Of a DNA stretch of 44,887 nucleotides, positions 1 to 44,887 are shown in pieces. This DNA comes from Bacteroidales bacterium (GTDB taxonomy: Bacteria; Bacteroidota; Bacteroidia; Bacteroidales; F082). The stretch is taken from contig JAFTXI010000001.1 in assembly GCA_017461665.1 (NCBI GenBank), positions 1 through 44,887 on the forward strand, written 5' to 3'. A program made the translations under genes and the position numbers. The notes beneath the pieces are model-generated. The model did no database searches and had not been told where the DNA came from. It worked only from the letters and a program-made list of their open reading frames with translations. Position 1 is the stretch's first letter. The number at the start of each line of letters is the position of its first letter.

Positions 1-90
<90 letters not shown>

Positions 91-95
91 AACGG

Positions 96-128
96 AAGCC
101 TCAGCAAATCACGCTGGGGCTTTTCTGT
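96..128 (+). terminator. Rho-independent terminator of the rRNA operon
   Basis: Arms AAGCCTCAGC (96-105) and GCTGGGGCTT (113-122) pair over 10 bp with one G-U pair, around a 7-nt loop. A T-rich stretch follows. It lies directly downstream of the 5S rRNA. Confidence 0.85.
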
Positions 129-278
129 TTTGGTAAGTAGCCACGAGAACCATTATCCACATATCGCAGGTGTCGCAACGAATATCTATTGAATAATAGT
201 TTTTGATCACTCATACGAATTAGTTTTCAATAAAATCCCTAAAAGAGTGAAGAAAGATTTTATGCTATTATAAATTAA

Positions 279-653
279 TTAGAGAAAACTTTCCGGAAGA
301 TAAACGTTTTCCAACACTTTTGCTCCTTCAAATAGTGGTGCCATTTCTTTGTCTTTAAATCCAGCTATGCCACAACCGACTCTTGTTACCAAAAACTTTA
401 ATCCAGAATGTGTTTTAGCAAATTCTATAAATTCATCGACGTACGGTTTTATCACATCGACTCCGCCGTGCATTGTGGGAATTCCGTAACTTTGTCCTTG
501 AAGTCCGACACCTTGTCCCCAGATAGCTCCGAATTTTTCGTATGCAATACGTGCTGCTCCTCCGCCGTGCATTCCTTGTAGGTTGCTGCCAAAGACAAAT
601 ATTTCGTTTTCTTTTAAATCAGTGATAAAATCTACTGATATTCTCTTTTTCAT
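279..653 (-). CDS. A1S_2505-like small protein of phage/bacterial type
   Basis: A protein of about 124 residues with a conserved FVFGSNLQGMHGGGAA segment and a later TRVGCGIAGF segment. Both are typical of the A1S_2505-like family, first noted in phage and bacterial genomes and resembling macro-domain glycine-rich loops. The biochemical function is not established. The frame stays open to 710, but a TATCTTTG -7 box lies at 688-695 inside that extension, so transcription probably begins downstream of it. I therefore chose the ATG at 653 (ATG AAA AAG AGA). The ATG at 671 is the alternative. It is divergent from the SIMPL gene with a very short shared promoter region. The family call comes from motif memory, not a search. 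Confidence 0.72.
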   Translation of the reverse strand: MKKRISVDFITDLKENEIFVFGSNLQGMHGGGAARIAYEKFGAIWGQGVGLQGQSYGIPTMHGGVDVIKPYVDEFIEFAKTHSGLKFLVTRVGCGIAGFKDKEMAPLFEGAKVLENVYLPESFL

Positions 654-687
654 TGATTTTAGTTCTTCCATATATTTGTATTTTTTC

Positions 688-695
688 CAAAGATA
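688..695 (-). promoter_or_regulatory. -7 promoter box of the A1S_2505-like gene
   Basis: TATCTTTG on the minus strand matches the Bacteroidota consensus TAnnTTTG exactly. It lies 35 nt before the chosen start at 653. No clear TTTG -33 box is visible. Confidence 0.55.
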
Positions 696-742
696 TAAAA
701 TATTTTTCATTTGTATTTGTTATTAATGTAAAATGTATCACT

Positions 743-1444
743 ATGAAAAATTATATTATCGAATCTTTTATTATCGCTGTTGCCTTATTCCTATTGGGCT
801 TATTTTTGAAGAATGGCCTTGACGGCTTTGCCAATAAAGATAGAGTTGTTAATGTCAAAGGTCTTGCCGAGATGGAAGTGAAGGCTAACAAGGTGACTTG
901 GCCTCTTATGTATAAAGAGATTGGCAACGATTTGACATCTTTGTATAACAAGATAAATTCTTCTAATAGTACAATTATTATTTTTTTGAAAGAAAACGGT
1001 CTCGATGAGAGTGAAATTACCGTTAATGCTCCTGAAATCGTTGATATGAATGCAGATCGTTATTCTTCAAATCAAAGCAATTATCGTTATAATGTGACGC
1101 AGGTTATCACGGTTGCTACTTCAAAAGTGGATTTGGTTCGTAGTCTTATTAACGAGCAAAGCGAATTGTTAAAACAAGGCATTGCTATTACCAGTGGTGA
1201 TTATATGTATCGTGTACAATATGAATACACCGATTTGAATTCTATCAAGCCTCAAATGATAGAAGAAGCGACTAAAAATGCAAGAACTGCCGCACAGAAA
1301 TTCGCTTCCGATAGTGACAGTAAGCTCGGTAAGATTAAACGAGCTTCACAAGGTCAATTTAGCATTGACAATAGGGACGAATTTACACCTTATATCAAAA
1401 AGATAAGAGTCGTTACGACAATAGATTATTTTCTGGAAGATTAG
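743..1444 (+). CDS. SIMPL domain (DUF541) protein, membrane-anchored
   Basis: A 233-residue protein with an N-terminal membrane segment (residues about 5-24, IIESFIIAVALFLLGLFL) and then a SIMPL/DUF541 domain, an oligomerising fold found in many periplasmic proteins of unclear role. Family-typical features are VVNVKGLAEMEVKANKVTWP at the domain start, the periodic helix around LYNKINSSNSTIIIFLKENG, and the ending IKKIRVVTTIDYFLED. The frame is open from 653, but the ATG at 743 puts the hydrophobic segment right at the N-terminus and is the better start. A TGTATTTG sequence at 712-719 could be its -7 box. The gene converges on the rRNA methylase gene across an ATGAATT-type repeat. It most likely faces the periplasm, tethered to the inner membrane. 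Confidence 0.85.
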   Translation: MKNYIIESFIIAVALFLLGLFLKNGLDGFANKDRVVNVKGLAEMEVKANKVTWPLMYKEIGNDLTSLYNKINSSNSTIIIFLKENGLDESEITVNAPEIVDMNADRYSSNQSNYRYNVTQVITVATSKVDLVRSLINEQSELLKQGIAITSGDYMYRVQYEYTDLNSIKPQMIEEATKNARTAAQKFASDSDSKLGKIKRASQGQFSIDNRDEFTPYIKKIRVVTTIDYFLED

Positions 1445-1446
1445 TT

Positions 1447-1505
1447 ATATAATGCATAATTCATAGTGCATAATGCACAATTGTTTCAATTATGAATTAT
1501 GAATT
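1447..1505. repeat. ATGCATAATTCAT-type AT-rich dispersed repeat
   Basis: Units such as GCATAATTCATAGTGCATAA and ATTATGAATTATGAATTG occur as direct and inverted copies between two convergent genes. The same words recur at 9157-9190. The minus-strand copy overlaps the last codons and stop of the rRNA methylase gene. Confidence 0.7.
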
Positions 1506-2257
1506 GTCGCAAGTATTATTCCTGCTGCCACAGAAGCGTTCAAGGATTCCGTTTTGCTTCCTTCTCCTCTTGGAATATGAATAGGAGCGGTGATGAGTGG
1601 AAGTACGTCTTGTCTTATTCCGTGCGATTCGCTGCCAATGACAATAACGCCGTTTTTATTTTCGATTTTCTTTGTGAAGATGTTTTCGCCATCCATCAAG
1701 GCGCCGTAAATTCGAGTTTTGGAGTTTTGGAGTTTTTGAGTTTTGGAGAGAAATTCTTTCAGGTATGTTTCCATTATTTCAATTCTGAAGATAGATCCCA
1801 TTGTTGATTGTATTGTCTTAGGTTGCCAGGCATCGGCGCAGTCTGAACTGCATATTATCTTTTTGATTCCGAACCAGTCGGCGGTACGGATTATAGTTCC
1901 TAAGTTTCCTGGGTCGTTGATACCGTCTAAAGCTACGATAAATTCGTTTTCGGCATCTTCAGGTTTGATGTTGTATGAAGGAGTGTGAGCTGTCGCAATG
2001 ATACCTGGCGGTGTCACCATGCTGCTAAGCTGCTCCATTTGCTTGGGACTTATTATATCGTAAAATGGTAGCGTCTGAGCCATTTCAGGAAACTTCTCTA
2101 ACCATAAATCTGTAACTAAGATATCTTCCACCTTAAAGTTTGACGAAAGCAGTTCACCGACGAGTTTGTTGCCCTCGACGAGAAACATTTTATGTTCCTT
2201 ACGATATTTTGTCTGCTTGAGAGATTGTATAAATTTTATGTCGTTTTTAGTTATCAT
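1490..2257 (-). CDS. TrmH/SpoU-family RNA 2'-O-methyltransferase
   Basis: A 255-residue SPOUT methyltransferase that would transfer a methyl group from SAM to a ribose 2'-OH in rRNA or tRNA. The N-terminal substrate-binding region (about 1-90) contains KYRKEHKMFLVEGNKLVGEL. The SpoU fold follows with the knot motifs DGINDPGNLGTIIRTADWFG (motif 1), VIVIGSESHGI (motif 2) and IPRGEGSKTESLNASVAAGI (motif 3). Length and architecture fit the RlmB/TrmH-like rRNA methylases of Bacteroidota, but the target nucleotide cannot be inferred. An odd LSKTQKLQNSKTRI segment just before YGALMDGENIF is encoded by the same CCAAAACTCC repeat found between genes. The stop codon lies inside an ATTCATAATTCATAA repeat. 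Confidence 0.88.
   Translation of the reverse strand: MITKNDIKFIQSLKQTKYRKEHKMFLVEGNKLVGELLSSNFKVEDILVTDLWLEKFPEMAQTLPFYDIISPKQMEQLSSMVTPPGIIATAHTPSYNIKPEDAENEFIVALDGINDPGNLGTIIRTADWFGIKKIICSSDCADAWQPKTIQSTMGSIFRIEIMETYLKEFLSKTQKLQNSKTRIYGALMDGENIFTKKIENKNGVIVIGSESHGIRQDVLPLITAPIHIPRGEGSKTESLNASVAAGIILATIHNS
1714..1749. repeat. CCAAAACTCC-type repeat inside the rRNA methylase gene
   Basis: About four degenerate units of CTCCAAAACTC on the minus strand, in frame with the methylase and 36 bp long. The same unit occurs between genes at about 9082-9150 and 12158-12190. Confidence 0.75.
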
Positions 2258-2288
2258 TTATGTTGGCGTTGAATTTTAGCTTGGACGT

Positions 2289-2332
2289 TGAGCTTGTCGA
2301 AACGACAGGTCACTTCGACAGGCTCAGTGAGC
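2289..2332. repeat. Inverted GAGCTTGTCGAA element
   Basis: GAGCTTGTCGAA (2290-2301) faces TTCGACAGGCTC (2314-2325), giving a 12-bp stem with one G-U pair. The core recurs at 9903-9926, 9975-9998 and, inverted, at about 10015-10031. It lies between the rRNA methylase start and the rplI terminator. Confidence 0.75.
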
Positions 2333-2340
2333 TTTGTTTT

Positions 2341-2374
2341 TAAAAAAAAGCCGAAGAAGTGAATTCCTCGGCTC
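2341..2374 (-). terminator. Terminator of the rpsF-rpsR-rplI operon
   Basis: On the minus strand AGCCGA pairs with TCGGCT (2368-2373 with 2349-2354), extended by A-T and G-C pairs past one mismatch. A run of eight T (plus-strand A 2342-2349) follows. It is 45 nt downstream of the rplI stop. Confidence 0.8.
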
Positions 2375-2418
2375 CCAAATACAAAAAACCTTAATATGAA
2401 AAATCTTTCAGTTTTAGA

Positions 2419-2868
2419 TTATTCAGCGAAAACTTCAAAAGAAATTTCAACAGAGACTTCTTTGTGTAATCTGATGACAGCTGAATAAGTACCGATTTCT
2501 TTAATGCTGTCTTCTTTGATTATGATTTGTTTACGGTCAACTGTTAAATCTTTAGCTTCTTTAATAGCGTTAGCTATTTGAACGTTGTTCACTGAACCAT
2601 AGATTTTGCCACTTTCTGAAGCTTTAGCAGCTATACGTAATGATAAGCCTTCTAAAACTTGTGCTAATTCAGTAGCTTCTTTCTTTATTCTTTCTTGTTT
2701 GAAAGCTTGTTGGCGGATTTCTTCTGCCAAAACTTTACGAGCTGATGGAGTAGCTAAGATAGCCATTCCTTGTGGAATTAAGAAATTACGAGCGTAACCA
2801 GGTTTTACTGATACGATGTCGTTTTTATATCCCAAATTTTTTACATCTTGTTTAAGAATAATTTCCAT
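2419..2868 (-). CDS. rplI: 50S ribosomal protein L9
   Basis: A 149-residue protein of normal L9 length. The N-terminal rRNA-binding domain shows MEIILKQDVKNLGYKNDIVSV followed by the signature KPGYARNFLIPQGMA. A long charged connecting helix (about 45-80) leads to the C-terminal domain with SGKIYGSVNN. L9 binds 23S rRNA domain V at the base of the L1 stalk. It is the last gene of rpsF-rpsR-rplI, separated from rpsR by 14 nt, and is followed by a terminator. Confidence 0.98.
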   Translation of the reverse strand: MEIILKQDVKNLGYKNDIVSVKPGYARNFLIPQGMAILATPSARKVLAEEIRQQAFKQERIKKEATELAQVLEGLSLRIAAKASESGKIYGSVNNVQIANAIKEAKDLTVDRKQIIIKEDSIKEIGTYSAVIRLHKEVSVEISFEVFAE

Positions 2869-2882
2869 GTCTTGTCCTCCTA

Positions 2883-3152
2883 TTATTTCAATAAGTCAGC
2901 TACGTAAGGCATCAATGCAAGATGACGTGCTCTCTTGATAGCTTGAGCAACTTTTCTTTGATATTTTGTTGAAGTACCGGTGATGCGGCGAGGTAAAATT
3001 TTACCTTGTTCGTTCACGAATCTCAAAAGGAAATCAGCATCTTTATAGTCGATGTATTTGATGCGGTTCTTTTTGAAGCGGCAATATTTTTTCTTCTTTG
3101 TATCGACTGCTATTGGAGTCAAATATTTAATTTCTGAGTTAGCTTGTGCCAT
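2883..3152 (-). CDS. rpsR: 30S ribosomal protein S18
   Basis: An 89-residue protein with the S18 core [21 protein letters not shown], then the [15 protein letters not shown] and [20 protein letters not shown] segments. S18 forms a heterodimer with S6 on the 30S platform, which fits its place directly after rpsF. The first residues ([22 protein letters not shown]) form the usual flexible basic N-terminus. It has 26 nt after rpsF and 14 nt before rplI. Confidence 0.98.
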
Positions 3153-3179
3153 TTCTTCTAAATTTTAAACGTTAAACAA

Positions 3180-3533
3180 TTAATTGGCTTGAGCTTCTTT
3201 TGCCTCTTGTGCTTTTCTACGTTTTTTCTCGTTGTAAGCAACAGCGTGTTTGTCAAGTTTTACAGTTAAGAAACGTAAAACGCGTTCGTCACGTTTTAAT
3301 TCTGTTTCGACTGTTTCGATAACATTACCTTCGGCTTTGAACTCGATCAATTGATAAAAACCTGAAGATTTTTTCTGAATTGGATAAGCTAATTTGCGCA
3401 TTCCCCAGAAATCTTCAAAAACGATCTCTGCACCATTCTTGGTGAGAATGTCTTCGAATTTCTTCACCGCTTCCTTCATCTGTTCATCAGATAAAACGGG
3501 AGTTAAAATGAAAACGGTTTCGTACTGATTCAT
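3180..3533 (-). CDS. rpsF: 30S ribosomal protein S6
   Basis: A 117-residue protein beginning [18 protein letters not shown], the canonical S6 start, with [20 protein letters not shown] in the middle of the fold and an alpha/beta ferredoxin-like pattern. S6 partners S18 on the small subunit. The C-terminal 20 residues are a lysine/alanine-rich tail. First gene of the operon. A TATTTTTG box at 3595-3602 on the minus strand gives a leader of about 60 nt, which could hold the S6:S18 autoregulatory site known in other bacteria. I did not resolve a fold for it. Confidence 0.98.
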
Positions 3534-3594
3534 AATTTATTTTATTGATAATTAAACAATTAAGTTGAACTTTTGTGTTCTATTTTTCGTTTCG

Positions 3595-3602
3595 CAAAAA
3601 TA
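3595..3602 (-). promoter_or_regulatory. -7 promoter box of the rpsF operon
   Basis: TATTTTTG (minus strand), an exact TAnnTTTG match followed by CGAAACG, 62 nt upstream of the rpsF start. Confidence 0.65.
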
Positions 3603-3632
3603 ATAAAAAAATCTTATAAAAGAAAGATAATT

Positions 3633-4793
3633 TTAAAATTTATGAATTATTTTGCTTTTTTTGTTGCTAATCAATTCGTTACATATAAATTCGGCGGCTT
3701 TCCCATCACCAAAAATCTCTGGATATTCTATATCTTTTTTCTCCTTGAAATGATAATATCCGTCGATAATCTTTTCTTCATCGGCATCGGCAATAATTGC
3801 TGCCCCTACTTCAACAATCTCTCTCCACTCAGTCTCGCTCCTTATTATAATACAAGGTTTCTTGAAAAAATATGATTCCTTCTGGACTCCGCCGGAATCG
3901 GTTATAACTAAACTTGCCTTTTTCTCTAGCATTATCATTCCTAAGAATGAAACAGGTTCTAAAATATAAATACGTTTGTTGTCGATTAATGACCTGTATG
4001 TCTCTGTTTCTAAATTGATGCTCAGTAGTTTCTTCGTACGCGGATGTAATGGAATTATAATATCTTCCTCTTCCGATAATCTTAACAAAGCTTTAACAAC
4101 AGAATTTAATCTTTTAGGCTCGTCAGTATTATTATTCCTATGAATCGTACATAAAATGTAATTGCTTTTTGGGACAATGCTTGTTGTCTCGTTGTCTTCT
4201 TGTCTTGTTGTCTTACTAAAATACAAACTATTATCGTACATCACGTCGCCGCAATGATAAATGCCTGGATTGTCGATTGTGAAAGGTTTTTTGTTCTTCG
4301 GAGTGAATCCTTCTTTGATAAGATTGTTGTAGCCCGTTGCTGTTGGCGAGAATAATAATGTTGAACAATGATCGCAGCATATTCTGTTGATTTCTTCTGG
4401 CATTGCTTTGTTGAACGAACGAAGCCCGGCTTCGATATGTGCTATCGGAATATGAATTTTTGAAGCTGCCATCGCGCCGGCTAAGGTTGAATTGGTGTCG
4501 CCGTAAACGACGAGATAATCGGGATTTTCTTTTAAAAGAATCTCCTCGATTCCTTCAATCATCTTGGCTGTCTGAACGCCGTGACTTCCTGAACCTACAC
4601 CTAAGTTATAATCTGGCGCAGGTATGCCAAGCTCGTCGAAAAATACCTGCGACATGTTCTCATCGTAATGCTGACCGGTGTGAACTATCACTTCTTTTAT
4701 CTTATCTGAGAAATGGTTTTTTATGGCTCTACTCAACGCTGCTGCCTTGATAATCTGAGGTCTCGCTCCAATAATCGTTACAATCTTTATCAT
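3633..4793 (-). CDS. wecB: UDP-N-acetylglucosamine 2-epimerase (non-hydrolysing)
   Basis: A 386-residue enzyme interconverting UDP-GlcNAc and UDP-ManNAc for surface polysaccharide synthesis. Motifs seen: IIGARPQIIKAAALSRAI at the N-terminus, HTGQHYDENMSQVFF, VVYGDTNSTLAGAMAA, HIEAGLRSFNKAMPEEINR (family signature), and the UDP-binding C-terminal half with LVITDSGGVQKESYF and GRSETEWRE-like IIRSETEWREIVEVG. The linker segment KTTRQEDNETTSI (4181-4214) is encoded by an AAGACAACAAGAC-type repeat shared with non-coding DNA near 13196. The start is 5 nt after the radC stop, so the two are probably co-transcribed. No other polysaccharide genes are adjacent. Confidence 0.93.
   Translation of the reverse strand: MIKIVTIIGARPQIIKAAALSRAIKNHFSDKIKEVIVHTGQHYDENMSQVFFDELGIPAPDYNLGVGSGSHGVQTAKMIEGIEEILLKENPDYLVVYGDTNSTLAGAMAASKIHIPIAHIEAGLRSFNKAMPEEINRICCDHCSTLLFSPTATGYNNLIKEGFTPKNKKPFTIDNPGIYHCGDVMYDNSLYFSKTTRQEDNETTSIVPKSNYILCTIHRNNNTDEPKRLNSVVKALLRLSEEEDIIIPLHPRTKKLLSINLETETYRSLIDNKRIYILEPVSFLGMIMLEKKASLVITDSGGVQKESYFFKKPCIIIRSETEWREIVEVGAAIIADADEEKIIDGYYHFKEKKDIEYPEIFGDGKAAEFICNELISNKKSKIIHKF
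4181..4214. repeat. AAGACAAC-type repeat inside wecB
   Basis: On the minus strand units of AAGACAACAAGACAAGAAG are tandem and in frame, encoding a Lys/Thr/Arg/Glu/Asp-rich linker. Related units occur at 13196-13232. Confidence 0.65.
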
Positions 4794-4798
4794 ATCTT

Positions 4799-5479
4799 TT
4801 ACAATAATCCTTCATCTGCAAAACTAAAATAATTATCGTTACCAATGATGATATGGTCTAAGATTTTTATCTCTAAAAATTGTCCAGCTTTGATGAGGTT
4901 ATCGGTGATTTTTTTATCAGCGTTGCTCGGTATCAGGTTGCCGGAAGGATGGTTGTGACAAAGCATCACACTGATTGCGTTGTTTTCCAAGGCGCTCTTG
5001 AAAATCTTCTTCGGGTCGGCCGTCGTTCCTGCCAAACCTCCAACGCCAATTTTTTCCAACTTGATGACTTTGTTGGCGCTGTTGAGTAGCATAATCCAAA
5101 ACTGCTCGTGATTCAAATCTGATAGTTGAGGATAGAAACATTCGAATGCCATCTGGCTGTTTTTTATGACGGGTTTCTCCAAGGCTTCGCTGAAACGTCG
5201 TCGGCGTCCCAATTCCAAGGCTGCTGCTATCGAAACGGCTTTAGCCTCTCCAATGCCCTTGTATCTCATCAAGTCGTTGATTGATAACTTTGATAGCTCG
5301 ATGAGATTGTCGTTGTTGTCTTTTAATATTCTTCTCGAAAGGTCTACGGCCGATTCTTTGTTGTTGCCGGAGCCTATCAATATCGCAATGAGTTCGCCAT
5401 TACTCAAGGCTTCTTTTCCTTTGGAGAGCATCTTCTCTCTCGGACGGTCTTCCTCCGCCCACGATTTTATGGTGTTCAT
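4799..5479 (-). CDS. radC: RadC-family JAB/JAMM domain protein
   Basis: A 226-residue RadC protein. The N-terminal helix-hairpin-helix region is LMRYKGIGEAKAVSIAAALE. The C-terminal JAB1/MPN-like domain carries the metal-binding motif CHNHPSGNLIPSNADKKITD (about residues 174-193), with an upstream Glu in the LNHEQFWIMLLN segment. Despite its name, a direct DNA-repair function is doubtful in other bacteria, and the activity of the chromosomal family is unsettled. It comes before wecB with a 5-nt gap. No clear promoter is visible in the 40 nt upstream. Confidence 0.93.
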   Translation of the reverse strand: MNTIKSWAEEDRPREKMLSKGKEALSNGELIAILIGSGNNKESAVDLSRRILKDNNDNLIELSKLSINDLMRYKGIGEAKAVSIAAALELGRRRRFSEALEKPVIKNSQMAFECFYPQLSDLNHEQFWIMLLNSANKVIKLEKIGVGGLAGTTADPKKIFKSALENNAISVMLCHNHPSGNLIPSNADKKITDNLIKAGQFLEIKILDHIIIGNDNYFSFADEGLL

Positions 5480-5518
5480 AATGGTTTAAGGTTTATGCTT
5501 CTATGAAAATAGATTGTT

Positions 5519-5598
5519 AACTTTCAGTTTTCAACTTTCAGTTCTCAGTCACACGTCCGTGTGACTCTACATGAGATTCTATAAATTTTCAATTTTCA
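5519..5598. repeat. Repeat cluster with ACGTCCGT palindrome
   Basis: Contains ACTTTCAGTTTTCAACTTTC direct repeats (about 5519-5540), then the palindrome AGTCACACG (5547-5555)/CGTGTGACT (5558-5566) with a TC centre, the flank CTCTACATGAGATTCT, and an AATTTTCAATTTTCAATTC tract that carries the stop of the DUF4491 gene. Confidence 0.75.
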
Positions 5599-5892
5599 AT
5601 TCTTCTTTGGGAACCATCCCTTTCTGACTCTTTCTCTTTGTTCGAAGAGTTCGTGTATCGACCAGAACGACGATGCTCCCCATACGGCGAGTAATATCGA
5701 CCATGTCTGTTCTTCTACGAGAACGGAGGCAATCAGGCTCGCAATTCCCATGATGGCGAAGACCCACCAGCATTTCACTCCAAAATGATATTCGCTTTTG
5801 ATGACAATCGGATGGAATATGCCTATAATTAAAAAGGTGGCAATTCCAATAAAAATTCCGTTGAGGTTATATGCTTCTAAAAATTCAATCAT
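5596..5892 (-). CDS. DUF4491 family small membrane protein
   Basis: A 98-residue integral membrane protein with about three hydrophobic segments: GIFIGIATFLIIGIFHPIVI, CWWVFAIMGIASLIASVLV and TWSILLAVWGASSFWSIHEL. The ending FEQRERVRKGWFPKKN is diagnostic of DUF4491, a Bacteroidota family of unknown function. The frame continues to a TTG at 5904, but that codon lies against the rpsT terminator stem, so the ATG at 5892 is preferred. It sits downstream of the rpsT terminator. Its TGA stop is supplied by an AATTGAAAATTGAAAATT repeat. Confidence 0.85.
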   Translation of the reverse strand: MIEFLEAYNLNGIFIGIATFLIIGIFHPIVIKSEYHFGVKCWWVFAIMGIASLIASVLVEEQTWSILLAVWGASSFWSIHELFEQRERVRKGWFPKKN

Positions 5893-5905
5893 AATTATTA
5901 ACAAT

Positions 5906-5929
5906 AAAGCCGACCTTTTGGTCGGCTTT
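5906..5929 (-). terminator. Terminator of rpsT
   Basis: A perfect 10-bp stem AAAGCCGACC (5906-5915)/GGTCGGCTTT (5920-5929) with a TTTT or AAAA loop. It is 17 nt past the rpsT stop. The T tract after it on the minus strand is short, so read-through into the DUF4491 gene is plausible. Confidence 0.8.
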
Positions 5930-5946
5930 CCTTTAGTATAATTTCA

Positions 5947-6201
5947 TTATGCTAATTTTGCTGTGTGATGTGCAAGTTTTGACTTTAAGTTAGCAGCTTT
6001 GTTTCTGTGGATGATACCGCGTTTAGCTGTCTTGTCAATGATTTTGTACATTTCTGAAAGTTTTGCTTCAGCTTCAGCTTTTTCTGTTAAAGCTCTGAAT
6101 CCTCTAACAGCAGCACGCATCGCTCTTGCGTAAAAGCGGTTGCGTAAGCGTCTTTTCTCTGTTTGACGGATTCTTTTGATTGATGATTTGTGATTTGCCA
6201 T
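5947..6201 (-). CDS. rpsT: 30S ribosomal protein S20
   Basis: An 84-residue, strongly basic protein beginning [20 protein letters not shown], the universal S20 start, and ending with the [19 protein letters not shown] signature. S20 is a primary 16S rRNA-binding protein of the small subunit. It stands alone, with its own promoter (-7 box at 6245-6252) and terminator. Confidence 0.98.
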
Positions 6202-6244
6202 ATCTATATATTTTTACTATAATATTCCATACTAATTCGGGGTG

Positions 6245-6252
6245 CAAAAATA
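6245..6252 (-). promoter_or_regulatory. -7 promoter box of rpsT
   Basis: TATTTTTG on the minus strand followed by CACCCCG, 43 nt upstream of rpsT. A TTTG at 6268-6271 lies 15 nt upstream, closer than the usual 19-20 nt. Confidence 0.6.
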
Positions 6253-6323
6253 CTCATTTTATCTTTACAAATTACATTTTTGTTGAAAAAAAAACTTTTT
6301 TTTTTGAAATGACTATTTCGTCT

Positions 6324-7604
6324 TTATTTTATTGCACGTACTTCCGAATTGTCGCCTTTTTCAATAATGCTGTCGAGTGTCACTTCAACGAAAGTATTTT
6401 TTTCTAAATCTTTTCCTTTTAATCGCAATGGAATATAATTTTCTCCGTAACCTCGTGCTATTCCATCGGAACCGATTCTCTCAATGAGCATTTTTTGTTT
6501 CCTGCCAAGCATCTGCACGAAATAATTCTTCTTGTTTTCTGAAGAAATCTGCCTGATGATGGCACTGCGTTCTGTTTTTATTTTATCTGGAATTTGGTTT
6601 GGCATAGTCGCTGCCTTGGTTCCATTTCTGATAGAATATTTGAAAGTGTGAATGTGACTGAATCCTATCGCTCTGCACATCTCTGCACTTTCTAAAAAGT
6701 CTTCTTCTGTCTCGCCCGGGAATCCTACAATCAAATCGGTGGTGATGTTGAAATCGGGAACTACATATTTTATCTTGTCGCACATCTCTCTGAACTCTTT
6801 CGCCGTATAATGACGTCGCATTGCCTTTAAGGTGTTTTCGGCTCCACTTTGCAGACATATATGCATGTGCGGCGCTAATTTCTCGTTCTCAAAAAGTCGT
6901 AGAAACTTTTCGCTGAAGTTGTCGGGTTCTATCGACGAAATCCTCAGTCTGAAATCGCCTTCTATTTTTAAGATGTTTTCGACTAACTTCTCAAAGCTGA
7001 CGTCTTGATATTGGTAGCGTCCCATGTTAACTCCAGTCAACACAATCTCTTTAAAACCATGATCGACGACTTTTCTTATGTTGTCGTAAATGTCTTTGTC
7101 GCTGCGACTTGTAGCTCTGCCTCTTACCATCGGGATTAGGCAGTAAGAGCAGAAGTTGTTGCATCCGTCGTGAATCTTTATCAGACTTCTTGTATGAAAA
7201 GTGTCGAAGGCTGGCTGATAACTGAAGAGGTCGATGTCTAAACCTTCAGGATCGACGGTTTCTCCTTTGAAATGTTTATCTATTATATTGAAGAGTGCAT
7301 ACTTTCTCTCATTGTCGATGGCATAATCTACGGTCTTGGCTTCCAATAACTCGTTCTTCCTGTGATTTACCATGCAGCCTGTCGCGACAATCAAACTATC
7401 AGGATGTTGACGTCGAATCTGATGTAGAGCTTGTCGGCATTTCTGGTCGCTTTGGTTGGTGACGGTACAAGTGTTCACGACAAAGATGTCGGCATCATCG
7501 CTCATCTCGACAATCTCATAACCAGCCTCTTTGAAACGCGATGCCAAAGCATCGGTCTCGTAAAGATTTACTCTGCAACCTAATGTCTTAAAAGCTATCT
7601 TCAT
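6324..7604 (-). CDS. mtaB: tRNA t6A37 methylthiotransferase
   Basis: A 426-residue radical-SAM enzyme converting t6A37 to ms2t6A37 in ANN-decoding tRNAs. Three domains are seen: UPF0004 (FKTLGCRVNLYETDALASRF, with VVNTCTVTNQSDQKCRQ), radical SAM with CNNFCSYC ligating a 4Fe-4S cluster, and a C-terminal TRAM-like segment (KQKMLIERIGSDGIARGYG). KTLGCRVN and the NTCTVT pattern fit MtaB better than MiaB or RimO. Its ATG overlaps the miaB stop (ATGA, 7601-7604), so translation is probably coupled. The pair places both tRNA position-37 methylthiolation enzymes in one transcript. Confidence 0.95.
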   Translation of the reverse strand: MKIAFKTLGCRVNLYETDALASRFKEAGYEIVEMSDDADIFVVNTCTVTNQSDQKCRQALHQIRRQHPDSLIVATGCMVNHRKNELLEAKTVDYAIDNERKYALFNIIDKHFKGETVDPEGLDIDLFSYQPAFDTFHTRSLIKIHDGCNNFCSYCLIPMVRGRATSRSDKDIYDNIRKVVDHGFKEIVLTGVNMGRYQYQDVSFEKLVENILKIEGDFRLRISSIEPDNFSEKFLRLFENEKLAPHMHICLQSGAENTLKAMRRHYTAKEFREMCDKIKYVVPDFNITTDLIVGFPGETEEDFLESAEMCRAIGFSHIHTFKYSIRNGTKAATMPNQIPDKIKTERSAIIRQISSENKKNYFVQMLGRKQKMLIERIGSDGIARGYGENYIPLRLKGKDLEKNTFVEVTLDSIIEKGDNSEVRAIK

Positions 7605-8998
7605 TCTTCAATAAGATTTCCTTCTATTGATAATGGTGTTGCCGATGTCACTTCAACCTTGACGATTTTGCCGATGAGGTTTCTGTTGTTCGACTTGAAT
7701 CTAATCACAATCTTTCCTTCGGTGTGACCTGTGAGGTAAGCGTTGTTTCTGTCAAAGCCGTTGACCAAGACTTTCAATGTCTTCCCTACGAGGCTTTGAT
7801 TATATACCAACGAATGTTTCATCAGTTCGTCGGTGAGAATATGGTAGCGTCTTTTCTTCGTCTCTTTTGGGACGTCGTCAGCCCAAGTCGATGCTACAGC
7901 ACCCGGACGCACGCTGTATTGCGCGATATATGCCATGTTGTATTTGAATTCTTCCATGGCTTTTCTCGAGTTTTCAAATTCTTCTTCGGTCTCGCCTGTA
8001 AATCCAACGATGATGTCGGTGAATATTGTAGCTTCTGGAAGGAGTCGTCTGATAGTGTGAATGATATGACGATAGTCGTCTAAGGTGTGCTTGCGATTCA
8101 TTCTCTGCAACATGTCGTTGTCGCCAGATTGTATCGGAAGATGAATCTGTTTTCCGAGACATTTATATTGAGAGATGACTTCTATCACTTCGTCGCTCAT
8201 ATCGCGTGGATGAGGTGAGGTGAAATATACCCAAAACTCTTTATCCACGCTATCACCGTATTCTCCTATTCTACGCAACAACTCAGCAAAATTGATCTCT
8301 TCGCCTTTCTTATCAAGACCGTAGGAGTTTACGTTCTGTCCTAATAATGTTATTGATTTATAATCTTTTTGTACCAAGTCTTTCAACTCTTCCAAGATGT
8401 CTTCCGACTTACGCGACACCTCGCGACCTCTTGTATATGGAACAGCGCAATAAGTACAGAACTTATTACATCCATTTTGAATTGGGATATAAGCCTCAAA
8501 CTCAGAGATGTGATCCGGCTCGATGACCCAGAATCTGTCCATATTGGCAGAAGGATTAATTTTGTCTTTCTTGCTGAAAAGAGGAACGAGTGGTTTTTGG
8601 ATATTTATGATTGGATGATTGTCTGTTGTCTGTTGTCTGTTGTCTGTTGTCGGAATAAATATTCCATACTGACGAATCATATCTGGGAGTTCAGGCAGGT
8701 CGTTCATCGTGAACACCAAGTCGAACAGTTTCAGGAAGCGTTCTCTGTCGGCGGGAAGGATACAACCTGACACGAAAGTGATGCAGTTTTTGTGACCTCT
8801 CATTTCGTTCCATTTAATTATTCGGCTATAGACCTTGTCGATACCTTTTTGTCGCACCGAGCACGCGATGATTCCCAACAACGTAGCTTCTTCTTCGTTT
8901 TCTGTCTGTGTAAAACCCATGCCTTGCAACACTGTCCTTACGCGTTCGGTGTCGCTCTGATTCATTTGGCATCCCAATGGAAGCAGGAAGTATTTCAT
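7601..8998 (-). CDS. miaB: tRNA i6A37 methylthiotransferase
   Basis: A 465-residue radical-SAM enzyme making ms2i6A37 in tRNAs that read UNN codons. The UPF0004 domain starts at LLPLGCQMNQSDTERVRTVL. The radical-SAM cluster motif is NGCNKFCTYCAVPYTRGRE, followed by LLGQNVNSYG and QSGDNDMLQRMNRKHT. A TRAM domain (VGKTLKVLVNGFDRNNAYLT) ends the protein. The linker between the first two domains contains TTDNRQQTTDNH, encoded by a TTGTCTG repeat (8619-8653) that also occurs between genes. It forms an operon with mtaB by a 4-nt overlap. A -7 box at 9027-9034 gives a leader of about 25 nt. Confidence 0.95.
   Translation of the reverse strand: MKYFLLPLGCQMNQSDTERVRTVLQGMGFTQTENEEEATLLGIIACSVRQKGIDKVYSRIIKWNEMRGHKNCITFVSGCILPADRERFLKLFDLVFTMNDLPELPDMIRQYGIFIPTTDNRQQTTDNHPIINIQKPLVPLFSKKDKINPSANMDRFWVIEPDHISEFEAYIPIQNGCNKFCTYCAVPYTRGREVSRKSEDILEELKDLVQKDYKSITLLGQNVNSYGLDKKGEEINFAELLRRIGEYGDSVDKEFWVYFTSPHPRDMSDEVIEVISQYKCLGKQIHLPIQSGDNDMLQRMNRKHTLDDYRHIIHTIRRLLPEATIFTDIIVGFTGETEEEFENSRKAMEEFKYNMAYIAQYSVRPGAVASTWADDVPKETKKRRYHILTDELMKHSLVYNQSLVGKTLKVLVNGFDRNNAYLTGHTEGKIVIRFKSNNRNLIGKIVKVEVTSATPLSIEGNLIEE
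8619..8653. repeat. TTGTCTG repeat inside miaB
   Basis: Nearly four perfect copies of a 7-bp TTGTCTG unit on the plus strand, read in frame on the minus strand as Thr/Asp/Asn/Arg/Gln residues. The same unit is found at 9041-9066, 9863-9893 and 12311-12328. Confidence 0.85.
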
Positions 8999-9026
8999 TT
9001 ACTTAATGATTTAAATTTTTAAGGTG

Positions 9027-9059
9027 CAAAGATAATAAAAGTCAACGGACAACAGACAA
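9027..9059 (-). promoter_or_regulatory. Promoter of miaB-mtaB, built on a TTGTCTG repeat
   Basis: A TATCTTTG -7 box at 9027-9034 is preceded by TTGAC and a TTGTCTGTTGTCCG repeat that offers TTG trinucleotides 15 and 22 nt upstream. The 33-nt unit is almost identical (three differences) to the exonuclease promoter at 12311-12343. Confidence 0.6.
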
Positions 9060-9190
9060 CGGACAAGGGATTTTTTTAAAAACTTCAGAACTCCAAAACT
9101 CCAAAACTCCAGAACTTCAAAACTTCAAAACTTCAAAACTCCAAAACTTTTCATTTTAATTATGAACTATGCATTATGAATTATGCATTA
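9041..9190. repeat. Non-coding cluster of three repeat words
   Basis: This miaB upstream region consists of TTGTCTG units (9041-9066), CTTCAAAACTCC units (about 9082-9150) and ATGCATTATGAATT units (about 9157-9190). It runs from the miaB promoter to the terminator of the PUR gene, with almost no unique sequence. Confidence 0.8.
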
Positions 9191-9220
9191 AAAAAAGAGC
9201 TGCCATTTTCTAATAGCAGC
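9190..9220 (-). terminator. Terminator of the PUR-family gene
   Basis: GCTGCCATT (9199-9207) pairs with AATAGCAGC (9212-9220) around TTCT. On the minus strand the stem is followed by CTCTTTTTTT. Confidence 0.85.
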
Positions 9221-9221
9221 C

Positions 9222-9261
9222 CTAATTATAAATTGTTAATTGTAAATTGTCAATTGTTAAT
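9222..9261. repeat. AATTGTTAATTGTAAATTG tract
   Basis: Tandem degenerate copies of AATTGTTAATTGTAAATTG lie immediately after the stop codon of the PUR-family gene and before its terminator stem. Confidence 0.7.
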
Positions 9262-9609
9262 TTATTTGTCAAGTTCATCGAACCATGCTTCCAATGATTT
9301 GTCGTCATCTTCTTCATAGTGTTTTGGTTCATCGAAATAACCTTCTGGATATTCTCCTGTCTCGATGAAATTCAAGGTGTCTTTCAATGCATTGCTGAAT
9401 TTCTCAAAATCTTCTTTATAAAGGAAAAGTTTATGTTTCTCATAGAAGAAGCGATTTTGCTCGTTGCTGAAACGACGTTTGCTCTCTGTGATTGTTATAT
9501 ACTTCTCTTCACCTTTTGTTGTCTTCACATCGAAGAAATAAGTACGTTTACCGGCACGTATCGCTTTTGAAAATAATTCCTCACGATTACTCATCTTTTC
9601 ATTTTCCAT
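9262..9609 (-). CDS. PUR-family (DUF3276) nucleic-acid-binding protein
   Basis: A 115-residue protein: NREELFSKAIRAGKRTYFFD starts the PUR-alpha-like single-repeat fold seen in the BpuR/DUF3276 family, followed by VKTTKGEEKYITITESKRRF. The C-terminus is very acidic (YEEDDDKSLEAWFDELDK). PUR proteins bind single-stranded DNA or RNA, and the bacterial members act as homodimers with roles mainly inferred. The frame continues to 9654, but the ATG at 9609 starts the conserved MENEKMSNREELF segment. A TATTTTTG -7 box at 9652-9659 gives a leader of roughly 35-40 nt. Monocistronic. Confidence 0.88.
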   Translation of the reverse strand: MENEKMSNREELFSKAIRAGKRTYFFDVKTTKGEEKYITITESKRRFSNEQNRFFYEKHKLFLYKEDFEKFSNALKDTLNFIETGEYPEGYFDEPKHYEEDDDKSLEAWFDELDK

Positions 9610-9651
9610 AACTGTCAAAAATTTGTGTTCTACGTATGAATTTTGATTTAG

Positions 9652-9659
9652 CAAAAATA
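9652..9659 (-). promoter_or_regulatory. -7 promoter box of the PUR-family gene
   Basis: TATTTTTG on the minus strand, an exact TAnnTTTG match, 42 nt before the chosen start. Confidence 0.6.
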
Positions 9660-9822
9660 AAGAAAAATATTATAGTGTGAACTTTTTTTGAAAATTTTTA
9701 TTGCAAAATCATACACGAACTTGACACGAACTTGGTACGAGGAAGGTACGAAGGAGAGTTGACGAAAAATCTTTAGATTGCGTCATTAGTAACACGTCAT
9801 TTTTTTTAATTTTTGCGCAACT

Positions 9823-10203
9823 ATGAGAATGCTCATCCTTTACATATTATTCGCTTTTTTAGGTCAACAGACAACAGACATCGGACAACAGACTTCGTCC
9901 ACGGTCGCTGAGCCTGTCGAAGCGCCGATTGTTGAAGAATTAGGAATTAGGAGTGAGGAATTAGGAATTGATTCGGTCGCTGAGCCTGTCGAAGCGCCGG
10001 ACGATGTTGTCGTGCCTTCGACAAGCTCAGGTACCTGTACGGACACATTGAATGTGTACTCAATTGAATTTAATGAAGACGCACGTCCGTGCGTCTCTAC
10101 GGGAGATTCTGCGTTGCTTTGCGACTCTGCGAGTTTTTTTTATTTTATATTTAAAAAAATGCTTAGATTTTTGAAATTAAATTATAAACTTTGCAGAACA
10201 TAA
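9823..10203 (+). CDS. Repeat-derived ORF, hypothetical 126-residue protein
   Basis: A hydrophobic N-terminus (MRMLILYILFAFLG) is followed by a chain of translated repeats: GQQTTDIGQQT (TTGTCTG family), STVAEPVEAP (twice, GCTGAGCCTGTCGAAGC family), EELGIRSEELGI (AATTAGG family), VPSTSSG (inverted CTGTCGAAG family) and EDARPCVSTGDS (palindrome family). The final third is low-complexity. A TAATTTTTG at about 9805-9815 resembles a -7 box, so transcription is possible. I recognise no protein family. It may be a decayed exported-protein gene invaded by repeats, or a chance open frame across them. Confidence 0.3.
   Translation: MRMLILYILFAFLGQQTTDIGQQTSSTVAEPVEAPIVEELGIRSEELGIDSVAEPVEAPDDVVVPSTSSGTCTDTLNVYSIEFNEDARPCVSTGDSALLCDSASFFYFIFKKMLRFLKLNYKLCRT
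9863..10128. repeat. Composite cluster of five dispersed repeat families
   Basis: In order: TTGTCTG-type (9863-9893), GGTCGCTGAGCCTGTCGAAG (from 9903), GAATTAGG units (about 9938-9970), a second identical GGTCGCTGAGCCTGTCGAAG copy (from 9975), an inverted CTTCGACAAGCTCAGG (about 10017-10032), the palindrome AGACGCACG/CGTGCGTCT (10077-10096), and GCGTTGCTTTGCGACTCTGC (about 10111-10131). Confidence 0.85.
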
Positions 10204-10223
10204 TAGATAAGTTAAATAAAGGC

Positions 10224-10298
10224 ATGGAGAATAAGAAAAACAACATACAAATCTTAGGTAAGAACAAGTTCATAGAACGTATATCTCGATGGATATAG
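10224..10298 (+). CDS. Possible 24-residue leader ORF or gene remnant
   Basis: An ATG at 10224 opens a short frame, Lys/Asn/Ile-rich, ending RISRWI and stop. AAAGGC lies just before the start. A stem TCTCGAT (10284-10290)/ATCGAGA (10304-10310) overlaps its stop codon, and a second pair of alternative stems lies downstream before the next gene. It could be a leader peptide for the secreted-protein gene, a decayed gene start, or chance. No family is recognised. Confidence 0.2.
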   Translation: MENKKNNIQILGKNKFIERISRWI

Positions 10299-10352
10299 TA
10301 TTTATCGAGAGCTGTTTTTAAAGAAGTAAATCAAACTACAGACGTGGGAAAA

Positions 10353-10392
10353 TGGGTTCTACCCATTGATGTAGGATAATTAAATAGAACCC
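10353..10392 (+). promoter_or_regulatory. Mutually exclusive leader hairpins
   Basis: GGGTTCTA (10354-10361) can pair with TAGAACCC (10385-10392). The same left arm can alternatively close a small TGGGT/ACCCA stem (10353-10357 with 10361-10365). They end 16 nt before the ATG of the secreted-protein gene. Confidence 0.4.
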
Positions 10393-10408
10393 GCCTAAAT
10401 TTATTGTC

Positions 10409-12097
10409 ATGAAAAAAACGCTATTATTTGTGCTTCTTGTATTCGGAGTGGTTCATTTGAGTGCTCAAGGTTTGCAAAACAATCCAGTGGAAAATGTAAT
10501 TTATGATGGAGTTATTATTGATGAAGGATTTATTTCTTCCATACCAGAGATGGAATTAACTCGAGAATCTGCATATAGAATTCTTCCAAATTCGGTCGAT
10601 AATTCAACAAGAATATTCATGCCTCCCATTTTCGACCAACGTAATTCTGGTTCATGTACACAATGTGCCGAAATAGGATATGTATTGACATACGAATTAA
10701 ATAGATATAGAAATTCACCGGCGGAAGTTTTCTGGACTGACATCGTTACTTCTCAACCCGAAGGTTATGTTGTTGATGACAATGGAAACATTCACATTCA
10801 TTCTGCTGAAGCTTTGGCATGGCTTAGTGCTGTAAGTAACGGTATGTATGGTAATGAAGCCACAAATTTTGAAGACGTTACAATTATATTGGAAAACGAC
10901 ATAGACCTTGCTGAAGCGAAGTGGACTCCTATTGCAGGAATCAATAATGACGGTTCGTTTAATGGTAAATTTGATGGTAAAGGACATGTAATCAACCATA
11001 TTGTATTGACAGAAAATCCTTCCTATTACAACTCAACCAAAGGATTCTTCTGTAATTTAGATAATGCCACAATAGAAAATGTAATATTCAGAAATGCCTA
11101 TTATGAAGGTCGAGGAGCGGCAGGAATTCTTGCATATAACGCTGACAATAGTAGTATTAATCAATGTTTCTTTGAATGTGATTTTTTGATCTCAGAGGGT
11201 GAAATGTCTCCTTTAATTTATGAAATACACGAGACTACTATCAGTAACTGCATGCTACATATTCCAAGTTTTCTTGATGAAAACGAAGTCCATTCGAATG
11301 CAATATACAGCTATGGTATCGGTAACGTTCAAGATAATTCTCATATTTATAATTGTGCCATAATAATAGACAAATCACATTTGGCTTGGAATGAAAGTAT
11401 AGGATTTGTTAGGTGGAATGCGACAAACTGTAAAATTGAAAATTGCTACATACATATTAAATCATTAGTTGACTCACCTATTCCAGTTGGTGGAACAATA
11501 TCAAGAAATGGCATAGCAAGTAGTAATTTCGGAACGATAAGAAATTGCTATTTCAACAGAGATATTTACATTGATGGATTCCCTGATGATATTATCCACG
11601 ATTTTGACGATGAAGCTGTCAGTAACAATGACGGTATTGTTGAAAATACCTACTACTATTTCAACGAAAATGATTATTGGCAGTTGAATGAGTCTATAGT
11701 TTATAATGAAAATACAACAGACAATCTTATTGAAGCATTGAACTTAGGTGTTGAACGCCTTAATAATGAAGGTTATTCATGCTTGAATTGGAGTGATACA
11801 GGAATGGACTTCGATAATATGGGACTTCCTGTATTCGAAAACTTTAAAAATATCACAGGCATTGCTGAAAACACAAGTAGCAACATTTCAGTCTTTCCAA
11901 ATCCGGCTCAGGACTTTGTCAAGATTTCTGCTGTCGGTAGTCAGCCTTCGGTGGTTAAGGTTTATAATTGTCTCGGAATGTTGGTTGAAGAAATCGAGAT
12001 GATTTCTGAAGAGATTGAAATCAACGTCTCAGATTACAATCCTGGCGTCTATTTCTTTAACGTCAATGGAGAAACTTTTAGAATAATTAGGAATTAG
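10409..12097 (+). CDS. Chimeric T9SS-secreted beta-helix protein with C1-peptidase-like N-terminus
   Basis: A 562-residue exported protein. A signal peptide occupies residues 1-20 (ends VVHLSAQ). Residues about 50-104 resemble the start of a Bacteroidales C1-family (papain-like) peptidase, with FDQRNSGSCTQCAEIGYVLT covering the active-site Gln/Cys region. The following segment changes abruptly at about residue 106 to WTDIVTSQPEGYVVDDNGN, the usual start of a GLUG/right-handed beta-helix protein. Beta-helix-like repeats (IENVIFRN, INQCFFEC, ISNCMLH, IYNCAII, IENCYIHI, IRNCYFN) follow to about 420. The C-terminus (ISVFPNPAQDFVKIS onward) is a T9SS type A sorting domain. No catalytic His/Asn region is left, so peptidase activity is unlikely. 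The stop codon lies in an AATTAGG repeat. Confidence 0.8.
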   Translation: MKKTLLFVLLVFGVVHLSAQGLQNNPVENVIYDGVIIDEGFISSIPEMELTRESAYRILPNSVDNSTRIFMPPIFDQRNSGSCTQCAEIGYVLTYELNRYRNSPAEVFWTDIVTSQPEGYVVDDNGNIHIHSAEALAWLSAVSNGMYGNEATNFEDVTIILENDIDLAEAKWTPIAGINNDGSFNGKFDGKGHVINHIVLTENPSYYNSTKGFFCNLDNATIENVIFRNAYYEGRGAAGILAYNADNSSINQCFFECDFLISEGEMSPLIYEIHETTISNCMLHIPSFLDENEVHSNAIYSYGIGNVQDNSHIYNCAIIIDKSHLAWNESIGFVRWNATNCKIENCYIHIKSLVDSPIPVGGTISRNGIASSNFGTIRNCYFNRDIYIDGFPDDIIHDFDDEAVSNNDGIVENTYYYFNENDYWQLNESIVYNENTTDNLIEALNLGVERLNNEGYSCLNWSDTGMDFDNMGLPVFENFKNITGIAENTSSNISVFPNPAQDFVKISAVGSQPSVVKVYNCLGMLVEEIEMISEEIEINVSDYNPGVYFFNVNGETFRIIRN

Positions 12098-12117
12098 GAG
12101 TTAGGAATTAGGAATTG
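12093..12117. repeat. AATTAGG tract at the 3' end of the secreted-protein gene
   Basis: Four degenerate GAATTAGG units. The first supplies the last two codons and the TAG stop. The family recurs inside 9938-9970. Confidence 0.75.
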
Positions 12118-12153
12118 GAGGGACGTCACTTCTGTGGCGTCTCTCGTTTTTTT
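12118..12153 (+). terminator. Terminator made from a GACGTCAC..GTGGCGTC palindrome
   Basis: GAGGGACGTCAC (12118-12129) pairs with GTGGCGTCTCTC (12134-12145) over 12 bp with two G-U pairs around TTCT, followed by seven T. The GCGTCTCT arm resembles the dispersed palindrome family. Confidence 0.88.
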
Positions 12154-12157
12154 GGAT

Positions 12158-12222
12158 CTCAAAACTTCAAAACTTCAGAACTCCAAAGCTCATAGACTCG
12201 GAGACTCGGAGACGTGTCAATT
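12158..12222. repeat. CTTCAAAACTCC and GACTCGGA tracts
   Basis: Non-coding. CTCAAAACTTCAAAACTTCA units (12158-12190) are followed by GACTCGGAGACTCGGAGAC units (about 12197-12214). The first family also occurs at 9082-9150 and inside the rRNA methylase gene. Confidence 0.75.
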
Positions 12223-12240
12223 ACATAGTTTATTTCTAAA

Positions 12241-12343
12241 AGGTGTCATTGGCGCGTCTCTACTTATAGACTCATTGACTTGGTGACTCTACAAAAAAAT
12301 CTGTCATTTGTTGTCAGTTGTCTGTTGACTTTTCTTATCTTTG
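12241..12343 (+). promoter_or_regulatory. Promoter module upstream of the exonuclease gene
   Basis: Begins GGTGTCATTGGCGCGTCTCT, contains AATCTGTCATTTGTTG, and ends in TTGTCTGTTGAC and a TATCTTTG -7 box at 12336-12343, 23 nt before the ATG at 12367. A similarly built module of nearly equal length precedes the acyltransferase gene (16744-16844). Confidence 0.6.
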
Positions 12344-12366
12344 GCAATAATTATAATTTTGAGAAA

Positions 12367-13185
12367 ATGAAGTTAAATCTTAGAAGACCTATAGCGTTTT
12401 TCGATCTCGAAACGACAGGATTAAATCCGGTTCATGATCGTATTATCGAAATAAGTGTGTTGAGAGTCAATACTAATGGTGAAGAAGAACAGAAGACTTG
12501 GCTCATAAATCCCGGTTGTCCTATTCCTCCTCAGACTACAGCGGTTCATCATATCTCGGATATCGATGTGATGAACTGTCCTTCTTTTAAGGAAGTAGCT
12601 GCTGAGATTGCAAAGTTCTTCTCTTCATGCGACATCGCAGGTTACAATATCTTGAAGTTCGACGTTCCTTTTCTTATGGAGGAATTTCTTCGCGCAGGCA
12701 TCGACTTCGACATCAAGTCGCGTCATCTCATCGACGTGATGAATATCTTTATGAAGATGGAACCTCGTACCTTGAAAGGCGCGTATCGTTTCTTTATGAA
12801 TCAGGAGTTGGAAGACGCTCATTCTGCTTCTGCCGATACCTCAGCGACTTACGAAGTGCTTAAGGCTATGCTCGATAAATATCAAGATACGGAATATACC
12901 GATAATAAAGGCGTGACTTCTGTGCCGGTACAGAACGATATGCAGGCTCTCTCCGTCTTCTCGGCTCATAATAAAAACGCCGACCTCATGGGACAGATAG
13001 TCTTCGATGAAGAAGATAAGGAGGTTTTTAAATTTGGAAAACATAAGGACGAAAGGGTAGAGGACGTGTTTAAAAAAGAACCTCAATATTACGACTGGAT
13101 TATGAAAAGCGATTTCCCGGAATATACAAAAAAGGTTATCACCGGAATTAAATTGAGAATGAGTGGTAAGAATATTAAATTTTAA
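12367..13185 (+). CDS. DEDDh 3'-5' exonuclease (PolIII epsilon/ExoX-like)
   Basis: A 272-residue exonuclease. ExoI FFDLETTGLNPVHDRIIEIS supplies the first Asp and Glu. The AGYNILKFDVPFLMEEF segment supplies the second Asp, and EDAHSASADTSATYEVLKAM carries the His and last Asp of DEDDh. After a linker, the C-terminal 50 residues (FGKHKDERVEDVFKKEPQYY then DWIMKSDFPEYTKK) form the small domain seen after ExoX/epsilon-like exonucleases. It probably degrades single-stranded DNA 3'-5' in repair or proofreading. The frame is open from 12280, but the -7 box at 12336-12343 lies inside that extension, so the ATG at 12367 is chosen. Confidence 0.92.
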   Translation: MKLNLRRPIAFFDLETTGLNPVHDRIIEISVLRVNTNGEEEQKTWLINPGCPIPPQTTAVHHISDIDVMNCPSFKEVAAEIAKFFSSCDIAGYNILKFDVPFLMEEFLRAGIDFDIKSRHLIDVMNIFMKMEPRTLKGAYRFFMNQELEDAHSASADTSATYEVLKAMLDKYQDTEYTDNKGVTSVPVQNDMQALSVFSAHNKNADLMGQIVFDEEDKEVFKFGKHKDERVEDVFKKEPQYYDWIMKSDFPEYTKKVITGIKLRMSGKNIKF

Positions 13186-13189
13186 ATAT

Positions 13190-13270
13190 ATGAAAAAGAC
13201 AACAAGACTACAAGTCAACAAGACAACGGACGAAGTTAAAAAGGTTCAAAGGCGTAAAGGTATAAAGGTG
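13190..13270. repeat. AAGACAAC and AAAGGTT tracts before the Tricorn gene
   Basis: AAGACAACAAGACTACAAG-type units (13196-13232) are followed by AAAGGTTCAAAGGCGTAAAGG units (about 13240-13268). The frame is open through this region, but the signal peptide starts after it. Confidence 0.65.
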
Positions 13271-16200
13271 ATGAGAATTTTAGTATTACTTTTGTTTATC
13301 TTTACCCAAGGTTTACAACTTATGGCGAACAGCGAAGCTCCTTTATGGATGCGCTACAACGTTATCTCCCCTCAGGGCGATAAAATTGCGTTTGCTTATA
13401 AAGGCGATATTTATGTGGTTGATGCAGACGGCGGTTTGGCACGACAAATCACAACATCTGATGCATACGATTACAATCCTATCTGGTCGAACGACGGCAA
13501 GATGATTGCATTCGCTTCCGACAGAAACGCCAACTTCGATATTTATTTGGTCCCGGTTGAGGGAGGCGTCGCTAAACGCGTCACCACGAACTCTGCTTCT
13601 GAGATTCCTCTCGCTTTCTCTCCCGACGACAGCATGATTTATTATAACGCCAATATCCAAATCGATGCCGACAACGCTCAGTTTCCTGCCGGCTGGATGC
13701 GCGAATTATATAAGGTGTCGGTAGATGGCGGACGCCCGATACAAGTGGTCGCCAATAATGTGTGTAGCATCTCTTTCGACGATGATGGCGAGTCGTTTCT
13801 CTATTACGACCAAAAAGGTAACGAAGACGACTGGCGTAAACATCAGACTTCTTCCATAGCTCGCGATGTGGTTTATTATGACGCAAAGAATGAAACACAT
13901 AAGATGATAACCACAAACATCGGCGACGACCGCGACCCTCGTTTCTTGCCAAACAGCGACGATATGGTTTTCTTGAGCGAAAGGGTAGGCGGTAACTTCA
14001 ACGTTTACAAAGCTTCTGTCGATGACGCGGAAAATGTCCAGCAGATAACGAACTTCCCAACTTATCCTGTTAGATTCTTAAGCGTCTCAAATGACGGTTT
14101 GTTATGTTATGGTTATCAAGGTGAGATTTATACGCAGACCTTGAACGGCGAGCCTAAGAAAGTCGAGATTCAGATTGTCAACGATCAGGAAGAGACTCCG
14201 GAAAGAGGCAAGTTCGGAAGAGCAACGGACATCACGATAACACCTGATGGCGACCTCATCGCTTTCGTGGCTCGCGGTGAGATTTTCGTTACTTCAGACG
14301 AATATCAAACAACAAAGCAAATCACTCATACTCCGGAAGCTGAGTCATATCCCGACTTCTCTCCAGATGGAAAGACACTCGTCTATGTCTCCGAACGCGA
14401 TGGTTATTACAGCTTATATAAGGCAGAAGTGGCACGTAAAGAAGAACTTAACTTCGCTTATTCAACATTGATAAATGAAGAGCCTTTGTTTGAAAACGAC
14501 GGAATAGAACGCGGCGTGCCTAAGTTCTCTCCCGACGGAAAAGAACTTGCTTTCATTGAGAACAGAAATATTTTAAAGGTGATGAACTTAGAGACAAAGA
14601 AGGTTCGTCAGATTACAGATGGAACACAACATTACCGCAACGACGATTATTGCTTTGAATATGAATGGTCGCCAGATGGCAAATGGTTCGCCTTGACATT
14701 GATTACCAATATGCGTGATCCTTATTCAGATGTCGGTATCGTTTCTTCAAACGGTGATATGAAGATATATAACATCACCAACAGCGCGTATATCACTTCA
14801 TACGTGAAATGGGCTTTAGATGGTAATGCAATTACGTTTGTATCAAATCGTTATGGTATGCGTTCGCATGCTTCATGGGGAAGTCAGAATGATGCTTTCA
14901 TCGCTTTCTTGAATCAGGAGGCTTACGATAAGTTCCGCCTCTCGAAAGAAGAATACGACCTTTTGAAGGAAGAAGAGAAGATTGCAAAAGAAGCAAACAA
15001 AGACGACAAGAAAGACAAGAAGGATAAGAAAGACGACAAGAAAGATAAAGATGAAAACAAAGATATTGTAGTTGAACTTGATGGTTTGGAAGATCGTATC
15101 GTTCGTTTGACTCCGATGTCGTCGCGTTTGTCGGGAGTGTCACTTTCAAAAGATGGCGACAAGTTATTCTTCTTGAGTGCTTTTGAAAAGGGTTATGATT
15201 TATGGGAGTTAGATGTACGCGAGAAATCGACTAAGATTTTGAAGAAATTAGGTATGGGTGGCGCCGACATAAAACTAAATAAAAAAGGCGACAAACTCTA
15301 TGTCCTTTCCGGCGGCAACCTTCAGACAATCGAGACAAAAGGTGGAAAATCGACACCTATTAAATATGACGCTACAATGGTTTTAGACAGAGCTGCTGAG
15401 CGCGAATATATGTTCAACCATATCTTCTTGCAAGAGAACAAGCGTCTCTTCAGAACCGACAGTAACGGGGCTGACTTCGCTCAGATTAAAAAAGACTTCT
15501 ATCCTTTCTTAAAACATATTAACAATAGTTACGATTTTGTTGAGATGATGAGCGAGATACTCGGTGAACTCAATGTGTCTCATACTGGAGCTGGAATGCG
15601 TAGCAACGGAAGAAGCGGCGATGCAACAGCTTACTTCGGACTTCTCTTCGATGTTAATTACGATGGCGACGGATTGCTTATCGATGAGGTGTTGGAGAAA
15701 GGTCCTTTCGACAAGAAACATTCTAAGGTCGAAGCAGGAAATATCATTGAAAAAATAGACGGCGTTGAGATTGTGGCAGGCATGGATTACTTCCCGCTTC
15801 TCAACAAGAAATCTGGAAAACAAGTCTTGGTTTCAATCTATAATCCTGATACAAAGAAACATTGGGAAGAGATAGTGAAACCTATTTCGAAGGGAACACA
15901 GAACGAGTTGCTATATCAGCGTTGGATTAAACACAATGCCGAAGTTGTTGACAGCCTGTCGAATGGAACTTTGGGTTATGTACATATACGTAGCATGGGC
16001 GACGCAAGTTACCGTGATGTCTATGCTGACATCTTAGGAAAATACAACAAGAGAAAAGGTATAGTGATAGACACGAGATTCAACGGCGGCGGTCGTCTGC
16101 ATGAAGATATTGAGATTTTATTCAGCGGCGAGAAATATCTTGAACAAGTCATTCGCGACAGTGTAGCCTGTGTGATGCCATCGCGTCGTTATGTGAAACC

Positions 16201-16540
16201 TTCCATCATGATTATGGGCGAGGCAAACTACAGCAATGCACATGGAACGCCATGGGTATATAAACACAAGAATATGGGTAAGTTGGTCGGTATGCCTGTT
16301 CCAGGAACGATGAGCAGCGTGACTTGGGAGACTTTGCAAGATGAGAATCTCTATTTCGGATTGCCTGTCGTGGGATACAGAACCGAAGACGGCATCTATC
16401 TTGAAAACACACAGTTAGAACCGGATATTAAAGTCAAGAACACTCCGGAGAAACTTGCAGCCGGCGTTGACGAACAATTGGAGGCAGCAGTCAAGGAGTT
16501 GATGAAAGACGTGGAAGACTTCCACTATTGGGGAGAGTGA
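13271..16540 (+). CDS. Exported Tricorn-like S41 protease
   Basis: A protein of about 1089 residues (archaeal Tricorn is about 1070). The signal peptide is MRILVLLLFIFTQGLQLMAN. A first propeller of PD40/WD40-like repeats (SPQGDKIAFAYKGDIYVVDA, WSNDGKMIAFASDRNANFDI) and a second (SPDGKTLVYVSERDGYYSLY) cover about 20-550. A Lys/Asp-rich linker (14986-15062) follows. The protease half has the LNVSHTGAG motif (Ser-His, about residue 768), a PDZ-like domain (about 790-875) and an S41 core, IVIDTRFNGGGR, with the likely nucleophile in NYSNAHGT (about 988). It probably trims peptides in the periplasm. The ATG at 13190 is in frame but would bury the signal peptide behind repeat-encoded residues, so I chose 13271. 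Confidence 0.9.
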   Translation: MRILVLLLFIFTQGLQLMANSEAPLWMRYNVISPQGDKIAFAYKGDIYVVDADGGLARQITTSDAYDYNPIWSNDGKMIAFASDRNANFDIYLVPVEGGVAKRVTTNSASEIPLAFSPDDSMIYYNANIQIDADNAQFPAGWMRELYKVSVDGGRPIQVVANNVCSISFDDDGESFLYYDQKGNEDDWRKHQTSSIARDVVYYDAKNETHKMITTNIGDDRDPRFLPNSDDMVFLSERVGGNFNVYKASVDDAENVQQITNFPTYPVRFLSVSNDGLLCYGYQGEIYTQTLNGEPKKVEIQIVNDQEETPERGKFGRATDITITPDGDLIAFVARGEIFVTSDEYQTTKQITHTPEAESYPDFSPDGKTLVYVSERDGYYSLYKAEVARKEELNFAYSTLINEEPLFENDGIERGVPKFSPDGKELAFIENRNILKVMNLETKKVRQITDGTQHYRNDDYCFEYEWSPDGKWFALTLITNMRDPYSDVGIVSSNGDMKIYNITNSAYITSYVKWALDGNAITFVSNRYGMRSHASWGSQNDAFIAFLNQEAYDKFRLSKEEYDLLKEEEKIAKEANKDDKKDKKDKKDDKKDKDENKDIVVELDGLEDRIVRLTPMSSRLSGVSLSKDGDKLFFLSAFEKGYDLWELDVREKSTKILKKLGMGGADIKLNKKGDKLYVLSGGNLQTIETKGGKSTPIKYDATMVLDRAAEREYMFNHIFLQENKRLFRTDSNGADFAQIKKDFYPFLKHINNSYDFVEMMSEILGELNVSHTGAGMRSNGRSGDATAYFGLLFDVNYDGDGLLIDEVLEKGPFDKKHSKVEAGNIIEKIDGVEIVAGMDYFPLLNKKSGKQVLVSIYNPDTKKHWEEIVKPISKGTQNELLYQRWIKHNAEVVDSLSNGTLGYVHIRSMGDASYRDVYADILGKYNKRKGIVIDTRFNGGGRLHEDIEILFSGEKYLEQVIRDSVACVMPSRRYVKPSIMIMGEANYSNAHGTPWVYKHKNMGKLVGMPVPGTMSSVTWETLQDENLYFGLPVVGYRTEDGIYLENTQLEPDIKVKNTPEKLAAGVDEQLEAAVKELMKDVEDFHYWGE

Positions 16541-16836
16541 TATTTGAATCTGCAAAACTGAAAAACTGAACAATTAGGACGAAAGCTTAAAAACTAATAC
16601 CTAAAGTTAGGGGAGCTGCTTTGAATGAAGTGGCTCTTTCTTTATTGTCAACGGATTTTGTCATAAAATGCACATACGAGTGCCTCCACAAGAAATGCTC
16701 TCAATAACATACATCTCAGCAACTTAGAAACTTATATCTATCGGTGTAATTGTCGCGTCTCTACTTTATCCTTTTTTATTATTGAAAAACGTCTGCCATT
16801 CATTGAATTTAAAATGCCATTTGCTGTGGCTTGCTT
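16541..16836. other. Non-coding interval between Tricorn and acyltransferase genes
   Basis: About 300 bp without a recognisable gene. It holds a candidate terminator (16611-16646), a segment with no discernible structure (16650-16740), and a module starting GGTGTAATTGTCGCGTCTCT (16744) that resembles the one before the exonuclease gene. Confidence 0.6.
16611..16646 (+). terminator. Probable terminator of the Tricorn-like gene
   Basis: GAGCTGCTT (16613-16621) pairs with AAGTGGCTC (16628-16636), 9 bp with two G-U pairs, followed by TTTCTTTATT. Confidence 0.5.
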
Positions 16837-16844
16837 TATCTTTG
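16837..16844 (+). promoter_or_regulatory. -7 promoter box of the membrane acyltransferase gene
   Basis: TATCTTTG, an exact TAnnTTTG match. Only 14 nt separate it from the ATG at 16859, so the mRNA leader would be very short. This argues against the upstream ATG at 16814. Confidence 0.65.
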
Positions 16845-16858
16845 TTAAAAATCATTTT

Positions 16859-18646
16859 ATGACAAAGAGAAGGTTGCTGTATGTAAATATGGATATTTTC
16901 CTCCTTATTATTAATATGTTCGTCAGCCATTTAATAGTAGGTAGTCCGTTGTATGGCGCAATGATTTGCCTATTTACGGATATGATGTTTATGTTAAAAA
17001 ATGATAACATCATAAAGATTATTACAAATAGGAGGAAAACGCTTTTCTGCCTGACTATCACATTTTCTTTATTGTCGGTGATATTGTTTCTGTTTTTATT
17101 TCACTCAAGGATAACAGTCTCATTTAACGTTTTGCTTTCGTTTATGTTGGTGAATTTGCTCGTCTTATGTGTGAAAGAATATGTAGTTAAAAATAGAAAC
17201 GTTGGAGAATATAACTTGCAGTATGATAATTTGACGTCATTGTTTTCCTTTAAGTTGTTTCATGGCATGATGTTCTTCAGCCGTCTGTCTCTGATAACAG
17301 GTATTATGATTCTCATATCGTATTTTGTTTTAGGACATGGTGAGTTATCAATAAAACAATATCTGGTAGTTTTGGTATGGGTGCTGGCAATATGTCTTTT
17401 GTATAATATTTTTAACAATATAGTGCGACGTAATACGAAGTTCACACTTTTCGTATTTGTTACGGGAGCTTTATTATGGATTGTCGCAACCTTACTTTTT
17501 TTGAACAACAGCAGAATATCAATCTTCCTCAGCCTAATATTCTTTTCGATGTCAATATCTTTTATCAATTCTTCACTGACAAGATTCAATAATGATTTTG
17601 AAATGGTTTTAAAGTTTGTTAGGGAAGATGATACGGAGGATAAGATAAGAAGAACAGACAATCTGAATATACTCATGGCTTCTTTCTTATCTGTTTGTAT
17701 AATGATTATTATTGTTGCGACATGGTTTTGTGTTGGTTTGAAAAATGACGGAGATGAATTGGCGAATATGTTTACGAGTGTGATTGTTCAGATGCCGATT
17801 GTTTTTATGATTATTAGTGTTTTTTATGCCTTAAATCAGCCTCTCGATTATCGCACTCGTGAGAAACTGATGAACTATCTGACGATTTCTGCTGATAAGG
17901 AGATGGGTGTCAGCCTTTATAAAATCCTGATTAGGAAATATAGGACCCGTTACGGAGTTAAAATTATTGCGACTTTTGTAAGACCGTGGCTTCATCTTAT
18001 GGTTAAAGGCTTGGAGAATCTCGATAATAAAAATTATCCTTCGGTCTTTGTTTGTAATCACGGAATTATTTATGGTCCGGTTGCGGCTGTCATTTATATG
18101 CCTACATATTTTCGCCCTTGGATTGACAAGAAGATGCTTGATGTGGATTTAGCTACTGAAGAGATGTACTCACGCTTTATGTATCGCGTTCCTCTGTTTG
18201 GCGAGAAATTCAAGAAACGACTGGCTAATTGGCTCGCGCATCCCGTTGTTTGGGCTATGAATTCTTTTAATCCTATTGGTGTTGAACGCGACAATATAAG
18301 AAATGTGATGACGACATTCAACGACACTATTAAAGCTTTGAAAGAGTCTGATAATATTTTGTTGTTTCCCGAGCGTCCAGCTAAGAAGGTCGTTTCCGGT
18401 AAGGAGACGGTGGTTCATTCTACCGATAATGTTGGAACTCTTTTCAAAGGTTTTGCCAAATTGGGTAATATGTATTGGAAAGAGACAGGTAAGTGTTTAG
18501 CGTTTTATCCTATTTATGCTGACAAAGAAAGACATACTTTCACGATAGGTGAGGCTGTGGTTTATGAACCGAACAACAATGTCAATGATGAGCGTGACAG
18601 GATTGCTGAAGAACTGAAAAGAATGATGGAAGAGATGGTGAGATAA
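16859..18646 (+). CDS. Polytopic membrane protein with C-terminal PlsC-like acyltransferase domain
   Basis: A 595-residue protein. Residues about 1-345 contain roughly ten hydrophobic segments (for example FSLLSVILFLFLF, LITGIMILISYFVL and SVCIMIIIVATWF). Residues about 370-590 resemble a lysophospholipid acyltransferase: VCNHGIIYGP at block I, FNPIGVERDN at block II, ILLFPERP at block III, and AFYPIYAD at block IV. Block I is NHxxxxG instead of NHxxxxD, so either catalysis differs or the alignment is imperfect. The fused membrane region suggests coupling of lipid or lysolipid handling to acylation, as in LplT-Aas-type fusions, but this is inference. The start is chosen just after the -7 box at 16837-16844. 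Confidence 0.72.
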   Translation: MTKRRLLYVNMDIFLLIINMFVSHLIVGSPLYGAMICLFTDMMFMLKNDNIIKIITNRRKTLFCLTITFSLLSVILFLFLFHSRITVSFNVLLSFMLVNLLVLCVKEYVVKNRNVGEYNLQYDNLTSLFSFKLFHGMMFFSRLSLITGIMILISYFVLGHGELSIKQYLVVLVWVLAICLLYNIFNNIVRRNTKFTLFVFVTGALLWIVATLLFLNNSRISIFLSLIFFSMSISFINSSLTRFNNDFEMVLKFVREDDTEDKIRRTDNLNILMASFLSVCIMIIIVATWFCVGLKNDGDELANMFTSVIVQMPIVFMIISVFYALNQPLDYRTREKLMNYLTISADKEMGVSLYKILIRKYRTRYGVKIIATFVRPWLHLMVKGLENLDNKNYPSVFVCNHGIIYGPVAAVIYMPTYFRPWIDKKMLDVDLATEEMYSRFMYRVPLFGEKFKKRLANWLAHPVVWAMNSFNPIGVERDNIRNVMTTFNDTIKALKESDNILLFPERPAKKVVSGKETVVHSTDNVGTLFKGFAKLGNMYWKETGKCLAFYPIYADKERHTFTIGEAVVYEPNNNVNDERDRIAEELKRMMEEMVR

Positions 18647-18681
18647 CGATAAATATGTTATTTATTTTTATGATTTTTTAT

Positions 18682-18713
18682 ATTGCGTATTATTCCATTC
18701 TGTTGTATTTTTG
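18682..18713 (+). promoter_or_regulatory. Promoter of the HEPN-type gene
   Basis: ATTG (18682-18685), a 20-nt spacer, then TATTTTTG (18706-18713). The start codon follows 36 nt later. Confidence 0.65.
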
Positions 18714-18749
18714 TAAGGAAATAAATATGTTTTACCAAATAATCAAAAT

Positions 18750-19178
18750 ATGGAAACACAAAATGACATTAGATGGAAGCAGCGATTTAGCAATTATCGC
18801 AAGGCGTTGAAACAACTTACAGAAGCAGTAGAGATTGTTTCAAAAGATTTGTATTTAGAACATCAGTATAACATTATCAGAGAAGGCCTGATACAGTGTT
18901 TTGAGTTTTCTCATGAGCTTGCATGGAAAGTGATGAAGGACTATGCGGAGCATCAAGGTATAATGGAAATCTTCGGTTCGCGTGATGCTATTCGGTATTC
19001 TCTTAGGTTGGGACTTATTGATGATGAGCGTTGGATGGATACCATCAAAGATAGGAACGTCACTTCACATCATTACGATGATGAGACGGCATCGAGAATC
19101 GAAAATCATATTATTAACATATATTATCCTTTGTTTGTGAAATTCGAGAATGTGATGCTTGAAAAGATGGAGGAATGA
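18750..19178 (+). CDS. HI0074-family HEPN (nucleotidyltransferase substrate-binding) protein
   Basis: A 142-residue all-helical protein matching the HI0074/nucleotidyltransferase substrate-binding family: RWKQRFSNYRKALKQLTEAV, then EGLIQCFEFSHELAWKVMKD, GSRDAIRYSLRLGLI, and KDRNVTSHHYDDETASRIEN. RNVTSH is the RxxxxH HEPN ribonuclease-like motif. Members normally pair with a minimal nucleotidyltransferase (MNT) gene next door, forming HEPN/MNT toxin-antitoxin modules. No MNT gene is seen on either side: upstream is the acyltransferase, downstream a palindrome and convergent barrel gene. It has its own promoter and appears monocistronic. It may pair with a distant MNT or be a relic. Confidence 0.87.
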   Translation: METQNDIRWKQRFSNYRKALKQLTEAVEIVSKDLYLEHQYNIIREGLIQCFEFSHELAWKVMKDYAEHQGIMEIFGSRDAIRYSLRLGLIDDERWMDTIKDRNVTSHHYDDETASRIENHIINIYYPLFVKFENVMLEKMEE

Positions 19179-19210
19179 GATTGTGAGATATGTCTGCTAT
19201 TTTATACATG

Positions 19211-19254
19211 AATCTCTTGTAGAGACATACGGACGTATGTCTCTACAAGAGATT
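19211..19254. repeat. Perfect long palindrome between convergent genes
   Basis: Two 21-bp arms (19211-19231 and 19234-19254) are perfect inverted copies around GA. The core is GAGACATACGGACGTATGTC. It lies between the convergent HEPN and barrel genes and has no T tract of its own. Shorter relatives with the same right flank CTCTAC..GAGATT are at 5547-5580 and 10077-10111. Confidence 0.9.
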
Positions 19255-19273
19255 TCTGAATAGAATCCGAATG

Positions 19274-19900
19274 TTATAAATTTAATGGAATTTTATATCC
19301 AAGTTTTAATGATAAAACCAAATTGACATAAGAAAACTCATGATTATAACGATTATTATTATGATATTCTGTTATCATAGCAGCAGCTCCAATATGGAAA
19401 TTATTTATTCTAATGCCCAATTCTGGTGTAAAAAGTAATCCTTTGATGTATTTTTTATAAGATTGATGATTATAATATTCTCTTACACATAAATTATATC
19501 CAAAGTCCAAACTGTAGTAAGGTGTTATTTCTTTAGCAATTTGTTTTTTTGTTATGTCTCCACGTAAATTTATATATAATGGAATGTATGAATAATAACG
19601 TCTATTCTGAGCAGGGAAGTAATAACCTAATCCTACACCTAATGCAAAGTGATTGTTAAATTTATATCCAAAAGTGCCTTGGAAATTCAAATACATTTCT
19701 CCAAAATGGAAATCTCCACCAAATACTCCAACCTCTGGCATTACAAAGAATGTATTCGTTTCTCTTATAACTTTTGGCTTCTCTATCTTCTTGGTAACAG
19801 TCTCAGTTTTCCTTACGCGATATTCGCCAACAGATTGTGCTATTGTAAGATTACCGAAAAGAAATAATCCGGTCAATAATGTCAGTAATTTAATTCTCAT
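19274..19900 (-). CDS. Outer-membrane beta-barrel protein
   Basis: A 208-residue protein with a signal peptide (MRIKLLTLLTGLFLFGNLTIAQ), a short basic/Thr region (RVRKTETVTKKIEKPK), then alternating amphipathic strands: FFVMPEVGVFG, LNFQGTFGYKFNNHFALGVG, YIPLYINLRGDI, LLFTPELGIRI, VNLVLSLKLGYKIPLNL. Eight or so strands suggest a small OmpA/OmpX-type barrel. A specific function cannot be assigned. The start follows the upstream lipoprotein gene by 7 nt, so the two form an operon. Confidence 0.78.
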   Translation of the reverse strand: MRIKLLTLLTGLFLFGNLTIAQSVGEYRVRKTETVTKKIEKPKVIRETNTFFVMPEVGVFGGDFHFGEMYLNFQGTFGYKFNNHFALGVGLGYYFPAQNRRYYSYIPLYINLRGDITKKQIAKEITPYYSLDFGYNLCVREYYNHQSYKKYIKGLLFTPELGIRINNFHIGAAAMITEYHNNNRYNHEFSYVNLVLSLKLGYKIPLNL

Positions 19901-19907
19901 AATCTTA

Positions 19908-20381
19908 TCATTTTGGTTGTGCTACTTCTATTTCGTACATTCTCAGTGTTATAGTGTCTGTTGCTTTAACATTTCTGAAGTTTACAAAGTTGGCTGGATA
20001 ACCACTTATAGTAACTTCAATTGTCTCGTAATCTTCACTGGTCTTGATGTCGAATATGGGAGCTACTATAACATCGGCATTATGTTTCTTAACAGTCTGG
20101 GAAACTGTGTAGTTTTTAAGATATTCAATGGTAGGAGAGTTCTCTGCACTATTCATATCTTTTGAAGTAAGTGTGTTTTTGTATGTCTCGGTCTCTGAGA
20201 TTTTTGTTTTGGAGACTTCTAAATCAGCAATTGTTGGTGTGATGTATCCTGGCAACATAGCAGGATTCATATAACGAGCTGTACTTTCGTCATATTTATA
20301 ATAGGTGAGATACGAGGGTTGCGTGCAAGACGACATGAATAATGCTACTAATAATACTAATGTTACTTTTAATGTCTTCAT
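19908..20381 (-). CDS. Lipoprotein of unknown function
   Basis: A 157-residue protein with a lipoprotein signal (MKTLKVTLVLLVALF then MSSC, lipidated Cys19). The mature part includes PTIEYLKNYTVSQTVKKHNA then DVIVAPIFDIKTSEDYETIE, the pattern of Bacteroidota envelope proteins in which a polar helix precedes a VIVAP strand, and ends with ITLRMYEIEVAQPK. Not recognised beyond this. First gene of a two-gene operon with the barrel protein, suggesting that the two work together at the outer membrane. Confidence 0.75.
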   Translation of the reverse strand: MKTLKVTLVLLVALFMSSCTQPSYLTYYKYDESTARYMNPAMLPGYITPTIADLEVSKTKISETETYKNTLTSKDMNSAENSPTIEYLKNYTVSQTVKKHNADVIVAPIFDIKTSEDYETIEVTISGYPANFVNFRNVKATDTITLRMYEIEVAQPK

Positions 20382-20413
20382 TTTTCTTTAAGTTTAATTT
20401 ATTGATAATTGTT

Positions 20414-20445
20414 AATTGTAAAAGCACCATTATTAATTAGTCTTA
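20414..20445 (+). promoter_or_regulatory. Possible promoter of the long-hairpin RNA
   Basis: ATTG (20415-20418), a 19-20 nt spacer and TAGTCTTA (20438-20445) resemble the TTTG/TAnnTTTG pair, with two mismatches in the -7 box. The RNA would start near 20452. Confidence 0.35.
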
Positions 20446-20453
20446 CGTACACA

Positions 20454-20627
20454 AAAAAAGCGTGGTGCTTACCGCCTAATCTGAATCCAAGGTCCTTCGA
20501 CTTACCTATCCACCAAATTACACGAGTAAAGCCCACGCATAACGCATGGGCGCTCTCTGCTTTACTCTTGGTGGATTTAAACTTGTCGAAGGTTTAAGAT
20601 TCAAGATTATAGCATAAACGCTTTTTT
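20454..20627 (+). ncRNA. Long-hairpin RNA candidate, 6S-like
   Basis: About 174 nt fold into one long interrupted hairpin: AAAAAAGCGT/ACGCTTTTTT (20454-20463 with 20618-20627), TAATCTGAATC/GATTCAAGATTA (20477-20487 with 20598-20609, one bulge), CCTTCGAC/GTCGAAGG (20494-20501 with 20585-20592), an internal loop, ATCCACCAA/TTGGTGGAT (20508-20516 with 20568-20576), GAGTAAAG/CTTTACTC (20524-20531 with 20560-20567), and an apical GCCCA/TGGGC stem. Size and the rod-with-internal-loops architecture match 6S RNA, which binds RNA polymerase. The strand is uncertain because the structure is symmetric. The plus strand is preferred from the upstream promoter-like boxes and the closing T run. No long ORF lies in it. 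Confidence 0.5.
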
Positions 20628-20692
20628 CAATATGTCTTTAAAGTGTGCGTAACGAAACGCTTATATTATCATAGGCAATATTATTTGATAAA

Positions 20693-20734
20693 CAAAAAAG
20701 GTTTAAAGTTAAGTGTTACCTTAAACTTTAAACC
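20693..20734 (-). terminator. Terminator of the oxidoreductase operon
   Basis: GGTTTAAAGTT (20700-20710) pairs with AACTTTAAACC (20724-20734). On the minus strand the stem is followed by TTTTTTG. The GTTTAGGGTTTAAAGTTTAAG wording is another short repeat at a gene end. Confidence 0.82.
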
Positions 20735-20753
20735 CTAAACTTTAACTATCTTA

Positions 20754-21296
20754 TTATTGTTCTTTCACATTGTTCATGCCGACTTCAACAGCTTGCATGT
20801 TCAATGGGATAAGTTTATGAGCACGTTCAGGAAGTGAGTGTTCGAGACCTTCTTTAACTTTATCCATTGAAATGATTGGTTTCAATTTGAGATAAGCGCC
20901 GAGGATAATCATGTTGAACACTTTTGCATTACCCATATCAGATGCTAATTGAGCTCCTTCGATGGTGTAGATCTTAATGTCTGTACGTGTAGGTTTGTGA
21001 GTAATACCATTAGGATCGTAAAGAAGTACGCCGCCTGGTTTTACTTTTTCTTCAAATTTATCGAGTGATTGTTGGTTAAGAATCACAGCTGTGTCGAAAG
21101 CGTTGAGGATTGGAGAGCAAACGCGGTCATCGCTGATGATGACAGTTACGTTGGCAGTACCACCACGCATTTCAGGACCGTATGATGGCATCCAGCTGAC
21201 TTCTTTACCTTCCATGATACCACTATAAGCAAGGATCTTACCCATTGACAAGACACCTTGTCCGCCGAAACCGGCAATAATAATTTCTTCTGTCAT
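20754..21296 (-). CDS. korC: 2-oxoacid:ferredoxin oxidoreductase, gamma subunit
   Basis: A 180-residue subunit starting MTEEIIIAGFGGQGVLSMGK, the family signature, with WMPSYGPEMRGGTANVTVII and ILGAYLKLKPIISMD typical of the gamma domain. With the neighbouring alpha, beta and ferredoxin subunits it decarboxylates a 2-oxoacid with CoA and reduces ferredoxin. 2-oxoglutarate or branched-chain 2-oxoacids are the likely substrates, and sequence alone does not decide between Kor and Vor. The frame continues to 21347, overlapping the beta gene, but MTEEIII at 21296, 13 nt after the beta stop, is the natural start. Confidence 0.92.
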   Translation of the reverse strand: MTEEIIIAGFGGQGVLSMGKILAYSGIMEGKEVSWMPSYGPEMRGGTANVTVIISDDRVCSPILNAFDTAVILNQQSLDKFEEKVKPGGVLLYDPNGITHKPTRTDIKIYTIEGAQLASDMGNAKVFNMIILGAYLKLKPIISMDKVKEGLEHSLPERAHKLIPLNMQAVEVGMNNVKEQ

Positions 21297-21309
21297 TGCT
21301 TTAAATTTT

Positions 21310-22125
21310 TTATTTTTCAACAAGCTTTCCGTCAACTTTAATGTCACCGAGTGGATAGAATGGGAGCATGTTTTCTACTAACCATTTGTTAGCAGCAACT
21401 GGTTCCATTTTCCAGTTAGAGTTACAGTTAGAAACGATTTCAACGAAGTTGACACCGCTCTTGCCATTAATTTGATTTTCGAATGCCTTCTTGATAGCAG
21501 CTTTAGCTTTACGTACGCAAGCAGGATTGTAAACAGCTTGACGCGTGACGAATTTTGTACCAGGAAGTTGAGCGATAAGTTCTGTTATTCTCAATGGGTA
21601 ACCGTTGCATGGTATACCGTCGAAACCAGCGCCTGCAGGTAAAGTAGCTTTACGACCATAAGGTGTTGTGGCTGTCTTCATGCCTTCCAAAGTTGTTGGA
21701 GCCATTTGACCACCTGTCATACCGTAGATACCGTTATTAACGAAAATCATTGTGATGTTTTCGCCACGGTTACAAGCGTGGATTGTTTCTGCTGTACCGA
21801 TAGCTGCCAAGTCACCGTCGCCTTGATATGTGAAAATGACTTTGTTAGGCCATACGCGTTTGAGACCTGTTGCCAACGCCGGAGCGCGACCGTGTGCTGC
21901 TTCTTGGAAGTCAACATCGAAGTAGTCGTATGCCATAACTGAACAACCTACAGGAGCTACGCCGATTGTTTCTTCGTCAACGCCGAGTTCTTCCAATACT
22001 TCAGCGATGATGCGGTGTGTTGTACCGTGACCGCAACCAGGACAATAGTGGAATGGTTTTTCGGTCAATAACTTAGATTTTTGATAGACTAAGTTTTCAG
22101 GTTTAATGATATCTTCTATTGTCAT
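21310..22125 (-). CDS. korB: 2-oxoacid:ferredoxin oxidoreductase, beta subunit (TPP-binding)
   Basis: A 271-residue thiamine-pyrophosphate subunit. CPGCGHGTTHRIIAEVLEEL carries the cysteines and start of the TPP region, QGDGDLAAIGTAETIHACNR is the GDG metal/TPP motif, and IFVNNGIYGMTGGQMAPTT completes it. HGRAPALATGLKRVWPNKV is also typical. It has 4 nt after the alpha subunit and 13 nt before gamma. Central to anaerobic energy and carbon metabolism. Confidence 0.95.
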   Translation of the reverse strand: MTIEDIIKPENLVYQKSKLLTEKPFHYCPGCGHGTTHRIIAEVLEELGVDEETIGVAPVGCSVMAYDYFDVDFQEAAHGRAPALATGLKRVWPNKVIFTYQGDGDLAAIGTAETIHACNRGENITMIFVNNGIYGMTGGQMAPTTLEGMKTATTPYGRKATLPAGAGFDGIPCNGYPLRITELIAQLPGTKFVTRQAVYNPACVRKAKAAIKKAFENQINGKSGVNFVEIVSNCNSNWKMEPVAANKWLVENMLPFYPLGDIKVDGKLVEK

Positions 22126-22129
22126 GTTC

Positions 22130-23215
22130 TTATTCTCCTATGATTTGTTTTTTCATTGCTTCGAGAACTTCTTCTGGTGTGTGGATGATACCGCCAACGC
22201 GACCGAAGTGTTCTGCTTTAACGCGACCATTGACTGCCAACTTGACGTCTTCAATCATTTGACCGCAGCTTAATTCTACTGCTAAGAAACCTTTAGTACC
22301 TCTGTCGATGAGGTTTTGAATAGCCTTTGTTGGGAATGGGAATAATGTGATAGGACGTAACAAACCTACTTTGAGACCTTCGGTACGTGCCAATTGTACA
22401 GATTTTTGTGCGATACGAGCACTTGAACCGTAAGCTACGAATACGTATTCTGCGTCTTCGCAGTCGATTTCTTCAAAGCGTACTTCGTTTTCTTCTACCA
22501 TTCTGTATTTTTCTTGAAGGTGACGGTTGTGGGCTTCCATCTTTACTGAATCTAAGTCTAATGATGTGATCACACGGTGTTGTGTACCTCTCTTACGACC
22601 TGTTGTTGCCCATGGATAGTTGGCTTTGATTTCTTCTTCTGTCATACGTGGTTTTTGTTCTGGAAGAACAACTTTTTCCATCATTTGACCGATAGCGCCA
22701 TCTGATAAGATGCAGCAAGCCATACGATATTTGAATGCTAATTCGAAGCCTAATGCTACGAAGTCTGCCATTTCTTGTACTGAAGCTGGAGCTAATACTA
22801 TGTTTTTATAGTCGCCATTACCACCGCCTTTACATGCTTGGAAGTAGTCAGCTTGTGATGGTTGGATTGTTCCTAAACCCGGGCCGCCACGAACTACGTC
22901 TGAATAAACGCAAGGTACTTCTGCACCGGCGATGTAAGCGATACCTTCCTGTTTCAAACTTACACCAGGACTTGATGATGAGGTCATAACGCGTTTGCCG
23001 GATGCGCCAGCTGCGTAAACCATATTAATAGCTGCTATTTCACTTTCTGCTTGTAGAACGACCATACCAGTGCGTTCGTAAGGGTTTTGTTCCATGAGAT
23101 ATTCAATCACTTCTGACTGTGGAGTGATTGGGTATCCGTAGTAAGCATCACAACCGTAGCGGATAGCTGCTTCGGCTAATGCTTCATTTCCCTTCATCAA
23201 TTTTAATTCTCCCAT
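22130..23215 (-). CDS. korA: 2-oxoacid:ferredoxin oxidoreductase, alpha subunit
   Basis: A 361-residue subunit beginning MGELKLMKGNEALAEAAIRY. YYGYPITPQSEVIEYLMEQ is the alpha-subunit signature for the conserved Thr-containing loop. AAINMVYAAGASGKRVMTSS, then SSPGVSLKQEGIAYIAGAEV, follow, and AYGSSARIAQKSVQLARTEG opens the C-terminal domain. Lacks the fused gamma domain seen in some KorA proteins, consistent with the separate gamma gene. Residue pattern and gene order fit VorB/KorA. The ferredoxin gene precedes it by 37 nt. Confidence 0.94.
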   Translation of the reverse strand: MGELKLMKGNEALAEAAIRYGCDAYYGYPITPQSEVIEYLMEQNPYERTGMVVLQAESEIAAINMVYAAGASGKRVMTSSSSPGVSLKQEGIAYIAGAEVPCVYSDVVRGGPGLGTIQPSQADYFQACKGGGNGDYKNIVLAPASVQEMADFVALGFELAFKYRMACCILSDGAIGQMMEKVVLPEQKPRMTEEEIKANYPWATTGRKRGTQHRVITSLDLDSVKMEAHNRHLQEKYRMVEENEVRFEEIDCEDAEYVFVAYGSSARIAQKSVQLARTEGLKVGLLRPITLFPFPTKAIQNLIDRGTKGFLAVELSCGQMIEDVKLAVNGRVKAEHFGRVGGIIHTPEEVLEAMKKQIIGE

Positions 23216-23252
23216 TATGTGTTGATTTTAAATGTTAGACATTGATTTTTTA

Positions 23253-23477
23253 TTACAATTTTACCTTATAAACTGTGATGACGCCATCTGGACATACCAT
23301 GCCGCATGATGCACAACCAATACATTTGTCAGGCTCCGCCATATAGGCGTAATTGTAACCTTTTCCATTTACTTCTTTTGCCAAGCTAATGACACCGACC
23401 GGACAGTTTGCAGCGCATACGCCACAACCTTTACAACGTTCTGTGTTAACTACGATGGCTCCTTTGAAACTTGCCAT
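23253..23477 (-). CDS. korD: 2-oxoacid:ferredoxin oxidoreductase, 2[4Fe-4S] ferredoxin subunit
   Basis: A 74-residue protein with two full CxxCxxCxxxCP clusters: CKGCGVCAANCPVGVIS and CIGCASCGMVCPDGVIT. It carries electrons from the TPP subunit to soluble ferredoxin. First gene of the four-gene operon. A TACTTTTG box at 23543-23550 suggests a promoter of its own, separate from the aminotransferase gene that lies 113 nt upstream on the same strand. Confidence 0.95.
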   Translation of the reverse strand: MASFKGAIVVNTERCKGCGVCAANCPVGVISLAKEVNGKGYNYAYMAEPDKCIGCASCGMVCPDGVITVYKVKL

Positions 23478-23542
23478 AATTGTTTATTTTTAAGTTACTT
23501 ATAATGTTTATTGTTTAGTTGATTCTTTCTTATCTTGACTTA

Positions 23543-23550
23543 CAAAAGTA
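23543..23550 (-). promoter_or_regulatory. -7 promoter box of the oxidoreductase operon
   Basis: TACTTTTG on the minus strand matches TAnnTTTG. A TTTG at 23567-23570 lies 16 nt upstream. It is 66 nt before korD. Confidence 0.55.
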
Positions 23551-23590
23551 TATATTTTTTTCTAATCAAAAAAGAAAAATGAAAAAAAAC

Positions 23591-24907
23591 TTATTTAATT
23601 GGGTGATCTTCTGCAAATCTTTGTAATCTCTCAGCCAATACTGGGATTTCCTCTCTTTGTATCAATGAGGTACAAGCGCGGATACCTTGGCGTGTGCTGC
23701 CGCAGGTATCCAATGAAATTGCTGAGATACCATAATATAGCATTTCCTCGAGAAGCGCTGGTCCGCTGAAACCTGGATAGCTGTATGTGAAATAGAATCC
23801 GTCGGCGATAGGTTCGCCTAAGTCTTTGTCGTATGTGAACTCGAATCCGTTTGCTAAGAATGCGTCTTTCATTAATTTGGCTTTACGACCATATTCTAAA
23901 ACGTCGTCGCGGTAGTTGTATGTTCCGTCGTTGACAGCTTTCAAAACGCCAGCTACTGCGTATTGTGCAGAGTGTGATGTTCCTGAGCTGAGTGGGTGCA
24001 ACGCTCCGAAGAGGATACCTCTCAAGAAGATGTCTTGACCGCAGAACTCTTTCAAGTCGGGATATTGACGTGATGCGAGTTTATTGCTGATGCCGAGGAT
24101 GGCGCAGCGTTCGCCTGCGTAGCTGAAAGCTTTGGAGCTGGAAATCATCAATATATAGTTATCGGTATATTTTCCTACTGTAGGTTGGAAAGGAGCTTCG
24201 CCTGGATGGCTGTAGTCTTTACGGAAGTCCATTCCGAAGTATGCGAGGTCTTCGAGGACGATGACGTCGTACTTGTTGGCGAGTTCGCCTATGATACGGA
24301 GTTCTTCGTCGGTGAGACATACCCATGTTGGGTTGTTAGGATTTGAATATAAGACGCTGTGAATCTTTCCTGTAGCGAAGATGCTCTCTAATTTTTCACG
24401 AAGTTTTTCGCCGCGATATTCATAGATGTCGAAGCTCTCCATTGGGATGCCGAGGACTTTGTTTTGGAACTTATGAACAGGGAAGCCTGGGTCGATGAAG
24501 AGGACTGTGTTTTTTTCTTTGTTGGTATGACCGCAAATCATGAAAGAAGCGAAACCACCTTGCATGGAACCTACTGTTGGGATGCAGTTGGCAGCATCGA
24601 CGTCTAAGTCTAAGAAGTTTTTGATGAAACGAGAAGCTTCGTTTTTAACAGCAGGAACGCCATCAATAGGAGGGTAGGTTGCTGCGACGCCATCTTGTAA
24701 TGCTTTAATTTGTGCATCAATGCCGGCTTGTGCTGCTGGGAGACCAGGATTACCCATTTCCATGTGGATAAATTTTACGCCGCTGGCGGCTTCCAAATCT
24801 CTTGCGAGTTTGTTGATTTCACGAATACCGGCTTTTCCAATAGAAGGAAGGTTGCTGTCTTTGAACACTTTTTGTGCTACATCAACCGGAACAATGTTTT
24901 TCTTCAT
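23591..24907 (-). CDS. PLP-dependent class I/II aminotransferase
   Basis: A 438-residue fold-type I aminotransferase. VKFIHMEMGNPGLPAAQAGI and GVPAVKNEASRFI open the cofactor domain; YSNPNNPTWVCLTDEELRII gives the NPNNPT motif; VIVLEDLAYFGMDFR holds the PLP-ring Asp/Tyr; MISSSKAFSYAGERCAILGI contains the Schiff-base Lys. The substrate is not decided by sequence. Next to a 2-oxoacid oxidoreductase it could supply 2-oxoacids from amino acids, which is inference. The frame is open to 24994, but a TAATTTTG box at 24961-24968 lies inside that extension, so the ATG at 24907 is chosen (MKKNIVPVDVAQKVF). Confidence 0.9.
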   Translation of the reverse strand: MKKNIVPVDVAQKVFKDSNLPSIGKAGIREINKLARDLEAASGVKFIHMEMGNPGLPAAQAGIDAQIKALQDGVAATYPPIDGVPAVKNEASRFIKNFLDLDVDAANCIPTVGSMQGGFASFMICGHTNKEKNTVLFIDPGFPVHKFQNKVLGIPMESFDIYEYRGEKLREKLESIFATGKIHSVLYSNPNNPTWVCLTDEELRIIGELANKYDVIVLEDLAYFGMDFRKDYSHPGEAPFQPTVGKYTDNYILMISSSKAFSYAGERCAILGISNKLASRQYPDLKEFCGQDIFLRGILFGALHPLSSGTSHSAQYAVAGVLKAVNDGTYNYRDDVLEYGRKAKLMKDAFLANGFEFTYDKDLGEPIADGFYFTYSYPGFSGPALLEEMLYYGISAISLDTCGSTRQGIRACTSLIQREEIPVLAERLQRFAEDHPIK

Positions 24908-24960
24908 GATAAAATATCGACTTTTACGTTTAAAAATTTTTTCAGATTCTGTTTGCACGT

Positions 24961-24968
24961 CAAAATTA
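24961..24968 (-). promoter_or_regulatory. -7 promoter box of the aminotransferase gene
   Basis: TAATTTTG on the minus strand, an exact TAnnTTTG match, 53 nt before the chosen ATG. Confidence 0.55.
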
Positions 24969-25045
24969 TGAAAATATTTGATACAAAAAGTCACAAATGA
25001 AGTTTTTTTTAGTTAAAAGTTTTTAAGGAAAAAAGATGGTGGAAG

Positions 25046-25120
25046 TGGGACGTACTGGACTCGAACCAGTGACCTCTGCCGTGTGAAGGCAGCGCTCTAA
25101 ACCAACTGGGCTAACGTCCC
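25046..25120 (-). tRNA. tRNA-Val (CAC)
   Basis: 75 nt without encoded CCA. Acceptor stem GGGACGT/ACGTCCC is perfect, anticodon stem CTGCC/GGCAG closes the loop TTCACAC with anticodon CAC, and the T loop is GGTTCGAGTCC-like. It follows tRNA-Val(GAC) on the minus strand. Confidence 0.93.
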
Positions 25121-25130
25121 ATTTTTGTCA

Positions 25131-25154
25131 ATAAAAAAACGCCTCGAGGGCGTT
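25131..25154 (-). terminator. Terminator between the two tRNA-Val genes
   Basis: AACGCC (25138-25143) pairs with GGCGTT (25149-25154). On the minus strand TTTTTTTATT follows, so transcription from tRNA-Val(GAC) would stop before tRNA-Val(CAC). Confidence 0.65.
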
Positions 25155-25160
25155 CAGTTG

Positions 25161-25235
25161 TGGGGCGAACAAGGATCGAACTTGTGACCTCATGCCTGTC
25201 AAGCATGCGCTCTAAACCAACTGAGCTACCGTCCC
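25161..25235 (-). tRNA. tRNA-Val (GAC)
   Basis: 75 nt without encoded CCA. Anticodon stem CATGC/GCATG with loop TTGACAG gives anticodon GAC. The D arm AGCTCAGTTGGTTTAGAGC and T arm ACAAGTTCGATCCTTGT are normal. The acceptor stem GGGACGG/TCGCCCC has an A4-C69 mismatch and a terminal G-U pair. Confidence 0.9.
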
Positions 25236-25301
25236 TTTTGCGAGTGCAAAAATACAACTTTTTTTTATTCTACCAAATATTTTTTATTCAATTTTTTATT
25301 T

Positions 25302-25309
25302 TATTTTTG
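25302..25309 (+). promoter_or_regulatory. -7 promoter box of the DPP4 gene
   Basis: TATTTTTG, an exact TAnnTTTG match, 20 nt before the ATG at 25330. Confidence 0.6.
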
Positions 25310-25329
25310 AATTTTCTAAATCTATTATT

Positions 25330-27555
25330 ATGAATAAAGTTAAGTATTTGTTTATCACATTGTTCTTGTTAGGAACATTCGCTGTTGCCAATGCGCAAGA
25401 GAAAAAAAATCTTGAATTAGCCGATATTTATGAACGTCCAACATTCTCCATGAAGAGAGTCGTGGGCATGAATCCTATGAGAGATGGCAATACATACGCC
25501 ACTCTCGAAAAAGGAAAATTGAATATCTACAACTACAAAACAGGTAAGAAAGTAAAAACTCTCTTCGATATGAGAGAACTTATCCTTCCTGGTGATACCG
25601 TTGCAACTCCTTTGTATTCAACATATACTCTCAGCGACGATGAATCAAAGGTTTTGTTTATGAATAACTATAATCCAATCTATCGTCATTCTTACACTGC
25701 AGATTTCCACGTGTATGATATCAATAACAAGGTGTTGTCTCCACTTTCTCAAAATGGATCTCAACGTCTCGCAACATTCTCTCCAGATGCGACAAAAGTT
25801 GCTTTTATGCGCGACAATAACTTATTTATTAAGGACTTAAATACTAATGAAGAACTCCAGTTTACTCACGACGGTGAATGGAATCATATTATTAATGGTG
25901 CTCCTGACTGGGTTTATGAAGAAGAATTTGGTTTTGCACAAGGTTTCTTCTGGTCGCCAGATAGCAAGAAAATAGCTTTCTATAAATTTGATGAATCAAA
26001 TGTGAAAGAATATAATATGCAGATGTTCAACGACCTCTATCCTGAAGATTATAAATTCAAATATCCAAAGGCTGGCGAAGATAATTCGATAGTTGAGATC
26101 TATGTCTATGACCTCGAATCAGGTGAAACAACAAAAATGGATACAGGTGAAGAAACCGACATCTATTTCCCAAGAATTAAATGGACCCAGGATCCTAATA
26201 TTTTGGCAATCCAAAGATTGAATCGCCATCAAAATCATCTTGAAATATTGGCAGCTAACGCAACAACAGGTGAAACAACTGTTTTCTACGATGAGACAAA
26301 TCCTTATTACATTGATGTTACAGATAACTGGACATTCTTAGAAGATGGGAACAGATTCTTAATGACAAGTGAAAAAGATGGATACAATCATATTTATTTG
26401 TATTTGATGGACGGAACTTTGGTTAAACAACTTACCGACGGCGAATGGGAAGTTACAAATGTTTATGGTTTCGACGGAAAAGAGGTCTATTTCCAAGCAG
26501 CAATCAATTCTTCTATCGAACGTCAGATTTATGCTGTCAACTTGAAAGGTGAGATGCGTACATTAATTAATAAGGTGGGTACGAACAATGCAAGATTTAG
26601 CTCAAACTTTAAATATTTAATTAATATCAATTCAAGTGTTGAGCAACCTCATCAATATGTTTTGTTTGATAACAAAGGAAAGCAAATTAGAGTTTTGGAA
26701 GATAACAAGGAGTTTGCAGAAAGGATGCAAACTTACAATTTAGCAAAGAAGGAACTTATTAAGATTTCGGATCCGGCTTTCACATTGCCTGATGGAACAC
26801 AGTTGGAAATGGAAGCATGGCGCATTTTACCTCCAGACTTCGATCCAAACAAGAAATATCCTGTCTTGATTTATGTTTATGGAGGTCCAGGACATCAAAC
26901 TGTTAATAATGCATGGGGAAGCGACGACTTTGCATGGATGCAACTTCTTGCACAAAATGGAATTATCTCTGTGTCAATAAATAACAGAGGTGGAGGTGCA
27001 AGAGGAGAAGTCTTTAAGAAGATGACTTATCAACAATTAGGAAAATATGAGACAGAAGATATGATAACTTTGGCAAAATATATGGCAAGTCAACCTTACG
27101 TAAATCCAGATAAGATTGCTATTTACGGTTGGAGTTATGGCGGCTTCATGGCAACTTCAGGTATTACCAAAGGAGCAGATTATATCAGTACGGCTGTCGC
27201 AGTTGCACCTGTAGCAAATTGGCGTTACTACGACAATATTTATACAGAGAGATTTATGCGTACTCCACAAGAAAACCCTTCGGGGTACGACGATAATTCT
27301 CCAATAAATTTCGTGGATCAAATAAAAGGTAACTATCTTTTGTGTCATGGCAGTGGCGACGACAACGTACATTTCCAAAATGCAATGGAACTTATCAAAG
27401 CTTTGATCTCAGAAGGTGTACAATTTGATTTAATGGTTTATCCAAACAAGAATCACAGCATCTATGGTAGTTATGAGCCTAATGGTACAGAAGTAAGAAT
27501 GCATTTGTTTGAAAAAATCAATGATTTCTTGTTTGAAAATCTTTTGGAAAAATAA
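25330..27555 (+). CDS. dpp4: Dipeptidyl peptidase IV (S9B), periplasmic
   Basis: A 741-residue exported serine peptidase that removes Xaa-Pro or Xaa-Ala dipeptides from peptide N-termini. Signal peptide MNKVKYLFITLFLLGTFAVA ends ..NAQ. The beta-propeller (about 40-480) has repeats such as LATFSPDATKVAFMRDNNLF and the double-Glu motif DWVYEEEFGF that holds the substrate amino group. The alpha/beta-hydrolase domain carries GWSYGGFMA with Ser602, SGDDNVH with Asp677, and NKNHSIYG with His709; the Asp-His spacing of 32 equals that of human DPP4. DPP4 is common in protein-using Bacteroidales. It supplies dipeptides together with other periplasmic peptidases, possibly including the Tricorn-like enzyme. 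Monocistronic. Confidence 0.96.
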   Translation: MNKVKYLFITLFLLGTFAVANAQEKKNLELADIYERPTFSMKRVVGMNPMRDGNTYATLEKGKLNIYNYKTGKKVKTLFDMRELILPGDTVATPLYSTYTLSDDESKVLFMNNYNPIYRHSYTADFHVYDINNKVLSPLSQNGSQRLATFSPDATKVAFMRDNNLFIKDLNTNEELQFTHDGEWNHIINGAPDWVYEEEFGFAQGFFWSPDSKKIAFYKFDESNVKEYNMQMFNDLYPEDYKFKYPKAGEDNSIVEIYVYDLESGETTKMDTGEETDIYFPRIKWTQDPNILAIQRLNRHQNHLEILAANATTGETTVFYDETNPYYIDVTDNWTFLEDGNRFLMTSEKDGYNHIYLYLMDGTLVKQLTDGEWEVTNVYGFDGKEVYFQAAINSSIERQIYAVNLKGEMRTLINKVGTNNARFSSNFKYLININSSVEQPHQYVLFDNKGKQIRVLEDNKEFAERMQTYNLAKKELIKISDPAFTLPDGTQLEMEAWRILPPDFDPNKKYPVLIYVYGGPGHQTVNNAWGSDDFAWMQLLAQNGIISVSINNRGGGARGEVFKKMTYQQLGKYETEDMITLAKYMASQPYVNPDKIAIYGWSYGGFMATSGITKGADYISTAVAVAPVANWRYYDNIYTERFMRTPQENPSGYDDNSPINFVDQIKGNYLLCHGSGDDNVHFQNAMELIKALISEGVQFDLMVYPNKNHSIYGSYEPNGTEVRMHLFEKINDFLFENLLEK

Positions 27556-27585
27556 TTGTTTATATTAAAAAAATGATTATTTTTG
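27555..27585 (+). promoter_or_regulatory. Promoter of rpsU
   Basis: ATTG (27555-27558), a 19-nt spacer and TATTTTTG (27578-27585) followed by CAGCCG. The -7 region GATTATTTTTGCAG is identical to that of the tRNA-tuf promoter at 29282. The leader is about 55 nt. Confidence 0.78.
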
Positions 27586-27645
27586 CAGCCGCTTAAGAAA
27601 AAAACGAATTTAGTTTAACAATTTAAAGAAAGAGAGAGTATTAAC

Positions 27646-27843
27646 ATGATTATTGTTCCTGTAAAAGAAGGCGAAAGCATTGATCGCGCTCTGAAACGTT
27701 ACAAGAGAAAGTATGAAAAAACCGGTGTTGTAAAAGAATTACGTAACCGTCAAAAATTTACAAAACCTTCAATTATTAAACGTGAACAACGTATGAAGGC
27801 TATCTACGTTCAGCAGCTCCGTCAAGCAGAAGAAAACAACTAA
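27646..27843 (+). CDS. rpsU: 30S ribosomal protein S21
   Basis: A 65-residue basic protein, MIIVPVKEGESIDRALKRYK, with the S21 core KRYKRKYEKTGVVKELRNRQ and KFTKPSIIKREQRMKA. It binds near the 3' end of 16S rRNA, where in Bacteroidota S21 with S18 and S6 is reported to help hide the anti-Shine-Dalgarno sequence. It stands alone with its own promoter and terminator. AGAGAGAG occurs before the start. Confidence 0.97.
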   Translation: MIIVPVKEGESIDRALKRYKRKYEKTGVVKELRNRQKFTKPSIIKREQRMKAIYVQQLRQAEENN

Positions 27844-27884
27844 TTTGTTGTTTGCACTTTTTGCAAGAATAATTTCAAAAGAAC

Positions 27885-27918
27885 TTTGCCCCGGATTTTT
27901 TCGGGGTAATTTTTTTTA
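27885..27918 (+). terminator. Terminator of rpsU
   Basis: TGCCCCG (27887-27893) pairs with CGGGGTA (27902-27908), followed by ATTTTTTTT. Confidence 0.85.
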
Positions 27919-27926
27919 TTTAAAAC

Positions 27927-27958
27927 ATTGTTTTTTTCAAAATTGTTGTGTATCTTTG
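27927..27958 (+). promoter_or_regulatory. Promoter of the xer-hpf operon
   Basis: ATTG (27927-27930), a 20-nt spacer and TATCTTTG (27951-27958), 19 nt before the ATG. Confidence 0.72.
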
Positions 27959-27977
27959 AAGCATAAAATAAACAACA

Positions 27978-28856
27978 ATGATAGATAGATTCATCAGTCA
28001 TATACAAACGGAGAAACGATATTCGGTACACACGATTACTGCATATAGGCGTGACCTTAATCAATTTTCTGATTATGTAAATGAGACTTATGAAATTGAA
28101 AATCTCATGTTGGTTGATACTCCAATAATCCGTTCCTATATCATAAGCATGAAAGAAAAAGGAATGGAAAATAGAACCATTAACAGAAAAGTGTCGGCGT
28201 TACGTTCATTCTACGAGTTTTATGTGAGGGAGAAACTTATTAATACAACACCATTGTTGGGGATAAAATCGTTGAAACAACCAAAAGAATTGGCAAAGTT
28301 TGTTCCTGAACATGATATTAAGAAAATCTCTTTTGAAAAAAATGACGATTTTGAAGTAAGAAGAAATGAACTCGTGTTTGAGATATTATACCAAACAGGA
28401 ATGCGACAAGCTGAACTCAGAACATTAAGAGATGAGGACATCGATAAAAACTCTCGTGTCATTAAAGTGTATGGAAAAAGAAGTAAGGAGCGAATTATTC
28501 CTATTGAAAAGGAATTGTTGGATTTAATAGAAAGATACACTCGATTGAGAGACGAAAAATTTCCGTGGAATCATGCCCGATTGATTGTTGATAATAAAGG
28601 TAAAGAGCCGAGCCCCAAACTTATATATACCATTATTCATAGTATTTTGATGGGAGTAACGACTTTAGAGCAAAAGAGTCCACATGTTTTGCGTCATACA
28701 TTTGCGACACATTTATTAAACAGAGGAGCCGATATTAGAGCGATACAAAAATTGTTAGGTCACAGCAGTTTGAATTCGACTCAAGTATATACTCATAATA
28801 CAATAGATAAGTTAAAAGATGTGTATCAGAAAGCACATCCATACGGAGATAAATAA
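27978..28856 (+). CDS. xerC: Tyrosine recombinase XerC/XerD-like
   Basis: A 292-residue recombinase. The N-terminal SAM-like core-binding domain starts MIDRFISHIQTEKRYSVHTI and includes NRKVSALRSFYEFYVRE. The catalytic domain contains TGMRQAELRTL (Arg143), VYGKRSKERIIP (Lys about 166), HVLRHTFATHL (His236, Arg239), LLGHSSLNSTQVYTH (His262, nucleophile Tyr271). The 35-residue spacing from His236 to Tyr271 equals that of XerD. This is the chromosome-dimer-resolution type rather than a phage integrase: no mobile genes are adjacent and it shares an operon with hpf, the usual Bacteroidota arrangement. XerC versus XerD cannot be decided. Confidence 0.92.
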   Translation: MIDRFISHIQTEKRYSVHTITAYRRDLNQFSDYVNETYEIENLMLVDTPIIRSYIISMKEKGMENRTINRKVSALRSFYEFYVREKLINTTPLLGIKSLKQPKELAKFVPEHDIKKISFEKNDDFEVRRNELVFEILYQTGMRQAELRTLRDEDIDKNSRVIKVYGKRSKERIIPIEKELLDLIERYTRLRDEKFPWNHARLIVDNKGKEPSPKLIYTIIHSILMGVTTLEQKSPHVLRHTFATHLLNRGADIRAIQKLLGHSSLNSTQVYTHNTIDKLKDVYQKAHPYGDK

Positions 28857-28893
28857 AAGATATATTAATAACCAATTTAAAACGGAGGTTACT

Positions 28894-29190
28894 ATGAAAA
28901 TTACCATTAATTCAGTTCACTTTAAAGCTGACAAGAAGTTAGAAGATTTTATCACACAAAAGGTTGAGAAAGTATGTTCAAAGTATTCGGACGTGATAGG
29001 TTCAGAAGTTACGTTGAAATTGGACAATACCGATACACCAGAAAATAAGATCGCAGATATTAGAATAATACTGAAAGGAAACGATTTGTATGCGAGTAAG
29101 GTAAGCAAGACCTTTGAGGAATCAGTAGATAACGCAATTGACGCGTTAAAAAAGCAGTTAGAGAAGTATAAAGGAAAACAAGATAATTGA
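28894..29190 (+). CDS. hpf: Short ribosome hibernation-promoting factor (HPF/RaiA family)
   Basis: A 98-residue protein, MKITINSVHFKADKKLEDFI, with the sigma-54 modulation/S30EA fold: VEKVCSKYSDVIGSEVTLKL, ADIRIILKGNDLYASKVSKT and FEESVDNAIDALKKQLEKYK. It binds the 30S subunit and blocks or dimerises ribosomes under starvation. The frame is open from 28819 inside xer, but an AACGGAGG element 7-14 nt before the ATG at 28894 marks the start. That is an unusually strong Shine-Dalgarno sequence for this phylum. Second gene after xer. Confidence 0.92.
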   Translation: MKITINSVHFKADKKLEDFITQKVEKVCSKYSDVIGSEVTLKLDNTDTPENKIADIRIILKGNDLYASKVSKTFEESVDNAIDALKKQLEKYKGKQDN

Positions 29191-29258
29191 TGAATTTATG
29201 TTGAAATTCAAGAGTTTACAGTAAAAATAAAAAAAATGAATTTTTTTTTGAAAAAACG

Positions 29259-29289
29259 TTTGTAGATTCAAGAATTATGATTATTTTTG
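29259..29289 (+). promoter_or_regulatory. Consensus promoter of the tRNA-tuf-secE-nusG cluster
   Basis: A perfect TTTG (29259-29262), 19-nt spacer and TATTTTTG (29282-29289). It matches the Bacteroidota primary sigma consensus and drives at least the four tRNAs and tuf. Confidence 0.85.
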
Positions 29290-29350
29290 CAGACCGTTTG
29301 AGAGGAGACCTTGAGACGGTCTGCAAACAAAAAAGGTTCTTTAAAATTAT
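29289..29350 (+). promoter_or_regulatory. Leader hairpin and boxA-like element of the tRNA-tuf operon
   Basis: GCAGACCGT (29289-29298) pairs with ACGGTCTGC (29316-29324), giving a 9-bp leader stem. It is followed by GGTTCTTTAAAATTATGAAC (29335-29354), which resembles the boxA-type GTTCTTTGA words in Bacteroidota rRNA leaders, where they recruit antitermination factors. Confidence 0.5.
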
Positions 29351-29359
29351 GAACAAAAA

Positions 29360-29431
29360 GCCGGCGTAGCTCAGCGGTAGAGCACGTGATTTGTAATCTC
29401 GGGGTCGGGGGTCCAAATCCCTCCGCCGGCT
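29360..29431 (+). tRNA. tRNA-Thr (TGT)
   Basis: 72 nt, no encoded CCA. Acceptor stem GCCGGCG/CGCCGGC is perfect. Anticodon loop TTTGTAA gives TGT. The anticodon stem CGTGA/TCTCG has a T-T mismatch, and the T loop reads TCCAAAT instead of TTCAAAT. Confidence 0.88.
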
Positions 29432-29461
29432 CAAGTCTAAGTCTTGAGAAAGATAAAAGAC

Positions 29462-29543
29462 GGGGGAGTCGCATAGTGGCAATTGCAACAGACTGTAAAT
29501 CTGTCCTCGGATGAGTTCGGTGGTTCGAGTCCACCCTCCCCCA
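29462..29543 (+). tRNA. tRNA-Tyr (GTA)
   Basis: 82 nt with the long variable arm of class II tRNAs. Acceptor stem GGGGGAG/CTCCCCC. Anticodon loop CTGTAAA in stem ACAGA/TCTGT gives GTA. Confidence 0.95.
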
Positions 29544-29550
29544 CAAAATT

Positions 29551-29623
29551 GCGGAAGTAGCTCATTTGGCAGAGCGAAAGCCTTCCAAGCTTTAGGTAGC
29601 GGGTTCGAGCCCCGTCTTCCGCT
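29551..29623 (+). tRNA. tRNA-Gly (TCC)
   Basis: 73 nt. Acceptor stem GCGGAAG/CTTCCGC, anticodon stem AAAGC/GCTTT around CTTCCAA gives TCC. Confidence 0.95.
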
Positions 29624-29631
29624 CAAAAGAA

Positions 29632-29703
29632 GCCAGCGTAGCTCAGGGGTAGAGCACTTCCTTGGTAAGGAAGGGGTCACGAGTTCAAATCTCGTCGCCG
29701 GCT
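29632..29703 (+). tRNA. tRNA-Thr (GGT)
   Basis: 72 nt. Anticodon stem CTTCC/GGAAG around TTGGTAA gives GGT. The acceptor stem GCCAGCG/CGCCGGC has an A4-C69 mismatch. The tuf gene starts 55 nt later. Confidence 0.93.
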
Positions 29704-29757
29704 CTTCGGAGAAAAAAAAGAATAATAAATATTAACCTTAAGTAAAAATAAATAGTT

Positions 29758-30948
29758 ATGGCAAAAGAAAAATTTGAAAGGTCAAAACCACACGTCAATA
29801 TTGGTACAATCGGCCACGTTGACCACGGTAAAACAACCTTAACTGCAGCTATCACATTCCACCTTAGCAAAAAAGGTTTGTCAGAAGTCAAATCATTCGA
29901 CTCAATCGACGCTGCTCCAGAAGAAAAAGAAAGAGGTATCACAATTAATACAGCACACGTAGAGTACCAAACAGAAAAACGTCACTATGCACACGTTGAC
30001 TGCCCTGGTCACGCTGACTACGTTAAGAACATGGTTACTGGTGCTGCTCAGATGGACGGTGCTATCATCGTTGTTGCTGCAACAGATGGTCCTATGCCTC
30101 AAACACGTGAGCACATCCTCCTCGCTCGTCAGGTTGGTGTTCCAAGATTGGTTGTTTTCTTGAACAAGTGCGACTTAGTTGATGACCCAGAATTGTTAGA
30201 ACTCGTTGAGATGGAAGTTAGAGATTTATTGTCAACATACGAATTTGACGGTGACAATACTCCTATCATCCGCGGTTCTGCTCTCGGTGGCTTGAACGAC
30301 GATCCAACATGGGCTCCAAAAATCGACGAATTAATGGAAGCTTGCGACACATGGATTCCAGAACCAGAAAGATTAATTGACAAACCATTCTTGATGCCAA
30401 TCGAAGACGTTTTCTCAATTACTGGTCGTGGTACAGTTGCTACAGGTCGTATCGAGACAGGTATCATTAAAGTTGGTGATCCAGTTGATATCATCGGTAT
30501 GGGCGCTGAAAAACTTAAATCAGTTGTTACAGGTGTTGAAATGTTCCGTAAACTTTTGGACGAAGGTGAAGCTGGTGATAACGCGGGTCTCTTACTCCGT
30601 GGTATAGACAAAGACGAAATCCGTCGTGGTATGGTTATCGCAAAACCAGGTTCAGTGAAACCTCACAACCACTTCAAAGGTGAAGTTTACGTTCTTTCAA
30701 AAGAAGAAGGTGGTCGTCACACTCCATTTAGAAACAAATATCGTCCTCAATTCTACTTCAGAACAACAGACGTTACAGGCGAAATCACATTACCAGAAGG
30801 TATGGAAATGGTTATGCCAGGTGACCACGTTACAATCGAAGTAAACTTGATCGCTGAAATCGCTATGGACAAAGGTCTCCGTTTCGCTATCCGTGAAGGT
30901 GGTAGAACAGTTGGTTCAGGTCAGGTTATCGAAATCATTGAAGACTAA
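29758..30948 (+). CDS. tuf: Elongation factor Tu
   Basis: A 396-residue GTPase delivering aminoacyl-tRNA to the ribosome. [15 protein letters not shown] is the P loop, [17 protein letters not shown] the effector/switch I region, [12 protein letters not shown] switch II, and [10 protein letters not shown] the NKxD motif. Domains 2 and 3 are complete (ending [16 protein letters not shown]). Codon use is strongly biased (AAA, GAA, CGT), as expected for high expression. Placed between four tRNA genes and tRNA-Trp, the conserved arrangement in the phylum. Confidence 0.99.
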
Positions 30949-30960
30949 TAAAATAAATAA

Positions 30961-30979
30961 GGGTGCTCTTGTAGCACCC
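30961..30979 (+). other. Hairpin between tuf and tRNA-Trp
   Basis: GGGTGCT/AGCACCC is a 7-bp stem with loop CTTGT, 12 nt after the tuf stop. No T run follows, so it looks like an RNA-processing or attenuation element rather than a full terminator. Confidence 0.5.
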
Positions 30980-30984
30980 TACAC

Positions 30985-31057
30985 ACAGGCATAGCTCAAT
31001 TGGTAGAGTAGTGGTCTCCAAAACCATTGGTTGAGGGTTCGAGTCCTTCTGCCTGTG
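30985..31057 (+). tRNA. tRNA-Trp (CCA)
   Basis: 73 nt. Acceptor stem ACAGGCA/TGCCTGT, discriminator G, anticodon loop CTCCAAA in stem TGGT/ACCA gives CCA. It is probably co-transcribed with tuf and secE. Confidence 0.95.
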
Positions 31058-31085
31058 CTAATAAATAAAAAATAGTTCAAACAAA

Positions 31086-31277
31086 ATGAAAAGGTTTATA
31101 AACTACGTTAAAGAATGTTATACTGAGTTAGTCGAGAAAGTATCTTGGCCGACTTGGAAAGAACTCCAAGGTAGTGCAATCGTCGTATCCATTGCTTCCC
31201 TAATAATCGCTTTGGTGGTTTATCTGATGGATAAGTCTTTTGAAACATTATTAGAAAGTTTTTATCGTATTTTCTAA
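31086..31277 (+). CDS. secE: Preprotein translocase subunit SecE
   Basis: A 63-residue inner-membrane protein with one transmembrane helix (IVVSIASLIIALVVYLM) after the conserved cytoplasmic amphipathic segment YVKECYTELVEKVSWPTWKE. Clamps the SecY channel. Short form, as usual outside enterobacteria. It lies between tRNA-Trp (28 nt) and nusG (53 nt). Confidence 0.95.
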   Translation: MKRFINYVKECYTELVEKVSWPTWKELQGSAIVVSIASLIIALVVYLMDKSFETLLESFYRIF

Positions 31278-31330
31278 TAGATGGTGTTTGACTAAATCAA
31301 CATTCTAATTACTTTTAATTTTCTATTGAG

Positions 31331-31879
31331 ATGAGTGAACAGAACGAAATGAAGTGGTATGTTATAAGAGCTGTCAGTGGTAAAGAGAAAAAAGTTAAAG
31401 AGTATCTTGACGCTGAGATTTCTAGACGTGCTGATTTGCAGTCTCTGATTTCACAAGTGCTAATCCCGACAGAAAAAGTCTATTCAGTGAGAAACGGAAA
31501 AAAAATCAGTAAAGAAAGAAATTATCTTCCTGGTTACGTTTTGATTGAAGCAGTTTTGTCTGGTGAGGTGACTCACGTTATTAAGGATACCCCAAACGTA
31601 TTGGGATTTCTTGGTACAAGTGGAGAAGCTGATCCTCTTCGTCCGTCAGAAGTACGTCGAATTTTAGGAAAAGTTGATGAGCTTTCTGAGATGGGTGAAG
31701 GTAATGAGTTATCATTTATAGTAGGAGAGACTGTAGTGGTAAACGACGGACCATTCAGTAGTTTTAGTGGTATTATTGAAGAAGTCAATGACGAAAAGAA
31801 GAAACTTAAAGTCATGGTTAAGATTTTCGGACGTAAGACCCCATTAGAATTAAGTTATTTCCAGGTAAAAAGAGAGTAG
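31331..31879 (+). CDS. nusG: Transcription termination/antitermination protein NusG
   Basis: A 182-residue protein with an NGN domain (KWYVIRAVSGKEKKVKEYLD, then LIPTEKVYSVRNGKKIS and YLPGYVLIEAVL) and a C-terminal KOW domain (GETVVVNDGPFSSFSGIIEE). It binds the RNA polymerase clamp and couples transcription to translation or Rho. It precedes rplK by 49 nt. Confidence 0.97.
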   Translation: MSEQNEMKWYVIRAVSGKEKKVKEYLDAEISRRADLQSLISQVLIPTEKVYSVRNGKKISKERNYLPGYVLIEAVLSGEVTHVIKDTPNVLGFLGTSGEADPLRPSEVRRILGKVDELSEMGEGNELSFIVGETVVVNDGPFSSFSGIIEEVNDEKKKLKVMVKIFGRKTPLELSYFQVKRE

Positions 31880-31928
31880 TTTAGAATTTTGAAAATATTG
31901 TTTTCATTTAACTTTTATAAAAATTAAA

Positions 31929-32366
31929 ATGAAAGAAGTAAGCGGATTAATTAAACTGCAAATCAAAGGAGGAGCCGCTAATCCTTCACCACCGGTCGGA
32001 CCTGCATTAGGTCAGAAGGGTGTTAACATCATGGAGTTTTGCAAGCAATTCAATGCTCGTACACAAGATCAAGCCGGTAAAGTTCTTCCGGTTATTATTA
32101 CTGTGTATAAGGACAAATCATTTGATTTCATTGTCAAAGCTTCACCAGTTGCTGCATCTATTGTAGAGGCTGCTAAAATTGCTAAAGGATCAAAAGAACC
32201 TAACCGTTCTAAAGTTGGTTCAATGAGCTGGGATACAGTTCGTAAAATTGCTGAAGATAAAATGAAGGACTTAAATTGCTTCACAATTGAATCAGCAATG
32301 AGCATGGTAGCAGGTACTGCACGTAGTATGGGTGTTAAGATTACAGGCGAATCACCTTTAAAGTAA
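31929..32366 (+). CDS. rplK: 50S ribosomal protein L11
   Basis: A 145-residue protein. The N-terminal domain has [20 protein letters not shown] and [20 protein letters not shown], and the C-terminal rRNA-binding domain ends with [20 protein letters not shown]. It forms the GTPase-associated centre with 23S rRNA. It overlaps no other gene and precedes rplA by 45 nt. Confidence 0.98.
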
Positions 32367-32411
32367 AGACTAAGTCTTAAGCATTTGTAGAACAAAAAAA
32401 AGAATTATCAA

Positions 32412-33107
32412 ATGGCAAAAGTATCTAAAAAGAGAAAAGAAGCTTTAGCTAAGTTCGACAAAAGCAAGGTTTACTCCTTGACAGAAGCGGTTGATGTCGT
32501 GAAACAAATCACTTACACCAAATTTGATGCATCTGTTGACTTGAACGTTCGTTTAGGAGTTGACCCACGTAAAGCCAATCAAATGGTTCGTGGTAGCGTT
32601 ACACTTCCTCACGGAACAGGTAAAGTCGTTCGCGTTTTGGTACTCTGTACTCCAGACAAAGAACAAGAAGCAAAGAATGCCGGTGCTGATTTCGTCGGAT
32701 TAGAGGAATATATCCAAAAAATTAAAGACGGATGGACCGATGTAGATGTGATTATCACAATGCCTACTGTTATGCCAAAGATTGGTGCATTAGGACGTAT
32801 CCTCGGACCAAGAGGTTTGATGCCTAACCCAAAAACGGGTACAGTAACAATGGACATCGCTAAGGCTGTTCAAGAAGTAAAAGCTGGTAAGATTGATTTC
32901 AAAGTTGACAAATACGGAATCGTCGATGCTGGTATTGCTAAGGTCAGTTTCAGTTCAGAAAAGATTTATGATAACGCAAAAGAAGTTATTCAACAAATCA
33001 TCAAATTGAAACCAGCAGCAGCTAAAGGTACTTACATCAAGAGTATTTACATTTCCAGTACAATGAGTCCTGGAGTGCAAGTAGATCCTAAATCAATAGC
33101 CCTCTAA
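32412..33107 (+). CDS. rplA: 50S ribosomal protein L1
   Basis: A 231-residue protein, with [20 protein letters not shown], the signature [20 protein letters not shown] and the closing [20 protein letters not shown]. It forms the L1 stalk that helps E-site tRNA leave. In other bacteria L1 represses its own operon by binding mRNA. I did not identify that site here. Confidence 0.98.
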
Positions 33108-33127
33108 ACCTTTAATAAGTTATTGAC

Positions 33128-33652
33128 ATGAGAAAAGAAGATAAACAAGTTATTATCAACTCAATTACAGAGCAATTGAATGCATGTCCAAATTTCTATT
33201 TGACTGATATCGCTGAGCTCAATGCTGAGAAGACAAGCGATTTGAGAAGACAATGCTTCAATAGCGGCGTCAAGCTTGTGATGGTAAAGAATGCATTGTT
33301 AAAACAAGCTATGCATAACACCGGCAAAGAATACGGTGATCTTTACAGTGTTATGAAGGGCACTACAGCTTTGATGTTGTCAGAAAATGGCAATGCTCCA
33401 GCAAAGTTGATAAAAAAATTCCGTAGTAAAAAGGAAACTCGTCCAATTTTAAAAGGCGCTTATATTGAGGAATGCGTTTATGTTGGCGATAATATGCTTG
33501 ATACATTGGTCAACATCAAGTCAAAGAACGAGTTGATCGCAGACGTTGTAGCATTGTTACAATCACCTGCAAAGAATGTCATCAGTGCATTACAATCCGG
33601 TGGACATATTATCAGTGGTGTTGTTAAGACATTATCAGAGAGACCGGAATAA
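33128..33652 (+). CDS. rplJ: 50S ribosomal protein L10
   Basis: A 174-residue protein beginning MRKEDKQVIINSITEQLNAC, with FYLTDIAELNAEKTSDLRRQ and VKLVMVKNALLKQAM in the 23S-binding domain and a C-terminal helix (LLQSPAKNVISALQSGGHII) that anchors L7/L12 dimers. It lies 20 nt after rplA. Confidence 0.97.
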   Translation: MRKEDKQVIINSITEQLNACPNFYLTDIAELNAEKTSDLRRQCFNSGVKLVMVKNALLKQAMHNTGKEYGDLYSVMKGTTALMLSENGNAPAKLIKKFRSKKETRPILKGAYIEECVYVGDNMLDTLVNIKSKNELIADVVALLQSPAKNVISALQSGGHIISGVVKTLSERPE

Positions 33653-33711
33653 TAAAAAAATAAATAATAGATTAAAAATAAAATTTGTATAACAATTAAA
33701 AACTTAAAAAA

Positions 33712-34086
33712 ATGGCAGATTTGAAAGCTTTTGCAGAACAATTAGTAAACCTTACTGTTAAAGAGGTTAATGAACTTGCCGCTATATTAAAAGAAGAATA
33801 CGGTATCGAACCAGCAGCAGCAGCAGTAGTAGCAGCTCCAGCAGCAGGCGATGCAGCTCCAGCAGCAGAAGAAAAAACTTCATTTGATGTTATACTCAAA
33901 TCAGCTGGCGCACAAAAATTAGCAGTTGTAAAACTCGTTAAAGAATTAACAAGCCTCGGTTTGAAAGAAGCTAAGGAATTGGTTGACGCAGCTCCTAAAG
34001 CTATCAAAGAAGGTGTTAGCAAAGAAGAAGCTAGCGCATTGGAATCAGCTCTTAAAGAAGCTGGTGCTGAAGTTGAAGTTAAATAA
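33712..34086 (+). CDS. rplL: 50S ribosomal protein L7/L12
   Basis: A 124-residue protein: an N-terminal dimerisation helix pair ([20 protein letters not shown]), an Ala/Pro-rich hinge ([20 protein letters not shown]) and the C-terminal factor-binding domain ([40 protein letters not shown]). It forms the flexible stalk that recruits translation GTPases. A strong hairpin follows before rpoB. Confidence 0.98.
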
Positions 34087-34118
34087 GGATTTAATTTCCA
34101 AAAGACACAATGGGTATC

Positions 34119-34147
34119 AACCTCGGCTCCATTTTGGAGTTGAGGTT
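34119..34147 (+). other. rplL-rpoB intergenic hairpin
   Basis: AACCTCGGCTCC (34119-34130) pairs with GGAGTTGAGGTT (34136-34147), 12 bp with two G-U pairs and loop ATTTT. No T run follows. It is probably an attenuation or RNA-processing site that sets the ratio of ribosomal protein to RNA polymerase mRNA, as known at this junction in other bacteria. Confidence 0.7.
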
Positions 34148-34224
34148 TGTGCCTATGTTTAGTTGTCTAATAAATCCCCTCTTACAATTTAACATTAGCT
34201 TATAACAATAAAAACATAAACACT

Positions 34225-37200
34225 TTGGCAGATAACACATTAGATAGAATCAGTTTCGCGTCAATTAAACGTCCTTTCGACTATCCGGATTTCTTGGATA
34301 TTCAATTAAAATCATTCCATGACTTTTTCCAATTAGATACAAATCCTGATAATCGTAAAAACGAAGGACTCTTCAAAGTTTTCCAAGAAAACTTTCCAAT
34401 CACAGACGCACGAAACAATTTTGTACTCGAATTCCTCGATTACTATATTGATGCTCCACAGTATACAATTGCAGAATGTATCGAACGCGGTTTGAGCTAT
34501 TGCGTGAGATTAAAAGCAAAACTAAGAATTTCTTGTACTGATGATGAACATGAAGATTTTGAAACTAAAACACAAGACGTGTACCTTGGTCTCATTCCAT
34601 ATATGACTCCACAAGGTACTTTTGTCATTAACGGAGCAGAACGCGTTGTGGTGTCGCAATTACACCGTTCTCCGGGCGTTTTCTTCGGGACAAGTGTCCA
34701 CGCTAATGGTACGACATTATATTCTGCCCGTATCATTCCTTTCAAAGGCTCATGGATGGAGTTCTCAACAGATATTAGCAACGTAATGTATGCTTATATT
34801 GACAGAAAAAAGAAATTACCAATTACAACATTACTCCGTGCTATCGGCTTCGAATCAGATAAAGATATCCTCGATATTTTCAATCTTTCAGAAGAAATTA
34901 AAGTATCTAAGACAGCCCTCAAGAAGGTTCTTGGCCGTAAACTCTCAGCAAGAGTGTTGCGCTCATGGTTTGAAGACTTCGTAAATGAAGAGACCGGTGA
35001 ATGCGTTTCAATCGAACGTAACGAGTCAATACTTGACCGCGGAACAGTGTTGGAAGCTGAACATATAGACATCATCGTCAACTCAGGCGTTAAGACTATC
35101 CTCCTCGATCGTGAAGATATTAATATCTCCGATTACTCTATAGTATTTAATACTTTACAAAAAGACCCTTCTAACTCCGAAAAAGAAGCTGTAGAGTATA
35201 TTTATAGACAACTACGTAACGCTGAACCACCAGATGAAGAAACAGCTCGTGGAATTATCGAGAAATTGTTCTTCTCTGACAAACGCTATGACTTAGGCGA
35301 TGTAGGTCGTTATCGCATCAATCGCAAATTAGGTCTTGATATTGCATCTGATGTAAAAGTCCTTACAAAAGAAGATATAATTGCTATTATTAAGTATTTG
35401 ATAAACTTATCCAATAGTAAAGCTGAAGTTGATGACATCGACCACTTGAGCAACCGTCGTATCAGAACAGTTGGCGAACAATTATATGCTCAATTTGGTG
35501 TGGGTTTGGCACGTATGGCACGTACAATTCGCGAAAGAATGAATGTACGCGACAATGAAGAGTTTACTCCAGCTGAACTCATCAATGCTAAAACTTTGTC
35601 GTCGGTCATAAATTCGTTCTTTGGAACAAACCAATTGTCACAATTTATGGATCAGACAAACCCATTGTCGGAAGTTACTCATAAACGTCGTATCTCCGCT
35701 TTAGGTCCTGGAGGTTTGTCTCGTGATCGTGCAGGCTTCGAGGTACGTGACGTTCACTATACTCACTATGGTCGTCTTTGTACAATCGAAACACCGGAGG
35801 GACCAAACATTGGTCTTATCTCGTCACTCTGCGTCTTCGCGAAGATAAATAACTTGGGATTTATAGAAACACCTTATCGTAAGGTTATTGACGGTGTCGT
35901 TGATTTCGAAAATCCTCCTGTATATCTCACAGCTGAAGAAGAGGAAGAAAAGATCATTGCTCAAGCAGGAACACCTATGGATGATAGTGGTAAACTTACC
36001 GAAGATATGATTAAGGTACGTTATGTTGCCGATTATCCTATTGTGACACCTCAAGAAATAGATCTTATTGACGTTGCTCCAAATCAAATCTCATCAATAG
36101 CTGCATCATTGATTCCATTTATTGAACATGATGACGCTAACCGTGCGTTGATGGGTTCTAACATGATGCGTCAGGCTGTTCCTTTAATGAATCCTGAAGC
36201 TCCTATCGTTGGTACTGGTATCGAACGTTATGTTGCAAGAGACTCTCGTACAATCGTGGAAGCAGAAGGCGATGGCGAAGTAATATTCGTCGATTCAACA
36301 AAAATCGTTATTAGATACGATAGAACCGACAAAGAAAGACTCGTCAGTTTTGATGGAGATGAAAAGACATACAACTTGATTAAATACGCTCGTACAAACC
36401 AAAGCACAAGTATTAATCAAAAACCTATAGTAAAGAAAGGTCAGAAAGTTACAAAAGGTCAGATACTAACAGAAGGTTATGCTACACAAGGCGGTGACTT
36501 GGCTCTCGGTCGTAACCTTATGGTTGCATTCATGCCTTGGAAAGGTTATAACTACGAGGATGCTATCGTTATCTCAGAGCGTATCGTTAGAGAAGATATA
36601 TTCACATCAATACATATAGAAGAATTTACTCTTGAAGTGCGTGATACAAAACGCGGACTTGAAGAGTTGACAAACGACATTCCAAACGTCAGTGCAGAGG
36701 CAACAAAGGATTTGGATGAAAACGGTCTTATCCGTGTTGGTGCCGAAGTTACAGAAGGCGATATATTAATAGGTAAGATTACGCCTAAGGGAGAAACAGA
36801 TCCAACACCAGAAGAGAAACTTCTCCGCGCCATTTTTGGTGACAAGGCAGGAGATGTTAAGAATGCATCACTTAAAGCTGGACCTTCAATGAAAGGTGTC
36901 GTTATTGGTAAACGTTTGTTCTCACGCGTTATAAAGGATCGTAAATCGAAAGCAAAAGATAAAGATATTATCGCAGAAATCGATACAGAATGCCAACGCG
37001 AAATAGACGCCCTTAAAGGAAAACTCGTTGAGAAATTAATGAGTCTCCTCGCAGGAAGAACTTCTTTGGGCGTCCATAATAACTTTAAAGAGATCGTAAT
37101 ACCTAAGAAAATAAAGTTCTCTCATAAAGCATTGTTGAATATTGAATATATGACTGTAAATCCATATAGATGGACTACAGATCCAGAACTTAATGAGTTA

Positions 37201-38031
37201 ATCGTTAAGACTATCAATAATTACAATATGAGATGCAAAGAGATACTTGGTGTTTATAGCCGTAAGAAGAACGTTGCAAGTGTAGGCGATGAGTTGCCAA
37301 ATGGAATCGTACAGATGGCAAAAGTATATGTTGCACAAAAACGTAAACTCAATATCGGTGATAAAATGTCAGGTCGTCACGGTAATAAAGGTATTGTTTC
37401 AAGAATAGTTCGCGATGAAGATATGCCATTCTTAGCCGACGGAACTCCTGTTGATATAGTGTTGAACCCACTTGGTGTGCCTTCACGTATGAACTTGGGT
37501 CAGATATATGAGACAGTATTGGGCTGGGCAGGTAAAAAACTTGGTGTTAAATTTGCAACACCGATCTTTGACGGCGCAACATTGGATCAAATCAATGACT
37601 ATATGAAACAAGCTGGTCTTCCAGAAAATGGTAGTGTCCAACTTTATGACGGTGGTACCGGTAATCCATTCGACCAAAAAGCAACAGTAGGTTATATTTA
37701 TATGCTTAAGTTGCACCACATGGTCGATGATAAGATGCACGCACGTTCAATAGGACCATACTCATTGATTACACAACAACCATTAGGTGGTAAAGCACAA
37801 TTCGGTGGTCAGCGTTTCGGTGAAATGGAAGTTTGGGCTCTCGAAGCATTCGGAGCAAGTAACATCCTTCAAGAAATCCTTACTGTTAAATCTGATGACG
37901 TTAACGGAAGAGCCAAAGCCTACGAGGCTATCGTCAAGGGCGAAAGCATGCCAACACCTGGTATCCCAGAATCATTCAATGTTTTAATCCATGAATTGCG
38001 TGGACTCGGACTTGAAATTACGTTTGAATAA
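34225..38031 (+). CDS. rpoB: RNA polymerase subunit beta
   Basis: A 1268-residue subunit, normal for the phylum. [20 protein letters not shown] is the usual N-terminus, [20 protein letters not shown] lies in the protrusion, [20 protein letters not shown] with [20 protein letters not shown] is the rifampicin-binding region (with no obvious resistance substitution), and [20 protein letters not shown] belongs to the active site. The C-terminus ends in [19 protein letters not shown]. The reading frame has a TAA at 34171 and no ATG before the conserved start, so translation begins at the TTG at 34225 ([10 protein letters not shown]). Confidence 0.98.
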
Positions 38032-38058
38032 TAATGTTCTATAATATTAACCTCATAT

Positions 38059-41000
38059 ATGGCTTTAAGTAAGAACACAATAAATAGCAGTTTTTCCAAG
38101 ATTACAATTAGTCTTGCTTCACCGGAATCGATAGAAAAACGTTCCTTTGGTGAAGTTCTTAAACCTGAGACAATAAACTATCGTACCTATAAACCGGAAC
38201 GCGATGGTTTGTTCTGCGAAAGAATTTTCGGACCGGTAAAAGACTGGGAATGTCATTGCGGAAAATATAAACGTATCCGTTACAAAAACATCGTTTGCGA
38301 CCGTTGCGGTGTCGAAATCACTGAGAAGAAAGTTAGACGTGAACGTTCAGGTCATATCAAGTTGGTAGTTCCTGTAGCTCACATTTGGTACTTCCGCTCA
38401 TTACCTAATAAAATAGGTGCTTTGCTCGGTATGCAAACTAAAAAGTTGGATAGCATTATCTATTACGAACGCTATGTTGTTATCCAACCTGGTATAAAAG
38501 AACAAGATGGTATCAACTATCTCGACTTCCTCACAGAAGAAGAATACTTGGATATCATGGAATCACTTCCAGTAGAAAATCAATATCTACCAGAAGATGA
38601 TCCAAACAAGTTCATCGCTAAGATGGGTGCTGAAGCTGTTTACGACCTCTTGTCACGCTTAGACTTAGATAAAATGTCTTACGAATTGCGCGATAAGGCA
38701 AGTAAAGAAAAAGCACAGCAACGTAAACAAGATGCTTTGAAACGTCTTCAGGTGTTCGAAGCTTTCCGCGATGCACGTACAAGAATCGAAAACCGTCCTG
38801 AATGGATGATATTAAAAGTTATTCCAGTAATACCACCAGAGTTGAGACCATTGGTACCTCTCGATGGCGGTCGTTTCGCAACATCAGACTTGAATGACTT
38901 GTATCGCCGTGTTATCATACGTAACAACCGTCTTAAACGTCTTATCGAAATCAAGGCTCCGGATGTTATTATGCGTAATGAAAAACGTATGCTCCAAGAA
39001 GCCGTTGACTCATTGTTAGACAACTCACGTAAATCAAGTGCTGTTAAGACCGACTCAAATCGTCCTCTTAAATCTTTAAGCGATAGCTTGAAAGGTAAAC
39101 AAGGTCGTTTCCGTCAAAACTTACTTGGTAAACGTGTTGACTACTCTGGTCGTTCTGTTATCGTCGTTGGCCCAGAACTCGATATGCACGAATGCGGTCT
39201 TCCAAAAGATATGGCAGCTGAACTCTACAAACCATTCATCATTCGTAAGATGATAGAACGTGGTATTGTAAAAACTGTCAAATCAGCTAAGAAAATCGTT
39301 GACCGTAAAGACCCTGTCGTATGGGATATCCTCGAAAACGTATTGAAAGGTCATCCGATATTGTTGAACCGTGCACCTACTTTGCACCGTCTCGGTATCC
39401 AGGCTTTCCAACCTAAACTCGTTGAAGGTAAGGCTATCCGTCTCCACCCACTCGTATGTACAGCTTTCAACGCTGACTTCGACGGTGACCAAATGGCTGT
39501 CCACTTGCCACTCGGTAATGCAGCAGTCCTCGAAGCTCAAATATTAATGTTGGCTTCACACAATATCTTGAATCCTGCTAATGGCGCCCCTATCACCGTG
39601 CCTTCTCAAGACATGGTTCTCGGTTTGTATTATATCACAAAACCTCGTAAGAGCGTTCCAGAACATATCGTTAAAGGTGAAGGAAAATCATTCTATTCTC
39701 CAGAAGAAGTAATCATTGCCTACAATGAAAAGAAAGTCGATATGCACGCTATCATCTATGTCAACGTTGATGTGCGTAAAGATGATGGAACGGTAGTTAA
39801 CGAAAAAATAGAAACAACAGTAGGTCGTGTCCTTTTCAACGAAGTGGTTCCAAAAGAGTTTGGATTCATCAATAAATTGTTAAATAAAAAAGCTTTGCGC
39901 GATATCATCGGTACAATGGTGAAACTTCTCGGAACAGCTACAACAACCAAGTTCTTAGATGCTATCAAGAATATGGGTTACGAAATGGCTTTCAGAGGTG
40001 GTCTATCATTTAACCTCGGTAACGTCTTGGTTCCTTCAGTGAAAGAAGAATTGATTCGTGAAGCAAACGAAGAAGTTGCAGCTATCCGCGAAGAATATAA
40101 TATGGGTTTCATTACTTCTAACGAACGTTACAATAAGATTATCGACATCTGGGGTCATGTTGTAACTAAGTTGACAGATGAAGTTATGACTCTCCTTCCT
40201 AAAGATGACCAAGGTTTCAACCCTGTTTATATGATGCTCGACTCAGGAGCTCGTGGTTCTAAGGAACAGATTCGTCAGCTCTGTGGTATGAGAGGTCTTA
40301 TGGCTAAACCACAGAAGTCGTCAGCAGCAGGTGGAGCAGAAATCATCGAAAACCCTATCTTGTCAAACTTCAAAGAAGGTCTTTCTGTTCTTGAGTACTT
40401 TATCTCAACTCACGGTGCTCGTAAGGGTCTTGCCGATACCGCTCTTAAGACAGCTGACGCAGGTTACTTGACACGTCGTCTCGTTGACGTCGCTCACGAC
40501 GTTATCATCAACGAAAAAGACTGTGGTACACTCCGTGGTTTGACAATTAGCGCATTGCGTAGAGGTGATGAGATTATAGAATCTCTCTATGACAGAATAT
40601 TGGGTCGCGTGGCTCTCCACGATATCTTCCATCCTCAAACAGGCGAGTTGATTATCAGTGGCGGCCAGGAAATAACAGAAGACATCGCTAAGATTATCAC
40701 CGACTCTCCAATAGAAAGCGTGGAAATCCGTTCCGTATTGACCTGTGAATCAAAACGTGGTGTTTGTGCTAATTGCTACGGACGTAACCTCTCATCAGGT
40801 AAACTCGTTCAAAGAGGTGAAGCTGTAGGCGTTATCGCAGCTCAATCAATCGGTGAACCTGGTACTCAGCTTACACTCCGTACCTTCCACCAAGGTGGTA
40901 CAGCTTCTACAACATCAGACGATTCTTCAATCAAGGCTAAATATAATGGTATCCTTGAAATTGATGAACTCCGCGTCGTAGATTATGTAGAAGATTCAGT

Positions 41001-42378
41001 TGACCCATTGACAGGAGAAAATAAAAAATATCAAGTTGTTGTCGGACGTTCTGCAGAAATGAAGATTATAGACAAGAAAACAGGCGTCGCTCTTACAACA
41101 GCTAATGTCCGTTACGGTTCGAAACTCTATATCAAACCTAATACAGAAGTCAACACCGGTGACCTTATCTGCGAATGGGATCCATACAACGCATTGATAC
41201 TTTCAGAATATCAAGGTAAGGTTCAATACGAAAATATCGTTGAAGGTGTTACCTTCCGTAATGAATCAGACGAACAAACAGGTTATAACGAACGCGTTAT
41301 CATCGAAGGTCGTAAATATTCAAAGAACCCATCTATCTCAATTATCGATAATCATGGCGATGTCGTTAAGTCATACGACTTACCTGTCGGCGCTCACATC
41401 ATGGTTGAAGACGGTGATAAGATTAAGGCTGGTGATATGCTCGTTAAAATACCTCGTGCTACCGGTAAATTGGGCGACATCACTGGTGGTCTTCCTCGCG
41501 TTACTGAATTGTTCGAAGCTCGTAACTCGTCAGAACCAGCTGTCGTATCTGAAATCGATGGTGTCGTTTCATTTGAAAAGAAACTCGTACGTGGTAACCG
41601 TAAGGTCGTCATCACTTCTAAGACAGGTGAACAAAAGAGTTATCTTATCCCAACATCAAAACAAATTCTTGCTCAAGAAAACGACTTCATGAAAGCAGGT
41701 CAACCTTTGTCGGATGGTGCTATAACGCCAGCAAATATCCTTGCTATCGAAGGTCCTATGAAAGTTCAAGAATTTATCGTTAACGAAATCCAAGAAGTCT
41801 ATCGTTCTCAAGGTGTAACAATCAACGGAAAACACTTCGAAGTCATCGTACGTCAAATGATGCGTAAGGTTGAAATCGATGATCCAGGTGATACACGTTT
41901 CCTCGAAGGTGAACTCGTAAATAAACTCACTTTCCAAGAGTGCAACGACGAAATATTCGGTAAAGTTATCGTTACTGACCGCGGTGATTCAGAAAACCTT
42001 ACAGAAGGTCAGATGATTACCGTAAGAAAACTCCGCGATGAGAACTCTATCTTGAAACGTAAAGACAAGAAACTTGTCGAAGCTCGTGATGCTCAACCTG
42101 CAACAGCACACCAAGTGCTCCAAGGTATCACAAGAGCAGCTCTTCAAACAGAAAGCTTTATCTCGGCAGCATCCTTCCAGGAAACAACAAAAGTATTGAC
42201 ATTGGCAGCTATCAACGCTAAGTCGGATACTCTAGAAGGAATGAAAGAAAACGTTATCGTTGGTCATAAGATTCCTGCTGGTACAGGTTTGCGCGAATAC
42301 GACGACTTGATTGTTGGCGCTCGCGAAGATTATGAACCAATAGTTAACGTTGATTTAGAAACTATTGCAACCGAATAG
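38059..42378 (+). CDS. rpoC: RNA polymerase subunit beta'
   Basis: A 1439-residue subunit. The N-terminal zinc site is [20 protein letters not shown], followed by [19 protein letters not shown]. The catalytic [15 protein letters not shown] motif gives the three Mg-binding Asp residues. The second zinc cluster (CGTLRG and [20 protein letters not shown]) and the trigger loop ([20 protein letters not shown]) are present. The C-terminal part ends with [20 protein letters not shown]. It lies 27 nt after rpoB and is followed by a terminator. Confidence 0.98.
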
Positions 42379-42398
42379 TTTAGATTCTTTTTTTCATT

Positions 42399-42428
42399 GG
42401 GGTCAGTTCTCGAAACTGACCCTTTTTA
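42399..42428 (+). terminator. Terminator of the rpoBC cluster
   Basis: GGGTCAGTT (42400-42408) pairs with AACTGACCC (42414-42422), perfect 9-bp stem, followed by TTTTTATT. Confidence 0.92.
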
Positions 42429-42458
42429 TTATCTCTGTACAAATTAAAATTAATAATA

Positions 42459-42770
42459 ATGGAAAATAACAACAATAAGAATCAGATAAATATTGAATTG
42501 ACAGATGAAATCGCAGAAGGTATCTATTCTAACCTCGCTGTTATAGCTCATTCATCAACAGAATTTATTATAGATTTTATTAAATTGATGCCGGCTTCTC
42601 CTAAAGCTAAAGTGAAATCGAGAATCATCTTGACACCTCAAAACGCAAAACGTCTATATAAGGCTTTGGCTGAAAACATCAGTAAGTATGAATCAACTCA
42701 CGGAACAATAAAAGATGTAAATGAAAAATTACCTCCGTTTACAATGGGAGGACCAGCAGCACAGGCATAA
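42459..42770 (+). CDS. DUF3467 family protein
   Basis: A 103-residue protein, NQINIELTDEIAEGIYSNLA with VIAHSSTEFIIDFIKLMP and the PKAKVKSRIILTPQNAKRLY motif, diagnostic of DUF3467. The family is widespread in Bacteroidota, often next to rpoC, with unknown function. Despite the terminator in between (42399-42428) it follows the polymerase genes closely, so partial read-through is likely. The C-terminus is Gly/Pro/Ala-rich (PPFTMGGPAAQA). Confidence 0.9.
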   Translation: MENNNNKNQINIELTDEIAEGIYSNLAVIAHSSTEFIIDFIKLMPASPKAKVKSRIILTPQNAKRLYKALAENISKYESTHGTIKDVNEKLPPFTMGGPAAQA

Positions 42771-42781
42771 ATGATATAAAG

Positions 42782-42815
42782 AAAAAAGCACTCAGAACAA
42801 CTCGAGTGCTTTTTT
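42782..42815. terminator. Bidirectional terminator between convergent genes
   Basis: AAAAAAGCACTC (42782-42793) and GAGTGCTTTTTT (42804-42815) form a perfect 12-bp stem with A and T runs on both sides. It serves the DUF3467 gene (plus) and the exported-protein gene (minus). Confidence 0.9.
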
Positions 42816-42831
42816 TATTTGATAACTTACA

Positions 42832-44724
42832 TTAAAATCTCAAATCTTTCATCCCCATAAGTTTTTCCAAATCAACTTCATCGGGTTGCCATGCTCTGAC
42901 GTGAATCAATGGAGTGTTGTCGGTTAAATCGACTAACAAGAAAAGATAGCCTATGTCGCCGTATGTGCTTGAATAATATTCTTGTAACAATCTAATACCA
43001 TAAACTTCCTTGTTAGTTGCACTCTTGGCTCGAGTAAATTCTGTTTCTGCAAAACGAACATTTATGTAATCCTGCGATTTGAATGTTCTCGAAAGATTTG
43101 CAAAATAGGTTTCTTTATCGTGTTGCATTAATCTTACTTCGTCTTCAGATATGTTAAATTGAACTCTGTCAGGAATCACGGTTTTCTTTATTACGTGGCC
43201 AACGATGATGAGAGCATCGGCTGAATAAATACTTTCTAAGTAATCGTGGCGTTTTAGCGCGTATGCAGTCTGATAATCTTCAAGGAAATTAATTAATACT
43301 AAACGTGCTTCTTCAGGCCATGCTGTTTTTGTGATGATATCTTTTTCTGTTATCGATGAAAGTCGAAATGCCAAAGATGAGACTTTCTTAGTTGTATGAT
43401 CAAAACGAAAAACAACCTCTCTGTTAAATGATACGTGATTCTTAAAATTGAAAAGCATATCAATGTCGCGGCATAAAACCTGCTCTCCTAATTTCATGAA
43501 ACTATAATCTTGCTTGCCAACAATAGTTATCTCTCCATATTTAGATAATGTATCAAGCATTCCGTAACTTTCCGAACTAAAATGATGACGAACACTTTCA
43601 TAATTGTTGTTACGCAAAGCAGTCTCAATCTCTTGCATTATACTTAGATATTCTGGATTTTTTACATTGAATTTCTTGTCAATTTTTCTCCATTCGTTGC
43701 TATGTTCTTTGTCCTCAATATTTTCTGCAATGTCAGAGATTTCTCCAAGAGATATTTCTTCTTTTTTAGTAAACTCTTTGAGGTATGGCGCGATATTGAT
43801 TGTATGTTTCTCGTTTTTAAATTTTATGTTATGTTTGATTAAATTTAGGACCCTGTTAACTTCCGGGTCAATAGTCGATTCCATCATAAATTCATATTCT
43901 ATTCTGATATTTATTGATGAATTATTTTTAGGAATAACAACTATTGCTCTTCCATTGTTTACAGAAGTGGGAACATAACTTTGTCCATTGTAATATTTGA
44001 ATTGTAGATTGGAAATGTCAGTGCCAGTTGTCGAACGTGTATTTAAATTTACTATTAAATTATCACCCGATTCTTCAAAAGCTCCTTCTTTGGGAACGAT
44101 AAATGAAAATGATTTCAGTACGCCATCACCGCCATCTATACGATTAACAAACCATTCGTAAGCCAAGACCTTTTCATCTTCTATTGTTATTTCCAAGGAA
44201 TTGCCCTGTGGATGTGCTAAACATAACATCATACCCCAATAATAAGATCTTAACGCATCTTCAAATTGTAAGATAGCATCATTATCACTATTATATCCTT
44301 TAAGTGCCAATCGATTGATGCTCTTCTTTCTGTCGTTACAAATATCTCTGAAATCGCTTCTTTTGATATATATAAAATATGAATATTCTTCGTTTTCAAA
44401 ATCATCTACAATAGGAATCTGGTGCATCTTTTCTTTAATCTTATTCTCGAAAGTCTTTATAATAAGATTCAATTGTGTCTTTTGATCACCTTTTCCTGCA
44501 TAAATAGCGTCAGCTTTGCAATTGTTTGCGATGTTATTATATAATTCGTTTATCGCCAATCCTTCCGCTTCATCTTGGTCGTTGACGATCTGATTCATTC
44601 CCCAAAAATATGTAGTGTCTGATTTTATTGATTCAATGTCAAATTTCTTTGAACGATTTTGAGCTGTTGCTGTAAATGAAAAAAATAATAATAAAATGGA
44701 AAAGAAAAATTCCTTGAATTTCAT
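42832..44724 (-). CDS. Exported 630-residue protein of unknown function, possible C-terminal NTF2-like domain
   Basis: The signal peptide is MKFKEFFFSILLLFFSFTAT (cleavage after ATAQ). Residues about 30-140 (TTYFWGMNQIVNDQDEAEGL, AINELYNNIANNCKADAIYA, YSYFIYIKRSDFRDI) resemble N-terminal domains of Bacteroidota envelope proteins that start with a LPP20-like fold. A middle region is rich in beta strands (SLEITIEDEKVLAYEWFVNR, SFSFIVPKEGAFEESGD). Residues about 485-630 (LINFLEDYQTAYALKRHDYL, SIYSADALIIVGHVIKK, YGIRLLQEYYSSTYGDIGYL, FLLVDLTDNTPLIHVRAWQP) look like a SnoaL/NTF2-like fold. No catalytic motif is visible. I do not recognise a named family. Upstream lies 163 bp without a gene or promoter consensus. 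Confidence 0.72.
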   Translation of the reverse strand: MKFKEFFFSILLLFFSFTATAQNRSKKFDIESIKSDTTYFWGMNQIVNDQDEAEGLAINELYNNIANNCKADAIYAGKGDQKTQLNLIIKTFENKIKEKMHQIPIVDDFENEEYSYFIYIKRSDFRDICNDRKKSINRLALKGYNSDNDAILQFEDALRSYYWGMMLCLAHPQGNSLEITIEDEKVLAYEWFVNRIDGGDGVLKSFSFIVPKEGAFEESGDNLIVNLNTRSTTGTDISNLQFKYYNGQSYVPTSVNNGRAIVVIPKNNSSINIRIEYEFMMESTIDPEVNRVLNLIKHNIKFKNEKHTINIAPYLKEFTKKEEISLGEISDIAENIEDKEHSNEWRKIDKKFNVKNPEYLSIMQEIETALRNNNYESVRHHFSSESYGMLDTLSKYGEITIVGKQDYSFMKLGEQVLCRDIDMLFNFKNHVSFNREVVFRFDHTTKKVSSLAFRLSSITEKDIITKTAWPEEARLVLINFLEDYQTAYALKRHDYLESIYSADALIIVGHVIKKTVIPDRVQFNISEDEVRLMQHDKETYFANLSRTFKSQDYINVRFAETEFTRAKSATNKEVYGIRLLQEYYSSTYGDIGYLFLLVDLTDNTPLIHVRAWQPDEVDLEKLMGMKDLRF

Positions 44725-44887
44725 GACTTAATAAAGTTTTTTTGATAAAAAATTACGGTTCTCGGAGCAAAAAAGGTGAAATTCTGCGTTTTGAACTGAG
44801 ACATAACGCATTAAACAGAAAACCTCAGAAATAGTAACGATGGCAATTTAGCAAAGAAACGCAAGGTAATGAAATAGAACGGTTGCC
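44725..44887. other. Non-coding end of the window
   Basis: No gene, tRNA or hairpin is apparent. TTTTTTGCTCC on the minus strand is the only weak promoter-like sequence before the exported-protein gene. Confidence 0.4.

Follow-up and report, generated by a model that had tools for sequence, protein, structure and literature searches.

Palindromes that are read in frame within genes are known from intragenic REPs of the GTAG/CGTC type and from Rickettsia palindromic elements (RPEs), clusters of which contribute tens of residues to proteins (43-82 in Thauera and R. conorii), according to excerpts of Di Nocera et al. 2013 (PMC3733652). Judged by description from the same excerpts, the locus analyzed here resembles these systems in that short high-copy palindromes are found in frame in genes (PMC3733652). 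In contrast to both, repeats of unrelated families here fill homologous linkers across a single multigene family, for the most part in the same reading phase; the locus further differs from REPs in that no unpaired GTAG/CGTC tag was seen and no RAYT-type gene was found in the source genome, which is 94% complete. The tandem heptamers of the locus have a counterpart in the TAACTGA heptamers of Beggiatoaceae, Cyanobacteria, and Bacteroidetes, which in the excerpted parts of their description are likewise tandem 7-base units, patchily distributed across phyla (PMC4679880); in both cases the mechanism of spread is not evident. Unlike the TAACTGA repeats, those reported here comprise other words of 7 or 8 bases (TTGTCTG, AATTAGG, AATTATG, and more), occur together in one genome, and are in some cases in frame. 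Among described protein families, BT3442 (NCBIfam NF053779) showed weak similarity to residues 223-653 of one full-length gene product of our family, encoded on contig C34 (E 2e-5), which at 23.5 bits against a cut-off of 940 is not a member. Neither the repeat sequences themselves, nor homologous linkers filled with repeats, nor this gene family turned up in searches of open-licence full texts.

The open reading frame and its repeats

The window, that is, the whole stretch of 44,887 nucleotides that was analyzed, is contig C5 of a draft genome of 2,491,993 bases in 60 contigs, which is 94% complete and by its relatives belongs to Bacteroidales. The initial annotation had described an open reading frame (ORF) at 9823-10203 made of dispersed repeats. 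The ORF on the plus strand, its translation of 126 amino acids, and the positions of the in-frame heptamers, the GCTGAGCCTGTCGAAGC pair, AATTAGG (at 9938, 9945, and 9959), and CTGCG were confirmed (Table 1). The two GCTGAGCCTGTCGAAGC words, starting at 9907 and 9979, are indeed identical and spaced by 72 bp, or 24 codons, but the inverted copy reported with them is an imperfect arm, CTTCGACAAGCTCAG. Similarly, the reported palindrome ACGTCCGT is not palindromic by itself, and it is the longer AGACGCACG-TC-CGTGCGTCT that has this property; this element falls outside the exact GAGACG..CGTCTC matches because its left arm reads AAGACG. In the folded strand 9865-10130, the arm pair and the AGACGCACG hairpin form, with a modest excess of stability (z -2.0). 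No match to the ORF was obtained in Pfam or NCBIfam at E 0.01, nor in Rfam at gathering scores; two matches of the Rfam family AaHKsRNA41 to the cassette, at 19.4 and 17.1 bits against 97, were taken as chance.

Table 1. Coordinates of the locus features, and carriers of the leader-like element
Position	Strand	Feature	Method
8619..8651	-	Perfect TTGTCTG array in frame inside miaB (7601-8998), read as TTDNRQQTTDN	
9695..12307		No homology at the same place in genome G009; holds the ORF, the leader, and a Por-secretion-tail gene	blastn
9823..10203	+	ORF of 126 codons; 5' remnant, probably dead, of a gene with multiple copies	
9823..9864	+	Signal-like codons MRMLILYILFAFLG, also at 14 further gene starts of the source genome	
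9865..9893		CAACAGA/TTGTCTG heptamer array, translated QQTTDIGQQT	TRF
9902..9927		26-bp direct repeat, copy 1, containing GCTGAGCCTGTCGAAGC (9907-9923), translated AEPVEAP	
9937..9969		GAATTAG heptamer array separating the two 26-bp copies	
9974..9999		26-bp direct repeat, copy 2, with GCTGAGCCTGTCGAAGC at 9979-9995	
9974..10184		Stretch matching contig C18 at 198/211 bases; C18 without the gene start	
10016..10030		Imperfect inverted arm CTTCGACAAGCTCAG, translated PSTSS; pairing with 9980-9994 possible	
10077..10096		Palindrome AGACGCACG-TC-CGTGCGTCT, related to the GAGACG..CGTCTC kind	
10109..10133		CTGCG tract (CTGCG at 10109 and 10127), beyond the homology to full-length genes	
10154..10405	+	Leader-like element (multi-copy) belonging to the next gene: ORF of 22-24 aa and two hairpins	
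		Leader copies in the source genome (G000): C9, C19, C30, C34, C36, C43, C47, C60	
		Leader copies in G009: L285, L287, L289, L291, L293, L294	

That the ORF would be the densest repeat site of the window did not hold. Scored as the mean number of matches of the window's 12-mers in a 400 kb genome sample, 21 of 893 overlapping 266-bp intervals, some of which overlap the ORF, equal or exceed it, and the peak begins at 9001 (1.58 versus 0.62). The densest site, 9001-9260, lies between miaB and the next gene and holds arrays of CAACGGA heptamers, AAAACTTC/AAAACTCC octamers, AATTATG, and TAATTGT in series.

Whether the words exceed chance depends on their length. The short ones, taken singly, are mostly near expectation in the 400 kb sample (seen/expected: TTGTCTG 88/61, AATTAGG 59/62, CTGCG 413/386), and ACGTCCGT was seen 14 times with 5.9 expected; the long forms are far above it. 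GCTGAGCCTGTCGAAGC has 20 sites in the genome and its reversed control none; CTGAGCCTGTCGAAG has 33 and its control none, and it recurs in 44 of 198 genomes of the order, again with 0 for the control. Exact GAGACG(4-18)CGTCTC matches number 27 in the source genome (control 0), so that, together with CTGAGCCTGTCGAAG, the REP-like trait of short high-copy palindromes is present. This pattern was matched in 123 of 198 genomes of the order, but its reversed control also matches many genomes, with up to 12 sites, and some genomes do not exceed the control; therefore, only high counts carry meaning across the order. For TTGTCTGTTGTCTG, with 39 sites, the reversed control (50 sites) is uninformative, being the same tandem array in another phase; the word was found in 6 of 99 genomes including the source genome, which alone represented its genus in that draw. 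The period-7 and period-8 arrays of the 400 kb sample, which has a coding fraction of 0.89, are mostly located outside ORFs, with six of 27 and nine of 28, respectively, inside.

Repeats are also read in frame in other genes. The product of miaB, the tRNA-modifying enzyme MiaB, has its array in a loop of variable sequence, whose length also differs in the majority of nine compared relatives; MiaB of G009 is of equal length with different residues there. This gene carries a heptamer array and not a palindrome. In a gene that appears subtilase-like by eye (L049, contig C58 of the source genome), following a cassette, both palindrome arms are in frame, VPSTSSDTALVTEPVEVTS, adjoining a GAGTCACC-type array. 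With these palindrome arms and the family linkers described below, the RPE-like trait, in-frame repeats at tolerated sites of conserved genes, is present as well.

A multi-copy gene family with repeat-bearing linkers

A search of the source genome with 9700-10240 returned 59 matches. A count over the loci placed the gene start at 15 positions. Three belong to complete genes (C16, 665 aa; C17, 626 aa; C34, 664 aa), seven remain open to the contig end (C1, C11, C13, both C21 copies, C22, and C27), and four run into early stops (C4, C23, and C56 after 37 codons, C8 after 24); the remaining one is the window copy, well inside its contig. A worn remnant of the start was seen at C51. C17 and C27, as well as the contig-end copies of C21 and C22, look like near-duplicates and agree as far as shown, and in a draft genome such as this one, some of the copies may have arisen in assembly. 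Contigs C1, C11, C13, C21, C22, C27, and C56 end in or near family copies, which leaves the true copy number and arrangement uncertain. All of the 14 other starts except that on C4 are preceded by ATCTTTG, which we take to be the -7 promoter box of Bacteroidota; the window copy has ATTTTTG.

Besides a signal-like start and a linker full of repeats, each complete gene encodes TPR repeats and a membrane helix, with Pfam TPR matches above cut-off for C34 and C17 and just below for C16. The family alignment shows a signal-like or lipoprotein-like start, TPRs, a transmembrane stretch, a coiled coil, and a helix-turn-helix-like end, the last three being read from the alignment with no database match. 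An AlphaFold2 model of one family member had a mean pLDDT of 76.1 and a pTM of 0.49. Its low-confidence segments 18-30, 67-87, and 130-156 are the repeat-bearing linkers; further such segments within 485-533 are not linkers of this kind. Foldseek searches with the model matched TPR folds and nothing beyond. Relatives at E 1e-10 or better were present in 14 of 15 genomes of the genus (the source genome included) versus 1 of 10 others of the order.

Copies in the source genome differ in cassette architecture. A single GCTGAGCCTGTCGAAGC arm occurs in C8, C13, and C18, and two arms 72 bp (24 codons) apart in C1, C5, and C56, as well as in C4 and C16, where one arm has a point change or changes. 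In the aligned two-arm copies, a GAATTAG array lies between the arms; the 72-bp unit with this array is present in C1, C4, C5, and C16 and absent from C8, C13, and C18. In C11, C21, and C34, a different insert precedes a single arm, and the copies at C58 and C46, which adjoin genes, are inverted repeats nested in one another and flanked on each side by CAACAG-type heptamers.

Named genomes, when scanned, yielded 316 stretches encoding relatives; the best 80 of these, assigned to Bacteroidales, Bacteroidia, or Candidatus Limimorpha equi and in many cases from rumen or faeces, were kept. Of 85 family ORFs, linker 1 could not be defined in 33 and linker 2 in 26 with the anchors used; the relatives are not independent, the first linkers of L165 and L172, for example, being identical. 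Past a lipobox-like Cys, many first linkers read PVETRHGTSLP, PVETRFIASP, VPEPVEGPS, or similar, with the underlying DNA GTAGAGACG...CGTCTCTAC or CCTGAGCCTGTCGAAGG, and second linkers carry other repeats, such as those translated RHCGLDPQSP and PPFKGG. Inverted repeats with an arm score of at least 9 were detected in 13 of 52 first and 9 of 59 second linkers versus none of 59 length-matched core stretches, and in 1.1% (first) and 0.7% (second) of codon-shuffled linkers. Under a strict DNA rule, at least one of the two palindrome kinds is present in 31 of the 52 first linkers and neither in 21, several of which look worn.

The 14-mers recurring in the flanks of other loci amount to 151/3173 (4.8%) in linker 1, 121/4249 (2.8%) in linker 2, and 155/32803 (0.47%) in the core, that is, about ten and six times more in first and second linkers; counted per gene as any flank-shared 14-mer, the contrast is weaker (18/52 and 21/59 linkers versus 11/59 length-matched core stretches). 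In-gene palindromes proved identical to at least seven and at least four other sites of the same genome in G012, and to at least two in G014. Within linker 1, GAGACG is in phase 0 in all 17 genes having it and CTGAGC in phase 1 at all 21 sites in 15 genes, the reverse form GCTCAG being found in no gene; GTCGAAG is mixed, 14 of its 18 cases being in phase 0 and the other 4 in phase 1. In linker 2, CGTCTC occurs in two phases, with 3 and 2 cases. On the core tree, linker type changes 23 times for linker 1 (shuffled mean 24.9, range 19-29) and 26 times for linker 2 (28.3, 25-31), where the type labels are coarse and the changes are not a count of insertions. Linker type is thus nearly independent of the core tree, with little phylogenetic signal.

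Origin of the fragment and movement of the repeats

The window copy has the same start, signal-like peptide, and linker as the full-length genes for TPR membrane proteins and tracks these genes to about 10109, from where it continues into a tail in common with C18. It is without the TPR, transmembrane, and C-terminal parts and hence a fragment, not a working member. On C18, the cassette sits 3' of the end of another gene, in intergenic DNA. In G009, the closest of 25 genomes searched by neighbour gene, blastn homology ends at 9694 and restarts at 12308, and a different gene and repeats lie in between. In tblastn at E 1e-5, neither the ORF nor the gene at 10409-12097 was matched in nine stretches located at the relatives' neighbour gene; several of these are rearranged and G001 shows the neighbour only, so they are weaker evidence than G009. 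Of the points that the initial annotation had named as counting against it, the outcome is mixed: these comparisons show no protein conserved at this place, and the words are mostly near chance singly but not in their long forms. Nor are substitutions biased toward synonymous ones: differences in the N-terminal codons, nonsynonymous/synonymous, were 9/2, 12/3, and 12/2 in three pairs, near the ratio of sites (178:56), whereas 55 core codons of five paralogues gave 28/100 summed over 10 pairs. Linker changes are without synonymous bias, and the gene core shows it. The initial annotation's view of an exported protein overwritten by repeats comes near the truth for the family, with its signal-like starts and repeat-built linkers.

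The start shared at 15 places, the missing domains, the C18 tail, the absence from G009, and the unconstrained linker make a dead fragment the most likely reading, and as far as the sequence tells, what remains here is most probably the front part of a sensor-like gene that had been copied. We consider it very probable that the ORF descends from a gene copy encoding a TPR membrane protein with a helix-turn-helix-like end, of which the 5' part is left, that its tail was joined by recombination, and that its in-frame repeats were inherited from the linkers. Recombination between repeat cassettes common to genic and intergenic copies would have joined the gene start to an intergenic tail, and this chimera, made via the shared cassettes, may be what was left as the window copy. 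No two strains differing in the presence of the joint were found. Its repeats would be in frame because it descends from genes with repeat-built, probably disordered linkers, in which selection on the downstream part of the gene presumably removes frame-breaking changes.

An ORF encoding a small functional exported protein of its own would also account for the signal-like start and the 126 open codons, and in R. conorii, RPE-1-decorated proteins that carry N-terminal inserts are expressed, as stated in excerpts of PMC3733652. With no synonymous bias, no counterpart at this place in G009 or match in the nine stretches of relatives, no Pfam or NCBIfam match, ATTTTTG in place of the ATCTTTG found before 13 of 14 other starts, and an end that lies within the leader of the next gene, we regard this as very unlikely indeed. 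The initial annotation had alternatively proposed that repeats preferentially land next to each other. An arrival one by one at this locus, with existing repeats as preferred targets, finds a point in its favour in the 72-bp GAATTAG unit, whose presence in some copies only means that the cassette changed stepwise somewhere. But the same two-arm composite at C1 and C56, and with changes at C4 and C16, means that it arrived in the window as a unit; its growth predates the copying and did not take place at the window locus, which makes stepwise landing here very unlikely.

For the palindromes in general, movement by a REP-associated tyrosine transposase, as proposed for GTAG REPs, would fit small high-copy palindromes, some of them coding, as REPs are described in excerpts of PMC3733652, and also the spread of CTGAGCCTGTCGAAG across the order. 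The transposase domain Y1_Tnp (PF01797) was not found in the source genome, compared with matches in 5 of 14 control genomes; with the source genome 94% complete, this absence is not proof. By eye, no unpaired GTAG/CGTC tag was recognized: in the relatives' linkers GTAGAGACG, with its GTAG, lies inside the stem, and the CTGAGCCTGTCGAAG element has none. Such a transposase is, on balance, an unlikely agent.

How repeats come to occupy linkers of intact genes is a wider matter than the truncation favoured above for the window copy. Repeats enter linkers because linkers tolerate them, and this half of the mechanism, tolerance together with selection for frame, is well supported. The palindromes probably entered first as intergenic hairpin elements, like those at C58 and C46 that inverted heptamers flank on either side, and gene conversion or repeated capture may now keep them turning over where they are. 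The mostly fixed phase and orientation combined with changing sequence suggest exchange in place after a few founding insertions, and in linker 1 the mostly fixed phase also fits a single ancient insertion followed by later exchange. This exchange step, conversion between genic and extragenic copies, is what we infer. That the linkers are long-lived exchange sites, at which dispersed palindromes are swapped at the same positions and in a fixed frame, is a possibility we put forward with considerable doubt. If true, paralogous membrane sensors would gain rapidly changing tethers with their folded domains untouched, and repeat turnover would not just be damage but would diversify the linkers in a way that is tolerated or even selected for. 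The more than 50 homologous linkers of this one protein family form a natural series for studying the movement of small palindromes and heptamer arrays, including whether insertion or conversion brings them into genes and at what point repeat DNA of this sort can serve as protein.

A leader-like element downstream

The last codons of the ORF are provided by the upstream part of a leader-like element. Elements of this type are about 190-250 bp long, with a conserved MENKKNDIQILGKNKFIERISR-like small ORF. Matches in the source genome comprise 9 strong ones and 12 rows in all, and 13 rows were obtained in G009; none was found in the other 23 genomes searched, and Rfam had no match to the leader in the window. 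In 10 of 11 aligned copies, that on C60 being ambiguous, the element precedes an ORF that by eye has a signal-like or lipoprotein-like start. It is a possible regulatory leader. Among the G009 copies, one has a GTG start and another a one-base gap in the small ORF; thus, the leader RNA may matter more than the peptide.
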